Source: Fundidesulfovibrio magnetotacticus
GTDB taxonomy: Bacteria; Desulfobacterota; Desulfovibrionia; Desulfovibrionales; Desulfovibrionaceae
Assembly: GCF_013019105.1 (NCBI RefSeq)
Contig: NZ_BLTE01000018.1
Coordinates: 1 to 64,000 of the forward strand
Direction of reading: 5' to 3'
DNA: 64,000 nt
Shown: piece after piece, positions 1 through 64,000 of the stretch
Position numbering within the stretch: the first letter of the stretch is position 1
Layout of the letters: each line of letters begins with the position of its first letter
Notes under the pieces: model-generated
What the model saw: only the letters and a program-made list of their open reading frames with translations
Told to the model about the DNA's origin: nothing
The model's database searches: none
Program-made: the position numbers and the translations under genes

Positions 1-2427
1 GTACAGGCTGCCCAGGTAGACGAAGACGCCCAGGAAGGCCACGTAGAAGAAGCAATACGTCAGCGTCTGGTTCAGGAGCCTGCCCTCCGAGCCCACGAGG
101 CCCGTGGCTGCCGTCGCCACGGCGATGGACTGGGGAGAGATCATCTTTCCGCCCGTGGCTCCGGCCGTGTTGGCCGCCGCCAGCCAGTAAGGGTCGATGC
201 CCGTCTTGGAGGCCACTTCCACCTGGAGTTTGCCGAAGAGGACGTTGGCAGACGTGTCGCTGCCGGTCACGAAGGTTCCCAGGGCGCCGATGAGCGGGGA
301 GATGAGGGAGAAGTACTGCCCCGTGGTTTTGACGAGCACCACGGCAATGGCCGAGATCATGCCGCTGTAGGCCATCACCTTGGACATGGACACGATGCAC
401 AGCACGGTGGCGGCCGAGAGGCTCAGTTTCTTCACCGTGTAGCCGAAGACCCTGGCGATTTCCCCAGGCCTCGCGCCCTGGATCAGGCCCCCGACCAGCG
501 TGGCCAGGACGATCAGGGTGCCGGGCGTGGCGATCCACTTGAACACGAAGGGCGCGGCGTCCTTGCCCTGGTAGATGAAGACAGACGTCTTGATCGTGGA
601 GAGTGCCGCGTGGACGGGCGCGACGACGGGGCTTGTGCCCACGATGAACACCAGGACCAGGATGTACGGAAGCCAGGCCAGGATGCCCTGTTTGAGGCCG
701 ATGCGCGCCCGGTCGTCGGACTCGGCGCGCTGTTCCTTGTAGAAGAGCTTGGCGATGAGGATGGTCACGGCCATGCTGCAGATGCTGCCCGCCAGGGCAG
801 GCAGTTCCGCGCCCAGGTATTTGGCGCACAGGAGTTCCGGCACGGCGAAGGCCGCCCCCGAAGCCAGGGAGATGCCCATCACGCCCTTGAGACCCTTGAA
901 GCTGCGGGTGGTGAGCACCACCAGCAGCGACGGGATGACGACGATGAAGAGCGTCAGTTGCAGGGCGATCTGGTAGCTCAGGACGTTCACGTCCAGGTTT
1001 GCGATCTGGGCCAGCGTCAGCACCGGGATTCCGATGGCTCCGAAGGCGGTGGGCACCGTGTTGGCCGTCAGGCAGATGAGGGCCGCGAAAAGCGGCGGGC
1101 AGCCAAGGGCGGCCAGGATGCTGGCCGGGATGGCCACGGCCGTGCCGTAGCCGGCCACGGCTTCCAGGAAGCCGCCGAAGCCCCAGGCCAGAATCAGCAC
1201 CTGGATGCGCCTGTCGGTGGTGATGTCGGCAAGCATGGTCTTGATGGTGTCCATGCTCCGGGTGTGCAGGGCCATGTTGTAGGTGAAGATCGCCGCGACG
1301 ATGACGATCATGATGGGCCACAGGCCCAGGGCCACGCCTTCAAGCGCGGCGGAGGAGACCAGCAGCAGCGGCATCTTGAACACGAAGAAGGCCAGCAGGG
1401 CGGTCGCCGCCAGGCCGATGGCCGTGGCCTTCTGGGCGGGCATCTTCAGCACGCCCAGGGAGACCATGAGCCAGGCAATGGGGATCAGCGCCATGGCGAA
1501 GAGGTAGTATGTGCGGGAGGCGCTTTCGTTGTACTCGCCGCAGCCTATCCAGAGGGTGTCGTCCACCTTCACGACGTAGGACGTCTTCTCCCTGCCTTGC
1601 CATTCATAGTCGTACCAGCCGCCTCCCTTCTTGACCACGGCGATCATGTCCTTGATGAATTCCTTGCCGTCTGCGTCTTTCATGTCGAGAAGGTTCTTGC
1701 CGACAAGGGATGGATGCGTGGTCAGCGCCTTGTTCACGCCGTTGAAGTCGTAGGCGAAGATGTACAGGCTGCGATCCACGAACTGGCCGCGCGGATTGTT
1801 GAATTCAGCGATGGCCATTTCCTTTCCGTGCCTTTTGATGTAGGCAAGAGCCTTCTCCACCAGGGAGACCACTTCGCTTTTGTAGTCTCCGCTGCCGATC
1901 CAGAGGGTGTCGTCCACCTTCACGACATAAGAAAGCTTGTCGTGGCCTTCCCACTTGTATTCGTACCAGCCGCCCCCGCCCTGCGCGACCTTGATCAGGT
2001 CCCTGATCATGTCCTTGCCGTCGGCGTCCCGCATGTCGATGAGGTTCCTGCCCACAAGGGCGGGATTGGTGGCGAGGGCCTTGTTCACACCGAAGAAGTC
2101 GTAGGCGAAAACGTACAGGCCGTTTTTCACGAACGGGCCTTCCGGGTCGTTGAAGGCGGCCAGGGCCTTCTCCTTGCCGTTTTCCTTGATGTATGCGGCG
2201 GCCCGCTCCACCAGGGCGACAACTTCCTCCCGGTAGTCGGGGGCCTCCATGACTTCGGGAGCGGAGGGCGTCCGGGCCTCGTCCTGCGCGGACACCGGCG
2301 GGACGCATGCTATGAGCATCAGGAGCAGGAGGCAGGCGATACGGCACACGCCACGCGGCGCGCTGACGAGGCGATGCGGCCGGAAGCGGCGCTCCGGCAT
2401 GCAGGAATCAACAGCAGCAAATCTCAT
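1..2427 (-). CDS. Cache-Cache-L-lactate permease fusion (partial, runs off left edge)
   Basis: The minus strand is open for 809 codons from ATG at 2427 to the window edge, so the stop is missing. Upstream AAGGA lies 8 nt before the ATG. Residues about 28-48 form a signal/anchor segment. Residues about 62-180 and 184-300 are two similar sCache_2-type domains; each has the pattern Y-x-FAYDF-x-GVNKAL, then LVG-(R/K)-NL, a GGGWY segment, and ends in VVKVDDTLWIG. From about residue 307 the protein is a polytopic LctP-family permease with typical stretches such as GFLEAVAGYGTAVAIPAS and GTFVTGSDTSANVLFG. The LctP family imports lactate or glycolate with protons. The end FLGVFVYLGSLY suggests only a few residues are missing. 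What is unusual is the periplasmic sensor pair joined directly to the transporter; I infer lactate or another carboxylate is sensed on the outer face. The domain calls are firm; the sensing role is inference. Confidence 0.9.
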   Translation of the reverse strand, partial: MRFAAVDSCMPERRFRPHRLVSAPRGVCRIACLLLLMLIACVPPVSAQDEARTPSAPEVMEAPDYREEVVALVERAAAYIKENGKEKALAAFNDPEGPFVKNGLYVFAYDFFGVNKALATNPALVGRNLIDMRDADGKDMIRDLIKVAQGGGGWYEYKWEGHDKLSYVVKVDDTLWIGSGDYKSEVVSLVEKALAYIKRHGKEMAIAEFNNPRGQFVDRSLYIFAYDFNGVNKALTTHPSLVGKNLLDMKDADGKEFIKDMIAVVKKGGGWYDYEWQGREKTSYVVKVDDTLWIGCGEYNESASRTYYLFAMALIPIAWLMVSLGVLKMPAQKATAIGLAATALLAFFVFKMPLLLVSSAALEGVALGLWPIMIVIVAAIFTYNMALHTRSMDTIKTMLADITTDRRIQVLILAWGFGGFLEAVAGYGTAVAIPASILAALGCPPLFAALICLTANTVPTAFGAIGIPVLTLAQIANLDVNVLSYQIALQLTLFIVVIPSLLVVLTTRSFKGLKGVMGISLASGAAFAVPELLCAKYLGAELPALAGSICSMAVTILIAKLFYKEQRAESDDRARIGLKQGILAWLPYILVLVFIVGTSPVVAPVHAALSTIKTSVFIYQGKDAAPFVFKWIATPGTLIVLATLVGGLIQGARPGEIARVFGYTVKKLSLSAATVLCIVSMSKVMAYSGMISAIAVVLVKTTGQYFSLISPLIGALGTFVTGSDTSANVLFGKLQVEVASKTGIDPYWLAAANTAGATGGKMISPQSIAVATAATGLVGSEGRLLNQTLTYCFFYVAFLGVFVYLGSLY

Positions 2428-2955
2428 GATCACAATCCTTTGCACGGTTATTGAGCCGCGCCGTGCGGACGCGGCCCGTCGCGAAACGATGGCCAGTCCG
2501 GCAGATCGCCGTATGCTCGGTTCTGCCGGGATCGGTCGGATGGCTTCCGGGACTCGGTGCGGGCGCTCGAAGAGGCGGATGGCACACGACCAGGCGGCTC
2601 CAGACCGTGGGGGCCGGTGCAAAGCAACAGGCATGCCAGCTTGACGTATTTGTAAATAACTCTTTATTTCGAGCGGATAGTCTGGTGGGGGGGCTTGCTG
2701 GGCTGTTCAGTCAACGCGAATGCGTACGGAAAACAGGACGGCGGACGCAGGGAGACGATGGCCAGCGGACGCATCCAGGCGACGCAACAGTCTGAAGGGA
2801 AGGATTGGAGCGGTTTACGCCGGTCCGGAAAAACAGAACTGTTCGCCTCGGGGCATCCCGCGGATTCTCTGGCGGCAAGTGCATCGCCAACGTAATATTT
2901 TACATTGCGAGCGATTTGGGGCGAGGCCCACTTGCCGCCCATGCCCGGCCGCCAT
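2428..2955. other. intergenic control region upstream of the lactate permease
   Basis: No convincing gene lies here; the short open frames lack coding character. It holds the leader of the permease mRNA (2428-2612), the sigma-54 promoter at 2621-2638, and AT-rich patches at about 2640-2672 and 2891-2906 that stand out from the GC-rich surroundings. These patches are placed where IHF and an enhancer-binding activator would be expected, but I see no clear long palindrome. Confidence 0.6.
2621..2638 (-). promoter_or_regulatory. sigma-54 (RpoN) promoter of the Cache-lactate permease gene
   Basis: Read on the minus strand the site is TGGCATGCCTGTTGCTTT. The GG of the -24 box and the GC of the -12 box are separated by exactly 10 nt, as sigma-54 promoters require, and TGGCAT/TTGC differ little from the consensus TGGCAC/TTGC. 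The expected start site near 2609-2613 leaves a leader of about 185 nt before the ATG at 2427. Directly upstream (2640-2672) is an AT-rich tract that could be an IHF or bending site. Lactate-use genes of Desulfovibrio are known to be controlled by sigma-54 activators, which fits. This was found by eye only. Confidence 0.7.
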
Positions 2956-2982
2956 GAAAAAGCCCCCGCGGGGCGGGGGCTT
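2956..2982 (-). terminator. rho-independent terminator after transketolase
   Basis: A GC-rich hairpin (AAGCCCCCGC / GCGGGGGCTT, three-base loop) is followed on the minus strand by TTTTTC. It lies about 25 nt past the transketolase stop. Confidence 0.85.
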
Positions 2983-3006
2983 AAGGTGCTTCGGGCGTCT
3001 CAACGC

Positions 3007-4998
3007 CTAGGCTAGGGCCAGGCGCTCGCGGATCATGCGGGCGAGGTTCTCGGCGGTGAAGCCGTATTTTTCGGCCAGCAGGTCGGGAGGGGCCGAGTCG
3101 CCGAAGTGGTTCAGGCCAAGGACCGGGTTGCCCAGGCCCACGTACTTGTACCACAGCTCGGTGCGTCCGGCTTCCACGGCGGCGCGGCAGCAGCAGGAGG
3201 GCGGCAGCACCTCGTCCCTGTAGAGCTGGGGCTGCTCGTCGAAGAGCTCCATGCAGACCATGTTCACCACGCGCACCTTGCGCTCGGGGAGCAGGTCGGC
3301 GGCGGCCAGGGCCAGGGGCACTTCGGAGCCGGAGGCCAGGATGATCAGGTCGGGCTTGCCGCCGGGGGCGTCGCGCAGCACGTAGCCGCCCTTGGCCGCG
3401 CCGTCGAGCACGGCGGGGTAGGCGGCAGGGTCCATGACGGGCAGGTTCTGGCGCGAGAACATGAGGCAGGTTGGCCGGGAGGTCTGCTTGAGGGCCGTCT
3501 CCAGGCACAGGGCGGTCTCGTTGCCGTCGGCGGGGCGCATGACGAGCATGTTGGGGATCAGGCGCAGGGAGCAGATGTGCTCCACGGGCTGGTGGGTGGG
3601 ACCGTCTTCGCCCAGGTGGAAGGAATCGTGGGTGAAGACGTGCAGCACGGGCAGGTGCTGGAGCGCGGACATGCGCAGGGCGTTGCGCTCGTAGTCGGCG
3701 AAGGTGAGGAAGGTGGCGCCGAAGGGCACGAGTCCGCCGTGCAGGGCGATGCCGTTGCAGATGGCGCCCATGGGGAACTCGCGCACGCCGAAGGCCAGGT
3801 TGCGCCCCAGGGGCTCGTGGGCGGAGAAGTTGCCCACGGCCTCGCGGAATTTCACGGTCATGTTGGAGGGGTCCAGGTCCGCCGAGCCGCCAACCAGGAT
3901 GGGCAGGCTGTCCACGAGGGATTCCAGGCACTTGCCCCAGGCTGAGCGCGTGGCGATCTTGGAACCGGGCTCGAAGCGGGGCCAGGCGAAGGAGCGGTTG
4001 CCGGGGGCGCGCTTGGTGACGCGCCAGAGCTCCTGGAAGGCGGCGTCCTTTTCGAGCTTTTCCTCGAAGGCGCGGGTCCAGCGGGCGGCGGCGGCGCGCA
4101 GTTCGGCGTGGCGTACGCGGAAGTGCTCCAGCACGTCCTGGGGCATGTAGAAGAACTGGTCCTCGGGCAGGCCCATCTTCTTCTTGCTGGCGGCGATCTC
4201 GTCGGCGGGCAGGGGCGAGCCGTGGGTCTCGAAGTCGCCCTCACGGGTGGCGGTGCCTTTGGCGATGGTGGTGTGCCCGATGATCAGGCTGGGGCGCGAG
4301 GTTTCGGCCTGGGCCTGGCGGATGGCCTGGCGGATGGCGTCGTGGTCGTGCCCGTCGATCTCCAGCACGTGCCAGCCGAAGCCCTCGAACACCGTCTTGT
4401 AGTTGGTGGTGTCGCTGCGTTTGGTGGGGCCGGAGAGCTGGATGTGGTTTGAATCGTAGAACACGATGAGGCGGCCCAGGCCCCAGTGTCCGGCCAGGGC
4501 GGCGCTGCCCAGGCAGACGGGCTCCTGGAGGTCGCCGTCGGAGGAGAGGGCGTAGGTGAAGTGGCTGCACACGTCGTCGCCCAGGCGGGCGCGCAGCATG
4601 CATTCGGCCACGGCCATGCCCACGGACATGGAGAAGCCCTGGCCGAGGGGGCCGGTGGTGGCCTCCACGCCGGGGGTGACGTGCACCTCGGGGTGTCCCG
4701 GCGTGCGGGACTTCCACTGGCGGAAGGCCTTGAGATCGTCCACGGTGATGCGGCCCTGGAAGGCCAGCAGGGCGTAAAGCAGCATGGATTCGTGCCCGGC
4801 GGAGAGCACGAAGCGGTCGCGGTTGAACCATTGGGCGTCGTCGGGGGAGTGGTTCAGGAATTCCTTGTAAAGGATATAGGCGAAGTCCGCCGAGGACATG
4901 GGCCCCCCCGGGTGGCCGGAGTTGGCCTTGCGGGTGCCGTCCATGACGAGGCCCTTGATCACGTTGACCGCCATGCGGTCCATGTTGGGAGCGGACAT
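3007..4998 (-). CDS. tkt: transketolase
   Basis: Transketolase moves two-carbon units between sugar phosphates in the non-oxidative pentose phosphate pathway, using thiamine diphosphate. The 663-residue length is normal for the family. The thiamine-diphosphate/Mg motif is visible as DGDLQEPV followed by the DSNHIQLSG segment. N-terminal signatures include NSGHPGGPMS and GHESMLLYALL, and the central pyrimidine-domain stretch HDSFHLGEDGPTHQPVEH is present. ATG at 4998 is preceded by AGAAGGAAC. It lies 12 nt downstream of rpiB on the same strand, so the two are probably one operon for pentose phosphate interconversion, ending at the hairpin near 2956-2982. Confidence 0.98.
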   Translation of the reverse strand: MSAPNMDRMAVNVIKGLVMDGTRKANSGHPGGPMSSADFAYILYKEFLNHSPDDAQWFNRDRFVLSAGHESMLLYALLAFQGRITVDDLKAFRQWKSRTPGHPEVHVTPGVEATTGPLGQGFSMSVGMAVAECMLRARLGDDVCSHFTYALSSDGDLQEPVCLGSAALAGHWGLGRLIVFYDSNHIQLSGPTKRSDTTNYKTVFEGFGWHVLEIDGHDHDAIRQAIRQAQAETSRPSLIIGHTTIAKGTATREGDFETHGSPLPADEIAASKKKMGLPEDQFFYMPQDVLEHFRVRHAELRAAAARWTRAFEEKLEKDAAFQELWRVTKRAPGNRSFAWPRFEPGSKIATRSAWGKCLESLVDSLPILVGGSADLDPSNMTVKFREAVGNFSAHEPLGRNLAFGVREFPMGAICNGIALHGGLVPFGATFLTFADYERNALRMSALQHLPVLHVFTHDSFHLGEDGPTHQPVEHICSLRLIPNMLVMRPADGNETALCLETALKQTSRPTCLMFSRQNLPVMDPAAYPAVLDGAAKGGYVLRDAPGGKPDLIILASGSEVPLALAAADLLPERKVRVVNMVCMELFDEQPQLYRDEVLPPSCCCRAAVEAGRTELWYKYVGLGNPVLGLNHFGDSAPPDLLAEKYGFTAENLARMIRERLALA

Positions 4999-5010
4999 GG
5001 GATGTTCCTT

Positions 5011-5448
5011 CTAGAGGTTGGAGTCGATGAGGTCGATGCGGCGCTGGTGGCGTCCGCCCTCGAAATCGGTGGTCAGGAACACGTGGGTGATGGCCTCGGC
5101 CAGCCCGGCCCCGATCCAGCGTTCGCCCAGGCAGAGGACGTTGGCGTCGTTGTGCATGCGGGTGGCGCGCGCGAGCCATTCGTTGGCGCACAGGGCGGCG
5201 CGGATGCCCTTGCGGCGGTTGGCCGCCATGGACATGCCCACGCCCGAGCCGCAGATGAGGATGCCCAGGCAGTCCTTTTCCAGCACGAGGTCGCAGAGTT
5301 TGAAGGCGTAGACCGGGTAGTCGCAGCTGGCCAAGGTGTCGGCGCCCACGTCCACGACCTCGCGGCCCATGCCCGTGATGAAGCGTTTGAGCTGCTCCTT
5401 GAGGGCGAAGCCCGCGTGGTCGGAACCGATGACGACGGTGGTGTTCAT
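5011..5448 (-). CDS. rpiB: ribose-5-phosphate isomerase B
   Basis: RpiB interconverts ribose-5-phosphate and ribulose-5-phosphate. The 145-residue protein has the family hallmarks: N-terminal VIGSDHAGFALK, the catalytic loop ICGSGVGMSMAANR with the active-site Cys, and RATRMHNDANVLCLG. It ends with the usual short tail after FEGGRHQRRI. It is the first gene of the rpiB-tkt pair. The 103-nt gap upstream (5449-5551) should hold the promoter, but I see no strong consensus there. Confidence 0.97.
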   Translation of the reverse strand: MNTTVVIGSDHAGFALKEQLKRFITGMGREVVDVGADTLASCDYPVYAFKLCDLVLEKDCLGILICGSGVGMSMAANRRKGIRAALCANEWLARATRMHNDANVLCLGERWIGAGLAEAITHVFLTTDFEGGRHQRRIDLIDSNL

Positions 5449-5551
5449 GGCGAATCCCCCGCTGCGCTGCGTTGCTGGTTGTTTCTAGATACGGTCGGAA
5501 TGTGTCGTAATAACTACGCCGGACATGGTCCGGCGATACTTGAAACGTTGT

Positions 5552-6349
5552 CTACGGCAGGTCCGGCGGCCGGAAGTCGCCCGGTCGGTCCAGGGGGATG
5601 TGCTGGGCCTTGGGGGGCACGGCCAGATCCAGGGCTTGGGCCTCGGCGCGCTGGTCGGAGAGCTCCAGCCTCTTCACCCGCAGCACGGCCGTGAGGCCGC
5701 CGGGGGACGTGACCTTGATCAACCTGGGAAGGGGCCCGCCGCCGCTTTCGGGCGGCGCGTAGTCGCCCAGTTCCACGCTCCAGGGCTCCACGCCGCGCCC
5801 CGAGAGATGAATGGGATTGCCCTCGAAGTCAAGGGTGACGCTGCCCAGAGCCTGGGAGGCGGGCAGGGCGAATTCGTAGCCTTTGGGGGTCTTGCGGGCA
5901 GAGACGAAGGACGCTCCCGTGATCAGCGCGTGGCGTCCGGCGGTGAGGGCGGCCAGGTCCTTGAGGGTGAAGGGGAAGGGGATGCCCAGCTTTGCGAGGG
6001 CGGCCTTGGTGTCCCGGTGGGTGAACACCTGGTTGGAGAGGGGGTAGACGGCCATCCAGCCCAGTGAGTCCTCGCGCCAGAGGGCGAAGGTCTGGCCCAT
6101 GCCGGTGGAGAGGTCCAGGCGCAGGGGGAGATTCAGGTCGCCCCGGAAGGTGGCCAGGAGCCGCGCGGATTTCTGGGGGGCCTGCAGGGAGAGGCTTGCC
6201 GAGAGCGCGAGGCTCTGGGCCGTTCCCGCCGGGGTGTTGACGAAGCCCTCCCAAAGGGCCTTGGCCTCGCCCGGCCCCGTGCCGCCCTTTGGGGCGCAGG
6301 CGGCCAGGCTGGCCAGGAGCAGCAACACGGGCGCGAGGCGCGCGATCAC
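5552..6349 (-). CDS. LolB/LppX-like lipoprotein
   Basis: This is a 265-residue protein starting with a lipoprotein signal peptide; the lipobox is LAAC around residue 18. The rest has alternating beta-strand character (for example RLLATFRGDLNLPLRLDLS and LPRLIKVTSPGGLTAVLRVK), like the LolB/LppX half-barrel of lipoproteins that bind lipid in the periplasm. The family call is from pattern only. ATG overlaps the stop of the TPR lipoprotein gene by four bases (ATGA), so the two are translationally coupled. An envelope-assembly role is likely but not shown. Confidence 0.75.
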   Translation of the reverse strand: MIARLAPVLLLLASLAACAPKGGTGPGEAKALWEGFVNTPAGTAQSLALSASLSLQAPQKSARLLATFRGDLNLPLRLDLSTGMGQTFALWREDSLGWMAVYPLSNQVFTHRDTKAALAKLGIPFPFTLKDLAALTAGRHALITGASFVSARKTPKGYEFALPASQALGSVTLDFEGNPIHLSGRGVEPWSVELGDYAPPESGGGPLPRLIKVTSPGGLTAVLRVKRLELSDQRAEAQALDLAVPPKAQHIPLDRPGDFRPPDLP

Positions 6350-8025
6350 TTCAGGCTCTCCAGTTTCTTCTGGATTTCCGGCGCGTTGACGGCCTTCATT
6401 TCCAGGGCCTTGCTGTAGCCCTTCGCGGCTTCCTTGCGGTTGCCCATGGCCTTGGCGATGTCGCCGTAGTGCTCCCAGATGGCGGGGTCGTCCACGTTTC
6501 CCGCGACGGCGCGCTGGATGTCCTGCCAGGCGGCCTTGAGGTCCTTGCGCTTGAAGTGCACCCAGGCCAGGGAGTCGAGGTAGTAAGGGCTGGTGGGATT
6601 GGCCTGGAGGGCGCGGGTGACCAGCTCCAGGGCGCGGTCGAGGTCGCGCTCCTCTTCAGCGAGGCCGTAGCCCACGAAGTTGAGGGCGTCGGGGTTGGCG
6701 GGGTCCTTGAGGAGCACGTCTTCCATGATGCGCATGGCCTCGGCGCGCTGCTTGGATCGTTCCAGGGAAACGGCCAGGCGGTAGAGGGCCTCGGCGCTGT
6801 CGGGCCAGCGGGCGACGGCCTCGCGGTAGAGGGCCACGGTGCGTTCCAGGTTGCCCTGCTTGTCGTTCAGGACGGCTTCGAGGAACAAAAACTCGATGCG
6901 GTCCGGGAGGAGGCCGCGCGCTTCGGAGACGAGCGGGGCGGCCAGATCGAAACGTCCGGCGTCCAGGGCCAGCTGGATGCGCGTGGAAAGGGCCTTGTCG
7001 TAGAACTTGTGGGTCTTGGGGATCTGGGAGAGCAGGGCCAGGGCCTTGTCCAGGTCGCGTTCGCGCTCCACGGCCATCATGGCCTGGAGGAAGATCACGT
7101 CGGGGTTGCCGGGCTGATCCTGGGCGAGACGCTCCATGACCTTGGCCGCGCCCTCCTGGAAGCCTTCCTCCACGAAGAGGCTCATCACCTCGAAGAGGAA
7201 GGCGCGGTCCACAGGCGCCTTCTCCAGGAACTGGACGGCCTTGGCCTCGTTCTTCTGTTTGAGGGCCAGGCGGATGAGGCGCAGCCACAACTCGGGGCCG
7301 TCTTCGCCCAGGTCGAGGATGCGGCGGTAGGCCTCCTCGGCCTGCCGGAAGTCGTTGTTCTGCTCGTAGTAGAAGGCCAGTTCGGACCAGGCGGCAAGGA
7401 GGTTGGGGTCTTCGCGCAGGGCCTGGCGGAGCTTCTCCATGGCCTGCTTGCGCTTGCCGAGCCCGGAGAGGGCCTTGGACTCGTAGTAGGACATGGCCGG
7501 GGTGCGCCTGTCGCGCGGGACCTGGGCCAGGAAATCCAGCGCCTGCTGGAAGCGCCCTGCCTCCACGAGCACGGCGGCCAGTTCCTGCAGGCCGGACTGG
7601 TCCTTGGGGTGTTGGGAGAGGTAGTTGGCCAGCACCTGGGCGGCGTCGTCGAAGCGGCGCTGGAGCAGGTAGGAGTTGGCCAGGTAGAAGCGCAGGACCT
7701 TCTCATCTGGGAAGGCGGCGATGCCGTGCTCGAGCACTTCGCGGGTCTTGTCCTGTTCGCCCAGGCCCCAGTGGATGTTGGCCAGGTCGCGGTAGAGTTC
7801 GGGGGTCGGCGCCACGGCGATGAGCTTTTGCAGCACCTCGGCGGCCTGCCGGGCCTGCCCCTGGCGGGAGAGTTCCTGGTAGAGCAGGAAATAGTAGTCC
7901 GCCGAGGCGGGGGCGGTGAGGCCCCGGGCGCTCAGGTCCGCCGGGGCGGACTTTCGGGAGGCGCACGCGCCCAGCAGGGCGGCGCAGGCGGCGAGGAGTA
8001 TCAGGGTCTGGATGGGCCTTTGCAT
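6346..8025 (-). CDS. TPR-repeat lipoprotein
   Basis: The 559-residue protein begins with a lipoprotein signal peptide ending in LLGACAS. After it come many tetratricopeptide-like repeats, for example PTPELYRDLANIHWGLGEQD, PELWLRLIRLALKQKNEAK and NPTSPYYLDSLAWVHFKRKD. TPR arrays act as protein-docking scaffolds. The position, 3 nt after the sigma factor stop and overlapping the next lipoprotein, makes a three-gene operon (sigma factor, TPR lipoprotein, LolB-like lipoprotein). It is likely an outer-membrane-facing scaffold; its partner is unknown. No catalytic domain is visible. Confidence 0.85.
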   Translation of the reverse strand: MQRPIQTLILLAACAALLGACASRKSAPADLSARGLTAPASADYYFLLYQELSRQGQARQAAEVLQKLIAVAPTPELYRDLANIHWGLGEQDKTREVLEHGIAAFPDEKVLRFYLANSYLLQRRFDDAAQVLANYLSQHPKDQSGLQELAAVLVEAGRFQQALDFLAQVPRDRRTPAMSYYESKALSGLGKRKQAMEKLRQALREDPNLLAAWSELAFYYEQNNDFRQAEEAYRRILDLGEDGPELWLRLIRLALKQKNEAKAVQFLEKAPVDRAFLFEVMSLFVEEGFQEGAAKVMERLAQDQPGNPDVIFLQAMMAVERERDLDKALALLSQIPKTHKFYDKALSTRIQLALDAGRFDLAAPLVSEARGLLPDRIEFLFLEAVLNDKQGNLERTVALYREAVARWPDSAEALYRLAVSLERSKQRAEAMRIMEDVLLKDPANPDALNFVGYGLAEEERDLDRALELVTRALQANPTSPYYLDSLAWVHFKRKDLKAAWQDIQRAVAGNVDDPAIWEHYGDIAKAMGNRKEAAKGYSKALEMKAVNAPEIQKKLESLK

Positions 8026-8028
8026 GTA

Positions 8029-9075
8029 TCATTCGTCCTTGCGGATCCACTCCGAGGAGAAGTCGCCGATGCGCTTGGTGAAGTGGTCGCGGATCTTGTC
8101 CAGGAGCCGGGTTTCGATCTGGCGGACCCGCTCGCGGGTGATGCCGTATTTCGCGCCGATCTCCCGCAGGGTCATGGGGGAGTCCGAGAGGATGCGCTGT
8201 TCCAGAAGGTCGCGCTCCTTGTCGGAGAGGGCGGGCATGATGGTCTGGAGGTGTTTTTCCACCAGTTCGGAGATTTCGTCCTTGGCCAGCATGTCCTCGA
8301 TGCCCGGGGTGAGGGCGGGAAGGTAGTCCAGCCGGGTGGAGGTGGAGTCGTCGCCCAGGGAGATGTCCAGGGAGAGGTCGCCCCGGGCCATGCGCTGGTC
8401 CATCTCCAGCACGTCGGACTCGGAGACCTTGAGGTTCTTGGAGATGTTGGAGACCGACGGGTCGAACCCCAGGGAGGTGAGCCGCTGGCGCTCCTTGTTG
8501 AGGTTGTAGAAGAGGGTGCGCTGGGCCTGGGTGGTGCCGATCCTCACCAGACGCCAGTTGTCCATGATGTACTTGAGGATGTAGGCCTTGATCCAGTAGG
8601 CCGCGTAGTAGGAGAACTTGATGCCCTTCTCGGGGTCGTACTTCTTCACGGCGCGCATGAGACCCACGTTGCCTTCCTGGATGAGGTCGGCCACGTTCTG
8701 GGCCCAGCGGCGCTGGAAGTCCATGGCGATCTTCACCACCAGGCGCAGGTGGGAGGTGACCAGACGGAACGCGGCGCGCTGGTCGCCGTGGTCTCGCACC
8801 TGGCGGGCCAGTTCGAATTCTTCGTCGGGCGCGAGCAGCGGGAACTTGCTCACCTCGCGCAGGTAGACGTGCAGGTTGTCGCGCCCGGAGGCCAGCGCGG
8901 CCGAGAGCTTGGGCACGGGAAGGGCGGCAAGGCCCTCGTCGTCGCCGGAGCTGTCGGGGTCCGCCTCGGGGCTTTCGCCGGAGATTGCCTCGGAGCCGTC
9001 GGGCTCTTCTTCGGCCTCGGGCGCTTCCGGATTGTCGAGGAGGTTTTCCTCGGGAGAGTCTTTGTGGATGCTCAT
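8029..9075 (-). CDS. rpoH: RNA polymerase sigma factor, RpoH (sigma-32)-like
   Basis: This sigma-70-family factor has region 2 (LRLVVKIAMDFQRRW, then NVGLMRAVKKYDPEKGIKFS and AYWIKAYILKYIM) and a region 4 helix-turn-helix (MTLREIGAKYGITRERVRQI). The segment QRTLFYNLNKERQRL matches the RpoH box position, pointing to the heat-shock sigma group rather than RpoD. An acidic N-terminal stretch of about 60 residues, rich in Asp/Glu/Ser, precedes the sigma core. I chose ATG at 9075 because AAGGA sits about 10 nt upstream; a longer form from a TTG at 9144 is open but has no good ribosome site. It heads the operon with the two lipoproteins. RpoH identity is probable, not proven. Confidence 0.88.
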   Translation of the reverse strand: MSIHKDSPEENLLDNPEAPEAEEEPDGSEAISGESPEADPDSSGDDEGLAALPVPKLSAALASGRDNLHVYLREVSKFPLLAPDEEFELARQVRDHGDQRAAFRLVTSHLRLVVKIAMDFQRRWAQNVADLIQEGNVGLMRAVKKYDPEKGIKFSYYAAYWIKAYILKYIMDNWRLVRIGTTQAQRTLFYNLNKERQRLTSLGFDPSVSNISKNLKVSESDVLEMDQRMARGDLSLDISLGDDSTSTRLDYLPALTPGIEDMLAKDEISELVEKHLQTIMPALSDKERDLLEQRILSDSPMTLREIGAKYGITRERVRQIETRLLDKIRDHFTKRIGDFSSEWIRKDE

Positions 9076-9191
9076 GATGCGTGTGTCCTTCGGCGCACAG
9101 CGCCCGAAGCATTCCTTCATACGCTTTTCATTTGCCGGATTCAACGTTTTTCAGTAGGACGCAAGGGCTTTCCAGCCAAGGAGGAATCGCG

Positions 9192-11594
9192 GTGACTCAG
9201 TTTCGCAAAGCCCTGGCGGGCAATTCCATCATCGTTTTCGACGGGGCCATGGGGACCCTTCTCCAGGCACGGGGGCTCCCCGCCGGAGCTTCTCCCGAAC
9301 TCTGGGGACTGGCCAATCCCGACCCCGTGCGCCAGGTGCATGAAGACTACCTGCGCGCCGGCGCGCGCGTGGTGACCACCAACACCTTCGGCGGCACGCG
9401 CTTCAAGCTCCCGGCAGGGACCGACATCCGCGCCCTCAACGCCGGCCTGACGCGCGTGGCCCGGCAGGCCGCCGGGGAGAACGCCTTCGTGGCGGGCAGC
9501 GTGGGACCCACCGGACACTTCGTGGAGCCCCTGGGCACGCTCACCATGCGCGAACTGGTGGACGCCTTCGCCCGGCAGATCGAGGGCCTGGTGGATGGCG
9601 GCGCGGACCTGATCATCGCCGAGACCCATTTCGACCTGGCCGAGGCCAAGGCCATGGTCCTGGCCGCCCGCCAGGTCTGCGACCTGCCCGTGGCCGTGCT
9701 CATGACCTTCGAGCCCGGCGGATCGCTCACCGGCACCTCGCCCGCCACCTTCGCCGACACCATGCAGAACCTGGGCGTGGACCTTTTGGGCATCAACTGC
9801 GGCCTCGGCCCCGAGCAGATGCTCGACCTGGCCCGGGACTTCATGCCCCGCATCGACACGCCCTTCTTCATCAAGCCCAACGCGGGCCTGCCCAGGCTGG
9901 AGAACGGCGTCACGGTGTTCCCCATGGGGCCGGAGGCCTTCGGCGAGGCCATGGTCCCCTTCCTGGAGATGGGGGCCAAGTGCGTCTCGGGCTGCTGCGG
10001 CACCACGCCGGCGCACATCGCCGCCCTGGCCGCCAGGGCCGAGGGACGCGTCTGGACGAAGCCCCAGCCCGCCGAGGGACGTCCCCTCGTGCTCACTTCG
10101 CGCGCGCGTTCCGTGTCCATCGGCGTGGGGCTGCCCGCCGTGGTCATCGGAGAGCGCATCAACCCCACGGGCAAGAAGGCCCTCACGGCGGAACTTCAGG
10201 CCGGACAGTTCGGCGAGGCCCTGCGCCTGGCCGAAGAGCAGGTCCAGGCCGGGGCCGCGGTGCTGGACGTGAACGTGGGCGCGCCCATGGTGGACGAGGC
10301 GGCGCTCCTGCCTGGCCTGGCCAAGGAGCTCACCGCGCGCTTCCTGTGCCCCCTGTGCCTGGACTCCACCAACCCCAAGGCCATCGAGGAGGCCCTCTGG
10401 GCCGTGCCCGGCTCGGCCCTGGTGAACTCCATCAGCGGCGAACCCGGACGCATGGAGGAGCTTGGCCCCCTGTGCAAGCTCCACGGCGCGCCCTTCATCC
10501 TGCTGCCCCTGGCGGGCAAGAAGCTGCCCGTAACGGCCACGGAGCGCATCGCGGCCATCGAGGCCCTGCTCGTGAAGGCCGAGTCCCTGGGCATCCCCCG
10601 GCGGCTCATCCTGGTGGACGCCCTGGCGCTCACGGTGTCCTCCAAGCCCGAGGCCGCGCGCCACTGCCTGGAGACCATCCGGCACTGCGCCGCCGTGTGG
10701 GGGCTGCCCACCACGCTGGGGCTCTCCAACATCTCCTTCGGGCTGCCCGCGCGCGAACTCCTGAACGCCACCTTCCTCTCCATGTGCCTGGGCGCGGGCA
10801 TGGCCGCGCACATCTCCAACCCCTCCACGCCGCTGCCGCGCGAGGTGGGGCTGGCCTCCGAGGTGCTCCTGGCGCGCGACCCCCAGGCCGGACGCTTCAT
10901 CGAGAACCTCTCGGCCTGGAAGTACGGCGGCGGCGAAGGCCCCGCCGCACCCAAGGCCCAGGCCCGCGTCGTGACCACCCTGCGCGAGGCCGTGGTGGCC
11001 GGACGCCGCGAGGCCCTGCTGCCCATGGTGGAGGAGGCCCTGGCCCAGGGCCGCAAGGCCCAGGCCATCCTCTCCGAGGACCTGGTGCCCGGCATCATGG
11101 ACGTGGGCGTGCTTTACGAGCGCAAGGAATACTTCCTGCCCCAGCTCCTGCTCTCGGCCGAGACCATGCAGGCCGGGTTCGACCGCCTGAAGCCCCTGCT
11201 GGAAGAGGGCCAGGAGGCCCAGGCCAGGCCGAAAATCGTCCTGGCCACCGTGGAAGGCGACATCCACGACATCGGCAAGAACATCGTGGGCCTCATGCTG
11301 CGCAACCACGGCTTCGAGGTGATCGACCTGGGCAAGGACGTGAGCGCCGAGCGCATCGTGGAGGCGGCCCGGGAGAGCGGAGCGCCCGTCATCGGGCTGT
11401 CCGCCCTCATGACCACCACCATGGTGCGCATGGAGGACACCGTGCGCCTGCTGCGCGAGCGCGGCATGTCCCAGAAGGTCATGGTGGGCGGGGCGGTGGT
11501 CACCGACGCCTTCGCCCGTTCCATCGGCGCCGACGGCCACGCGGCGGACGCCGTGGAGGCGGTGCGGCTCGTCAAACGGCTCATGGACGCCTAG
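9192..11594 (+). CDS. metH: B12-dependent methionine synthase, short form without reactivation domain
   Basis: The enzyme methylates homocysteine from methyltetrahydrofolate through methylcobalamin. GTG at 9192 has a strong AAGGAGG about 8 nt upstream. The 800 residues contain the homocysteine-binding domain (DGAMGTLLQARG near the start and the zinc site INCG...SGCCGTTPAHI), the pterin-binding domain (VIGERINPTGKK...GAAVLDVNVGAP), the B12 cap and the cobalamin domain (EGDIHDIGKNIVGLMLRNHG, with the axial His). The usual C-terminal AdoMet-binding reactivation domain of about 330 residues is absent, because the stop falls right after the B12 domain. Known short MetH forms rely on a separate reactivation protein or need little reactivation under anoxia. 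It is divergent from the sigma-factor operon across 116 nt. Confidence 0.95.
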   Translation: MTQFRKALAGNSIIVFDGAMGTLLQARGLPAGASPELWGLANPDPVRQVHEDYLRAGARVVTTNTFGGTRFKLPAGTDIRALNAGLTRVARQAAGENAFVAGSVGPTGHFVEPLGTLTMRELVDAFARQIEGLVDGGADLIIAETHFDLAEAKAMVLAARQVCDLPVAVLMTFEPGGSLTGTSPATFADTMQNLGVDLLGINCGLGPEQMLDLARDFMPRIDTPFFIKPNAGLPRLENGVTVFPMGPEAFGEAMVPFLEMGAKCVSGCCGTTPAHIAALAARAEGRVWTKPQPAEGRPLVLTSRARSVSIGVGLPAVVIGERINPTGKKALTAELQAGQFGEALRLAEEQVQAGAAVLDVNVGAPMVDEAALLPGLAKELTARFLCPLCLDSTNPKAIEEALWAVPGSALVNSISGEPGRMEELGPLCKLHGAPFILLPLAGKKLPVTATERIAAIEALLVKAESLGIPRRLILVDALALTVSSKPEAARHCLETIRHCAAVWGLPTTLGLSNISFGLPARELLNATFLSMCLGAGMAAHISNPSTPLPREVGLASEVLLARDPQAGRFIENLSAWKYGGGEGPAAPKAQARVVTTLREAVVAGRREALLPMVEEALAQGRKAQAILSEDLVPGIMDVGVLYERKEYFLPQLLLSAETMQAGFDRLKPLLEEGQEAQARPKIVLATVEGDIHDIGKNIVGLMLRNHGFEVIDLGKDVSAERIVEAARESGAPVIGLSALMTTTMVRMEDTVRLLRERGMSQKVMVGGAVVTDAFARSIGADGHAADAVEAVRLVKRLMDA

Positions 11595-11649
11595 CCCAAA
11601 GCTGATTATAGGGACTTGAACCCGAAACCCCAACCCACCCGGTGACCGC

Positions 11650-12123
11650 ATGACCAAGCTTTTCCGTTCGGCCTTTCTGGCTGCGCTTCTGACCGTCTCC
11701 ATCGTCCCCGCCACCCTGGCCCAGACCGGGGACCAGCCCCTCTCCAGCCAGGAGGTGCTGCGCCTCGTGAGCCAGGCCCGGGGCAAGGTGGTGGTCATCA
11801 ACTTCTGGGCCAGCTGGTGCGGCCCCTGCCGTCAGGAAGTGCCCGAACTCATCGACCTGCGCAAACGCCTCTCCCCGGACAAGGTGCTCATCCTGGGCCT
11901 GAGCCTGGACCAGGACCCCTCCCAATACCAGAACTTCATCGCCCGGGCCAAATTCAACTACCCCGTGCACCTCACCAAGCCCGACGTGGCCCAGGCCTAC
12001 TCCATCCGCTCCATCCCGCGCACGGTGGTCTACTCGCCCAAGGGCGAACTGGTGCACTCCCAGGAGGGCTACATGCCAGGCGCACAGCTTGAACGCATCA
12101 TCCAGAAGCATCTGGGGGCCTAG
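11650..12123 (+). CDS. TlpA-family periplasmic thioredoxin-like protein
   Basis: This 157-residue thiol-disulfide oxidoreductase is exported: the N-terminus is a Sec signal peptide with a likely cleavage after PATLA. The redox motif is WCGPC within VVINFWASWCGPCRQEVPEL, typical of TlpA/ResA proteins that reduce periplasmic disulfides, often in cytochrome c maturation. The cis-Pro region (SIRSIPRTVVYSPKG) is present. It follows metH by 55 nt and is 3 nt from the next gene. The specific client is unknown. Confidence 0.9.
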   Translation: MTKLFRSAFLAALLTVSIVPATLAQTGDQPLSSQEVLRLVSQARGKVVVINFWASWCGPCRQEVPELIDLRKRLSPDKVLILGLSLDQDPSQYQNFIARAKFNYPVHLTKPDVAQAYSIRSIPRTVVYSPKGELVHSQEGYMPGAQLERIIQKHLGA

Positions 12124-12126
12124 CAA

Positions 12127-12594
12127 GTGACCGGATTCTACCTGCGCAAGTCGCGCATCCAGGACGTGAAGGCCATCCACGCGCTGCTCATGGAGTGCGC
12201 CAAGGGCGAGCTGCTGCTGCCGCGCTCGTTCAACCAGCTCTACTCTCACCTGCGCGACTTCTACGTGCTCGCCTCCCACGAGGGCGGCGAGGTGAAGGGC
12301 TGCTGCGCCCTCTCCATCTGCTGGGAGGGCCTGGCCGAGATACGCTCCCTGGTGGTGCACCCGGACCTCCAGAGGCAGGGCTGGGGCCGCAAGCTCGTTG
12401 AGGCCTGCCTCTCCGAGGCCGTGACCCTGGGCGTGTACAAGGTCTTCACGCTCACCTACCAGCGCGACTTCTTCGCCAAGATCGGCTTCGAGGAGGTCAC
12501 CAAGGAGAAGCTGCCCCAGAAGGTGTGGGCGGACTGCATCCACTGCCCCAAATTCCCCGAATGCGACGAGATCGCCATGGTCATGGAGATGTAG
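12127..12594 (+). CDS. GNAT acetyltransferase, short N-acetylglutamate synthase type
   Basis: This is a 155-residue GNAT-fold enzyme with the acetyl-CoA loop VHPDLQRQGWGRKLVEACL. Its LPRSFNQLYSHLRDFYV stretch resembles the acetyltransferase part of ArgA-type N-acetylglutamate synthases, so it may be the short stand-alone form that begins arginine synthesis. The C-terminal half carries CIHCPKFPEC, a Cys cluster seen in this short subgroup. It starts with GTG three bases after the TlpA stop and ends one base before hpt, so it is inside an operon. GNAT is certain; the arginine role is an inference from sequence resemblance. Confidence 0.8.
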   Translation: MTGFYLRKSRIQDVKAIHALLMECAKGELLLPRSFNQLYSHLRDFYVLASHEGGEVKGCCALSICWEGLAEIRSLVVHPDLQRQGWGRKLVEACLSEAVTLGVYKVFTLTYQRDFFAKIGFEEVTKEKLPQKVWADCIHCPKFPECDEIAMVMEM

Positions 12595-12595
12595 C

Positions 12596-13126
12596 ATGTC
12601 CGGCCTACTGGAACCTGTGATCACGGCGGAGGAACTGGCGCGGCGCACGGCCCAGCTGGGGGCGGAGATTTCCGAACGCTACCGGGGGCAGGACCTCCTG
12701 GTGGTGGGCGTGCTCAAGGGCGCGTTCATGTTCCTGGCGGACCTCGTGCGGCACATCTCCATCCCGGCCCACGTGGATTTCGTGCGCGTCTCCAGCTACG
12801 GCGCCGACGTGAAGCCGGGCGAACTCAAATTCGTGCAGGACCTGGACTCCCCCTGCAAGGGTCGCCACGTACTCGTGGTGGAAGACATCGTGGATACGGG
12901 CAACTCCATGTCCATGCTGCTGGCCGAGCTCTCCCAGAGGGGGGCGGCCTCGGTGCGCCTTTGCGCGCTCATCGACAAGGTGGAGCGGCGTAAAACGCAA
13001 GTAACGGTTGACTTTCCTGGATTTCGACTGGCAAAGGGATTCCTGGTGGGATACGGCCTGGACTTTGCAGAAGACTACCGTTGTCTTCCCGGCGTCTACG
13101 AACTGATCCAGCAAGAAGGTCCCTGA
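12596..13126 (+). CDS. hpt: hypoxanthine phosphoribosyltransferase
   Basis: The enzyme salvages hypoxanthine (and guanine) to nucleotides with PRPP. The 176-residue length is typical. The PRPP-binding loop is VLVVEDIVDTGNSMSMLL, and the N-terminal LLVVGVLKGAFMFLADL and C-terminal RLAKGFLVGYGLDFAEDYR segments are diagnostic. ATG lies one base after the GNAT stop. The adenine deaminase at the far right of the window would feed hypoxanthine to this enzyme. Confidence 0.97.
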   Translation: MSGLLEPVITAEELARRTAQLGAEISERYRGQDLLVVGVLKGAFMFLADLVRHISIPAHVDFVRVSSYGADVKPGELKFVQDLDSPCKGRHVLVVEDIVDTGNSMSMLLAELSQRGAASVRLCALIDKVERRKTQVTVDFPGFRLAKGFLVGYGLDFAEDYRCLPGVYELIQQEGP

Positions 13127-13130
13127 CACC

Positions 13131-14087
13131 ATGATCGTCGAATGCCCGAACTGCCAGACCAAGTACAACCTGCCCGACGACAAGGTCGGCCCCGAAGGCG
13201 CGACCGTGCGGTGCAGCGTGTGCCGACACGTCTTCAAGGTGGAGCCCGCCGCCCCGGATGATTTCCCCGGCTTCGGCGACTCGGGAGACTCCACCGACGC
13301 AGGAATCTGGCCCGTCTCGGGCGAGGATGAAACGCCAGGCGACGATTTCGCCGCCCACCTCGACGCGCAACGCAAGAAAGACCCCTTCGAAGCCGGCGGG
13401 GTCTCTTCCAGCGACTTCGGGTCCATCGACTTCGGCAAACCCGAGAAAACGACCACCACCTCGAAAGGCAAGAAGATCGCGATCCTGGCCGCCCTGGGCG
13501 TGGTGCTCCTGGCGGGCGTCGGCGGCGCGGCGGCCTATTTCTTCGAGTTCTGGCCCTTCGCCAAAAAAACGGCGGTCACCGCCGAGGCCCCCGCCAAGCC
13601 CTCCGTGATGGAAAATGCCCCGGCCGCCCCCCCGGCCCCGCCCGCGCCGCCGCCGGCCGACTACACCGGGCAGATCCTCTTCGACGGCTTCAGCAACTAC
13701 TTCGTGGACAACGAAAAGGCCGGACGCCTCTTCGTCATAGACGGCAAGCTCGTGAACCGCTCTCCGGTCACCGTGGGCCAGATCGAGGTGGAGGCCACCC
13801 TGCTGGACGCCAAGGACGCACCCGTGGTCACCAAGGTCTTCAAGGCCGGACCCAAGGCCAACATCTCCGAGCTGCGCCTGCTAGGCAAGGAAGACCTGGA
13901 GAACCGCCTCTCCTCCAAGGAAGAGATCATGCTCTACAACCGCATGGTCAAACCCGGCGAGGAGGTGCCCTTCATGGTGGCCTTCGCCAACATGCCCGAG
14001 AACGTGCGCAACTTCTCCCTCAAGCTCAAGGACTACCTCCAGGTGGCCGACCCGGCCCAGCAGCAGCCCGCGGGCCAGAAGCAATAG
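13131..14087 (+). CDS. zinc-ribbon (MJ0042 type) membrane protein with DUF3426-like C-terminus
   Basis: The 318-residue protein starts with a small zinc ribbon, CPNCQTKYNLPDDKVGPEGA then CSVC (residues about 4-30). An acidic linker follows, then one membrane helix at about 118-142 (IAILAALGVVLLAGVGGAAAYFF), a Pro/Ala-rich spacer, and a folded C-terminal domain of DUF3426 character (VIDGKLVNRSPVTVGQIEVE). This arrangement is common and uncharacterised in proteobacteria. It follows hpt by 4 nt and precedes radA by 3 nt. The zinc ribbon should face the cytoplasm and the DUF3426 part the periplasm. Confidence 0.85.
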   Translation: MIVECPNCQTKYNLPDDKVGPEGATVRCSVCRHVFKVEPAAPDDFPGFGDSGDSTDAGIWPVSGEDETPGDDFAAHLDAQRKKDPFEAGGVSSSDFGSIDFGKPEKTTTTSKGKKIAILAALGVVLLAGVGGAAAYFFEFWPFAKKTAVTAEAPAKPSVMENAPAAPPAPPAPPPADYTGQILFDGFSNYFVDNEKAGRLFVIDGKLVNRSPVTVGQIEVEATLLDAKDAPVVTKVFKAGPKANISELRLLGKEDLENRLSSKEEIMLYNRMVKPGEEVPFMVAFANMPENVRNFSLKLKDYLQVADPAQQQPAGQKQ

Positions 14088-14090
14088 GCA

Positions 14091-15428
14091 GTGGCCAAGG
14101 CCAGGAGCGTCCACGTCTGCTCGGCCTGCGGGGCCGTGAGTCCCCGCTGGCGCGGCCAGTGCGAGGGCTGCGGCGCGTGGAACACCCTGGAGCAACGCGA
14201 GGCCCCTCGCGCCGCGCCGGGCAGGAGCGCCCGGATTCTGGGCGAAACCGGCCCCGTGCCCCTTGCCGGGTACTCCCAGGAACAGCTCCCCCCCTCGCCC
14301 AGCGGCATCCCCGAACTGGACCGCGTGCTGGGCCAGGGCCTGCTGCCCGGAGCGGCCGTGCTCCTGGGCGGCGAGCCGGGCATAGGAAAATCCACGCTTC
14401 TCCTCCAACTGGCCGGACAGGTGGCGGCCTCGGGCCGCCGGGCGGTCTACGTCTCGGGGGAGGAGTCCCTGGGCCAGCTGGCCGCCCGGGCGGCGCGCCT
14501 GGGGCTTTCGAGCCCCGACCTCCTCGCCCTCTCCACCACCTCGGCGGCGGGCGCGGTGGACATCCTCGGCGTCGGCGACGCCCCGGCTCTGGTGGTGGTG
14601 GACTCGGTGCAGACCATGGCCTCGTCCCTGGCCGACGGCGTGCCGGGCTCCCCGGCCCAGGTGCGCGCCGTGGCCTCGGAGCTGGTGGAGGCCGTGAAGA
14701 AAGGCCCCGCCACGCTGATCCTGGTGGGCCACGTGACCAAAGAGGGCCTCATCGCCGGGCCGAAGATCCTGGAGCACATGGTGGACACCGTGCTCTACCT
14801 GGAGGGCGACCGGCAGCACTTCTATCGCATCCTGCGGGTGTTCAAGAACCGCTTCGGGCCCACCGATGAACTCATGGTGCTGGAGATGCAGGGCGACGGC
14901 CTCTCGCCCGTGCCCGATCCCTCCACCTATTTCCTGGGCGAGCGCGACGAGTCCGCCAGCGGATCGGCCGTGGTGCTGGCCTTGGAGGGCAAGCGCCCCT
15001 TCGCCGTGGAGGTGCAGGCGCTGGCCAGCCGTTCCTACCTGGCAGTGCCCCGGCGCACGGCCCTGGGCGTGGACCTGAACCGTCTGAACCTGATGCTGGC
15101 CGTGCTTGAGAAGCGCCTGGGCCTGGCCCTGGGGCAATCAGACATCTACGCCAAGACCGGCGGGGGCCTCAAGCTCACCGATCCCGGGCTGGACCTGGGG
15201 CTGGTGGCCGCCGTGCTCTCCTCCTTCTACGACAGGCCGCCCCCGCCGCGCGCCGTGTTCTGGGGCGAGGTGGACCTGAGCGGTCGCATCCGCCCCGTCG
15301 CGGGCCTGGATGCGCGGCTCAAGCAGGCCAGGAGGCTCGGCTACGAGCCCATCTTCCACCCGCCTGCCGAGGGCCGTGGAATCGCCACCCTCAAGGACTT
15401 TCAGAAAGCCCTTTTCGGCCAGGCCTGA
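14091..15428 (+). CDS. radA: DNA repair protein RadA
   Basis: RadA is a RecA-related, DnaB-type ATPase that helps branch migration in recombination. The 445 residues show the N-terminal C4 zinc finger (CSACG...CEGCGAW), the Walker A GGEPGIGKSTLLLQLA, the RadA-specific KNRFG motif in FKNRFGPTDE, and a C-terminal Lon-protease-like domain (VDLSGRIRPVAGLDARLKQA). GTG at 14091 starts 3 nt after the preceding stop. It is the last gene of the metH-to-radA plus-strand run. Confidence 0.97.
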   Translation: MAKARSVHVCSACGAVSPRWRGQCEGCGAWNTLEQREAPRAAPGRSARILGETGPVPLAGYSQEQLPPSPSGIPELDRVLGQGLLPGAAVLLGGEPGIGKSTLLLQLAGQVAASGRRAVYVSGEESLGQLAARAARLGLSSPDLLALSTTSAAGAVDILGVGDAPALVVVDSVQTMASSLADGVPGSPAQVRAVASELVEAVKKGPATLILVGHVTKEGLIAGPKILEHMVDTVLYLEGDRQHFYRILRVFKNRFGPTDELMVLEMQGDGLSPVPDPSTYFLGERDESASGSAVVLALEGKRPFAVEVQALASRSYLAVPRRTALGVDLNRLNLMLAVLEKRLGLALGQSDIYAKTGGGLKLTDPGLDLGLVAAVLSSFYDRPPPPRAVFWGEVDLSGRIRPVAGLDARLKQARRLGYEPIFHPPAEGRGIATLKDFQKALFGQA

Positions 15429-15431
15429 GCG

Positions 15432-15458
15432 CCCGGCCGGAGGCGTCTTCCGGCCGGG
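15432..15458. terminator. hairpin between convergent radA and ridA
   Basis: A perfect 10-bp inverted repeat (CCCGGCCGGA / TCCGGCCGGG, 7-nt loop) sits between two convergent genes. It has no U-run, so it may be a weak or bidirectional terminator. Confidence 0.5.
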
Positions 15459-15479
15459 GCGTCGCGGGGGCATGCGCGC

Positions 15480-15863
15480 CTAGCGGCTGGCCACCACCTC
15501 CACCTCCACGAGCACGTCGCGGGGCAGCCTGGCCACCTCCACGCAGGAACGGGCGGGGTAGGGGGCCTTGAAGAACGAGGCGTAGACCTCGTTGATGGCC
15601 TGGAAATCGTTCATGTCCTTGATGAAGACCGTGGCCTTCACCACGTTGTCCAGGGTCAGTCCGGCGGCTTCCAGCACGGCCTTCACGTTGGTCAGGCACT
15701 GACGGGCCTGGTCCACGGGGCCTCCGGTGATCACCTGGCCCGTGGCCGGATCGAAGGGGATCTGGCCGGAGCAGAAGAGGAGGTCCCCGGCCCACACGGC
15801 CTGGGAATAGGGGCCGATGGCGGCCGGGGCGTTGGCGGTCTCGACGATGGTCTTGGTCGGCAT
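15480..15863 (-). CDS. ridA: RidA family reactive enamine/imine deaminase
   Basis: RidA hydrolyses 2-aminoacrylate and related imines made by PLP enzymes. The 127-residue protein carries the family pattern: AIGPYSQAVWAGDLLFCSGQ near the start, the conserved Arg in PARSCVEVARLPRDVLVEVE, and VKATVFIKDMNDF in the middle. ATG at 15863 is chosen because AGGAGA lies just upstream; the frame stays open to 15944 but without a ribosome site. It is divergent from serB, which removes phosphate from phosphoserine. Confidence 0.95.
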   Translation of the reverse strand: MPTKTIVETANAPAAIGPYSQAVWAGDLLFCSGQIPFDPATGQVITGGPVDQARQCLTNVKAVLEAAGLTLDNVVKATVFIKDMNDFQAINEVYASFFKAPYPARSCVEVARLPRDVLVEVEVVASR

Positions 15864-16002
15864 GGTCGGTCTCCTGGATGGAATGGTCCCTTCTAGCCCA
15901 TGCGGCGGCCGAGGCCAAGCGGCGCGGGAGGCCCGGCAGGGCATTTACCCCGGGCCGGTTTTGTGGAAACATCCGCCGACTTTGGCGCATCAAGGAAAGA
16001 TC

Positions 16003-17214
16003 ATGAACGACATCCTGCTCGTGCACATTTTCGGGGCCGACCGCCCCGGCATCGCCGCTTCCGTCTCCAACCTGCTGGCCCAGTACGGGGTGGACATTCT
16101 GGACATGGGCCAGTCCGTGATCCACGACGACCTCTCCCTGGGCATCCTCATGCGCATCCCCGAGGGCGCGCAGGCCGCCGCCACGGTCAAGGACCTGCTC
16201 TACGAGGCCCACGAGCTGGGCGTGACCTGCAAGTTCAGCCCCATCACCCCGGCCCAGTACAGCCAGTGGGTGGAGGCCGCGGGCAAGCCCCGCTGGATCG
16301 TGTCGCTCCTGGGCCTCACAGTGAGCGCCGCCCAGGTGGCCGCCGTGACCCGCGTGATCACGGCCAACGGGCTGAACATCCAGTCCGTGAACCGCCTCAC
16401 CGGGCGTCCCTCCCTGGACGAGGAGGCCGCGCAGCGTCCGGCCTGCATCGAATTCTCCGTGCGCGGCCAGCCCGGCGACGTGAAGGCCATGCGCAAGGAC
16501 TTCCTGGCCATCGCCGCCGAGATGGGCGTGGACATCGCCCTCCAGGAGGACAACGCCTTCCGCCGCAACCGCAGGCTGGTGGCCTTCGACATGGACTCCA
16601 CCCTGATCCGCGTGGAGGTCATCGACGAACTGGCCCGGGCCTGGGGCGTGGGCGAGCAGGTGGCGGCCATCACCGAGTCGGCCATGCGCGGCGAGCTGGA
16701 CTTCCGCCAGAGCCTGAAGAAACGCCTGAGCCTGCTCAAGGGGATGCCCGCGGAGACCCTGGCCCGGGTGGCCGAGCACATCCCGCTCAACGACGGGGCC
16801 GAGAAGCTCGTGCGAAACCTCAAGCGCTTCGGCTACCGCACCGCCGTGATCTCCGGCGGCTTCACCTTCTTCGGGGAACGCCTGCGCCAGCGTCTGGGCA
16901 TCGACCACGTGCACGCCAACGTGCTGGCCATGGCCGACGGCGCGCTCACGGGCGAGGTGGAGGGCCAGGTGGTGGACGCCCAGCGCAAGGCCGAGTTGCT
17001 GCGCTCCATCGCGGACACCGAAGGCATCTCGCTCATGCAGACCATCGCCGTGGGCGACGGCGCCAACGACCTGCCCATGCTCAACCTGGCGGGCCTGGGC
17101 ATCGCCTTCCGGGCCAAACCCGTGGTCAAGGAGGGAGCGGGCCACGCCATCTCCACCCTGGGCCTGGACGCCGTGCTCTATCTGCTGGGCTTCCGCGACC
17201 GCGACATCGAATAA
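16003..17214 (+). CDS. serB: phosphoserine phosphatase with two N-terminal ACT domains
   Basis: SerB makes serine from phosphoserine. ATG at 16003 follows AAGGAAAG. The 403 residues comprise ACT domain 1 (about 1-80, LLVHIFGADRPGIAASVSNL), ACT domain 2 (about 95-170, WIVSLLGLTVSAAQVAAVTR) and a HAD phosphatase with nucleophile D196 in the FDMDSTLIRVE motif, the SGGFTFFGERL loop and VGDGANDLPML. The ACT pair suggests control by an amino acid, probably serine, as in other tandem ACT SerB proteins. It lies alone after a 139-nt divergent gap. Confidence 0.96.
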   Translation: MNDILLVHIFGADRPGIAASVSNLLAQYGVDILDMGQSVIHDDLSLGILMRIPEGAQAAATVKDLLYEAHELGVTCKFSPITPAQYSQWVEAAGKPRWIVSLLGLTVSAAQVAAVTRVITANGLNIQSVNRLTGRPSLDEEAAQRPACIEFSVRGQPGDVKAMRKDFLAIAAEMGVDIALQEDNAFRRNRRLVAFDMDSTLIRVEVIDELARAWGVGEQVAAITESAMRGELDFRQSLKKRLSLLKGMPAETLARVAEHIPLNDGAEKLVRNLKRFGYRTAVISGGFTFFGERLRQRLGIDHVHANVLAMADGALTGEVEGQVVDAQRKAELLRSIADTEGISLMQTIAVGDGANDLPMLNLAGLGIAFRAKPVVKEGAGHAISTLGLDAVLYLLGFRDRDIE

Positions 17215-17356
17215 AGCGCCGGTCCGCTTGCCAGGGACCTGCATCTTTGCGATAGTTTCTGGTGAAGGATCGGCTCCGTGCCGGTCGCGAACCCGATCGT
17301 CCCGTGCGGCGCTTTTCGGGAAGGTCGGCCCAAGGCCTCCGGGCCGAAGGATCAAC

Positions 17357-18895
17357 ATGCCAGACGCTGCGCATGATTCCCTCCTGGACAGGCCCTGGGC
17401 CGCCTGGGCGGTCTCCGCCCTGGTGTTTTGCCTCATGGCGGTCATGGGGCTGGCCTACCTGGACGCGGCCCAGAACGAGCGGGAGGCCGAGGCGCGCCTT
17501 GCACTTGTCCAGAGCGTGGCCGGGCGCGTTCAGGCGCTGCAGAACCTGCTTTTCAAGGCCCAGGCGCCTCTGGCCACACTGGCCGACGTCCTGGTGGTGA
17601 ACCGGGGCGAGTTCAAGGATTTCGACGCCTATGCACGGCATCTTCTGGAGAGCAACCCCGGCGTGGCGGGGCTTTTCCTCTGTCCCGACGGCGTGGTGCG
17701 CGTGGCCGTGCCCCTGGCGGGCAACGAGGCGGCCCTCGGGCACGAACTGCTCAAGGACCCCCAGCGCAAGGCCGAGGTGGAGGAGGCCATCGCCACCAAT
17801 TCCACCGTGCTGGCCGGGCCGGTGGCCATGCGCCAGGGCGGGATGGGGCTCTTCGCGCGCAAGCCCGTGTTTTGGGAGGAAGGGGGGCGACGCGTCTTCT
17901 GGGGTCTGGTGGTGTCGCTCATCCGCTGGGAAACGGTGTTGGATTCGGCCGAATTCCGCGCCATTCTCGATGGCGGCTATGCCCTGCGCCTGGAGCGCAA
18001 GCTGGCCACGGACCCCGAACCCGTGGTCATCGCGCGCTCCGAGACGGAGGTGTTGCCGGAATTTGGAGTCACGCGCCCGCTCACGGTGCCCGGGGGCCAG
18101 TGGCTGCTGACCCTTTCGCCCCTGGGCGCGCCGGACATGCGGTTTATTCGCGTCGGCGAGCTCTTCGTGCTGGCGGCCTCGGGCGTGGGGGGCTGGCTGG
18201 TGCTGCTGGTGTTGCAGGGGCGCTCGCACATCGTGGCCCAGTCCCGCGAACTGGAGCGCGCCAACGCGGAGCTGGAAGCCCGTCTGCTGGAGCGCGGGCT
18301 GCTGATCAAGGAGGTGCACCACCGGGTGAAGAACAACCTTCAGATCATCATCAGCCTCCTGGACCTCCAGAACTCCGGCGTGGACAACCCCGAGTTCACG
18401 GCTCTGGCAGCCGCCTGCAAGGATCGCATCCTGGCCATCGCCCTGGCCCACGAGCAGGTCTACCGGCGCGACAACCTGGCCAGCATCGGCGTGAGCGACT
18501 ATCTGCACGGCCTTGTGGGCAACGTGCTCCAGGGGTATCGGGTGGCCGAGCGTCCGGTGACCTGGGCGGTGGACACCGACGGATCGGAAATCCCACTGGC
18601 CAAGGCCGTCTACGTGGGGCTCATCGTCACCGAACTGGTGACCAACGCCGTCAAGCACGCCTTCGACGGCGCGGAGGAGCCGCGCATCGAAGTGCGCTTC
18701 GACTCCGCCGTGCGGGGCATCGCCCTGGTGAGCGTGCGCGACAACGGCCGGGGCTTTCCGGGAGACGGCTGCCCGGAGAGCGCCTCGTCGCTGGGGCTCA
18801 CGCTGGTGCGCAGCCTGGCCGGGCAGCTGGGCGGAGAGATGCGCTGCGCGAGCCTGGACGGCGCGCTCGTGGAGGTGTCCCTGCGCCTGAGCTGA
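17357..18895 (+). CDS. membrane sensor histidine kinase (HisKA_2 type)
   Basis: The 512-residue protein has two membrane helices (about 15-40 and 265-285) around a periplasmic sensor region of about 220 residues whose ligand is unknown. Past the second helix is a coiled coil and the HisKA_2 dimerisation box EVHHRVKNNLQIIISLLDLQ with the phospho-His at 321 or 322. The ATPase domain has VTELVTNAVKHAF (N box) and VRDNGRGFPG. ATG at 17357 follows GAAGGATC. No response regulator lies next to it; HisKA_2 kinases often act with distant or output-domain regulators. Confidence 0.92.
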   Translation: MPDAAHDSLLDRPWAAWAVSALVFCLMAVMGLAYLDAAQNEREAEARLALVQSVAGRVQALQNLLFKAQAPLATLADVLVVNRGEFKDFDAYARHLLESNPGVAGLFLCPDGVVRVAVPLAGNEAALGHELLKDPQRKAEVEEAIATNSTVLAGPVAMRQGGMGLFARKPVFWEEGGRRVFWGLVVSLIRWETVLDSAEFRAILDGGYALRLERKLATDPEPVVIARSETEVLPEFGVTRPLTVPGGQWLLTLSPLGAPDMRFIRVGELFVLAASGVGGWLVLLVLQGRSHIVAQSRELERANAELEARLLERGLLIKEVHHRVKNNLQIIISLLDLQNSGVDNPEFTALAAACKDRILAIALAHEQVYRRDNLASIGVSDYLHGLVGNVLQGYRVAERPVTWAVDTDGSEIPLAKAVYVGLIVTELVTNAVKHAFDGAEEPRIEVRFDSAVRGIALVSVRDNGRGFPGDGCPESASSLGLTLVRSLAGQLGGEMRCASLDGALVEVSLRLS

Positions 18896-18961
18896 GCCCG
18901 CGCTTGTGGGGCGGGGCGATGCGGGGTACTGGTGGCTATTCTGCCGACCCCGGGGGCTTCC

Positions 18962-20065
18962 ATGTCGTTCGGCGCGTTCAACCGGATCAACCTGAGCGTC
19001 GTGACCTACTGCTTCAACGACCACGCCTTGGCCGACGGCCTTGTGGATTCGGTGGCGGGGTGGTCCGTGGTCCCGCGCGAGGTGATCGTGGTGGACGACG
19101 GCTCGGCCGAGCCGTACAAGCCCGCGCATCCAGCCGACAACCTGCGCGTGCTGCGCCTTGCGCCCAACCGGGGGGCGGCCCTGGCCCACACGGCGGGCAT
19201 GGGTGCGGCCTCGGGGCGTTATCTTCTCTCCATCGACTGCGACATCCGCCTCCCGCGCGACTGGGTGCGTCTGTGCCTGCCCCTGGCCGAGCGCACGGGC
19301 GTGGGGATGGTTTCGTCGAGGCTTCGCTGCACGGGCAGCTCGTCCCTGACCAACCGCTACGTGGACCTGCTCTATGGGGTGGGGCCGCAGGGCGGGGAGA
19401 CGGGGTTCGTGCAGGGCGGCGTGTTCCTGATGCGCCGCGACGTGTTCGAGTCCGTGGGTGGCTATTCCGGCTATGAGGAACGCACGGGGGAGGATTCGTT
19501 CCTCTGCGCGCGGCTGGCGGAACGGGGCTTCCGGATGCTGCTCAATCCCGAGGTGGAGGCCCACGAGGTGCGCAGGCTTTCGCGGGTCGCGGCGGTGCGT
19601 CGCAAATTCTTCTGGCAGTCGAGCCAGTATTTCCAGGCCATCGCCCGGGGCGAGCCGGTGGACAAGGTGCTCTACGTGTTCCACGCGCCGTGCTTCGCGC
19701 GGCTGGGTGAGCTGCTGCGCCAGGAGGTCTGCCTTGGCTACTACGAGCTGCTGCTGATGGTCTTCGGGGCCTGCGCCCTGGCGCGCAGCTTCGACGCGGG
19801 CTTCGCGGCGCGCCTTCGCTGGGAACTGACGCGGCGCGTGCGAGGCCTGGAGCGCCTGGGGCCGCTCCTGCTCTCGGACCTGCGCGAACTGGGCGCACCC
19901 GAGCCCCAGGACCACCCCGAGCCCCTGGGCCTGGCCACCGTGAACGCCTGGGACGCCCAGGTGGACGACGCCCTCCTGCACGCCCTGGACCGGGATTGCG
20001 CCCAGGCCCTGGCGGCCGAGGACGCGGGCGGCGCGGACTTCTCGGTGTACGAGCGGCTGGTGTGA
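18962..20065 (+). CDS. family 2 glycosyltransferase
   Basis: The 367-residue protein has a GT-A fold: LSVVTYCFNDHALADGLVDS, then VIVVDDGSAEPY, the metal-binding-like SIDCDIRLPRDWVRLC (DxD) and a later catalytic-type segment GYEERTGEDSFLCARL. It adds a sugar from a nucleotide sugar to an unknown acceptor, likely a surface glycan. The C-terminal 150 residues are alpha-helical with no recognised domain and no clear membrane span. ATG at 18962 is used; no strong ribosome site is visible. It follows the kinase by 66 nt. Confidence 0.88.
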   Translation: MSFGAFNRINLSVVTYCFNDHALADGLVDSVAGWSVVPREVIVVDDGSAEPYKPAHPADNLRVLRLAPNRGAALAHTAGMGAASGRYLLSIDCDIRLPRDWVRLCLPLAERTGVGMVSSRLRCTGSSSLTNRYVDLLYGVGPQGGETGFVQGGVFLMRRDVFESVGGYSGYEERTGEDSFLCARLAERGFRMLLNPEVEAHEVRRLSRVAAVRRKFFWQSSQYFQAIARGEPVDKVLYVFHAPCFARLGELLRQEVCLGYYELLLMVFGACALARSFDAGFAARLRWELTRRVRGLERLGPLLLSDLRELGAPEPQDHPEPLGLATVNAWDAQVDDALLHALDRDCAQALAAEDAGGADFSVYERLV

Positions 20066-20102
20066 GGGAGTGGGGGGCGGCTGAGGGCGGCAGGAGGCTG
20101 AC

Positions 20103-20285
20103 GTGGAAGGGGAGATAATCGTTTTGTCCATTGAGGACCAGCTACGGGTCGCCGAGGCGCTGGCGAACCCGCCTGAGCCCGTTGCGGCCCTGAGGCGCGC
20201 GGTGGAGCGGCATGGGGAGATTGTGGAACGCCCTTTGACCGATGCCGCCAAGCGAACTATAGATCTGACAAAACTTCCGACGTGA
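20103..20285 (+). pseudogene. remnant of a DUF1778 (TacA-type) antitoxin
   Basis: The 60-residue frame begins IIVLSIEDQLRVAEALANPP then EPVAALRRAVERH, which is the C-terminal part of DUF1778 antitoxins. The N-terminal ribbon-helix-helix DNA-binding half is missing: an in-frame TGA lies seven codons upstream at 20082-20084. No GNAT toxin partner follows. I read it as a truncated antitoxin; a short expressed toxin-neutralising peptide cannot be excluded. It opens a patch of TA relics up to 21.3 kb. Confidence 0.6.
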
Positions 20286-20292
20286 GCAGCAC

Positions 20293-20610
20293 ATGACAGC
20301 TACCACGCAAACGAAACATCCCCCGGCAGGGCTTGAGGCCCTGGCCACCCAAATCAGGCCGGTGCTGGAGCGCTACGGCGTCGTTTCGGCTTCGGTGTTC
20401 GGCTCGCTCGCGCGCGGCGAGGAGCGCCCGGAAAGCGACGTGGACCTGCTGGTGGAATTCGACGCGAACGCGACCCTTCTCACCCTCGCAGGCCTGGAGG
20501 CCGAACTGTGCCGTGAATTGGGTCGGGAAGTGGACGTGGTGACACCGCGCGGACTGAAGAAGATGATCCGCCCGCAGGTGATGGCGGAGCAGGTGCGTAT
20601 CTATGGATAA
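20293..20610 (+). CDS. mntA: MNT-domain nucleotidyltransferase, MntA-type antitoxin
   Basis: The 105-residue protein has the minimal nucleotidyltransferase motif GSLARGEERPESDVDLLVEF, meaning GS...DxD with both metal-binding Asp residues intact. In MntA-HepT (type VII) systems this antitoxin AMPylates a Tyr on the HepT ribonuclease to silence it. Here the HepT gene follows with the usual overlap but is broken. MntA itself looks complete, so it may be an orphan on its way out or one with a new target. The base composition falls from here onward. Confidence 0.88.
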   Translation: MTATTQTKHPPAGLEALATQIRPVLERYGVVSASVFGSLARGEERPESDVDLLVEFDANATLLTLAGLEAELCRELGREVDVVTPRGLKKMIRPQVMAEQVRIYG

Positions 20611-20961
20611 GGCGCGGCGCGCGGTTCCACTGTTGCTGAGGGATATGCTCGATCACGCCAGCAAGGCGTTGGTCTTAGTTGAAGGTATGGACTGGGCACT
20701 GTATGAAGCCGATGAATAAACCCAACTTGCCACTGTTCGCTGTCTCGAGGTCATAGGCGAGGCTGCGGCCAAGATGCCGCGCGATTTTCAAGAAAACATC
20801 CGAGAATACCGTGGGCAGCGATTGCAGGTATGCGCAACCGGATGGTTCATGATTATTTTGAAGTGGATATTGAGTTGTGTTGGCGCACGATAACCAGGAG
20901 TTTGCCTGAACTCCAGGAGTATCTGCAGGCTATTGTGGACAACGATCGGCCAGGATATTGA
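20603..20961 (+). pseudogene. hepT: broken HepT (HEPN/DUF86) toxin gene
   Basis: Starting with ATG at 20603 (overlapping the mntA stop), the frame reads as HepT (LLLRDMLDHASKALVLVEGM) until TAA at 20717-20719, where a Lys or Arg codon would be expected before TQLATVRCLEVIGEAAAK. A one-base loss near 20805 then shifts frame, and the rest continues in the second frame as IPWAAIAGMRNRMVHDYFEV and ends LQAIVDNDRPGY-stop at 20961. The RX4HXY active-site motif (RNRMVHDY) is still legible but out of frame. Two lesions make it a clear pseudogene. The loss of the toxin while the antitoxin stays is the expected safe order of decay. Confidence 0.9.
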
Positions 20962-20972
20962 GGTTGTGTCGT

Positions 20973-21281
20973 ATGGTATGCGGAGATCATGAGAAAGAAA
21001 TATCAAAAGAACTTGACGGCTTGTCTGGTTTTCAGTTGGTGAAGAATGTTATGCTTTATTGGGTCCTAGTCTTTGTTGTGTCATTTGTGTCGGTACGCCT
21101 AGTTGAAAATAATGTCGAGACGAAAGCAAATATAACATACTCCGTGCTTGTTTCTGTGGCCTCAGCATCGGTTGTGGTGGGATTGGCGAAGAGTGAGATA
21201 GGATTTAGGTGTGATGAGTATGCAAGGATTCTCCGTCATCGCAGATTGTTGTCAAAACTGAAGAAAGAGAAGAGAAACTAG
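20973..21281 (+). CDS. small predicted membrane protein, unrecognised
   Basis: The frame gives 102 residues from ATG at 20973. Two hydrophobic segments are visible: about 27-45 (VMLYWVLVFVVSFVSVRLV) and about 56-73 (YSVLVSVASASVVVGLA), followed by a basic, Lys/Arg-rich tail ending KKEKRN. Composition is AT-rich compared with neighbours and codon choice differs, which suggests transfer. I do not recognise a family. It follows directly on the dead hepT and is convergent with the SNF2 gene. It could be a real small gene of a mobile segment, or noise. Confidence 0.45.
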   Translation: MVCGDHEKEISKELDGLSGFQLVKNVMLYWVLVFVVSFVSVRLVENNVETKANITYSVLVSVASASVVVGLAKSEIGFRCDEYARILRHRRLLSKLKKEKRN

Positions 21282-21322
21282 CCTGATTGTTGAGTTGCTG
21301 TGAGGTAGTCCATTGTGATGGC

Positions 21323-24300
21323 CTACACCTCAAACAACATCTCCAGATCGTTCCGCGTCAAGCTCTTCCAGGCGTCCTGCCCGGGAATAATAGCTTCCGC
21401 CACGCCCTTTTTCATGTCCTGGAGCTTCAGGATCTTCTCTTCCACGGTGTTGGAACAGATCAACTTGTACGCGAACACCTGGCGCTTCTGGCCGATGCGG
21501 TGCGTGCGGTCCGTGGCCTGGTTTTCCACGGCGGGGTTCCACCACGGGTCGTAGTGGATCACGTAGTCGGCGCTGGTCAGGTTCAGGCCCGTGCCGCCCG
21601 CCTTCAGGGAAATCAGGAAGATCGGAATCTCCGGCGTGTTGTTGAACAGGTCCACCTGCTCGAAGCGGTCCTTGCTGGAGCCGTCCAGGTAGGCGAAGGG
21701 CATCTGCTCCAACTGCAGCCAGCTGCGGATGATGTGCAGCATCTGCACGAACTGCGAGAACACCAGCACTTTGTGCCCTTCCTCCACGATGTCCGTCACC
21801 AGGTCCTTGAAGGTGTCGAACTTGCCGGAGGGCAGGTTGGTGTTCACGCCGGGCATGTCCAGCTTGAGAAGCCTCGGGTGGCAGCAGATCTGGCGCAGCT
21901 TCAACAGCGCGTCCAGGATCGACATCTGCGACTTGGCCATGCCCTTCTCGTCCACGTCGCGCAGCACCTGGTCGCGCAGCTTCTTGGCCAGCTGGGAGTA
22001 CAGCTCCGCCTGTTCGTCAATGAGCGCGCAGTACTGCACGTTCTCGATCTTGGGCGGCAGGTCCTTGGCCACCTCGGACTTGGTGCGCCGCAGGATGAAC
22101 GGCTTCACGCGGCCGCGCAGGTAGTCCAGGGTCTCCTCGTCGCCGTCCTTGATGGGCTTGACGATGCCGCGCTGGAACGAGTTCTGGCTGCCCAGGAAGC
22201 CGGGCATGAGGAACTCGAAGAGGCTCCACAACTCGAAAAGGTTGTTCTCGATGGGCGTGCCCGAGAGGCACAGGCGCATCTTGCCCCGCAGGCGGCGCAC
22301 CGAACGAGCCGTGATGGTGTTGGGGTTCTTGATGTTCTGGGCTTCGTCCAGGATGATGGAGTTGAACTCGAAGTTCAATAGCTCGTCCAGGTCGCGCCGT
22401 AACAGGGCGTAGGTGGTGATCACCAGCTGCGATTCCGCGATCTGCTTGAACAGGCCCTCGCGCTTTGCGCCGTAGACGATCACGCGCTTGAGTTGCGGCA
22501 CGAACTTCTCGGCCTCGCGGTCCCAGTTGGGGAGCACCGAGGTGGGCACCACGATGAGGTTGGGGTCCCTGTGGCCGCGCTCCACCAGGTGCTGCACGAA
22601 GGAGAGGGTCTGCACGGTCTTGCCCAGGCCCATCTCGTCGGCCAGGATGCCGCCGAAACCGTACTCTCGCAGGAAGTTGAGGTAGCTTAAGCCCTGCAGC
22701 TGATAAGGGCGCAGGCTGGCGTTCAGGTGCGTCGGAGCCTTGAGCGGCGTGATCTCCTTGAAGCTGTGGATCTTCTCGCGCAGGTTGTTCCAGAAGGAAT
22801 CGGTGTGGGCCTCGGGCAGGTCCTCCAGGATCTTGTCCAGGATGGGCGCCTCGAACTGCTTGAAGCGCTTCTGGGGCGGCTTGTCCGGGTCGTAGCCCAG
22901 GGCGCGCAGCTTGTGGCCCAGGCGCTTGAGCCAGCTCTCGGGGAGGCTCGTGTAGGAGCCGTCTTTCAACTGCACGTAGCGCTTGCCCTGGGTCCAGGCC
23001 TTCCAGATCTTGTCGATGGGCACGCGCTGGTCGTCGTATTGCACGGCCAGGTCCAGGTCGAACCACTTTTCCTTCTCGTCGCTCTCCACCTCGGCCACGA
23101 TCACGGGCTGGGAGAGGCGCACCTTGTAGCGCGTGAGGTTCTTCTCGCCGAAGACGCGGTATTTTTCCACCAGCCTGGGGTAGGCGTCCAGGAGGAAGAC
23201 GATGGCCTCCTCGGGTTCGAGGAACCAGTTGGCGTTGTTGCGCGGCTGGAAGCCCATCTCCTGAAGCACGGCGATGAGGGCGGCCTCGGCCTCCTGCTCG
23301 CGGGCCATGAGGAAACTGCGGCCCTCGTACTGGTAGGAGCCGGTCTGCAGCTCGGGGTTGGGGCCTTCCTGGAACACCTCGCCGTGCTCGGTGACGTAGA
23401 CGTTCTGCACCGCCAGGGTGAGCAGGCTGCCTTCCTCGTCCAGGTAGAGCTTGGGGCTGTAGGTGGCGGGCAGGAAGTTGGGGCGCATGCGCTCCAGGAA
23501 TTCCTGCTGGCCGTGCAGGTCCGAGGCGGGGAACTTGGTCCAGACGCGGTCGAGGAATTCGGAGACGTCCGCCGGGGGGATCACCGGGGGGTTCTCCACC
23601 ATGTCCCGGATGAAAGGGGCGGGCAGGCCGGTCTGCACGGGGTAGAAGCTCTTGTTCCAGCAGACCCACAGGGGCAGCTGGCCGTAGAAATAGGTCTCCT
23701 GGCCCTGGATGGAGAAGGGGGCCTTGCCGGGGCGCGCCAGGTAGATGTCGAAGCGCAGTCCCAGGGCGTCGTCCATGACGGGGCGCAGCTGCAGGCGCAT
23801 GGTGGAGCGCTCGATGCGCACGGGGTTCTCCGAGTCCTGCCAGTAGAGGTAATACTCCTTGCTGATGGCCCAGAGGAACCACGAGATGAGGCCGGCGGGG
23901 ATGTCCACGCGGTGGCCCCGGTAGTCGAGGAAGTGGCCGACCTGCTCGGCCACCAGGGGCAGCGAGGGCGAGGAGTCGCACCAGTCGGGGTTCTGGATGA
24001 TCTGCTCAAGGGTGATTTCCTGGTGCACCTGGGAGAGCCCGGACTTGTTCTGGCGGGCGCGGTAGAAAGCCACCTGGAGCCGCCCCGGCTCGGGGAAGAA
24101 GCGGTAGATCACATAATGCTTGCCCGCCTCGGGCTCGAAGGCAGTGGCGAAGAAATGGCGGAAGCTCTGGCGCCACTCGGTGTTCTGGAGCGCCGCGCCT
24201 TGCCCGTCTCCGGACTTGCGGCCTTCCAGGGACTTCACGTACTTGAGCGCCGTGGCGCCCACATGGCGGCACACCCCGGAGAAGGACTCGGGGCAGTTGC

Positions 24301-24544
24301 AGAAGAACGTGACGGTCTCTTCCTCCAGGTTGAGGCCCAGTTCCGAGGCGTACACCTGGAAGTCCTCCCCCTGGACATGGCCTTCCACGTCCCAGTACTG
24401 GTCGCGCTTCTTGACGTCGATTTTCTGGACGCCGTCCTGGGCGACGATTGAATGCGCGCCTTCAATGATATATTCCGGGATCGTCTCCCGGATGAACTCC
24501 TGGAGGAGCTGCTTGGCTTTGCTCTCCTCGCTGGTGAGGGCCAT
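21323..24544 (-). CDS. SWIM zinc finger and SNF2-family ATPase/helicase
   Basis: The 1073-residue protein joins an N-terminal SWIM zinc finger (FFCNCPESFSGVCRHVG, CxC...CxH) to a long middle region and a C-terminal SNF2 motor. Motor motifs: ILADEMGLGKTVQTL (Walker A), ILDEAQNIKNP (DEAQ), LSGTPIENNLFELWS, VLVFSQFVQMLH, LISLKAGGTGLNLTSADYVI and DRTHRIGQKRQVFAYKLI. Such proteins use ATP to move on DNA or remodel protein-DNA complexes; bacterial members are widespread and mostly uncharacterised. ATG at 24544 is preferred over GTG at 24592, since MALTSEE starts the conserved body. It is divergent from the peptide-binding lipoprotein gene. Confidence 0.94.
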   Translation of the reverse strand: MALTSEESKAKQLLQEFIRETIPEYIIEGAHSIVAQDGVQKIDVKKRDQYWDVEGHVQGEDFQVYASELGLNLEEETVTFFCNCPESFSGVCRHVGATALKYVKSLEGRKSGDGQGAALQNTEWRQSFRHFFATAFEPEAGKHYVIYRFFPEPGRLQVAFYRARQNKSGLSQVHQEITLEQIIQNPDWCDSSPSLPLVAEQVGHFLDYRGHRVDIPAGLISWFLWAISKEYYLYWQDSENPVRIERSTMRLQLRPVMDDALGLRFDIYLARPGKAPFSIQGQETYFYGQLPLWVCWNKSFYPVQTGLPAPFIRDMVENPPVIPPADVSEFLDRVWTKFPASDLHGQQEFLERMRPNFLPATYSPKLYLDEEGSLLTLAVQNVYVTEHGEVFQEGPNPELQTGSYQYEGRSFLMAREQEAEAALIAVLQEMGFQPRNNANWFLEPEEAIVFLLDAYPRLVEKYRVFGEKNLTRYKVRLSQPVIVAEVESDEKEKWFDLDLAVQYDDQRVPIDKIWKAWTQGKRYVQLKDGSYTSLPESWLKRLGHKLRALGYDPDKPPQKRFKQFEAPILDKILEDLPEAHTDSFWNNLREKIHSFKEITPLKAPTHLNASLRPYQLQGLSYLNFLREYGFGGILADEMGLGKTVQTLSFVQHLVERGHRDPNLIVVPTSVLPNWDREAEKFVPQLKRVIVYGAKREGLFKQIAESQLVITTYALLRRDLDELLNFEFNSIILDEAQNIKNPNTITARSVRRLRGKMRLCLSGTPIENNLFELWSLFEFLMPGFLGSQNSFQRGIVKPIKDGDEETLDYLRGRVKPFILRRTKSEVAKDLPPKIENVQYCALIDEQAELYSQLAKKLRDQVLRDVDEKGMAKSQMSILDALLKLRQICCHPRLLKLDMPGVNTNLPSGKFDTFKDLVTDIVEEGHKVLVFSQFVQMLHIIRSWLQLEQMPFAYLDGSSKDRFEQVDLFNNTPEIPIFLISLKAGGTGLNLTSADYVIHYDPWWNPAVENQATDRTHRIGQKRQVFAYKLICSNTVEEKILKLQDMKKGVAEAIIPGQDAWKSLTRNDLEMLFEV

Positions 24545-24619
24545 GGGGCTTGGTGCTCCGTATTCCGACTGGATTGAATGGTTAACGAACACGATGCCTA
24601 CGGACTAATCCGACACTCT

Positions 24620-26304
24620 ATGCATTTTCATCCGCAAATCAAGCTTTTCCCCCCCTCAGCGGGGAAGGGGCTCCCGGTGTGGCTCGCCGCCCTGGCGCTG
24701 CTGGCCTTTCTCGCGGCGTGCGAGGGGTCCGGCACGGACAAAGGGCAGCCCAATACCCGAGGCGACGCGCAAAGCGCAAGCCCCGAACACGGGGGCCGCA
24801 TCGTCATGGCCACCCTGGGCGAACCCACCAACCTCATCCCGCCGCTCTCCACGGATTCGGCCTCCCACGAGGTGGCCTCGCTGATGTACGTGTCGCCGCT
24901 GCGCTACGACAAGAACATCCAGATAGAGCCCTACGCGGCGAAATCCTTCGAGATCCTCGACGGAGGCCGCCACTTCCGGTTCGAATTGCGAGACGACATC
25001 CGCTGGTTCGACGGCACGCCCCTCACCGCCGAGGACGTGGAGTTCACCTACCGCTTCATGATCGACCCCAAGACGCCCACGGCCTACGCGGGCGACTTCC
25101 TGGCCATCAAGGAGTTTCGCCGCACGGGCAAGTACACTTTCGAGGTATGGTATGAAAAGCCCTTTGCGCGCGCCGTGGCCACCTGGGCGCAAGATATCCT
25201 GCCCAGGCACGCCCTGGAAGGGGAGGACCCGGCCAACACCCGCCTCGCCCGCGACCCCATGGGGGCCGGACCCTACAAGCTCAAGCAGTGGGTGGAGAAC
25301 CAGCGCGTGGTGCTCGAGGCCAACCCGGACTATTTCGAGGGAAAACCCTTCATCGACGAGGTGGTCTACCGCTCCGTGACCGACCAGACCACCCAGTTCC
25401 TGGAACTCAAGGCCGGAAACCTGGACTACGTTGGCCTCACCCCGCCCCAGTACCTCTTCCAGACCTCCGGCCCGGACTGGGACGACAAGTACCGTAAATA
25501 CAAGTATCTGGCCTCGTCCTACGCCTACGTGGCCTGGAACCTGGAACACCCCCTGTTCCGCGAGAAGGCCGTGCGCCAGGCCATGGCCCACGCCATCTCC
25601 AAGCAGGAGATCATCAAGGGCGCGCTCATGGGCCTGGGCGAGCCCACCATCGGCCACTTCAAGCCCGATTCCTGGGCCTACAACCGCGACATCAAGGACT
25701 ACGCATACGATCCCGGCCGCGCCCTCATGCTTCTGGCCTCCCAGGGCTGGACCCGGCGCACCCCCACCGGCCCCCTGGAGAAGGACGGCAGGCCCTTCGC
25801 CTTCACCATCATCACCAACCAGGGCAACGAGCAGCGCATCAAGGCCTGCGCCATCATCCAGAACCAGCTGGCGCGCATCGGCATCCAGGTGAAGGTGCGC
25901 ACCATCGAGTGGGCCACCTTCATCAAGGAATTCGTGAACCAGCGCCGCTTCGAGGCCGTGCTCCTGGCCTGGTCCATCCCGCAGGACCCGGACGCCTTCG
26001 ATGTCTGGCACTCCTCGAAAATCAAGGCCCCGGGGCTCAACTTCGTGGGTTACGCCAACCCCGAGGCCGACAGCCTCCTGGAAGAGGGCAGGGCCATGCT
26101 CGAACCCGCCCTGCGCAAGCCCGTCTACGACCGCTTCCAGGTAGTGGTCCACGAGGACCAACCCTATTGTTTCCTCTTCACGCCCTACGCCCTGCCCATC
26201 CTCACCGCGCGCATCCACGGCGTGGACCCTGCGCCCGCGGGCATTTCATGGAACTTCACCCGCTGGTGGATCCCCAGATCCCAGCAAAAGGCCCGGCTCT
26301 CCCA

Positions 26305-26308
<4 letters not shown>
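24620..26308 (+). CDS. ABC transporter substrate-binding lipoprotein (SBP_bac_5)
   Basis: A 562-residue family-5 binding protein. The signal peptide ends in the lipobox LAAC around residue 34, so it is lipid-anchored. Typical stretches are ELRDDIRWFDGTPLTAEDVE, DPMGAGPYKLKQWVENQRVV and NLEHPLFREKAVRQAMAHAI. The family binds peptides, nickel or other oligomeric ligands for ABC importers. No permease or ATPase genes are next to it, so the partner must be elsewhere. ATG at 24620 gives a sound signal peptide; a frame from 24578 is possible. Its stop overlaps the rel start (ATGA), so Rel translation is coupled to it. Confidence 0.93.
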
Positions 26309-28470
<2,162 letters not shown>

Positions 28471-28599
28471 CGGCCGTGCGGGCTTTTCTTCATCCGGCGC
28501 GCAATTGTTGGTGATTCCCCGGCTCAAGTGCGCTAGGGTGCAACCGAAAAGCGCCCCGAGCCAGCAACGGCGGGCGGCGAAGCAACACGAGGCGATCCG

Positions 28600-28848
28600 A
28601 TGGACAGGCTGGAGATCCTCGCCCGGGCCTGGACGGCCGGGACCAACGTGGAAGGGCTGGACAAGACCGAGGCCGTCCGCGCCATCCAGCGGGCGGAGGG
28701 CTTCGAGGCCTGCTACGGCTGCGGCTGCTGGGACACCTGCGGGCAGTATCACTGCGCCTTCCGCGAGGACTGCGTGCTCATCCAGGTGATCGAAGACCCC
28801 TGCCGGGTGGTGGCCTGCGACATACCCGAAGACCCGAAGCCCCGATGA
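28600..28848 (+). CDS. small Cys-rich protein with SAP-like segment
   Basis: The 82-residue protein starts with a SAP/Rho-N-like helix pair (VEGLDKTEAVRAIQRAEGFE), then a Cys-rich stretch: CYGCGCWDTCGQYHCAFRED followed by Cys and, later, CRVVAC. Small proteins of this layout (IQRAEG then Cys...REDC) are common in deltaproteobacteria and are of unknown role; the cysteines look suited to binding zinc or an Fe-S cluster. ATG at 28600 lies 129 nt after rel. DNA or RNA binding through the SAP-like part is a guess. Confidence 0.75.
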   Translation: MDRLEILARAWTAGTNVEGLDKTEAVRAIQRAEGFEACYGCGCWDTCGQYHCAFREDCVLIQVIEDPCRVVACDIPEDPKPR

Positions 28849-28885
28849 ATCCAGTCCGGCCGGGGATGCCCGCGGGGGGCCTGTC

Positions 28886-29611
28886 ATGATCAGCGACGAG
28901 GAGCGCGAAGCCCTCGCCAGGCTGTACCTGGCGAGTCGCCGCAACGCCAGGAGCGCCTATCTTGCCGCTCAGATGGCCTATCTGGCTGCCTCCCCCCTGG
29001 CGGATTCCTGCGAACCCCGCACCATGTGGGAACCGGCCAAGGTGCGCTTCGTGCTGGACATGGTGCTGCGCACCGAGTCCGTGCCCGGGAACATCCTGGA
29101 GTTGGGGGTGTTCCAGGGCGGGGGCACCTTCCTCATGGCGAGGATGCTCAAGGCCATTTCCTCGGGGCGCGTCATCGTCGGGGTGGATTCCTTCGAGGGC
29201 ATGCCGGAACCCGTGGACCAGGACGCGGACGACTCCGGAGTCGCCCGTTTCCACGAGGGCATGTTCAGGGAGGGCTCCTCCTATCAGTATACCAGCCTGC
29301 TGGCCCGGGTGCTCCACCTGGAGGACCGCGTACGGTTCATCAAGGGCTATTTCGCGGACGTGCTCCCGAGCCTGGCCCGGGAGGGTCGCCGCTATTCGCT
29401 GGCGATCGTGGACCCGGACCAATACGCGGGAACCATGCAGGCCCTGGAAACATTTTACGATCTCATGTCCCCGGGAGGGGTGGTGATCGTGGACGACTAC
29501 GGATGCGCCTCGTCCATGGGCGTGCAGCGCGCCGTGGACGAGTTCCTGGCGGGGCGGCCGGAACGGCTGGAGGTCGGGGCGCTCTCCATGGTCTGGTTCA
29601 GGAAGCTCTGA
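28886..29611 (+). CDS. TylF/MycF-family O-methyltransferase
   Basis: The 241-residue protein has the class I methyltransferase start ILELGVFQGGGTFLMARML, the acidic loop VIVGVDSFEGMPEPVDQDAD and the metal-site-like VIVDDYGCASSMGVQRAVDE, all typical of TylF (macrocin O-methyltransferase) relatives. These use AdoMet to methylate sugar or glycan hydroxyls. No antibiotic cluster is present here, so a glycan or small-metabolite substrate is more likely. ATG at 28886 follows the small Cys-rich gene by 37 nt. Confidence 0.88.
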   Translation: MISDEEREALARLYLASRRNARSAYLAAQMAYLAASPLADSCEPRTMWEPAKVRFVLDMVLRTESVPGNILELGVFQGGGTFLMARMLKAISSGRVIVGVDSFEGMPEPVDQDADDSGVARFHEGMFREGSSYQYTSLLARVLHLEDRVRFIKGYFADVLPSLAREGRRYSLAIVDPDQYAGTMQALETFYDLMSPGGVVIVDDYGCASSMGVQRAVDEFLAGRPERLEVGALSMVWFRKL

Positions 29612-29629
29612 GCCCCGCTGGATGTTGAC

Positions 29630-29670
29630 GCCGAAGAGAAAAGGGCACTTGGACTTTCGTCCAAGTGCCC
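29630..29670 (-). terminator. terminator of tRNA-Pro (possibly shared with the methyltransferase gene)
   Basis: A perfect 12-bp inverted repeat (GGGCACTTGGAC / GTCCAAGTGCCC, loop TTTC) is followed on the minus strand by TTTTCTCTTC. It lies 8 nt beyond the tRNA 3' end and 31 nt after the plus-strand methyltransferase stop. Confidence 0.85.
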
Positions 29671-29678
29671 ATGATTCT

Positions 29679-29756
29679 TGGTCGGGATGAGAGGATTCGA
29701 ACCTCCGGCCTCTGCGTCCCGAACGCAGCGCTCTAGCCAAGCTGAGCTACATCCCG
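29679..29756 (-). tRNA. tRNA-Pro (anticodon CGG)
   Basis: The minus strand folds into a cloverleaf: acceptor CGGGATG/CATCCCG, D arm with AGCTCAGCTTGGCTAGAGCG, anticodon stem CTGCG with loop TTCGGGA (anticodon CGG), T arm GGAGGTTCGAATCCTCT, and an encoded CCA end. It reads the proline codon CCG. Confidence 0.97.
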
Positions 29757-29927
29757 TAGCGGCGAGGAGGGCTATCTAAACGAGAGCGGCAGGTTTGGCA
29801 AGCACGATTTCATGTTGTCAACGTGGCTCACTATCTAGTACAAATGACGTGACATGCCGTGTAGTCACCCTGTTCTGGGATCGCTCATTCCGGCCGCAAG
29901 TCGGCCGTCACGCAGCAAGCAAAGGAT

Positions 29928-31025
29928 GTGATCGTGATCAGCGTTGTCGTGGTCGACGATTCGGCCTTCATGCGGAAGGCCCTGGCCTCCATGCTCGAAA
30001 AGGACCCGGAGATCCGGGTCGTCGCCACGGCCCGAGATGGCCAGGAGGGCCTGGAGGTCATCCGCAAGCACAATCCCGACGTCATCACCCTCGACATCGA
30101 AATGCCGCGCATGGACGGGCTTACGGCCCTGCGCCACATCATGATGGAAATGCCCAAGCCCGTGCTCATGGTCAGCTCCCTCACGGTGGAGGGCGCCGAG
30201 GCCACGCTCAAGGCCATGGAACTGGGCGCGGTGGACTTCATCCCCAAGCAGCTTTCCAAGGTGTCCCTGGATATCGTGAAGATCGAGGAGGACCTGCAGG
30301 CCAAGGTCAAGCAGGTGGCGCGGCGCAAGCTGCGTCCGCCCCTGTCCCTGCGCAGGCCCTGCCCCCCGGCCGGAAGCGTCCCCTGCGCCCCTGCCCACTC
30401 CGCGTCGGCCGCGGAACCCCGCAGGGACGTGACGAGGCCCTCGGGTTCGGTGCTGCGCGACGTTGTGGCCATCGGCGTCTCCACGGGCGGCCCGCCTGCC
30501 GTGCAAAACGTGCTCTCGGCCCTCCCCAAGGACTTCCCGGCGGCCATCATCATCGCCCAGCACATGCCGGCGGCCTTCACCGGCCCCTTCGCAAAGCGCC
30601 TGGACGGCATCTGCCAGGTGAGCGTCAAGGAGGCCGAAACCGGAGACAGGCTTGCCCCGGGCCAGGTGTTCATCGCCCCGGGAGGGAAGCACCTGAAGCT
30701 CCACCAGAAGGTGAGCCGCGTGGAGATCGAGATCACGGGCGAACCCGCCGAGGCGCTCTACAAGCCTTCGGCCAACGTGCTGGTGGCCTCGGCCGCCGAG
30801 GCCGTGGGCAAGCGCGCCCTGGGCGTGATCCTCACGGGCATGGGGTCCGACGGCCTGGAGGGCGTGAAAGTCCTCAAGCAGAAGGGCGGACGCGCCCTGG
30901 CCCAGTCCGATTCCACCTGCGTGGTCTACGGCATGCCCAAGGCCATCGTGGACGCCGGGCTTGCCGACGAGATCGTGGACATCGACGAGATGGCGCACGC
31001 CATCATGAGCAACCTGTACAAATAG
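29928..31025 (+). CDS. cheB: chemotaxis methylesterase/deamidase CheB
   Basis: CheB demethylates chemoreceptors. The 365 residues form an N-terminal receiver (VVVDDSAFMRKALASML with the phospho-Asp in VITLDIEMPRMDG, and Lys in DFIPKQ), a Pro-rich linker and a C-terminal methylesterase with the triad Ser in GVSTGGPPAV, His in IIAQHMPAAFTG and Asp in LTGMGSDGLEGV. GTG at 29928 or the in-frame GTG at 29934 could be the start. It is the first gene of a seven-gene chemosensory operon that runs to 38796. Confidence 0.96.
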   Translation: MIVISVVVVDDSAFMRKALASMLEKDPEIRVVATARDGQEGLEVIRKHNPDVITLDIEMPRMDGLTALRHIMMEMPKPVLMVSSLTVEGAEATLKAMELGAVDFIPKQLSKVSLDIVKIEEDLQAKVKQVARRKLRPPLSLRRPCPPAGSVPCAPAHSASAAEPRRDVTRPSGSVLRDVVAIGVSTGGPPAVQNVLSALPKDFPAAIIIAQHMPAAFTGPFAKRLDGICQVSVKEAETGDRLAPGQVFIAPGGKHLKLHQKVSRVEIEITGEPAEALYKPSANVLVASAAEAVGKRALGVILTGMGSDGLEGVKVLKQKGGRALAQSDSTCVVYGMPKAIVDAGLADEIVDIDEMAHAIMSNLYK

Positions 31026-31062
31026 ACCAACGCGCCGCCACCGTCGCGGCGCCGGGGACACT

Positions 31063-32991
31063 ATGGGCGAGCATGACGAACTGTTGGGCCAGCTTCGATC
31101 CGGCGATGTCGAACTGGAGCGCGAAGCCGCGTTCGCGGCGGGCGACGGCAAGATTCTCGAGGCCGTGCCGCTGCTCGTCACGCTGGTGCAAAGCCAGAAT
31201 CTCGGGGTGCAGGAGGCCGCGGACCGCGCCCTGCGCCTGATCGGCGGCCCTGCCGTGGTGCAGGCCATCGCCCCGCTCCTGCGCTCCGACGACCCGCCCG
31301 CCCGCAACATCGCCATGGACGTCATGCGCGAGGTGGGCGACCAGGACTTCCCCACCCTCGTGGCGCTTCTGCACGACGACGATCCCGACATGCGCATCTT
31401 CGCCACGGACATCATGGGCTCCACCAACACCGTGCAGGCCGTGGCCCCCCTGTGCGAGGCCCTGCTCAAGGACCCAGAGGTCAACGTGCGCTACCAGGCC
31501 GCCGTGAGCCTCGGCGTGCTGGGCAAGCCCGAGGCCGCCAAGTGCCTGAACAAGGCCCTGGCCGACGACGAATGGGTGCAGTTCGCCGTCATCGAATCCC
31601 TGGCCAAGATCCGCGACGAATCCTCCGTGAGCGCCCTGGTGGGCGCGCTGGGCAAGTCCACGGACCTTGTGGCTTCCATGATCGTGGACGCCCTGGGCGA
31701 GATCGGCAACATCAAGGCCGTGACCATGCTCATCAAGCGCCTGGACGACTCGCCAGCGGCGCTTCGCAACAAGATCTGCAAGGCCGTGGTGAACATCCTG
31801 GGCGGCAAATCGCTCACGCTGCTCTCCGAGCACGAACGGGAGAAGTTCCGGGAATACCTGGTGGCGGCCCTCCAGGACGAGGACGAGGAAATCCAGGACG
31901 CCGCCGTGCACGGGCTTGCTTTCGTGGGCGGCGAGAAGCCCGCCCGGGCCGTTCTGGCGCTGGCGGGCGGCCTGGACCAGGACAGGGCCCAGGAGCGCAT
32001 TGAGCTTTGCGTTGCATCCCTGGCCACCATGGGGCTCAGCCGGGCGCTGGAAGAGTCTCTGGCGTTCGGGCCGGCCCCCGAAGCCCTCGTGGCCGTCGAG
32101 GCCCTCTCGCGCATCGGCGGCGAGCAGGTCTCCAGACTCTTCATGGACACTTTCTGGAAGCGCGACCGCGACGTGCAGCGCGCCATCGCCGGGGCCCTGC
32201 TCCAAGTCGCCGGGGCAGAGGCCGTGGACTTCTTCCTGGACGCTCTGGAGCGGCACGCCGACGGAACGGTGCTCAAGGGAGCCATCGCCTTCCTGGGCCA
32301 GAAGATGCGCGTGGACAAGGCCGCGGAGCGCATCTTCTCCCTGCTGGGCCACCCCTACGACGACGTGAAGGAAGCCGCCCTGGAGGCCTGCGTGGCCCTG
32401 GGCGGCGAGGAAATGAACGACCGTTTCCTGGCGATGGCCGGTTCCCCCGAACCCCTGGAGCGGCTCATGGCGGTCTACGCCCTCGGCCGCATCGATCTTG
32501 AGAAGAATATCGAGGCCCTGCGCGCCGCCCTGGAAGACGAGGTGCCCGACATCCGCAAGGTGGCCCTGGAAGCGGTGGCCCAGCTCTGCGGGCCGGAATC
32601 CGACGGCCTGAACCTTCTGGTGTCGCGGCTCATGGACGAATCGCGCGAGGTGCGCCTGGCCGTGGTGGAGCAGATCGGCAACTGCTCGCTCAAGGAAGGC
32701 AACGAGTACCTCGTGCAGGCCCTGGACGACCCGGACGACTGGGTGCGCATCCGGGCCATGGAGGCCCTGGGCATCCGCTGCGCCGAAGAGGCGGTGCCCC
32801 GGCTGGTGGAGCTGCTGGAAAGCCCCAACAAACTCCTGGCGCTCAAGGTCATCGAAACCCTGGGCGAGATCGGAGGAAAGGCGGCCTTCCGGGCCCTCCT
32901 GGATGTGGTAGGCTCGCAGGACCAGGAACTGTCGGAAGCCGCCGAGAACGCCATCTCGAAAATCCAGGACGAGCAGGGAGAGGATCGCTAA
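31063..32991 (+). CDS. HEAT-repeat protein of the che operon
   Basis: The 642-residue protein is built almost entirely of HEAT/PBS-lyase-type helical repeats of about 31 residues, for example DPEVNVRYQAAVSLGVLGKP, DEVPDIRKVALEAVAQLCGP and DDPDDWVRIRAMEALGIRCA. No signal peptide, membrane span or catalytic motif is visible, so it should be a cytoplasmic scaffold. Its stop is followed at once by the cheR ATG (TAAATG), placing it firmly between cheB and cheR. A similar gene sits in the same place in other Desulfovibrio che operons, to my knowledge without a known role. Likely job: docking of receptors or of CheB/CheR. Confidence 0.92.
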   Translation: MGEHDELLGQLRSGDVELEREAAFAAGDGKILEAVPLLVTLVQSQNLGVQEAADRALRLIGGPAVVQAIAPLLRSDDPPARNIAMDVMREVGDQDFPTLVALLHDDDPDMRIFATDIMGSTNTVQAVAPLCEALLKDPEVNVRYQAAVSLGVLGKPEAAKCLNKALADDEWVQFAVIESLAKIRDESSVSALVGALGKSTDLVASMIVDALGEIGNIKAVTMLIKRLDDSPAALRNKICKAVVNILGGKSLTLLSEHEREKFREYLVAALQDEDEEIQDAAVHGLAFVGGEKPARAVLALAGGLDQDRAQERIELCVASLATMGLSRALEESLAFGPAPEALVAVEALSRIGGEQVSRLFMDTFWKRDRDVQRAIAGALLQVAGAEAVDFFLDALERHADGTVLKGAIAFLGQKMRVDKAAERIFSLLGHPYDDVKEAALEACVALGGEEMNDRFLAMAGSPEPLERLMAVYALGRIDLEKNIEALRAALEDEVPDIRKVALEAVAQLCGPESDGLNLLVSRLMDESREVRLAVVEQIGNCSLKEGNEYLVQALDDPDDWVRIRAMEALGIRCAEEAVPRLVELLESPNKLLALKVIETLGEIGGKAAFRALLDVVGSQDQELSEAAENAISKIQDEQGEDR

Positions 32992-33870
32992 ATGTCCTCA
33001 CTTTTCTCCAAAACCATCTCCCTGCGCAAGGAGCTCAAGATCGCGGACTCGGAGTTCGTGCAGCTCAGGGATTACATCTACCAGCAGTCCGGCATCTACA
33101 TTGCCGACAACAGGAAATACCTCCTGGAGAACAGGCTGGCCAACCGCCTGAAGGAGCTCAACCTCAAGAGCTTCGCGGAATATTACCATTTCCTGCAGTA
33201 CGATCCGGGCAAGCGCCTGGAGCTCAACCGTCTGTTCGAAGTGGTGACCACCAACGAAACGAGCTTCTACCGCAACCCCCCGCAGCTTGCGGTGTTCCAG
33301 AACAACGTTCTCTCCGAGGTGCTGGACCGCCAGCGCAAGTCGGGGCAGCGCAAGTTGCGCATCTGGTCGGCCGGGTGCTCCACCGGTGAGGAACCCTACA
33401 CCTTGGCGATCATCCTGCACGAGGTGCTCAAGTCGGAGATCGCCAGTTGGGACATTCGCATCACGGCCAACGACCTTTCCGAAGGCGTGCTGGCCTCGGC
33501 CAGGCGCGGCGTCTACAACGACTACACCCTGCGCACCACGCCCAAAGAGATCGTGGCACGGTACTTCATCGCCGAGGACGGCAAATTCACCATCAAGCCC
33601 GAAGTGAAACGCCTGGTGACGTTCGGACAGATCAACCTGAGCGACAAGACCATGCTCAAACGGGTTGACCGTTCCCAGATCGTCTTTTGTCGCAATGTTA
33701 TCATTTACTTCGATGACGAGATGAAAAAGAACGTCATCAGTTCATTCTACGACAATCTGCTGCCGGGCGGTTATCTGCTTATCGGGCATTCAGAGTCGTT
33801 GCACAATATCTCGCGGGCGTTCAAGCCCAAGCATTATCCGGGAGCGATCGTCTATCTCAAGGAAGGATAA
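32992..33870 (+). CDS. cheR: chemotaxis methyltransferase CheR
   Basis: CheR methylates receptor glutamates with AdoMet. The 292 residues show the N-terminal helical domain and the catalytic domain with TTNETSFYRNPPQLAVFQ, the AdoMet motif LRIWSAGCSTGEEPYTLAII, NDLSEGVLASARRGVYNDYT and FCRNVIIYFDDEMKKNVISS. ATG follows the HEAT stop with no gap. The beta-loop and the GHSESL end are normal. Confidence 0.97.
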   Translation: MSSLFSKTISLRKELKIADSEFVQLRDYIYQQSGIYIADNRKYLLENRLANRLKELNLKSFAEYYHFLQYDPGKRLELNRLFEVVTTNETSFYRNPPQLAVFQNNVLSEVLDRQRKSGQRKLRIWSAGCSTGEEPYTLAIILHEVLKSEIASWDIRITANDLSEGVLASARRGVYNDYTLRTTPKEIVARYFIAEDGKFTIKPEVKRLVTFGQINLSDKTMLKRVDRSQIVFCRNVIIYFDDEMKKNVISSFYDNLLPGGYLLIGHSESLHNISRAFKPKHYPGAIVYLKEG

Positions 33871-33914
33871 AGTAATCCGGAGGTTGTCCGACAATAACTC
33901 GTGAGAGGCGGCGC

Positions 33915-34712
33915 ATGCCGTCCTCGTGCACCGGAGACGAAGTGGGTTGTTCCGTACTGGCGGTGGCCAATCAGAAAGGCGGGGTGGGCAAGACCACCAC
34001 CGCGCTCACGCTGGGGGCCGCGCTTACCCGTATGGGCAGGAGGACCCTCGTCATGGACCTTGACCCCCACGGGTGCGCCTCGGTCCATTTGGGGCACTTC
34101 CCGGAGAACGTGCCCGTGTCCGCCTACGATCTGCTCCTGACCGAGGGCTTCGACGCGGGGCTGTGGGGCAGGGCGCTCATCCGGGGCGCTGAGGGCCGCA
34201 TGGACATGGTGGCCAGCAACGTGCGCCTCTCCGAGCTGGACATCGACCTGAAGGGTCGCGAGAACAAAGGGCTTTTGCTGAAGAAACTTTTGGGCGAGGC
34301 CGCCAGTGACTACGATTTCGTCATCCTGGACTGCCCGCCGAACATGGGAGTGTTGCTGGTGAACGCGATGGTGGCCTCGAACCTTCTGATCATCCCGATC
34401 CAGACGGATTTTCTGGCCCTGCACGGGTTGAGGCTCATCTTCGACTCCATCCGGCTGCTCAACAAGGTGCTGCCCAGGCCCGTGGCCTGGCGCGCCCTGG
34501 CCACGATGTTCGACCGGCGCGCCGGCGCCTGCCGCAGGGTGCTGCACCTGCTGCGCGGCAAACTCGGCCCCAAGCTGTTCGAGACCGTCATCGACATGGA
34601 CACCCAGTTCCGAGAGGCCAGCGCCTCGGGAGGCGTGATCTACGACATCGCCCCGGATTCGCGAGGGGCGAGGGAATACATGGCCCTGGCCAAGGAAATC
34701 GTGACGTCGTGA
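33915..34712 (+). CDS. parA: ParA-family ATPase of the che operon
   Basis: The 265-residue MinD/ParA-type ATPase has the deviant Walker A QKGGVGKTTTALTLG, the switch I Asp region in MDLDPHGCASVHLG and the Walker B FVILDCPPNMGVLL. ParA homologues in che operons (ParC, PpfA type) place chemosensory arrays in the cell so both daughters inherit them; I infer that role here from context. ATG at 33915 follows GAGAGG. No ParB is next to it; cheW overlaps its stop by four bases. Confidence 0.94.
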   Translation: MPSSCTGDEVGCSVLAVANQKGGVGKTTTALTLGAALTRMGRRTLVMDLDPHGCASVHLGHFPENVPVSAYDLLLTEGFDAGLWGRALIRGAEGRMDMVASNVRLSELDIDLKGRENKGLLLKKLLGEAASDYDFVILDCPPNMGVLLVNAMVASNLLIIPIQTDFLALHGLRLIFDSIRLLNKVLPRPVAWRALATMFDRRAGACRRVLHLLRGKLGPKLFETVIDMDTQFREASASGGVIYDIAPDSRGAREYMALAKEIVTS

Positions 34713-35380
34713 AGACACTGGAAGACTACTTCGCCCAGAGCGTGGCCCTGCCCGACCAGGAGGGACCCAAGGACCTTAACGGGGTCGAAAGGGAATTCCT
34801 GGAAAAATACGTGGGCATGGGCTGGGAGAACACCCCCCAGGGCAAGGCCCTGGCCGTGCCGGTGCAGGCCGAGCAGGTGATGGCTCCACCGCCGGACCGC
34901 CAGGATGTCCCGGAAGGGGACGACCTTGAATCGAGCCTGATGGCCGAGGAAGAACTGCGTCTGGTGAGCTTCCACGTGCAGTCCGAGGTGTTCGCCGTGC
35001 CCATCATGCTGGTGCAGGAGGTGCTGCGGGCCGTGCCCGCCACGAAGCTTCCGGCCGCGCCTCCCCACCTGGCGGGCGTCACCAACCTGCGCGGGAAGGT
35101 CACCCCCCTGGTGGACCTGGCCTGTCTGCTGGGGCTTCGCGCGGAAGGCGGACAACCCGACAACTTTCTCATCGTGTGCCGCCTGCACGGCATGCAGATC
35201 GGCCTGCTCGTGCGGGCCATCGACACCATGTACCGCGCCCCCCGCGCGGACATCGAATGGGGCATCGAGTCCCAGCTTGGGGTCAGCGCGGGGCTCATGG
35301 CCGGGCTCTACAAGTCCGGCGACCGGCTGATCCAGATCCTGTCCATCAGCCGTTTGTTCCAGAAAGTGCTCAAGAGCTAG
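34709..35380 (+). CDS. cheW: CheW-like coupling protein with N-terminal extension
   Basis: CheW links receptors to CheA. The 223-residue protein has a CheW domain at about 80-220 (LVSFHVQSEVFAVPIMLVQE, APPHLAGVTNLRGKVTPLVD, DRLIQILSISRLFQKVLKS). The first 75 residues are an unusual acidic/Pro-rich extension starting KTLEDYFAQSVALPDQEG. GTG at 34709 overlaps the parA stop (GTGA). Tight coupling with parA and an extension suggest that it may contact the ParA protein; that is inference. Confidence 0.93.
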   Translation: MKTLEDYFAQSVALPDQEGPKDLNGVEREFLEKYVGMGWENTPQGKALAVPVQAEQVMAPPPDRQDVPEGDDLESSLMAEEELRLVSFHVQSEVFAVPIMLVQEVLRAVPATKLPAAPPHLAGVTNLRGKVTPLVDLACLLGLRAEGGQPDNFLIVCRLHGMQIGLLVRAIDTMYRAPRADIEWGIESQLGVSAGLMAGLYKSGDRLIQILSISRLFQKVLKS

Positions 35381-35389
35381 GAGCCGACA

Positions 35390-35758
35390 ATGTCCAAGAC
35401 GATCCTCATCGTGGATGATTCGAAAACGGTGCGCAACCTTGTGGCCTTCATCATGAAGAAAGAAGGCTTCAAGGTGGTCACGGCCGAGGACGGCCTCGAC
35501 GGGCTGGAGCGGCTCTATTCGGCCGATCGCATCGATCTGATCATCTCAGACATCAACATGCCTCGCATGGACGGCTTCACGTTCATCAAGAGCGTTCGCG
35601 AGCAGGAGGCCTACCGCGACATACCCATCGTGGTTCTCTCCACCGAAGGCCAGGAGAAGGACATCCAGGCCGGCCTCTCCATCGGCGCGAACATGTATAT
35701 GGTCAAGCCGGCCCAGCCGGAGAAAATGCTCAAGAACGTCAAGATGCTCCTCGGCTAA
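35390..35758 (+). CDS. cheY: chemotaxis response regulator CheY
   Basis: A single receiver domain of 122 residues: ILIVDDSKTVRNLVAFIM with the acidic pair, phospho-Asp in DLIISDINMPRMDGFTFI, Thr in VLSTEGQEKDI and Lys in MVKPAQPEKML. It would carry phosphate from CheA to the flagellar switch or another output. ATG at 35390 follows AGGAG by 6 nt. It lies 9 nt from cheW. Confidence 0.97.
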   Translation: MSKTILIVDDSKTVRNLVAFIMKKEGFKVVTAEDGLDGLERLYSADRIDLIISDINMPRMDGFTFIKSVREQEAYRDIPIVVLSTEGQEKDIQAGLSIGANMYMVKPAQPEKMLKNVKMLLG

Positions 35759-35892
35759 GGGCACGGACAGGGACACGTCGCCATGCCTTACGACTTATCA
35801 GCCGCTGGTCTTCGTGCGCCGCGAAACAGCAGGCAGGGACAGTGTCCCGGCCGAGGCGCCAACCGGGAGGGGACGTCCTTGCGAGGTCATGC

Positions 35893-38796
35893 ATGAACCA
35901 GGATTTCATGGATCCGGAACTCTTCGCCGATTTTATCGTCGAAGCGAAAGAACACCTCGAGACCATCGAGCCCAACCTCCTGGAACTGGAAAAGAACCCG
36001 GCCAACCTTGGCCTGCTCAACGAAATTTTCCGGCCCATGCACTCGCTCAAGGGCGCGTCTGGCTTTCTGGGGCTCAACCAGATCAACGGTCTGGCCCACA
36101 AGGCGGAAAACATCCTGGACGAGTTGCGCAAGGGCAACATCGCCGTAACCGCCAACATCATGGACGTGATCCTGGCCGCGACCGACGCCCTGCGCACCAT
36201 GATCGACAGCCTCGAAGCCCAGGGCTACGAGGGCGAACTGGACACCGCGCCCATCATCACGCGCATCGAGGCCATCCTCGCCGGCGAGGACGAGTCTCCG
36301 GCCGTGACGGCTCCCGTCGGCGAGCAGACCGCAGATGAAGAGTCCCCCGAAACCGCATCCCAGGAGGAACCCATGGGCAGGCCGGATACGCCGTCCGGGG
36401 GCGAGAGCCGCGGGTTCATCATGCCGGAGGTGACGGAAACAGGACCCCCGTATGCCCTGCAGGCCATCGGGGAGGGACACCTCACCGACTTCCTGGAAGA
36501 GGCCCAGGAGATCATCGAGAACCTCAACGCCTCGCTGCTCGAACTTGAAAAGGATCCCGGCGCGGGCGGGGAGCTTGTCAACGACACCTTCCGCTATTTC
36601 CACAACCTCAAGGGCAACTCCGGCATCATCGGGCACAAGGAGATCAATTCCCTCACCCACGAGGCCGAAACCCTGCTCAACAAGGTGCGCAAGGGCGAAA
36701 TGTCCGCCACCTCCCGCATGATCGACCTGCTCCTGGGCACCGTCGACATGATGGAAACGCTGGTTTCGCGCATCGATCCCAAGCACAATCAGGCCGTCCC
36801 CCTGGACATCGGCTTCCTGGTGGAGAAACTCCAGCAGGCCGTGGCCACCGGCGACGTGGATTTCGGTGAACAGGCCGTGGCGGCCGAAGCTCCCGAACCT
36901 GCGCCGGAACCAACCCCCGAGCCTGCTCCCGAGCCTGCTCCCGAGCCGACGCCCGCGCCGGAGCCTGCAAAAGCCCCGGCAGCGAAAACCGCCCCCGCAC
37001 CGCAGCCGGCGGCCGCCTCGCCAGACATCGACGACGAAGACAAGGAAATCTTCCGCGAAACCGTGGACCAGCAACTGGTCAACATCCATCTGGCGCTGAG
37101 CGAACTGGCCAAGGACGGCACCAACAAGGAATACGTGGACGGGCTGTACCGTTCCCTGGACAGCCTGCGAAATTCCTCTGGATACATGGGCTTAGGCGAC
37201 ATCAAAACCTACGCCGAGCGCACGGCCGGCATGGTGGACCAGGCCCGCAAGTCCGGGCTCGACTTCGAGTTGATGCTCGACATCCTGCGCCAGGAGTGCT
37301 CCATCCTGGAAGACATGCTCCACAAGGTCATGGAAGGGATGGGCATCGCTCCTGGCGGTGGCGACGCTTCCGATGCAGAGCCGGAGTCCGCGCCCAAGCC
37401 GGAGCCCAAGCCGGAGCCCAAGCCGGAGCCCAAGCCGGAGCCCAAGCCGGAGCCCAAGCCGGAGCCCAAGCCGGAGCCCAAGCCGACCGTCGCGCCAGCG
37501 CCCAAGCCAGCTCCGAAGCCCGCCGCCCCGGCTCCCGCGCCGAAGCCCGACGCCGCGCCTCCAGCCGTGGCCCAGGCCCAGAGCGGGCCCAAGGCGTCCT
37601 CCACCATCCGGGTGGACCATGAAAAGCTTGACCACCTCATGAACCTCATCGGCGAGTTGATCATCAACCGCAACCGTTACGCCCTGCTGGCCCGTTCCCT
37701 GGAGGAAGGCAAGCTCGACGTGCAGGCCATCGCCCAGCAACTCACCGAGACCACCTACGCCATGGCCCGGCTCTCCGACGATCTTCAGGACACCATCATG
37801 AAGGTGCGCATGGTGCCTGTGTCGTCGGTGTTCTCGCGCTTCCCGCGCCTTGTGCGCGATCTCTCGCGCAAGTCCGGCAAGGAAGTGGAACTCATCACCG
37901 AGGGCGAGGAGACCGAACTGGACAAGTCCGTGGTGGAGGTCATCGGCGACCCGCTGGTGCACCTGATCCGCAACAGCGTGGACCACGGCCTGGAGACCGA
38001 GGACGTGCGCCTGGCGGCGGGCAAGTCGGCCGTGGGCCGCGTGTGGCTGCGCGCCTACCACCGGGGCAATTCCGTGGCCATCGAGGTGGAGGACGACGGC
38101 AAGGGCATCGATCCGGCCAAGATGCGCGAGGTCGCCATCCGCAAGGGCATCATGACCCCCGAGGAGGCCAAGAACATCGACGACCGCGACGCCCTGGAGA
38201 TCATCTTCATGCCCGGCTTCTCCTCGGCCGAGACCATCACCGACATCTCCGGGCGCGGCGTGGGCATGGACGTGGTGCGCACCAACATCAAGAACCTCAA
38301 GGGCACCGTCAACGTGACCAGCGAGGTGAGCAAGGGCACCAAGTTCACCATGGCCCTGCCTCTCACCCTGGCCATCATCGACGCCCTGATGGTCATGGTG
38401 GGCGACCAGACCTACGCCATCCCCCTGGACGCCGTGTCCGAGACCACCAAGATCGAGGTCAAGCGCATGACCGAGGTCAACAAGCGCAAGGCCGTCACCT
38501 TGCGCGGCGAGGTGCTGGGCATCATCGAACTGCGCGAGGTCCTGGAACTGCCCCCGTCGGAGGACGAGGGCAAGGAGATCGTCTCCATGGTCATCCTCCA
38601 GGACAACGACCGCCGCCTGGGCGTGATCGTGGACAAGCTCCTGGAACGCCAGGAGGTGGTGATCAAGCCCCTGGGCAGCTACCTTTCGGAGTTCGACATG
38701 CGCGGGCTTTCCGGGGCCACCATCATGGGCGACGGCTCCGTGGTGCTCATCCTGGACCCCCACGAGATCTACCTGATGTCCACCTCCCAGCGCTGA
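35893..38796 (+). CDS. cheA: chemotaxis histidine kinase CheA with three Hpt modules
   Basis: ATG at 35893 (GAGG upstream) gives 967 residues. Hpt1 spans about 5-110 with phospho-His H50 (RPMHSLKGASGFLG). Hpt2 spans about 195-305 with H237 (RYFHNLKGNSGIIG). Hpt3 (about 375-480) keeps the fold but reads RSLDSLRNSSGYMG, so Asp423 replaces His and the module cannot take phosphate. Two Pro-rich linkers separate them, one built of EP-rich repeats, one of KPEP repeats. Dimerisation starts near 570 (STIRVDHEKLDHLMNLIGEL), then the ATPase (GDPLVHLIRNSVDHGLE, VEDDGKGIDPAKM, DISGRGVGMDVV) and a CheW-like end. A normal P2 domain is not seen. A CheA of this layout is typical of non-E. coli systems. Confidence 0.96.
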   Translation: MNQDFMDPELFADFIVEAKEHLETIEPNLLELEKNPANLGLLNEIFRPMHSLKGASGFLGLNQINGLAHKAENILDELRKGNIAVTANIMDVILAATDALRTMIDSLEAQGYEGELDTAPIITRIEAILAGEDESPAVTAPVGEQTADEESPETASQEEPMGRPDTPSGGESRGFIMPEVTETGPPYALQAIGEGHLTDFLEEAQEIIENLNASLLELEKDPGAGGELVNDTFRYFHNLKGNSGIIGHKEINSLTHEAETLLNKVRKGEMSATSRMIDLLLGTVDMMETLVSRIDPKHNQAVPLDIGFLVEKLQQAVATGDVDFGEQAVAAEAPEPAPEPTPEPAPEPAPEPTPAPEPAKAPAAKTAPAPQPAAASPDIDDEDKEIFRETVDQQLVNIHLALSELAKDGTNKEYVDGLYRSLDSLRNSSGYMGLGDIKTYAERTAGMVDQARKSGLDFELMLDILRQECSILEDMLHKVMEGMGIAPGGGDASDAEPESAPKPEPKPEPKPEPKPEPKPEPKPEPKPEPKPTVAPAPKPAPKPAAPAPAPKPDAAPPAVAQAQSGPKASSTIRVDHEKLDHLMNLIGELIINRNRYALLARSLEEGKLDVQAIAQQLTETTYAMARLSDDLQDTIMKVRMVPVSSVFSRFPRLVRDLSRKSGKEVELITEGEETELDKSVVEVIGDPLVHLIRNSVDHGLETEDVRLAAGKSAVGRVWLRAYHRGNSVAIEVEDDGKGIDPAKMREVAIRKGIMTPEEAKNIDDRDALEIIFMPGFSSAETITDISGRGVGMDVVRTNIKNLKGTVNVTSEVSKGTKFTMALPLTLAIIDALMVMVGDQTYAIPLDAVSETTKIEVKRMTEVNKRKAVTLRGEVLGIIELREVLELPPSEDEGKEIVSMVILQDNDRRLGVIVDKLLERQEVVIKPLGSYLSEFDMRGLSGATIMGDGSVVLILDPHEIYLMSTSQR
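37393..37486 (+). repeat. in-frame 12-bp tandem repeat in cheA
   Basis: About seven to eight copies of a 12-bp unit (CCGGAGCCCAAG) encode a Lys-Pro-Glu-Pro array between Hpt3 and the kinase core. The copies are almost identical at DNA level, so the number may vary by slippage; each unit adds four residues without changing frame. Confidence 0.95.
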
Positions 38797-38812
38797 GGCG
38801 CTCGGGAGTCCC

Positions 38813-38850
38813 TGAAAAAAAGACGGCGGCCCCGCGAGGGGCCGCCGTTT
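38813..38850. terminator. bidirectional terminator after the che operon
   Basis: An 11-bp hairpin (ACGGCGGCCCC / GGGGCCGCCGT, loop GCGA) has TTTTGCG on the plus side and TTTTTTTCAGG on the minus side. It closes the che operon and also the convergent membrane-protein gene. Confidence 0.9.
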
Positions 38851-38932
38851 TGCGTCGGATCGAGTTCCGTGCCGCTGGGGATCGCCCCGGCACGTTGCGG
38901 CGGGGCAGGGGAGGCGGGAGCGCCGCGCGCCC

Positions 38933-39859
38933 TCAGCCCAGGAAGAAGCGCGCGCAGGCCGCCATCTGGCCGGTGAGGCCCAGCCAGGCCAGGATCGCTC
39001 CGGCCACGCAGTGCAGCTTCAGGCGCATGGGGTTCTGGTTGCGCGTCACCATGCCCCAGAGCAGGCAGGCCATCAGAAGCGCCAGCGCGCCGCCTGCCTC
39101 GCCCCAGAAAAAGACGGGGCGCAACGGCAGGTCGCGCACGGAGGGCCACAGGGCGGCGAAAAGCCCCCCCTGGGCTGCCAGGGCCGCCAGGGCGGCGAAA
39201 AGCGCCCATTTGCAGGCCATCTTCAGGGAATAGACGTAGTAGTCGCGTCCGAAGTCGTCCTTGTCGCGCCGGTGGATCAGGTAGAGCGAGCCTGTGGCTC
39301 CAGCCAGGCAGAAGGCCATGGCCAGCATGCCGGGCAGGATGATCCAGGCCGTGGAGGCCGTGGGCGGCAGGAAGAGCGCCGGATCCGCTGAGGCCTCCAG
39401 GGGCGACACGGCGAAGTGGCGGAAGAAGGAGAGAAAAAGGTAACCCAGGCCGAAGCCCGCCAGGCTGGCCGCAGAGCCGATGCCGGCGTGCAGGGCGCGC
39501 TGGTCCTTCATGGCCTGCCATGTGGCGCGGTACACCGCCGCAAGCACGGCGCACAACGCCGCGCCGCCGGCCAGCGGGCCAAGCGGCAGGGGCCAGCCAA
39601 GCCAGAAGGACGACGCCGCCGGGAAGAGCCTGTGGAGCGCAAACGCCCCCCCGGTCAGGCCCAACAGGGCGATCAGCCCGGTGAGGAGGGCGCAGGTGGC
39701 CGTCTGCTGGCCGAACTTGTCCCTGAAGACCTTGACCCGCTTGGGCGGGTTGAAGAGCAGGACGGCGCTGGCCATGGGCAGACCGGAAGCCGCCAGGGCC
39801 AGGGCAAGGGGCAGGCACGCGAGGGCCGTGACGGCCGCATGGAGAAGATGCTCGTTCAC
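38933..39859 (-). CDS. polytopic membrane protein, unrecognised
   Basis: About 308 residues from GTG at 39859, which has AGGAG upstream. At least seven hydrophobic helices are visible, for example LLHAAVTALACLPLALALAA, CALLTGLIALLGLTGGAFAL, ILPGMLAMAFCLAGATGSLY and GEAGGALALLMACLLWGMVT. Between helices there is a basic loop (LLFNPPKRVKVFRDKFGQQT) and RRDKDDFGRDYYVYSLKMAC. I recognise no transporter or redox motif. The frame is open upstream to 40057 but that part lacks coding character. It is divergent from cpoB. Confidence 0.75.
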   Translation of the reverse strand: MNEHLLHAAVTALACLPLALALAASGLPMASAVLLFNPPKRVKVFRDKFGQQTATCALLTGLIALLGLTGGAFALHRLFPAASSFWLGWPLPLGPLAGGAALCAVLAAVYRATWQAMKDQRALHAGIGSAASLAGFGLGYLFLSFFRHFAVSPLEASADPALFLPPTASTAWIILPGMLAMAFCLAGATGSLYLIHRRDKDDFGRDYYVYSLKMACKWALFAALAALAAQGGLFAALWPSVRDLPLRPVFFWGEAGGALALLMACLLWGMVTRNQNPMRLKLHCVAGAILAWLGLTGQMAACARFFLG

Positions 39860-40025
39860 GCTGGGACGGACTCCTTCTGATCGTTGGACCGAAGTGGGCC
39901 GGGCTTTTCTGCACCAAAAGGGCCTGGGATGCAACGCGCTTGCGCACGTTGGGGAGCCAATTTCGGTCCGGCCCTTGCCATCATGGCAACACTCGATTAT
40001 CGCATGAGAAAAATCGGAGGCACTG

Positions 40026-40997
40026 GTGCGTCGATTCGGCTTGATCGTTCTGGCCATGGGCCTTGTTGCAGGCGGCTGCGCTCAGAAGCAGCCCTCCCGG
40101 GACGCCGCGCGCCTGAACAATCTGGAATCCGGCTTCGCCAAGTTCCAGGAGCAGCAGCGGGCGCGCGACGCCGACATGGAATTCAAGCTGCGCGAGATCG
40201 CCGCGCGCCTGGACGCCCTGGCGGGGGGCAAGGCCCCCGGCAAGAAGGCCGTCAGGGAGGCAGCCCCGGCCCGCCACGCCCAGGCCCCGGCCTCGGGGGG
40301 GCGGCGCATCGTGGCAGGGCAGGTGATTCCTTATGCCTCCCTGGCTGGGCCGGATCCGGCTGCCGCACCCGCACCCATTCCCGCGCTCATGCCCGCACCA
40401 GCCGCCTACGAGCAGCGTCAGCCCGCTCCGGCCGAAGCGCCACGCGGCAAGCGCTCCAAAACCCGCGAGCCTCAGCCCGTGGCCGCTCCCGCTCCGCTTC
40501 CGGCTCCGGCGGTGCAGACCCAGCCCACGCCGCCCGCCGTGCCTGCTCCGCCCGTTCCCGCAGTGCCTGCTCCGCCCGCTCCGGCAGTGCCCGCCCCGGC
40601 CCCCGGCCCCCAGGTGAGCGTGGAGGAGCAGCGCCTCTACACCGAGGCCCTGCGCGCCGTCTCCGCCAACCGCAACGACGAGGCCCGCAAGCGCTTCAAC
40701 GAATTCCAGGCCAAGTTCCCCAGTTCCGCCAAGAATCCCGAGGTGCTCTTCTGGATCGGCGAGAGCTACATGGGCGACAAGAGCTACAACCAGGCCATTC
40801 TCTCCTTCAAGGACGTCTCCGCGCGCTTCCCCGGCGACCCCAAGGCCGTCGAGGCCGTCTACCGCACGGCGGAAGCCTATGAGCGGCTGGGCGACAAGGC
40901 CAACGCCGCCTTCAACCTCAAGCTCATCGTGGACGAGCACCCCAACTCGGACGTGGCAGGAAAGGCCAGGCAGAAGCTCAAACAACTGGGCCAGTAG
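40026..40997 (+). CDS. cpoB: CpoB/YbgF-type cell-division coordinator lipoprotein
   Basis: The 323-residue protein starts with GTG and a lipoprotein-like signal (VAGGCAQ, Cys18). Next is a short coiled coil (LNNLESGFAKFQEQQRARDA), a long Pro/Ala-rich linker, and three or four C-terminal TPRs (LYTEALRAVSANRNDEARKR, NPEVLFWIGESYMGDKSYNQ). That order matches CpoB/YbgF, which coordinates peptidoglycan synthesis with Tol-Pal constriction. The tol-pal genes are not nearby. Unlike E. coli CpoB the signal seems to carry a lipobox. Confidence 0.85.
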   Translation: MRRFGLIVLAMGLVAGGCAQKQPSRDAARLNNLESGFAKFQEQQRARDADMEFKLREIAARLDALAGGKAPGKKAVREAAPARHAQAPASGGRRIVAGQVIPYASLAGPDPAAAPAPIPALMPAPAAYEQRQPAPAEAPRGKRSKTREPQPVAAPAPLPAPAVQTQPTPPAVPAPPVPAVPAPPAPAVPAPAPGPQVSVEEQRLYTEALRAVSANRNDEARKRFNEFQAKFPSSAKNPEVLFWIGESYMGDKSYNQAILSFKDVSARFPGDPKAVEAVYRTAEAYERLGDKANAAFNLKLIVDEHPNSDVAGKARQKLKQLGQ

Positions 40998-41001
40998 CGA
41001 C

Positions 41002-42453
41002 GTGACCGACCAGGAGTGCCAGGAGTTCTGGGCCAGCCTGTGCCTGCGGCATTCGCCGGGGCTTGGGCCGCGTACGGCCCGGCGCATTCTGGAGCATTTC
41101 GGCTGCGCCGCACGGGCCGTGGACCAGGCCCGGGCCTGGTACGACGCCGGGCTCGCCACGGCCCAGCAGTGCCAGGCCTTCACACTGGAATCCTGGCGGG
41201 AGGACGCCGAAAAGGAGCTGCGCGCGGCCGAGGGCAAGGCACTCCAGGTCCTTGGCTGGGCCGATGCGCGTTATCCCCGGCGTCTGCGCGAGATCCCCGA
41301 TCCGCCCCTGTTCCTCTACTGGTCGGGCAACGTGGAACTGCTGGACGCCCCGGCCGTGGCCGTGGTGGGCTCTCGCGACTGCTCGCGCTACGGCGTGGAC
41401 CTGGCCCGGCGCATCGCCCGGGAATTGTCCGGGCAGGGAGTCACGGTGGTCTCGGGCCTGGCCCAGGGCATCGACCGGGAAGCCCACCTGGGCGGCCTGG
41501 AAGGACCTGGCGGCTCCGTGGCCGTGATGGGCACCGGGCCGGACCTCATCTATCCCTCGGCCAACCGCGACGTTTGGCGGTCCCTGGCCGAAGGGGGGCT
41601 CATTCTCTCGGAGTTTCCGCCCGGGACCAAGCCCCTGGCGGGCAATTTCCCCCTGCGCAACCGCATCATCAGCGGGCTCTCGCTCGGAGTGCTGGTGGTG
41701 GAGGCCAGCACGCGCTCGGGATCGCTCATCACGGCGCGGTTGGCCATGGAGCAGGGCAGGGATGTCTTCGCCGTGCCGGGGCCGGTGTCGCTGCCCAGCT
41801 ACAGGGGCTGCCACGAGATCATCAACCGTGGAGCCAGGCTCGTGCACTGCGCCCAGGACATCCTGGAGGAGCTCAAGCCCCAGTTGGAGGCCTACCTTAC
41901 GGAAAAGGGCGTCCCGGCCAGACCGCCGCGTCCCCGCTGCGCGGCCGTCCGTGGGAGCCTCCTGCCCCAGGCCGCTCCCGCGCCGCCCGTCCGCACGGGG
42001 CGCGGCGCGGCGCGCAAGGGGGCGGAGCCTTCCGGCCCGGACAAGGCCTTCGCGGGCGGCCCGATCGCCAGCGGCCAGCCCGACGCCATGCGTTCAGGCC
42101 CGGGCGCTTCCGGACCGGGCGTCGCCGCGCCTGCCGGGCGCGGCGCGCCAGGCCAGCGCGCTCCTCGCCAGGGCCGGAGGGCGTCCAGCCGGGGGGCCGC
42201 CGCCGCTTTCGCCATCGCCAGGCCTGATGCGCCGGGCGTGCCCCCCGCGCACGATCCCGTCCTGGACGCCGGGGCCGACGGCGGCCTGGAGGCGAACCTT
42301 GCCGGGCACCTGGCCGCCGCCGGGGCCACGCACATCGACGCCCTCTGCCGCATCTTCGGCAGGGACGCGAAGGATTTAAGCCGCACCCTGGTGGTTCTGG
42401 AGCTGAAAGGGGTTGTGCGCAGGCTGCCCGGCGGGTACTATCTCACGGCCTGA
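41002..42453 (+). CDS. dprA: DNA processing protein DprA
   Basis: DprA loads RecA on incoming single-stranded DNA. The 483-residue form from GTG 41002 has an N-terminal helix-hairpin-helix part (SPGLGPRTARRILEHFG), the Rossmann domain with AVVGSRDCSRYGVDLARRIA, VVSGLAQGIDREAHLG, LILSEFPPGTKPLAGNFPLR and RNRIISGLSLGVLVVEASTR, and a C-terminal winged helix after about 430. Between them is a low-complexity Ala/Pro/Gly-rich linker of about 110 residues, which makes it longer than the usual 360-390. It lies 4 nt after cpoB. Confidence 0.94.
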   Translation: MTDQECQEFWASLCLRHSPGLGPRTARRILEHFGCAARAVDQARAWYDAGLATAQQCQAFTLESWREDAEKELRAAEGKALQVLGWADARYPRRLREIPDPPLFLYWSGNVELLDAPAVAVVGSRDCSRYGVDLARRIARELSGQGVTVVSGLAQGIDREAHLGGLEGPGGSVAVMGTGPDLIYPSANRDVWRSLAEGGLILSEFPPGTKPLAGNFPLRNRIISGLSLGVLVVEASTRSGSLITARLAMEQGRDVFAVPGPVSLPSYRGCHEIINRGARLVHCAQDILEELKPQLEAYLTEKGVPARPPRPRCAAVRGSLLPQAAPAPPVRTGRGAARKGAEPSGPDKAFAGGPIASGQPDAMRSGPGASGPGVAAPAGRGAPGQRAPRQGRRASSRGAAAAFAIARPDAPGVPPAHDPVLDAGADGGLEANLAGHLAAAGATHIDALCRIFGRDAKDLSRTLVVLELKGVVRRLPGGYYLTA

Positions 42454-42477
42454 ACCAGGAAAGGAGCGACAGCCGGC

Positions 42478-42804
42478 ATGCAGAAGATCCCCCTGAACCT
42501 CGCCAAGGCGGGCTACGTGCTGGCCAAGCCCGTTGCCCGGGCCGACGGCATGGTGGTGGCCCCCCAGGGGGCGGAGCTCACCGACTCCCTGCTGGACAAG
42601 TTCGACATGATGGGCGTGGAACACGTGGTGGTGGAGGGCGAACCCGTGCAGACCGAAGGCGTGGCCTCCGGCACCAACTACGACGAACGCCTCAAACGCC
42701 TGGACCATCTTTTCCGTCATCACGCGCAGGACCCCTGGATGAACCAAGTGAAGTCCCTCGTCACCCACTACTTCAAGCTGAAAATCGCCTCCAAGGCCGG
42801 TTAG
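42478..42804 (+). CDS. small HD-GYP N-terminal-like protein
   Basis: The 108-residue protein reads NLAKAGYVLAKPVARADGMV then LTDSLLDKFDMMGVEHVVVE, the pattern of the small beta-rich domain (DUF3391-like) found ahead of HD-GYP and HDOD domains. Here the domain is a separate protein with a helical C-terminal tail. AAAGGAG precedes the ATG. It is 11 nt upstream of the HDOD gene, so it probably works with it. The family call is by pattern only. Confidence 0.7.
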   Translation: MQKIPLNLAKAGYVLAKPVARADGMVVAPQGAELTDSLLDKFDMMGVEHVVVEGEPVQTEGVASGTNYDERLKRLDHLFRHHAQDPWMNQVKSLVTHYFKLKIASKAG

Positions 42805-42815
42805 CGGGGGAATCC

Positions 42816-43655
42816 ATGGCCGAAGACCTCAAGCTCGAACGCAAGAACCAAATCCTTGCGGTCAAGGACCTGCCCACCCTGCCCAAGGTCCTGGACGAGG
42901 TCTCGCGGCTGGTCCGGGACCCGGATTCCTCCACCGAGCAGATCGCCAAGCTCATCGCCATGGATCAGGTGCTCTCGGCCAAGGTGCTCAAGATGGTCAA
43001 CTCGCCCATCTACGGCTTCCCCGGGCGCATCAGCTCCATCCACCACGCCCTGGTGCTCCTGGGGTTCAACGTGCTGCGGGGGGTGATTGTGTCCACGTCG
43101 GTGATGGACATCATGCTCCAGAACATGGTGGGCCTGTGGGAGCACTCCGTGGGCTGCGCCCTGGCCAGCGCCACCGTGGCCCGCCACGTGGGCCTCAAGG
43201 ACGTGGAGGACGTGTCCGTGGCCGGGCTCCTGCACGACCTGGGCAAGGTGGTCTGCGCCGTGCAGCTGCCCGAGATGAAGACGAGCATCGAGGCCATGGT
43301 CAAGGCCCAGGATGTGACCTACATCGACGCCGAGAAGGCCGTGATGGGCTTCGGGCACGACCGCGTCAACGCCTGGATCGCCGACCACTGGAAGCTGCCC
43401 CCGGCCATCAAGGAAGGCATCAGCTACCACCACAAGCCCCAGCTGGCGCGGCTCTACCCCGATGTCGCCTGCTGCGTGCACCTTGGCGACTTCATGGTGC
43501 GCCTCTTCGAGTACGGCTCCGGCGGCGACGACAGCGTTCTCTACCTGGAACCCGACGTGCTCAAGAAGCTCAAGCTCAAGCCCGCGGACCTGGAAAAGAT
43601 CCTGGACCTGCTGGCCGAACAGTTCCTGGAAATCGCCGACCTCTCCTTCGTCTGA
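42816..43655 (+). CDS. HDOD-domain signalling protein
   Basis: The 279-residue protein is a HDOD domain almost throughout: LPTLPKVLDEVSRLVRDPDS, IAMDQVLSAKVLKMVNSPIY, FPGRISSIHHALVLLGFNVL and VAGLLHDLGKVVCAVQLPEM. HDOD proteins are non-catalytic relatives of HD phosphohydrolases that take part in signalling, often with c-di-GMP or chemosensory proteins. An HD pair is visible in LLHDLGK, so weak catalysis cannot be excluded. It is flanked by the HD-GYP-like small protein and the GGDEF gene. Confidence 0.92.
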   Translation: MAEDLKLERKNQILAVKDLPTLPKVLDEVSRLVRDPDSSTEQIAKLIAMDQVLSAKVLKMVNSPIYGFPGRISSIHHALVLLGFNVLRGVIVSTSVMDIMLQNMVGLWEHSVGCALASATVARHVGLKDVEDVSVAGLLHDLGKVVCAVQLPEMKTSIEAMVKAQDVTYIDAEKAVMGFGHDRVNAWIADHWKLPPAIKEGISYHHKPQLARLYPDVACCVHLGDFMVRLFEYGSGGDDSVLYLEPDVLKKLKLKPADLEKILDLLAEQFLEIADLSFV

Positions 43656-43657
43656 GC

Positions 43658-44617
43658 ATGAGCGCCCAGGACGCCTGCCGCCTCCCCCGCCCTCAGAACG
43701 TCTACCTGCTCTCGGCGGATCAGGAACTCAAGAACATCCTGACTGGGCTCTGGGATGACGGCCAGTTGCGCCTCACCTGCTTCGAGCGGGGCAGGGGGGC
43801 CATCGAGGTGCTCTTCAACGAGCTGCCCGACCTGCTCATCGTGGATCACGATCTCCCAGACATGCCGGGCCTGGATCTGGTGAACCTCGTCAAAAGCGAG
43901 AACGTCTACCGCCAGCTCCCCGTGATCCTTGTGATCCGCGAGGAGAGCCTGCTCACCGGCGCGGACTGGTGCTCCGCCGAGGTGGACGACCTCATCGTCT
44001 GGCCCTCCACCCCGGCTCGGCTCAAGGCCCGCGTCTACCTGACCATCGCCCGGGCATCGCGCGCCTTCGACGCCAACCCCCTTTCCAAACTGCCCGGCAA
44101 CACCTCCATCATCCAGCGCATCCAGGAGATGATCGACCGCCGGGAGGATTTCGCCCTGGCCTACGCCGACCTGGACTACTTCAAAAGCTTCAACGACAAA
44201 TACGGCTTCTCGCGCGGCGACGAGGTGCTCATGATGAGCGCGCGCATCATCGTCAACACCATCCGGGGCTTCACGGGCGTGCGCTCCTTCGTGGGCCACG
44301 TGGGCGGCGACGACTTCGTGTTCATCCTGCCGCCCGACAAGGTGGAATTGGCCTGCCAGCGCATCGTGGAGAACTTCGACTCCATCGTCCCGCATTTCTA
44401 CGACGAGGACGACCGCGCCAAGGGCTACATCCAGTCCACGGACCGCGAGGGCAACATGCGCACCTTCCCGCTCATGGCCATCTCCATCGCCGTGGTCTTC
44501 AACATCGGGGGCCGCCTCAAGCACTATGGCGAGGCCTCCCAGATCGCCATGACCCTCAAGAAGAAGGCCAAGGAAAATCCCAAGAGCAACTATGTGCTCG
44601 ACAAACGCCAGGCCTGA
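43658..44617 (+). CDS. receiver-like domain with GGDEF-family domain (GGDDF)
   Basis: The 319 residues start with a receiver-like fold (NVYLLSADQELKNILTGLWD, then LLIVDHDLPDMPGLDLVNLV, with the phospho-Asp position present) and end with a GGDEF domain (DFALAYADLDYFKSFNDKYG). The signature loop reads GHVGGDDFVFI, so the fourth catalytic position is Asp instead of Glu, and no RxxD inhibitory site precedes it. It could be a weak diguanylate cyclase or a c-di-GMP-binding relic. ATG at 43658 lies 2 nt after the HDOD stop. Confidence 0.9.
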   Translation: MSAQDACRLPRPQNVYLLSADQELKNILTGLWDDGQLRLTCFERGRGAIEVLFNELPDLLIVDHDLPDMPGLDLVNLVKSENVYRQLPVILVIREESLLTGADWCSAEVDDLIVWPSTPARLKARVYLTIARASRAFDANPLSKLPGNTSIIQRIQEMIDRREDFALAYADLDYFKSFNDKYGFSRGDEVLMMSARIIVNTIRGFTGVRSFVGHVGGDDFVFILPPDKVELACQRIVENFDSIVPHFYDEDDRAKGYIQSTDREGNMRTFPLMAISIAVVFNIGGRLKHYGEASQIAMTLKKKAKENPKSNYVLDKRQA

Positions 44618-45758
44618 CGAGACGCCGCAACTGCCCGAGAACGCCGAGGGGTTCCTGGCCTGGTTGGCCGTGGAGAAAGGCTACGCCAACGCCACCCTGG
44701 AGGCCTACCGCGACGACCTTGTGGCCTTCGAGCGCTTTCTGGCCGGGCGGGGGCTGAGCACGGCCGAGCCCAAGGCCATCGGACGGCGCGAGATGCAGGG
44801 CTTTCTGGCCGAGCAGCACCGGCTGCGTCAGGCCCGCTCCAGCATGGGGCGCAGGCTCTCCTGCCTGCGCGGATTCTTCAAGCACCTCATCCGCCGGGGC
44901 GCGCTGGCCAAAAGCCCCCTGGACGGCCTGGCCAACCCCAAGCTGCCCCGCACCAACCCCAAGAGCCTCAACGTGGACCAGGCCTTCGCCCTGCTGGACT
45001 CGGCTCCCCAGGGCGGCGACCCCGTGCAGGCCCGGGACAAGGCCCTGGCAGAACTGCTCTACGGCTCGGGGCTGCGCGTCTCCGAGGCCCTGGGCCTCAA
45101 GCTGAACGACGTGGACGCGAACGGCGGGCTGGCACGGGTAACCGGCAAGGGCTCCAAGGAGCGCCTGGCCCCCCTCTCGGACACCTGCCGCCAGGCCCTT
45201 GCGGCCTACATGGCCCTGCGCCACGCCTTCTCGCCCCTGCCCTCGGAGCAGTCGCTATTCCTCGGGCTCAAGGGCAAGCCCTTGCAGCGCAGACAGGCCA
45301 ACCGTATCCTGGAGGGCCTGAGCCTTCAGGCCGGGCTGCCCGTGAGCGTGAACCCCCACGCCCTGCGTCACAGTTTCGCCAGCCACATGCTCCAGTCCGG
45401 GGCGGACATGCGCGCAGTGCAGGAGTTGCTGGGCCATTCGCGGCTCTCCACCACCCAGCGCTACACCCACCTGAACCTGGACCAGATCACCCGCGCCTAC
45501 GACAAGGCCCATCCCAGGTCCGGGACCGGAGAGGCGGAAGGGCACGGCAAGGACGCCAGTGCGGGCGAAACCCTCGCGCGCGCCGATACCGCAAAGGGCG
45601 TCGCGACGGGCAAGACGGGCAGGGCGGCCAAGGCCCGCAAACCTGCCCCTGTCGGCGAGGCGGGGGAGGTCGAAAAGTCCGGCAATCCGGGCCGGATTGT
45701 CGAGCCCGGCAGCACCGGCGCAGCGGGAAAAGGCGGCAAGGTCGGCAAGAAGGGGTAG
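44592..45758 (+). CDS. xerC: tyrosine recombinase XerC/XerD type with long C-terminal tail
   Basis: The core of about 310 residues is a Xer recombinase: SAM-like N-terminal domain (FLAWLAVEKGYANATLEAYR) and catalytic domain with Arg (LLYGSGLRVSEALGL), Lys (RVTGKGSKERLAPL), His-x-x-Arg (PHALRHSFASHML), and the second His and Tyr (LLGHSRLSTTQRYTHL). After RAYDKAHPRSGTG comes a low-complexity tail of about 75 residues rich in Gly, Ala and Lys. ATG at 44592 overlaps the GGDEF gene by 26 nt. XerC versus XerD cannot be told by eye, and no dif site was found. Confidence 0.93.
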   Translation: MCSTNARPDETPQLPENAEGFLAWLAVEKGYANATLEAYRDDLVAFERFLAGRGLSTAEPKAIGRREMQGFLAEQHRLRQARSSMGRRLSCLRGFFKHLIRRGALAKSPLDGLANPKLPRTNPKSLNVDQAFALLDSAPQGGDPVQARDKALAELLYGSGLRVSEALGLKLNDVDANGGLARVTGKGSKERLAPLSDTCRQALAAYMALRHAFSPLPSEQSLFLGLKGKPLQRRQANRILEGLSLQAGLPVSVNPHALRHSFASHMLQSGADMRAVQELLGHSRLSTTQRYTHLNLDQITRAYDKAHPRSGTGEAEGHGKDASAGETLARADTAKGVATGKTGRAAKARKPAPVGEAGEVEKSGNPGRIVEPGSTGAAGKGGKVGKKG

Positions 45759-46004
45759 GGCGCCCAGCCAGGTCCGGGTGTCGAGCCCGGCAAAAATGCA
45801 GGCCCGGCAGGGGGGCAAGGTCTGCGGGAACGGCGCGGCGGAAGGGTGGTGCGCTCCGGCGCATCAACCAATTCTTGCCATTTTTTTTCATTAGGGTCAT
45901 TCTGTCCACAGTTTCCAGGCTGAGTCCATCCGTTTCCCCCAACGTGCAAAAGGCCGTCAGGCGGCGAGAGGGGGCGCTTTCCCGGCGCCCGCGAGGCTTC
46001 GGTC

Positions 46005-46775
46005 ATGTCCAAGAACAAACCCGCGCCTATCATCGTCAAGAAGGAAGAGGGCGGCCACGGCGGACACCACGGCGGCAGCTGGAAGGTTGCCTACGCGGAC
46101 TTCGTCACGGCCATGATGGCCCTTTTCCTGCTCTTGTGGCTCACCATGGCGCTCAAGCCCCAGCAGAAGGTGCAGCTCTCGGCCTTTTTCCAGGACCAGG
46201 AACTGCCCAAACGTGAGAAGCCCGAGGAAACCGTGGTGATGCCCACCTACATCGCCAAGGACGCTCAGCAGGGCACCCCGCAGTTCAAGCTCTCCCAGGA
46301 AGAGCAGTTCAAGTACGAAGTGGCCCTGATGATCAAGCAACTCATGGAGAACAACCCCAACCTCCAGAAGAACTCCGGCGTCAGTTCCCAGAAGGTGGGC
46401 GTGCTCCTGCACGTGAACTCCTCCGTTATGTTTCAGCCCGGCTCACCCGCCCTCAAGCCCGAGGCCATGAAGCTCCTGGACGACGTGGTGGGCACGCTGA
46501 AAAAGATAAAGGTCAACCTCGTGGTGCGCGGCCACACCGACGACATCGAGGCCGGAAAGAACAGCAACGTCTCCAAGTTCGAGCTCTCGGCCCTGCGCGC
46601 CGCCACCTGCGTGCGCTACATCATCGAAAAAGGGGGCATCGCGGCCACGCGCGTCAAGGCCGCTGCCTACGCCGACAGCATGCCCATCGCTCCAAACACC
46701 TCCGACCAGAACCGGAGCATCAACCGCCGTGTGGAATTCTTCTACCATTCCGAAGACATGGCGAACATCTACTAG
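46005..46775 (+). CDS. motB: flagellar motor stator protein MotB
   Basis: The 256-residue protein has the MotB N-terminal motif with the single membrane helix and proton-carrying Asp (AYADFVTAMMALFLLLWLTM) and a C-terminal OmpA-like peptidoglycan-binding domain (INRRVEFFYHSEDM at the end and VVRGHTDDIEAGKN). MotB anchors the stator to the cell wall. A His/Gly-rich stretch precedes the helix. MotA is not next to it, so either it is encoded elsewhere or this copy is a paralogue. The 246-nt gap upstream (45759-46004) shows no gene. Confidence 0.95.
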   Translation: MSKNKPAPIIVKKEEGGHGGHHGGSWKVAYADFVTAMMALFLLLWLTMALKPQQKVQLSAFFQDQELPKREKPEETVVMPTYIAKDAQQGTPQFKLSQEEQFKYEVALMIKQLMENNPNLQKNSGVSSQKVGVLLHVNSSVMFQPGSPALKPEAMKLLDDVVGTLKKIKVNLVVRGHTDDIEAGKNSNVSKFELSALRAATCVRYIIEKGGIAATRVKAAAYADSMPIAPNTSDQNRSINRRVEFFYHSEDMANIY

Positions 46776-46817
46776 GCAGGCGCTCCCCGTGCCGCCGCGC
46801 CTCGCGCATCCCTGGCC

Positions 46818-47546
46818 GTGATCACCCTGCTCACGCCCGAGATCGCCTTTCCCGACCCCGAATCGGCCGGCCCCGACGGACTGCTTGCCGTGGGCGGGGA
46901 CCTGGGCGTCCCGCGCCTGCTCAAGGCCTATTCCGAGGGCATCTTTCCCTGGTACAACGACGAGCACCCCATTCTCTGGTGGTCGCCCGATCCCCGGCCC
47001 GTGCTCCTGCCGCGCAGGCTGCGCCTGGCCCGCCGCCTCCGCCGGTATCTGGGCTCGCACCCCTTCCAGGTGGAGGCCGACCGGGACTTCCAGGCCGTGA
47101 TCAGCGCCTGCGCCGTGGCCGAGCGCCCCGGCCAGGCCGGGACGTGGCTCACCGCGGACATGATCCGCGCCTACGCGCGCCTGCACCACGCCGGGCACGC
47201 CCACTGCGTGGAATGCCGTCTGGACGGACGCCTCGCGGGGGGGATATACGGCGTGGCCGTGGGGCGCGCCTTTTTCGGGGAGTCCATGTTCCACACGTGC
47301 TCCCACGCCTCCAAGGTGGCCTTCGCGCACCTGGTCTGGCATCTGGCGGACCTGGGCTTCCTGTTCATGGACTGCCAGCAGGCCACGCCCCACGTGATGC
47401 GCTTCGGCGCCGTGGAGATTCCCCGGCGCGATTTCACGGCCCTGGTCCGGCGCGCGGCCTCCGTGCGGGCGGAGCCCGGCAAATGGACAACCCCGGCCTG
47501 GTGGAGCGATCCCCCGGCCGTCAAGGAGAGAGCCCGTGCAAGCTGA
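46818..47546 (+). CDS. aat: leucyl/phenylalanyl-tRNA-protein transferase
   Basis: Aat adds Leu or Phe to proteins starting with Lys or Arg, marking them for ClpAP. The 242 residues show GPDGLLAVGGDLGVPRLLKA, YSEGIFPWYNDEHPILWWSP, AHCVECRLDGRLAGGIYGVA and MDCQQATPHVMRFGAVEI. GTG at 46818. Its final codons overlap the start of the candidate selenoprotein, whose ribosome site lies inside this gene. Confidence 0.97.
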   Translation: MITLLTPEIAFPDPESAGPDGLLAVGGDLGVPRLLKAYSEGIFPWYNDEHPILWWSPDPRPVLLPRRLRLARRLRRYLGSHPFQVEADRDFQAVISACAVAERPGQAGTWLTADMIRAYARLHHAGHAHCVECRLDGRLAGGIYGVAVGRAFFGESMFHTCSHASKVAFAHLVWHLADLGFLFMDCQQATPHVMRFGAVEIPRRDFTALVRRAASVRAEPGKWTTPAWWSDPPAVKERARAS

Positions 47547-47766
47547 ACAGATCGTCCTGGACGTTCGCGGCAAGTGTTGAGGGGTGGGCGCGGAGGTCGG
47601 GTGGCACCTCCGGTTCGTCCAGGCCCGCGTGGTTGACGTGTGGGCCAATCCGTCGCAGGCTTCCGTCTTCCGGGAGCTGGCGGCCACGTTCGGGCAGTGG
47701 GCCTTGTCCGAGGAGACCGTGGGCGACGCCCTGCGCCTGCGTTTCGAGCGCAAGGCCCCCGCCTGA
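47536..47766 (+). CDS. candidate selenocysteine-containing TusA-like protein (in-frame TGA)
   Basis: GTG at 47536 has AAGGAG with a 7-nt spacer. The frame runs 14 codons to TGA at 47578-47580, then continues open for 61 codons with the host's high-GC3 codon choice. Reading TGA as Sec gives 76 residues, exactly TusA-sized. The start LDVRGKC-Sec fits the TusA pattern LDxxGxxC, with Sec in place of the catalytic Cys; the usual following Pro is Gly. Predicted order strand-helix-strand-helix-strand-strand (VVDVWANPS, VFRELAATFGQWA, ALRLRFERK) also matches TusA. A 7-bp hairpin 11 nt past the TGA resembles a bacterial SECIS. Known TusA proteins relay sulfur. Alternatives: a real stop followed by a separate 60-residue ORF from GTG 47584, or a pseudogene. 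The Sec reading is inference. Confidence 0.65.
47578..47612 (+). promoter_or_regulatory. candidate bacterial SECIS element with UGA codon
   Basis: After UGA (47578-47580) a perfect 7-bp stem CGGAGGT/ACCTCCG (47591-47597 with 47606-47612) closes an 8-nt loop CGGGTGGC containing GGU. The loop begins about 18 nt past the UGA, within the range where SelB-recognised bacterial SECIS loops lie (16-37 nt), and G-U in the apical loop is the known feature. The region is GC-rich, so hairpins by chance are common. Confidence 0.5.
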
Positions 47767-47776
47767 GGAGGCTTTC

Positions 47777-48562
47777 GTGCGCCTTCCCTGGCTGATTCCG
47801 ATCCTGCTTTTGTCCCTGGCGGCCTTCTCGCCCCTGGCGGGCTGCGACTCCGCGCCCTACACGGAGCGCAGGCAGCTCATCGTCATCCCCGAGAACCAGG
47901 AGCGGGCCATGGGGGCGCGCGCCGCGCGCGACATCCTCCAGACCGAGCGCCAGAGCCGCAACCCCAAGCTCGTCGACGCCGTGACCCGCGCGGGCAAGCG
48001 CATCGCCGCCGTAAGCGGGCGGCCGGACCTGGACTGGGCCTTCCACGTGCTGGAAAACGACACCGTGCCCAACGCCTTCTGCCTGCCCGGCGGGGCCATT
48101 TTCGTCTACACGGGCCTGTTCAAATACGTACAGAACGAGGACCAGCTGGCCACGGTGATGGCCCACGAGGTGGCCCACGCCCTGGCGCGCCACGGCGCGG
48201 AGCGCGCGACCCTGGAGATGGCCACCCAGTTCGGGGCCATGCTCCTGGACATGTTCCTGAGCGAGGAGGACCCGCGCCTGGGCCAGCTTGCCAGCAAGGT
48301 CTGGGGCTACGGGGCCAGCCTGGGCATGATGCTCCCCTACAGCCGCAAGCAGGAGCTGGAGGCCGACGCCATCGGGCTTCGGCTCATGCGGCAGGCGGGT
48401 TACGACATGAACGCCGCGCTGGCCTTCTGGGAGAACATGAAGAAGAACCCCCAGGCCTCGCGGGTGTTCGCCTTCCTCTCCACCCACCCCACCGACGACA
48501 AGCGCATCGAACGCATCCGCGAGGAAATCGCCAGGCTGCGTGAGGATCAGAAACCCTCCTGA
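47777..48562 (+). CDS. M48-family metalloprotease lipoprotein
   Basis: GTG at 47777 with GAGGAGG upstream gives 261 residues. The lipoprotein signal ends in PLAGC. The zinc-protease signature is MAHEVAHALARHG (HExxH) with the third ligand Glu in ELEADAIGLRLM. This matches the LoiP/BepA-like envelope peptidases that degrade misfolded outer-membrane proteins. It lies 10 nt from the candidate selenoprotein, which suggests shared transcription. Confidence 0.93.
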   Translation: MRLPWLIPILLLSLAAFSPLAGCDSAPYTERRQLIVIPENQERAMGARAARDILQTERQSRNPKLVDAVTRAGKRIAAVSGRPDLDWAFHVLENDTVPNAFCLPGGAIFVYTGLFKYVQNEDQLATVMAHEVAHALARHGAERATLEMATQFGAMLLDMFLSEEDPRLGQLASKVWGYGASLGMMLPYSRKQELEADAIGLRLMRQAGYDMNAALAFWENMKKNPQASRVFAFLSTHPTDDKRIERIREEIARLREDQKPS

Positions 48563-48573
48563 GCCTCCACGCA

Positions 48574-48609
48574 AAGACGGCGGCCCGCCCCTTCCGGGAC
48601 GGACCGCCG
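48574..48609 (-). terminator. hairpin after the ACT/paaK genes
   Basis: An imperfect GC-rich hairpin (GGCGGTCCG...CGGGCCGCC on the minus strand) is followed by GTCTTTGCG. It sits between the convergent M48 and ACT genes. Confidence 0.55.
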
Positions 48610-48656
48610 CCGCGATGTCGCGCCCGGCTCGGCCGGGGCGTGAGGGCTCGCCGGGG

Positions 48657-49088
48657 CTAGAGGTTGTAGAGCACGTCGCCGGGAATCACCCGGATTCCCT
48701 TCTGGCCCAGCAGTTCGATGGCCTGGTCGGTCTTGTCGAAGCGGAAGACGATGATGGCCGTCTTGGAGCTCTGCTGCACGAAGGCGTACATGTATTCCAC
48801 GTTGACGCCCCCGGCCGAGAGCACCTGCAGGATGGCGTTGAGCCCGCCGGGCCTGTCGTCCACCTCCACGGCCACCACGGAGGTGCGGCCCACGGTGAAG
48901 CCGTGCTCCTTGAGGGCTTTCTTGGCCTTCTCGTGGTCGGAGACGATGAGGCGCAGGATGCCGAAGTCGGAGGTGTCGGCCAGGGAAAGGGCGCGGATGC
49001 TCACGCCGGTCTCGGCCAGAATGCGGGTAACTTCCTCCAGGCGTCCGGCCCGGTTTTCCAGGAAGATGGAGATCTGCTCGACTTTCAT
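48657..49088 (-). CDS. tandem ACT-domain protein
   Basis: The 143 residues form two ACT domains: [20 protein letters not shown] at the start and [20 protein letters not shown] in the middle. Free-standing ACT proteins bind amino acids and regulate partner proteins. This gene follows paaK on the same strand (114 nt apart), an arrangement often seen in sulfate reducers, so it is probably a regulator or partner in aryl-acid or amino-acid metabolism. Confidence 0.9.
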
Positions 49089-49202
49089 GGACTTCCCCCG
49101 GTGTCGCGCGGGCCGGGGCCTTGCGGCCCCCCGCCCGCGCGGGCGAATGGTTTGCGCGCCGCGTCCCGGGGACGCGGCGGCGTCGTGCGATCCGGCTCCG
49201 GC

Positions 49203-50507
49203 CTAGGCCTGCTTGCGCAGGTCGAGGATGCGCTTGGCCTTGCCCTCGGAGCGCTGGATGCTCCTGGGCTCCACGAGCTTCACCTGGGCCGTCACGCCCA
49301 GGTAGTCCTTGATGTTCTTGACGATCTTCAGTTCGGTGCGCTGAAGGTTCTTGATCTCGTCCGAGAAGAGCTTCTCGTCCACTTCAACCTGCACCTCCAG
49401 GGTGTCCAGGTTGCCCTCGCGCTTGACCACCAGAAGGTAGTGGGGGGCCACGCCCTCGGTCTCCAGGAGGATGGACTCGATCTGGCTGGGGAACACGTTC
49501 ACCCCGCGGATGATGAGCATGTCGTCGGAGCGGCCCATCATGCGGTGCACGCGGGCGAAGGTGCGTCCGCAACGGCAGGGGGTGATGTCGAGCTTGGTGA
49601 TGTCGCGGGTGCGGTAGCGGATGAGGGGCTGGGCCTCCTTGGTGAGCGTGGTGATCACCAGCTCGCCCACCTCGCCCGGGGGGAGCACTTCCAGGGTGTC
49701 GGGATCGATGATCTCCACCAGGAAATGGTCTTCCATGATGTGCAGGCCCTTCTGGGCCACGCAGCATTCGATGCCAACGCCCGGCCCCATGATCTCCGAG
49801 AGGCCGTAGATGTCGATGGCGGTGATGCCCATCTTCTCCTCGATGTCGCGGCGCATCTCCTCGGTCCAGGGCTCGGCCCCGAAGATGCCGATGCGCAGCG
49901 GCAGGTCCTTGATGCGCACGCCCGCCTCCAGGGCGGCCTCGTGGAGCACCAGGGCGTAGGAGGGCGTGGAGCAGATCACCGTGGGGCCGAAATCCTTGAG
50001 GAGCATCACCTGGCGCTTGGTGCCTCCACCCGAGACGGGCACGATGATGGCCCCCAGTTCTTCGGCACCGTAGTGCGCGCCCAGGCCGCCCGTGAACAGG
50101 CCGTAGCCGTAGGCGTTGTGGATGATGTCCAGGGCCGAGGCGCCCGAGGCCACGAAGCAGCGCGCCATGAGCCTGGCCCAGTTGCGCACGTCGCGGTGGG
50201 TATAGCCCACCACCGTGGACTTGCCCGTGGTGCCCGAAGAGGCGTGGATGCGCACCACGTTCTCCTTGGGCACGGCGAAGAGCCCGAAGGGATAATGATT
50301 GCGCAGGTCCTGCTTCTCGGTGAAAGGCAGGAGCTTCAGGTCGCTCAGGGAGCGGATGTCCGAGGGTTTCACCCCCATCTCGTCGAACTTCTGGCGGTAA
50401 AAGCCCACGTTGGCGTGGACTCGTCCCACCAGGGACTTCAGGCGGGAAAGTTGCAGGGCTTCAAGGTCTTCCCTGGGCAGGGTTTCCAGGTCCACGTCGT
50501 AGATCAT
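49203..50507 (-). CDS. paaK: phenylacetate-CoA ligase family protein
   Basis: The 434-residue enzyme activates an aryl acid (phenylacetate or a relative such as indoleacetate) to its CoA thioester with ATP. ATG at 50507 has GGAGGTGA upstream. Motifs: the P-loop [17 protein letters not shown], the adenylate motif [31 protein letters not shown] and the C-terminal flap [14 protein letters not shown]-like segment ([20 protein letters not shown]). No ring-epoxidase or reductase genes lie nearby, so the role could be in anaerobic use of aromatic amino acids through arylacetates. Confidence 0.93.
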
Positions 50508-50639
50508 GGGGGCGTCACCTCCGTTGAATGCGCGTCCAACGATTCCTGCCCGATTCCGCGCTCGCCAGTCAATAACCTGGGCGGATTGCGTTGCGGCCCG
50601 GGGGCAAAGTCTGTACGAAGGGGCCACGGAAAAAAGGAC

Positions 50640-51041
50640 ATGACCATCAAGAAAAAAGCCCCCGGCATCCCTACTGTCGACAAGGTCCGCCTCGTGGCCG
50701 AATGGCTCCTGGAAAAAAAGGCCGCCGACCTCGTGGCCTTCGACGTCTCCAGGCTGTGCACCGTCACCGAGGCCATGATCGTGGCCACCGCCGCCAACGT
50801 CCGCCAGGCCCAGGCCCTGGCCGACCACGTCCTCGCCCGCTGCGGCGAGGAGCAGGTCCCCTTCCTGGGCATGGACGGCTTCAAGACCGGCCAGTGGATC
50901 CTCGTTGATCTGAACGACGTGCTTGTGCACATCTTCCAGGAAGACGCTCGCCAGTTCTACAACATCGAAGGCCTCTGGGCCGAGGGCGCGCCCATCGCGT
51001 TGCCCGATGCCGCCAAGGTCCCCGCCGGAACGCCGCTATGA
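50640..51041 (+). CDS. rsfS: ribosome silencing factor RsfS (Iojap)
   Basis: RsfS binds ribosomal protein uL14 and blocks subunit joining when nutrients are short. The 133-residue protein carries the Iojap domain: [40 protein letters not shown], then [20 protein letters not shown] ending with [11 protein letters not shown] at 50640 follows AAAAAGGAC; the frame is open far upstream without coding character. Its stop overlaps the gpmI start (ATGA). Confidence 0.96.
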
Positions 51042-52576
51042 ATCCCGGCCCCACCCTGTTGCTCATCCTGGACGGCTGGGGCCTGGCCCCAGCCGGGCCA
51101 GGCAACGCCGTGACCCTGGCCCACCCCGCCTGTCTGGAGGGCCTCGCCGCCAGCCGCCCCACGGCGCGCCTGAAGTGCTCGGGCCGCTCCGTGGGCCTGC
51201 CCGACGGCTTCATGGGCAACTCCGAGGTGGGGCACATGAACATCGGCGCGGGCCGCGTGGTGTATCAGGACATGACCCGCATCGACGTGGCCATCGAGGA
51301 GGGCGCCCTGCGCGCCAACCCCGTGCTCAAGGATCTGGCCTCGGCCGTGAAGGCCTCAGGCGGGAGCCTGCAGCTGATGGGGCTGGTCTCGGACGGGGGC
51401 GTGCACAGCCACCTGAAGCATCTTGAAGCGTTACTAGAAACGTTTCAAGCTCTAGGTGTTTCAAAGGTTTACGTGCACTGCTTCCTGGACGGACGCGATA
51501 CGCCGCCCAGTTCCGGGGCGGGCTACGTGCAGGCGCTGACCAAAGCCATGGAGCGTATCGGCTGCGGGGCCGTGGCCTCCGTGACCGGGCGCTTCTACGC
51601 CATGGACCGCGACAAGCGCTGGGAACGTGTGGCCGAGGCCTACGCCGCGCTCACCTCCGGGCAGGGCATCCTGGCCGCCGACCCCGTGGAGGCCGTGCGC
51701 CAGGCCTACGCCGAGGGCCAGACCGATGAGTTCGTCAAACCCCGGCTCATGGCCGGTCCTGACGGCAGGCCCCAGGGGCTGATCGGCGACGGCGACGCGG
51801 TGTTCTTTTTCAACTTCCGGGCCGACCGCGCCCGGGAGATCACCCGGGCCTTCACCGACCCGGCCTTCGACGCCTTCCCCCGCGCCAAGGTTCCTCAGCT
51901 GGCCGGGTTCGCCACCATGACCGAATACGACGCCTCCTTCGGCCTGCCCTGCGCCTTCGGCCCCGAGGAGATCACCCAGACCCTGGGTCAGGTCTTCTCC
52001 GAGGCGGGCATGAAGCAGTTGCGCATCGCCGAGACCGAAAAATACGCCCACGTCACCTACTTCCTCAACGGAGGCCGCGAGGAGCCCTTCCCCGGCGAAG
52101 AGCGCCTCCTCGTGCCCTCGCCCCGCGAGGTGGCCACCTACGACCTCAAGCCCCGCATGAGCGCCCCGGAGGTGACCGACGCCCTCGTCGCCGCCCTGGA
52201 CAAGGGCTACGGGCTGGTGGTGTGCAACCTGGCCAACCTGGACATGGTGGGCCACACCGGGGTGTTGGAGGCGGCCGTGGAGGCCTGTCGCACGGTGGAC
52301 GGCTGCGTGGAGCGCATCCTGGCGGCCGTGCTGGCGCGCGGAGGCCGCGCCCTGGTCACGGCGGACCACGGCAACGCCGAGGAGATGATCGACGCCTCGG
52401 GCGGCCCCATGACAGCCCACACCCTCAACGAGGTCCCGGTGATCCTGGTGGATCCGTCCCGTCCAGGAGCCAAGCTGGCCGACGGCCGCCTGGCCGACGT
52501 GGCCCCCACCATCCTGGAAATGGCCGGGCTCCCCAAACCCGCCGCCATGACCGGCACGTCGCTTCTGAGAGGCTAG
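51038..52576 (+). CDS. gpmI: 2,3-bisphosphoglycerate-independent phosphoglycerate mutase
   Basis: GpmI interconverts 3- and 2-phosphoglycerate with two Mn ions. The 512 residues show the alkaline-phosphatase-type start TLLLILDGWG, the phosphoserine nucleophile in GNSEVGHMNIGAGR, the mutase domain LVSDGGVHSHLKHLEALLET, YFLNGGREEPFPGEER and VCNLANLDMVGHTGVLEA with metal ligands, and TADHGNAEEMID. It is translationally coupled to rsfS. Confidence 0.98.
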   Translation: MNPGPTLLLILDGWGLAPAGPGNAVTLAHPACLEGLAASRPTARLKCSGRSVGLPDGFMGNSEVGHMNIGAGRVVYQDMTRIDVAIEEGALRANPVLKDLASAVKASGGSLQLMGLVSDGGVHSHLKHLEALLETFQALGVSKVYVHCFLDGRDTPPSSGAGYVQALTKAMERIGCGAVASVTGRFYAMDRDKRWERVAEAYAALTSGQGILAADPVEAVRQAYAEGQTDEFVKPRLMAGPDGRPQGLIGDGDAVFFFNFRADRAREITRAFTDPAFDAFPRAKVPQLAGFATMTEYDASFGLPCAFGPEEITQTLGQVFSEAGMKQLRIAETEKYAHVTYFLNGGREEPFPGEERLLVPSPREVATYDLKPRMSAPEVTDALVAALDKGYGLVVCNLANLDMVGHTGVLEAAVEACRTVDGCVERILAAVLARGGRALVTADHGNAEEMIDASGGPMTAHTLNEVPVILVDPSRPGAKLADGRLADVAPTILEMAGLPKPAAMTGTSLLRG

Positions 52577-52581
52577 CCCGC

Positions 52582-52824
52582 ATGTCCGAGAGGAAGAAGC
52601 CCGTCACCCCCGTGAAGCCCAGCGGCCTGGAGCTGGTCTATCTCTATCCCTGCCCTTTCTGCGTGCGCGAGGTGCCGCTCATCGCGCCCACCAAGCCCAC
52701 CATGGCCCAATGCGACGCCTGCCACCAGCGTTTCCCCGTGGTGCCCGCGGACGAAAAGCTCGTGCGCTTCCTGAAAATCATGACCGCCAACGGCCGCGCG
52801 GGCATCGACCCGGACTTCCTTTAA
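52582..52824 (+). CDS. small zinc-ribbon protein
   Basis: The 80-residue protein has two CxxC pairs, PCPFC and CDACHQRF, spaced as a zinc ribbon, followed by a helical end (KLVRFLKIMTANGRAG). ATG lies five bases after the gpmI stop. Function unknown; perhaps a small regulator co-transcribed with gpmI. Confidence 0.8.
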   Translation: MSERKKPVTPVKPSGLELVYLYPCPFCVREVPLIAPTKPTMAQCDACHQRFPVVPADEKLVRFLKIMTANGRAGIDPDFL

Positions 52825-53306
52825 AGATTGCCGCCGACCATTGAGGCTTTTCGACGGCGGGCATGCCATGGGGCGCGCCCGCCGTTCTTTTTGGAGCCCG
52901 CCTGGAACGTTTGCGTGAAGCATGCCCGAGGCACGGGTCATGAAACGAGGACGCCGGACCGACCGAACGCCGTCGCGCGGCTGCTGGTCCTGGCGGATCG
53001 AGGCACCGGGCCCGCGTGACTCCATGACGCCGCCGCCCGGGGCGTCCGGGCTGTCGGAACGGACGGCCCTGGAGGCGGCGTCATGCTCCCGCGCTTGCGT
53101 CACCTCCTCGAAGACCAGGGCCTGCTGTTTGCCGAGGAAGCCGACACTTCAGGCCGGTCGAAGGAGAGGGCGTCGTCGCGGTTGCTCGCGGCAGCGTCAC
53201 TCGCGTTGCGTCTTCAATAATCCGCCCATGCGGATTGTTAAAGCAAGTAAGCAAAACCATTGAGTTAAGTTTTGAAAACATCTTCATGTTCTTCAAAATC
53301 GCGACA
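52825..53306. other. intergenic region, no gene seen
   Basis: It holds no convincing frame. An AATCCGC/GCGGATT hairpin with a four-base loop lies at 53219-53236, and an AT-rich stretch follows to about 53310. The hairpin has no U-run on either strand; the area between two convergent operons may contain terminators that I cannot define. Confidence 0.5.
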
Positions 53307-54311
53307 CTAGGGCGTCGGCTCGGGCGCGCCCAGGTGGCGGGTGAAGAAATCGATGAGTTCCGCGTGGAGGGCCTCGTGCACGGCCTGGCGGTCCACTCCC
53401 TCGGGGTCCTGGCAGAGACGGGGAACGGCCTTGGCCTGCTCGGGGCCGCAGGGGGCCAGGAAGACGAAGTGCCCGGCCCCGGCCACGGCGTGCAGCCGCG
53501 TGCCCGGGGGGAACGAAGGCAGCAGCCGTTCCAACTCCCCGGCGGGACGCACGGCCTCGTCCCTTTCGGCGGCGAAGAGCAGCACCGGGCAGCCCAGCGT
53601 GGACAGGGAGCGGCCGGAGAAGAAGGCGTCCATGGGGGCCATGGCCGCCACGGCGCGGAGTCGCGGATCCGCCAGTCCTCCCGGAGGCAGCTCCGTGGCC
53701 GCGATGGCCCGGCGGTTGGCGCAGAAGCCCAGGGCCCCGGGTCGCTCGCAGTAGGCGTCCGCCAGTTGGAAGTCTGGCCTGGCCCCGGCCAGCACGAGCA
53801 CGTCGTAGCCGCCCATGGAGAAGCCCGCCGCGCCCAGGCGCTCCGGGTCCGCCAGGGACGCGAAAAGCGGATCGCGCATCACGGCGTCCAGGGCGGCCGA
53901 GACCTCGCCGGGCCGGTTCAGGAAAAGCGCCGGGCTGCCCAGGCGGGACTGGTCGCGGAAGTTGTCGCCCGGGTGCATGGGGCACACCACCAGAAAGCCC
54001 GCCCGGGCAAGGGCAGAGGCCGTGTCGTGGTGGGAGAGCATGCTCCCGGCGTTGCCGTGGGAAAGGCCGACAAGGGGCCTGCGTCCCGGCAGGGGCGGGG
54101 CCTCGCGCACGGCCGCCGCCCGCACTGGGCCGAAGGAGGTGAAGCCGTCGGCAGGGGCCTGCGCCAGGTAGAACACCGCCGCCTGCATGGGCTGGCCGTC
54201 GGTAGCCGGGCAGCTCAGGATGCGCAACCCCACGCCGTGCGCCCGGGCCGTGCCGCACGCCAGCAGCCACAGGAGCAGCAGCGTCGGGAGCAACGCGCTC
54301 CGGCCGGTCAT
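53307..54311 (-). CDS. periplasmic alpha/beta hydrolase
   Basis: The 334-residue protein has a Sec signal (LLPTLLLLWLLACGTARAH) and an alpha/beta-hydrolase fold: LVGLSHGNAGSMLSHHDTAS, the nucleophile elbow GAAGFSMGGYDVLVLAGA, and a late Asp/His pair (LLFAAERDEAVRPA, VAGAGHFVFLAPCG). It resembles dienelactone hydrolase and PAF-acetylhydrolase-like esterases. The substrate is unknown. ATG overlaps the stop of the DUF2461 gene (ATGA). Confidence 0.85.
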   Translation of the reverse strand: MTGRSALLPTLLLLWLLACGTARAHGVGLRILSCPATDGQPMQAAVFYLAQAPADGFTSFGPVRAAAVREAPPLPGRRPLVGLSHGNAGSMLSHHDTASALARAGFLVVCPMHPGDNFRDQSRLGSPALFLNRPGEVSAALDAVMRDPLFASLADPERLGAAGFSMGGYDVLVLAGARPDFQLADAYCERPGALGFCANRRAIAATELPPGGLADPRLRAVAAMAPMDAFFSGRSLSTLGCPVLLFAAERDEAVRPAGELERLLPSFPPGTRLHAVAGAGHFVFLAPCGPEQAKAVPRLCQDPEGVDRQAVHEALHAELIDFFTRHLGAPEPTP

Positions 54312-55033
54312 CGGGGAATCTCGGCGGCTTCCATGGCGTCCAGGGCCGCCCAGCCGAAGCGGAGCAGGGGGGCCGCCTGGAGGGCGTAGTCCGCCAGCAG
54401 CTCCGGAAGCTCCGGAGAGCGCGTCAGGGCGAAATCCAGGGGCCAGGACACGGTGAGGTGCTTGAGCTTCACGGCGCGGGCCAGCTCCGGGTCCGCGACG
54501 TCCTCGAAACCCCGCGGCAGGCGCTTGAGGCTCTCGCGCTCGTCCAGGTGCAGGCCGTGGGCGGCCAGGGCGGCCAGCACGCCGGGGAATCCCGCTGTTT
54601 TCGAGCGCATGGCCTCGCGCAGGGCGGCCAGCTGGGCGGGAGCGGGCTGGTAGAATCCGGCGGCGGCAAAACAGCCGTCCGGGGCGATGTGGATGTAGAA
54701 GAGCCCCTGCTCCTTGCGGGAGCCGGAGCGCGTGATCACGGCCCCGGCGTGGGTCTTGTAGGGGCTTTTGTCCGGGGAGAAGCGCACGTCGCGGTTGATG
54801 CGGAAGAGCGCGGTGCGTGCGTCGCCCTGCAGGGGCAGGCCCAACTCCCGGACGCGGGCGGAGACGGCTCCGGCCAGCGCGCCAAGGGGGGCGCGCAGGG
54901 AGCGTTCGTAGAGTGCCTTGTCGCGCTGGTAGAGTTCGCGCGCCCCGGCGAAATCGTGCTCGCCCTGCAGCCGGGCCAGTTCTGCCAGAAAAGCCAGTCC
55001 CTCGGGGGGGAAGCCGGTGAATCGCTCGCTCAT
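54308..55033 (-). CDS. DUF2461 (TIGR02453) family protein
   Basis: The 241-residue protein matches DUF2461: FPPEGLAFLAELARLQGEHD, the strongly conserved FRINRDVRFSPDKSPYKTH, and YIHIAPDGCFAAAGFYQPAP. The family is of unknown function and widespread in bacteria. It is coupled to the hydrolase gene downstream. Confidence 0.9.
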   Translation of the reverse strand: MSERFTGFPPEGLAFLAELARLQGEHDFAGARELYQRDKALYERSLRAPLGALAGAVSARVRELGLPLQGDARTALFRINRDVRFSPDKSPYKTHAGAVITRSGSRKEQGLFYIHIAPDGCFAAAGFYQPAPAQLAALREAMRSKTAGFPGVLAALAAHGLHLDERESLKRLPRGFEDVADPELARAVKLKHLTVSWPLDFALTRSPELPELLADYALQAAPLLRFGWAALDAMEAAEIPR

Positions 55034-55213
55034 GTACGCCTCGTAGCGGTCCGGAGTGCGGTCCGCTCACGATACGGTGCGAACCGGCGCAAAAGGCTAT
55101 CAGCATTCTCCGCGCTTGTCCCGTCCCGCCAGGGGCGTCCGCCGGGAGGCTGGCCCTTGCGCGAAACCCCCCGCACGACGTATGGACTCGGAAAGCCCGC
55201 CGAAGGAGCCCCC

Positions 55214-55855
55214 TTGAGCCTTTCCCCCTCGCAACTGCTTGCGCAATACGGCTACCTGGCGGTGTTCCTGGGCAGCGTCGTGGAAGGCGAATCCATCCTC
55301 CTGCTGGCAGGCTTCGCCGCGCACCAGGGCTACCTGGACTTCTGGGCCGTGGCCGCCCTGGCCTGCCTGGGCGGCTCCCTGGGCGATCAGGCCTTCTTTC
55401 TTCTGGGCAGACGCTACGGGCAGGCCATGCTGGATCGGTTTCCCAGGCTCAAGGTCCACGCCGCCACGGTGGACCGCCTCGTGGCGCGCTACCGCGCCGG
55501 GGTGATCGTGATGGTGCGCTTCCTCTACGGCCTGCGCGTGGCCGGCCCGGTGGCCCTGGGCATGGGCGACACGCCGTTGGGCACGTTCGCGGCTTTCAAC
55601 CTGCTGGGAGCGGCCGTCTGGGCGCTGCTCGTGTCCGGGGCGGGCTACGTGTTCGGGCACGCCCTGAACCTGATCCTGGAGGATGCCCGGCGCTGGGAGG
55701 AGGCGGCCCTTGTCCTGCTGGCCCTGTTCGCCGTGGGCCTCTGGTTCGGGCGGCGCGGGTTCATGCGCCGAAGGGACATACTCCTGGGCTGCGCTGACCC
55801 GGAGGAGAGCGGCAAAAAGCGTCCTGACGGTTGCATTCGCGGACCAAGCGGTTAG
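55214..55855 (+). CDS. DedA-family membrane protein
   Basis: Start is a TTG with GAAGGAG upstream; 213 residues. DedA features: YLAVFLGSVVEGESILLLAG, LGGSLGDQAFFLLGRRYG and the motif VRFLYGLRVAGPVALGMGDT. DedA proteins translocate phospholipid or polyprenyl lipids and affect membrane homeostasis. Four to five helices are visible. A basic tail of about 35 residues ends the protein. Confidence 0.93.
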   Translation: MSLSPSQLLAQYGYLAVFLGSVVEGESILLLAGFAAHQGYLDFWAVAALACLGGSLGDQAFFLLGRRYGQAMLDRFPRLKVHAATVDRLVARYRAGVIVMVRFLYGLRVAGPVALGMGDTPLGTFAAFNLLGAAVWALLVSGAGYVFGHALNLILEDARRWEEAALVLLALFAVGLWFGRRGFMRRRDILLGCADPEESGKKRPDGCIRGPSG

Positions 55856-55864
55856 AATGGAGTC

Positions 55865-56491
55865 ATGAGTCCCCCTTCCGGACAAGCTCGCCAGGCCTTC
55901 GACTCCGTGGTGGACCGGGGCATCCATGGGCTGCCGCCCCTGGTGTCCTCGTGGGAGCTTGCCGTGCGCTACCTGTCCGACCAGAGCTTCGCGGACAACC
56001 ACGCCCGCGTGGAGGCGTTGATCCGCCGCGAATCGGCCAAGAACGCCTTCCTCTCGGCCGTGAGCAACGTGGGCGGCCTGGCAACGCTTCCGGTGGCCAT
56101 CCCGCTGGGCGCTTACGCCTCCTTCGCCTACCAGGCGAGACTTGCCGCAGCCGTGGCCCTGGTCTACGGGCACGACGTGCGCTCCGAGCGCGTGCGCGTG
56201 CTGGTGGGGCTCTCCATGGCCGGGCGTCGGGCCGTGGACATCCTCAAGCAACTGGGGGTGCGCTTCACCACCATGCTGCTGGAGCGGGCGGCGGCGCAGC
56301 TTTCGGAAAAGGTGCTGGCCGAGGCGGCCTCGGGGGTGGGGGTGCGCGTTCTGGCCCAGGGCGGGGCGCGGCTGCCGGGGCTTCTGGCGAAGAGCGTGCC
56401 CGTGGCCAGCGCCGTGGTCTGCGGGGCCATCGACTGGCGCTATTGCCGCTCGGTGGGGCGCGTGGCCCGTGACATTTTCGCGAGACAATGA
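55865..56491 (+). CDS. EcsC-family protein
   Basis: The 208-residue protein resembles EcsC: SNVGGLATLPVAIPLGAYAS, FAYQARLAAAVALVYGHDVR and a hydrophobic end SVPVASAVVCGAIDWRYCRS. The family is membrane-associated and of uncertain function. ATG lies 9 nt after dedA, so the two are probably co-transcribed. Confidence 0.8.
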   Translation: MSPPSGQARQAFDSVVDRGIHGLPPLVSSWELAVRYLSDQSFADNHARVEALIRRESAKNAFLSAVSNVGGLATLPVAIPLGAYASFAYQARLAAAVALVYGHDVRSERVRVLVGLSMAGRRAVDILKQLGVRFTTMLLERAAAQLSEKVLAEAASGVGVRVLAQGGARLPGLLAKSVPVASAVVCGAIDWRYCRSVGRVARDIFARQ

Positions 56492-56520
56492 AAAAGGCCC
56501 GGCGTGAACCGGGCCTTTGA
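56491..56520 (-). terminator. terminator hairpin between EcsC gene and tRNA-Ser
   Basis: A perfect 10-bp stem (AAAGGCCCGG / CCGGGCCTTT, 6-nt loop) at 56493-56518 has TTTTTC on the minus strand, suited to ending the tRNA transcript, and a short TTT on the plus strand for the EcsC gene. Confidence 0.8.
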
Positions 56521-56612
56521 AGGAAACCAGGCACCCAAAAGCAACCGTTACCGTTGCTCCCTCTCGGGCCTAGCGGGGTTGGCGGCGCTTCCGCCGCCTG
56601 GCTTCCTTGAAA

Positions 56613-56705
<93 letters not shown>

Positions 56706-56772
56706 GCGAGAAGGGAGCAATTATCCATTTCAGCCCGGCTTGGCAAGTAAAAAATGCACAGAGGAGAACGAA

Positions 56773-59619
<2,847 letters not shown>

Positions 59620-59908
59620 GCGCGAAGAGGACGGCACGAACGCGCCCGGGGCCGGAGAAGGGGAGGCGTTGCGCCCGCCGGATCCGGCCGATCGGAGACA
59701 CATACCCAGGGGCGTGCCGGCGGCGGCGCGTCCCCCCGGAGGGGGACGCCGCGGTAGGCGCATGCGAGGTGGTCCAGCACCTGGAATCCGCCCGGGGTGA
59801 CAAGGACGGCGCGGCGCGGTATGGGGCGGCGTGGCGATCGTAACGAGCCAGGCGGCCGGGGGGCCTCGCGAAACCGGCGGCGCGCCCGCTTCGCCGGAGA
59901 GAGCGCCC

Positions 59909-60475
59909 GTGCCCCACAAGCCGGACCGGAGCCCCCGGGAGCAAGCGGCCCTGGTTGGCCTGGGCGCGAACCTGGGCGCTCCCTGCAGCATGCTGGAACG
60001 CGCGGCGCGCGGCCTGGACGGGCTTCTGCACGGGGTGCGTCTGGTGGCCGTCTCGCGGGTGTGGCACAGCGCGCCGCACCAGCCCGAGCCCCTGGGGTTG
60101 CCGCTGCCGGAGTGCCTGCGTCCGCGCCTTCCCAGGCCCCTGGACGCGGGCGCCTGGTACGCCAACAGCGTTGCCCGCCTGGCCTGCCGCTCAGACGTGA
60201 CGCCCGAGGCGCTCTTCGAGGCCCTATCGGACCTGGAGGCAGCCCTCGGGAGGGACCGCACGCTGGAGCGCCGCTGGGGGCCGCGTTTCATCGATATCGA
60301 CCTGCTTACGTTCGGAGGGGTCACCCTCCGCACGCCGCGTCTGGTGCTGCCGCACCCGCGCATCGCGGCGAGGCCTTTCGTCCACCTCCCGCTGGCCGAG
60401 GTGGCTCTCGAAGCGCCCGAGGCGCGTTTTTCTTCGGGACGGTCTTTCCCCGCGCGAACAACCGTGCTATTCTGA
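59909..60475 (+). CDS. folK: 2-amino-4-hydroxy-6-hydroxymethyldihydropteridine diphosphokinase
   Basis: FolK pyrophosphorylates hydroxymethyl-dihydropterin in folate synthesis. GTG at 59909 has GGAGAG 7 nt upstream; a longer frame from 59831 is open but weak. In 188 residues it shows VGLGANLGAPCSMLERAARG, the ATP-site segment LGRDRTLERRWGPRFIDIDL and LVLPHPRIAARPFVHLPLAE. An insertion around residue 55 replaces the common YETxP stretch with PEPLGLPLPECLRPRLPRPL, which is longer than usual. The 289 nt before it (59620-59908) hold no clear gene. Confidence 0.92.
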   Translation: MPHKPDRSPREQAALVGLGANLGAPCSMLERAARGLDGLLHGVRLVAVSRVWHSAPHQPEPLGLPLPECLRPRLPRPLDAGAWYANSVARLACRSDVTPEALFEALSDLEAALGRDRTLERRWGPRFIDIDLLTFGGVTLRTPRLVLPHPRIAARPFVHLPLAEVALEAPEARFSSGRSFPARTTVLF

Positions 60476-60500
60476 ACTCCCAACAAGGATCGACAGGACC

Positions 60501-60779
60501 ATGTGGAAATTCGTCATCTTCGCCGTCGCGGCTTTCATCCTCTGGAAGATGTTCGCGGGCGACATGAAGCGCCGCAAGGAAGAGGCCAAGAAGCAGGAGG
60601 AGCAACTCATCGCCAAGGGCGAGATGGTGCGCGACCCGGCGTGCGGCTCCTACGTGTCGGTGGAGAACTCCGTGCGGCTGAACGACGGCGACCGGACGCT
60701 CCATTTCTGCAGCTACGAATGCCGGGACAACTACGTGAAGCAACTTGAATCCTCCGCGAAAAAGGGGAGCGACACATGA
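60501..60779 (+). CDS. PP0621-like small membrane-anchored protein
   Basis: The 92-residue protein has one N-terminal helix (VIFAVAAFILWKMFAG), a charged coiled coil, and a small Cys domain MVRDPACGSYVSVENSVRLN then FCSYECRDNY (TRASH/YHS-like). The C-terminus overlaps the transaldolase start by four bases. Metal binding is plausible. Confidence 0.82.
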   Translation: MWKFVIFAVAAFILWKMFAGDMKRRKEEAKKQEEQLIAKGEMVRDPACGSYVSVENSVRLNDGDRTLHFCSYECRDNYVKQLESSAKKGSDT

Positions 60780-61423
60780 AATTCTTCCTGGACAGCGCGA
60801 GCCTGGACGAAATCCGGGCCGCCAAGGACATGGGCCTCCTGGACGGCGTGACCACCAACCCCACCCTGATGTCCAAGGAGAAATCCGACTGGCACAAGGT
60901 GGCCGAAGCCATCTGCCGCGAGGTGGACGGTCCGGTGAGCCTGGAGGTGGTGGGCACCACGGCCGAGCAGATGCTGGCCGAGGCCAAGGAGCTGGTGAAG
61001 TACGGCCCCAACGTGGTGGTGAAGATCCCCATGCTGCTGGAGGGCCTCAAGGCCGTGCGCGCCCTGCGCGAGCAGGATATCGACGTGAACGTCACCCTGG
61101 TGTTCCAGCCCCTTCAGGCGCTCATGGCGGCCAAGGCCGGGGCCACCTTCGTGAGCCCCTTCGTGGGCCGCGTCGACGCCATCGGCGGCGACGGCATGGC
61201 CATGGTGGAAGAAATCCTGGCCATCTTCCGCAACTACGACCTGCGCACCCAGGTGCTGGTGGCCAGCGTGCGAAACCCCCTGCACGTGGTGCGCGCGGCC
61301 ATCATGGGTGCGGACGTGGTCACGGTGCCTTTCGCGGTGCTCAAGGACTTCGTGAAACATCCGCTCACGGACAGCGGCCTGGAGTCTTTCCTGAAGGACT
61401 GGGAGAAGGTTCCGAAATCCTAA
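60776..61423 (+). CDS. fsa: transaldolase / fructose-6-phosphate aldolase family
   Basis: This is a short transaldolase (215 residues): MKFFLDSASLDEIRAAKDMG, DGVTTNPTLMSKEKSDW, the Schiff-base Lys in NVVVKIPMLLEG, VTLVFQPLQALMAAKAGATF and PFVGRVDAIGGDGMAMVEEI. These enzymes move a three-carbon unit between sugar phosphates or act as F6P aldolase. With the transketolase and RpiB at 3-5 kb it completes the non-oxidative pentose phosphate set in this window. Confidence 0.94.
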   Translation: MKFFLDSASLDEIRAAKDMGLLDGVTTNPTLMSKEKSDWHKVAEAICREVDGPVSLEVVGTTAEQMLAEAKELVKYGPNVVVKIPMLLEGLKAVRALREQDIDVNVTLVFQPLQALMAAKAGATFVSPFVGRVDAIGGDGMAMVEEILAIFRNYDLRTQVLVASVRNPLHVVRAAIMGADVVTVPFAVLKDFVKHPLTDSGLESFLKDWEKVPKS

Positions 61424-61447
61424 AGTGATGCTTTAGACTCTCTCTGG

Positions 61448-61487
61448 GGCTCGCGGACGTGCCACGGCGCGGGCGCGAGCCGTTTTT
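61448..61487 (+). terminator. rho-independent terminator after the transaldolase
   Basis: A hairpin (GGCTCGCG / CGCGAGCC, 18-nt loop) is followed by GTTTTTC on the plus strand. Confidence 0.8.
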
Positions 61488-61671
61488 CATCCGCCCGCCG
61501 CGCGGCGGAACGCCTCAGGCGCACATTGAGCTAGCGATTTTAGCGGGTTGATCGTCTGGGTGGGCGTATCGCCGTTTGCCGGGCTACAGCATTCCGGCCT
61601 GCCCTGGCCCATGGCGACATGGCGGGCGTGCAGCGTCTGTCGAGCGCAATTGCCGGATACCGGCAGGGCTG

Positions 61672-62319
61672 TCAGGGGCGCACGCAGCGGGCCACCAGGG
61701 GCTCGAAGGAGCCAGTCTCTGGAAGGTAGCTCAGCAGTTCTCCTTTCTCCATGTCGAAATACCAGCCGTGCAGGTAGAGCTTGCCGGTCATCACCCGTTC
61801 CCAGACAAAGGGGAACGTGAGCAGGTTTTCCAGTGACACGAGCACGGCAGCCTGTTCGCAGGCCTTCATGCGCACGTGGTCCGGTTTGTCGCCAAGTTCC
61901 CTGGCCACCTCGGCCAGGGCCGGTTCGGCGATGGAAACCCACGGCGCGATGAACTCTCCGAGGCCTTCGCGTTCCGGAGTCATCAGGGCCTGGATGCCGC
62001 CGCAGCAGGAATGGCCCAGCACGATCACGTGTTCCACACCCAGGACCTTCACCGAATATTCCACGGCGGCGCTCACGCCGTGCAGGCCCGGGGTCTTCTC
62101 GTAGGGGGGGATCAGGTTGGCCACGTTGCGCACCACGAACATGTCGCCCGGCGCGCAACCGGTGAGGATGGCAGGGTCCACGCGCGAATCCGAGCAGGCC
62201 ACCACGAGCACGTTTGGGTTCTGCGAGGACTTGAGGCTTTTGAAGAAGTCGCTGTCCTCGCAGAAGTAGGTCCGCTGGAAATTCTTGAACCCGGTGAGGA
62301 AGCGGGCGATGTCCTTCAT
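61672..62319 (-). CDS. beta-type carbonic anhydrase
   Basis: The 215-residue enzyme hydrates CO2. The zinc ligands are visible: Cys and Asp in VVACSDSRVDPAILTG and His-x-x-Cys in VIVLGHSCCGGIQALM. The conserved VVRNVANLIPPYE and GVSAAVEYSVKVLGV segments are present. ATG at 62319 follows AAGGAGAG. Likely used for bicarbonate supply. Confidence 0.95.
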   Translation of the reverse strand: MKDIARFLTGFKNFQRTYFCEDSDFFKSLKSSQNPNVLVVACSDSRVDPAILTGCAPGDMFVVRNVANLIPPYEKTPGLHGVSAAVEYSVKVLGVEHVIVLGHSCCGGIQALMTPEREGLGEFIAPWVSIAEPALAEVARELGDKPDHVRMKACEQAAVLVSLENLLTFPFVWERVMTGKLYLHGWYFDMEKGELLSYLPETGSFEPLVARCVRP

Positions 62320-63519
62320 CGTGTGGGGCTCTCCTTGGGGTGGCGAAGTGCGTTTGTCGGCCGAGTGTACGCAAGGTTGGCCCGATGGGCAAGCCTGCGA
62401 AGGTCGGAGGAGTCATATGCTGGTATTGCGCTTCATTCTTAATAGGCTCGGTCCATATTTTGTCCAGGTCTGCGTCTGACAGGCAAGGCCAGGGTTGGTG
62501 TTGCCAAGTGGAGGAAAATCGATCCTGAGGCATTCTCACGCCGTTTCCAAAGAGGAGGGGGTTTTGGGGGAGACGAGGGAGGACGAGGGGTGAGAACCTG
62601 CTCTGAGGAGCAGCGGTTCCAGGGCAGCGGTCCGGGCAGGGTCGCGTTTCCGTCCGAGGGTTAGCGATGGTGGGGTTTAGATTTGCTGGATGTGCGCCCC
62701 ATGGGCCTGTGGTGGCGGTTCGTGGTGGATGGAACGCTGTGCCGGGTGCTGTTGCACGGCCAGGCGGCGGGTTCGATCGTGCGAGGCGTGGTGTCGGGTG
62801 CGCGTTCATCCGTCTTGGTTTGCCGGTTCGTCGTGACCGGTCCTGACGGCGCGAGCTGAAGGCGACGCGAAGCCTGTGCAAGGCGGACGGCTTGCATGGC
62901 GAAGCGCAAGGCATTGGCAGGTTTCCTCGTGCCGTGTACGTCAGCTGAACGTGCGCCGATTCTGCCCGAGACGCCAAGAGGGCGGCGTCACGAGCGGTCG
63001 GTGTTCAGGTGGTCGCTGGAGCGGTGTGGACCCCTCCCCCAACCTCCTTGCTTGTGTCTCATAATGTAAATTATGTTAACTTTAAGAACTGGGATTGATG
63101 TACGGGAGGGCGCACGGTTCCTTGGTTCCTGCGTCCTGGCGTCAGCGAACGCCTTGATGCCTGGGCTGCGGGACGCTTTTATCCTCTTCCCGAGGGGGTC
63201 CGCGCGCGCCTTTGTTTGCATGCGCTGCGGGTGTTTCGAGCCGGACGTCTCGGGCGTCCATGCCGCGCATGGTCCTGTCGTTGTCCGGCCTGTCGATGCC
63301 GTCTGACCGTAGCCGTTTCGCTGGGTCGATCATCGCTGGCGGTATCTGTCCGTGTCTGCAGGTTCCACCGTGCCGCATCATTCTTTCGATGATTGGTTCG
63401 CACAGTCTGTTGTCCGTGCCCGACGGGAGCTTCTGGTGGTCGCCGCCTTGCCGGGGCCAGGCTCCTGCACGGCGACCGTTTGGCCCTTCCTTGCCGGCGG
63501 CTGGCGAGGGCTTGTGCAA
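62320..63519. other. 1.2-kb region without a convincing gene
   Basis: No frame here has coding character or family signals; composition is less biased than in genes. It holds an AT-rich island at about 63055-63095 with an inverted repeat at 63060-63075. The remainder could be decayed coding DNA, a leader of an unseen RNA, or plain spacer. Confidence 0.5.
63060..63075. repeat. AT-rich palindrome CATAAT-GTAA-ATTATG
   Basis: A perfect 6-bp inverted repeat around GTAA sits in an AT-rich island of a GC-rich noncoding tract, followed by TTAACTTTAAGAACT. It looks like an operator or a promoter site, but no downstream gene is seen on the plus strand within 450 nt. Confidence 0.4.
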
Positions 63520-63563
63520 TGCAAAAGGCGTCCGTGCCTAGCTGGACACGGACGCCGTTTGCA
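63520..63563 (-). terminator. terminator of the adenine deaminase gene
   Basis: A 10-bp stem (GGCGTCCGTG / CACGGACGCC, 10-nt loop), flanked by TGCAAA/TTTGCA, is followed on the minus strand by TTTTGC. It lies 22 nt beyond the ade stop. Confidence 0.85.
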
Positions 63564-63585
63564 TCGACTGGCCGGATTCAGGGGG

Positions 63586-64000
63586 TCAGAGCCAGAGGTC
63601 CACCACTTCGAAGCGGTTCACGTCCACAAGGCCCTTGTCCGTGAGCTTGAGTTCGGGGATCACGGGCAGCGAAGAGAAAGACAGAGCCATGAAGGGGTGC
63701 GTGTAGTTCGCCTTGTTCAGGGCCACCCGGGTGAAGGCGGCGCGCAGTCGTTCGTAGTCGCGCACCACGTATTCCAGGGGTTTGAGGCTCATGAGTCCGG
63801 CGTACGGCAGTTTGAGCAGCGCCAGCACTTCGCCGTCCGCCACCACGCAGTAGCCGCCGCCCGCCTCGGCCAGGACGTTTCCGGCCAGGGCCATGTCTTC
63901 GTCGCAGACTCCGGCCACCACCAGGTTGTGGGAGTCGTGGGCCACGGTTCCCGCGATGGCTCCGCGCGCCATGCCCAGGCCCTGCATGAAGCCCAGGGCG
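63586..64000 (-). CDS. ade: adenine deaminase, C-terminal part (runs off right edge)
   Basis: The minus-strand frame enters from the right edge and ends at 63586. The visible 137 residues carry GLGMARGAIAGTVAHDSHNL then VVAGVCDEDMALAGNVLAEA, and PYAGLMSLKPLEYVVRDYER, typical of the end of Ade (adenine to hypoxanthine). The end PELKLTDKGLVDVNRFEVVD is also family-like. The start and metal-site domain lie outside. Product hypoxanthine can enter Hpt (12.6 kb). Confidence 0.93.
   Translation of the reverse strand, partial: ALGFMQGLGMARGAIAGTVAHDSHNLVVAGVCDEDMALAGNVLAEAGGGYCVVADGEVLALLKLPYAGLMSLKPLEYVVRDYERLRAAFTRVALNKANYTHPFMALSFSSLPVIPELKLTDKGLVDVNRFEVVDLWL

Follow-up and report, generated by a model that had tools for sequence, protein, structure and literature searches.

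The window analysed here is a stretch of 64,000 nucleotides from Fundidesulfovibrio magnetotacticus (contig NZ_BLTE01000018.1, positions 1 to 64,000), in which an earlier note had proposed a TusA-like selenocysteine protein hidden by an in-frame TGA. The gene in question (47536..47766, forward strand) is preceded by an AAGGAG Shine-Dalgarno sequence (47523..47528, +), read from the sequence, which lies 7 nt ahead of a GTG start at 47536. The reading frame then runs through 14 codons, a TGA at 47578-47580 and 61 further codons to a terminal TGA at 47764-47766. All these elements were found where the earlier note had placed them, and the high GC3 that it claimed past the in-frame TGA was computed as 0.93. 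Similar sites of GGAG type also stand ahead of the start in the other Fundidesulfovibrio copies. With UGA read as selenocysteine (Sec) at codon 15, the product would be a protein of 76 aa, VQAEQIVLDVRGKC-U-GVGAEVGWHLRFVQARVVDVWANPSQASVFRELAATFGQWALSEETVGDALRLRFERKAPA, whose N-terminal region reads LDVRGKC-U-GVG. The codons TGT TGA (47575..47580, +) would thereby specify a vicinal thiol/selenol pair, Cys14-Sec15, at the position of the TusA active site. Two neighbours that are not part of the system flank the gene. Upstream, an aat-like ORF (46818..47546, +), whose name, leucyl/phenylalanyl-tRNA transferase, is taken from the earlier note, overlaps the start of the putative selenoprotein gene by 11 nt. 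Downstream lies an ORF for an M48-type zinc metalloprotease lipoprotein (47777..48562, +), with a HEVAH-type motif in its translation.

A candidate bacterial SECIS hairpin (47591..47612, +) follows the UGA, its stem formed by 47591-47598 and 47605-47612 and its loop, GGGTGG, by 47599-47604; the inner stem pair 47598/47605 is a C-C mismatch in the F. magnetotacticus copy. Published rules for such elements (bSECIS) ask for a spacing of 16-37 nt, a loop of 3-9 nt, a stem of 4-16 bp, a G within the first two loop positions and a minimum free energy (MFE) of -7.5 kcal/mol or lower (PMC13188914). Here 18 nt separate the UGA from the loop, which is 6 nt long and begins with GG; the stem has 6-8 bp and the MFE is -12.4 kcal/mol. 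The folding z-score of the single sequence was modest (-1.2 to -2.1, with -2.05 for the hairpin alone against shuffles), which left the hairpin unconvincing by itself and called for a comparison across species; an Rfam scan of the hairpin region returned no SECIS family up to E 5. Across 50 distinct sequences, 85.8% of the stem cells are paired, against 35-63% when the stem is slid. In the same sequences 27 cells are altered on both sides in a compensatory manner, and the covariation score is 0.215. Neither value was reached in any of 500 shuffles (0/500), a result that is not a probability since the shuffle keeps the relatedness of the sequences. The clearest covarying pair, 47596/47607 (A-U in 23 sequences, G-C in 17 and G-U in 8), connects position 1 of a Val/Ile codon with position 3 of a His/Tyr codon. 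Codon usage in the hairpin is also skewed: CTC is the Leu codon in 47/55 cases, compared to 44/322 elsewhere in the same genes, and similar skews are seen for GAG (49/49) and for ATA (18/23 Ile). Within Fundidesulfovibrio, 22 of 252 codon comparisons differ in the hairpin region, defined as the 12 codons that follow the UGA, and all of these differences are synonymous, compared to 658 of 966 downstream. The earlier note had seen a hairpin with GGU in its loop at SECIS distance, and this observation held up: GGGTGG contains GGU, the published ranges enclose the values found and the pairs covary. While the fold of the single sequence is modest, its conservation places the observation above chance.

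We then considered how far the gene is conserved. When the read-through protein was compared with 59 relatives, matches were obtained in 33 genomes, with an in-frame TGA in 33/33, and among the 30 homologues that were extracted the TGA occupies the same codon in every case (30/30). The alignment of these 30 sequences, used as profile A1, matched 168 of 348 Desulfovibrionales genomes, about half of the sample. At least 161 of the 168 matching genomes carry the in-frame UGA, nearly always at codon 15; this figure adds 11 separately confirmed genomes to 150 among the matches listed, all of which have the in-frame TGA. The remaining seven comprise two with the Cys paralogue alone and five outside the matches listed. 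Among the 150 listed matches, a few also show a terminal TGA and one shows an extra TAA. In a sample of 395 genomes of the phylum, the six profile matches all fell within Desulfovibrionales and none in another sampled order, hence the gene seems confined to that order. A DNA-pattern scan of named genomes returned 45 records, all from Desulfovibrionales or from MAGs labelled Proteobacteria or Deltaproteobacteria, and including Pseudodesulfovibrio, Solidesulfovibrio, Nitratidesulfovibrio, Humidesulfovibrio and Fundidesulfovibrio agrisoli; because the pattern itself includes the hairpin, these records were excluded as evidence of hairpin conservation. No variation is seen at Asp9, Cys14 or the UGA among the 30 aligned sequences, and the family motif is LDxRxxC-U-GxG, with Cys14 nearly invariant across the family. 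Conservation extends for about 60 codons beyond the UGA, in the coding frame and up to its end. In seven Fundidesulfovibrio copies, the in-frame share of synonymous codon changes after the hairpin is 0.38, as opposed to 0.12 and 0.08 for the two other frames, which also contain stops. Homology thus flanks the UGA on both sides and the homologues do not stop there, in agreement with the read-through that the earlier note had put forward.

The profile also retrieved a second family (VxCGLVPAI...LLDY) which has Cys at the Sec column. Aligned with hhalign against A1, this family proved homologous over the whole length (prob 98.8, E 6e-17). In a tree, the Sec and Cys families formed one clade each, with support 98/99, and no Cys orthologue was seen within the Sec clade. 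Residue 15, for which U or C had been anticipated among homologues, is therefore Sec in the homologues and Cys in a sister family. Unlike the Sec family, this separate clade has no UGA and no shared neighbourhood was seen for it; one of its genes immediately follows what was read by eye as mnmE, and neighbourhoods are otherwise variable. Its members (matched regions L066, L067, L068, L069, L070, L165, L167 and L170-L179) have about 85 aa and a predicted TusA fold, with a C-terminal LNLLxY/LDxLDY tail in most of them. The predicted model of the Cys family also matches TusA best, and a Pfam scan of two of its members gave no match.

The selA, selB, selC and selD genes that the earlier note had wished to see checked are all present in the genome that contains the window (G000): SelA (587.6 bits) and SelB (367 bits) are encoded on one contig, SelD (329 bits) has its own in-frame UGA (1 TGA), and tRNA-Sec scored 79 bits. 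Two other readings of the in-frame TGA were weighed. It could be an ordinary stop that closes a 14-codon leader, with a separate 60-aa gene starting from GTG 47584. A GTG is indeed found there, but homologues often have a non-start codon at this place, the second one past the TGA (GTC, GTT, CTT, CTG, ATT, ATA and others), which argues against a separate downstream gene. Moreover, no ribosome site fits between the TGA and GTG 47584, and the residues ahead of the TGA, with Asp9 and Cys14 invariant, form the first strand in the predicted fold. We regard this two-gene arrangement as highly improbable. The same holds for a decoding of UGA as Trp or Cys by leaky read-through or a change of code. Such a decoding would likewise fit an in-frame UGA and continued conservation past it; however, the Sec machinery is complete, a covarying hairpin stands at SECIS distance, TGA ends genes normally elsewhere and the aligned residue in the paralogues is Cys. 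The set contained just two complete genomes in which SelB and tRNA-Sec were not clear (G012 and G014), and neither has the gene. Judged from the sequence comparisons, that is from the conserved UGA, the covarying hairpin, the Sec machinery and the Cys sister family, 47536-47766 is almost certainly a real selenoprotein gene with UGA codon 15 decoded as Sec, and the selenoprotein that the earlier note suspected behind the in-frame TGA stands.

An AlphaFold2 model of the product (pLDDT 90.7) predicts a single domain of order beta-alpha-beta-alpha-beta-beta, with strands at residues 5-9, 32-37, 55-62 and 65-72 and helices at 17-27 and 39-51. The best structural matches by Z were the SirA-like protein 3hz7 (Z 10.3, rmsd 1.8, 69 aligned), YeeD (9.8) and TusA (9.2). 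Smr and Alba domains followed at 8.6 and 8.3; the fold type is thus a common one, and fold alone gives no function. Foldseek E-values were weak (best 7e-3), which is no surprise with a domain of this size. On the basis of this model, a TusA/SirA fold is very likely for the 76-residue protein. From the aligned ranges (model from residue 3, TusA from residue 7, an offset of +4 at the N-terminal end), we infer that Sec15 pairs with TusA Cys19. In sequence comparisons, neither the read-through product nor the 30 homologues showed a match to PF01206 or to any Pfam or NCBIfam model above chance, a PDB sequence search with the profile gave matches at chance level only, and the direct hhalign comparison of the profile with TusA was not significant (prob 5). 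The Cys sister family reached prob 46 against TusA in a profile-profile comparison. The proposed link to TusA comes from the predicted fold, with a weak contribution from the Cys sister family.

In the 30-sequence alignment CPxP is absent, with C-U-G-x-G instead, whereas TusA proteins of Desulfovibrionales retain it. E. coli TusA has conserved Asp45 and Asp51 (PMC2854127); their equivalents are not conserved in the same alignment, the columns after strand 2 being variable. By the usual criteria the protein is not a TusA family member. The TusA-like character claimed in the earlier note is therefore retained in part. The protein resembles TusA/SirA proteins (PF01206; E. coli TusA 3lvj, D. hafniense 3hz7, YeeD) in its size, its LDxxG-like N-terminus, its predicted fold and the position of its nucleophile, where Sec would replace Cys19. 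It departs from them by the extra Cys before the nucleophile, by Sec instead of Cys and by the lack of CPxP, of the conserved Asp45/Asp51 and of a Pfam match. Because the almost invariant Cys ahead of Sec makes a C-U pair that is absent from TusA, a sulfur carrier is a role that we infer. YedF (TIGR03527), a SirA-domain protein, shares the TusA-type fold and a link to selenium. It consists of a TusA domain with CPxP and a DsrE domain (PMC5322559), the latter C-terminal, unlike the single 76-aa domain with Sec described here, and YedF itself is not listed as a selenoprotein in the inventories compared. About 1.5 kb beyond the end of the window (G000:C18:65453-65647, L001), a long open frame encodes a TusA-domain protein with CPQP, which is probably YedF.

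The aat and M48 genes to which the earlier note had drawn attention do flank the gene in the window, but this setting is peculiar to Fundidesulfovibrio. Because it is specific to the genus it should not guide function, and we rejected it as functional context since the neighbourhood differs in other genera. There, the usual locus runs in the order nitroreductase, MBL-fold hydrolase, selenoprotein gene, FMN reductase-like protein and comF, and continues past comF with rplU, rpmA, obgE and proB (the first four flanking genes were named from Pfam, while the ribosomal genes, obgE and proB were read from translations). The FMN reductase-like neighbour has invariant Cys at positions 49, 52, 55 and 67, a pattern that resembles the CX2CX2CX5-7C motif described for iron-sulfur flavoproteins (PMC3164229). 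In many genomes the MBL hydrolase, the flavoprotein and comF stand together without the selenoprotein gene. The hydrolase and the flavoprotein thus do not require the selenoprotein, and the gene is an optional, movable insert at this conserved locus. A strict functional link to the iron-sulfur flavoprotein was considered and dropped, as the test for co-occurrence did not bear it out. In G000, an MBL hydrolase - iron-sulfur flavoprotein - comF arrangement without the selenoprotein gene is found at G000:C26:3832-5922 (L186), and several other genomes with this locus have no copy of the selenoprotein gene anywhere. The selenoprotein gene occurs at independent sites (next to aat, at the MBL-flavoprotein locus and elsewhere in the Solidesulfovibrio-like G030), which speaks for its being an independent gene.

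The family was compared with published inventories. The list of May 2026 holds 119 prokaryotic selenoprotein families or subfamilies, and none of these 119 entries is TusA/SirA-like (PMC13188914). The adjacent Cys-Sec and the combination of UGA and bSECIS are shared with the C-U selenoproteins KCU-star/DUF466, SaoC, SaoL, HgcA and others, which are listed under other domain families than TusA/SirA (PMC13188914). Older counts for D. vulgaris give SelD, three FdhA, a DsrE-like protein, GlpC, a HesB-like protein and FrhA (PMC1794560), and deep-Sep, tested on Salidesulfovibrio onnuriiensis, reported no TusA-fold selenoprotein family (PMC12013277). NCBIfam (June 2026) and Pfam contain no model for the Sec family, and no TusA- or SirA-like selenoprotein is described in the open-access literature searched. 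The family therefore appears to be an uncatalogued one, new in the sense of being absent from the selenoprotein lists compared. Standard annotation would see a 14-codon fragment of the 76-residue gene and, the Cys relatives being distant and unnamed, searches based on Cys/Sec pairs could miss the Sec family. It reaches Nitratidesulfovibrio, to which the model sulfate reducer once named Desulfovibrio vulgaris belongs, and published selenoprotein counts for Desulfovibrionales are probably one too low.

With respect to function, the ribosome would start at GTG 47536 and read the UGA at 47578-47580 as Sec by means of SelB, Sec-tRNA and the downstream hairpin. This would yield a single-domain protein of TusA/SirA fold, with Sec15 where TusA has its sulfur-carrying Cys19, and it may serve as a small, soluble carrier, either in redox reactions or for sulfane sulfur. 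As a Cys-Sec pair occupies the position at which sulfur is accepted, and does so with hardly any exception, a carrier is suggested in which Sec takes up sulfane sulfur or another oxidant and Cys14 resolves the product. The attack by the Sec selenolate would be directed at sulfane sulfur, in persulfide or polysulfide form, or at another oxidant. Cys14 would then resolve the adduct, so that the sulfur departs as sulfide and a selenylsulfide between Cys and Sec remains. This bond would be reduced again by a reductase of the cell, possibly by the iron-sulfur flavoprotein (4Fe-4S/FMN) that is adjacent in most genera. We consider the explanation as a whole, a selenoprotein gene encoding a TusA-fold Cys-Sec redox or sulfane-sulfur carrier, to be probable, while the particular chemistry of Sec attack and Cys14 resolution is put forward tentatively, on our analysis of the conserved pair.

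Two other functions were weighed against this carrier. The protein might be a true TusA-type sulfurtransferase, with a desulfurase loading sulfur or selenium on Sec15, from which it would pass, for instance, to tRNA modification, cofactor synthesis or SelD. The predicted fold and the position of Sec match TusA Cys19, the residue to which IscS passes sulfur (PMC2854127), and the gene ahead of one Cys paralogue, if it is mnmE as read by eye, belongs to tRNA modification. However, without CPxP, the conserved Asp positions and significant similarity to TusA, a plain TusA-type transfer is less likely; in addition, the genome already has its own PF01206 proteins and no desulfurase, selD or tRNA-thiolation gene is among the recurrent neighbours. 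We regard such a transferase as unlikely. The C-U-G centre might instead belong to a pure thiol/selenol redox protein, such as a peroxide or disulfide reductase, fed by the neighbouring flavoprotein, and we hold this possible but doubtful. C-U-G is nearly invariant, and the usual locus, with the MBL hydrolase and the FMN/4Fe-4S flavoprotein as flanks and the nitroreductase upstream, would suit a redox function. GCUG is the Sec active-site motif of thioredoxin reductase (TrxR) (PMC8914392); as in that enzyme, a vicinal Cys-Sec is followed by Gly and a selenylsulfide could form in principle. Unlike in TrxR, C-U-G lies close to the N-terminal end of a domain with TusA fold, which is not thioredoxin-like; there is no homology to TrxR, and the neighbours persist without the selenoprotein. 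If the carrier reading is extended, the family could be the first in which Sec serves to carry sulfane sulfur (or selenium), in proteins of TusA fold special to Desulfovibrionales, with a selenopersulfide on Sec and release by the neighbouring Cys; we make this suggestion as speculation. If true, sulfate reducers would handle sulfide or sulfur with an additional step that depends on selenium. With Sec at the sulfur-carrier position of a TusA fold, the use of selenium for carrying or releasing sulfane sulfur becomes directly testable.

Several copies deviate from the common form. In Nitratidesulfovibrio-type copies (L097, L100, L113 and L120), a Pro/Gly-rich C-terminal extension of 30-45 residues ends in GGxHTGGxGKE. 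Another copy (L152, G291:C1:1705621-1705842) contains a further stop, TAA, in frame downstream of the UGA, reflecting either decay of this copy or a sequencing error. Finally, in a divergent copy (L168, G223:C13:34054-34260) Gly replaces the Cys ahead of Sec (NIGUGLGL), which provides a natural test of whether this Cys is needed.
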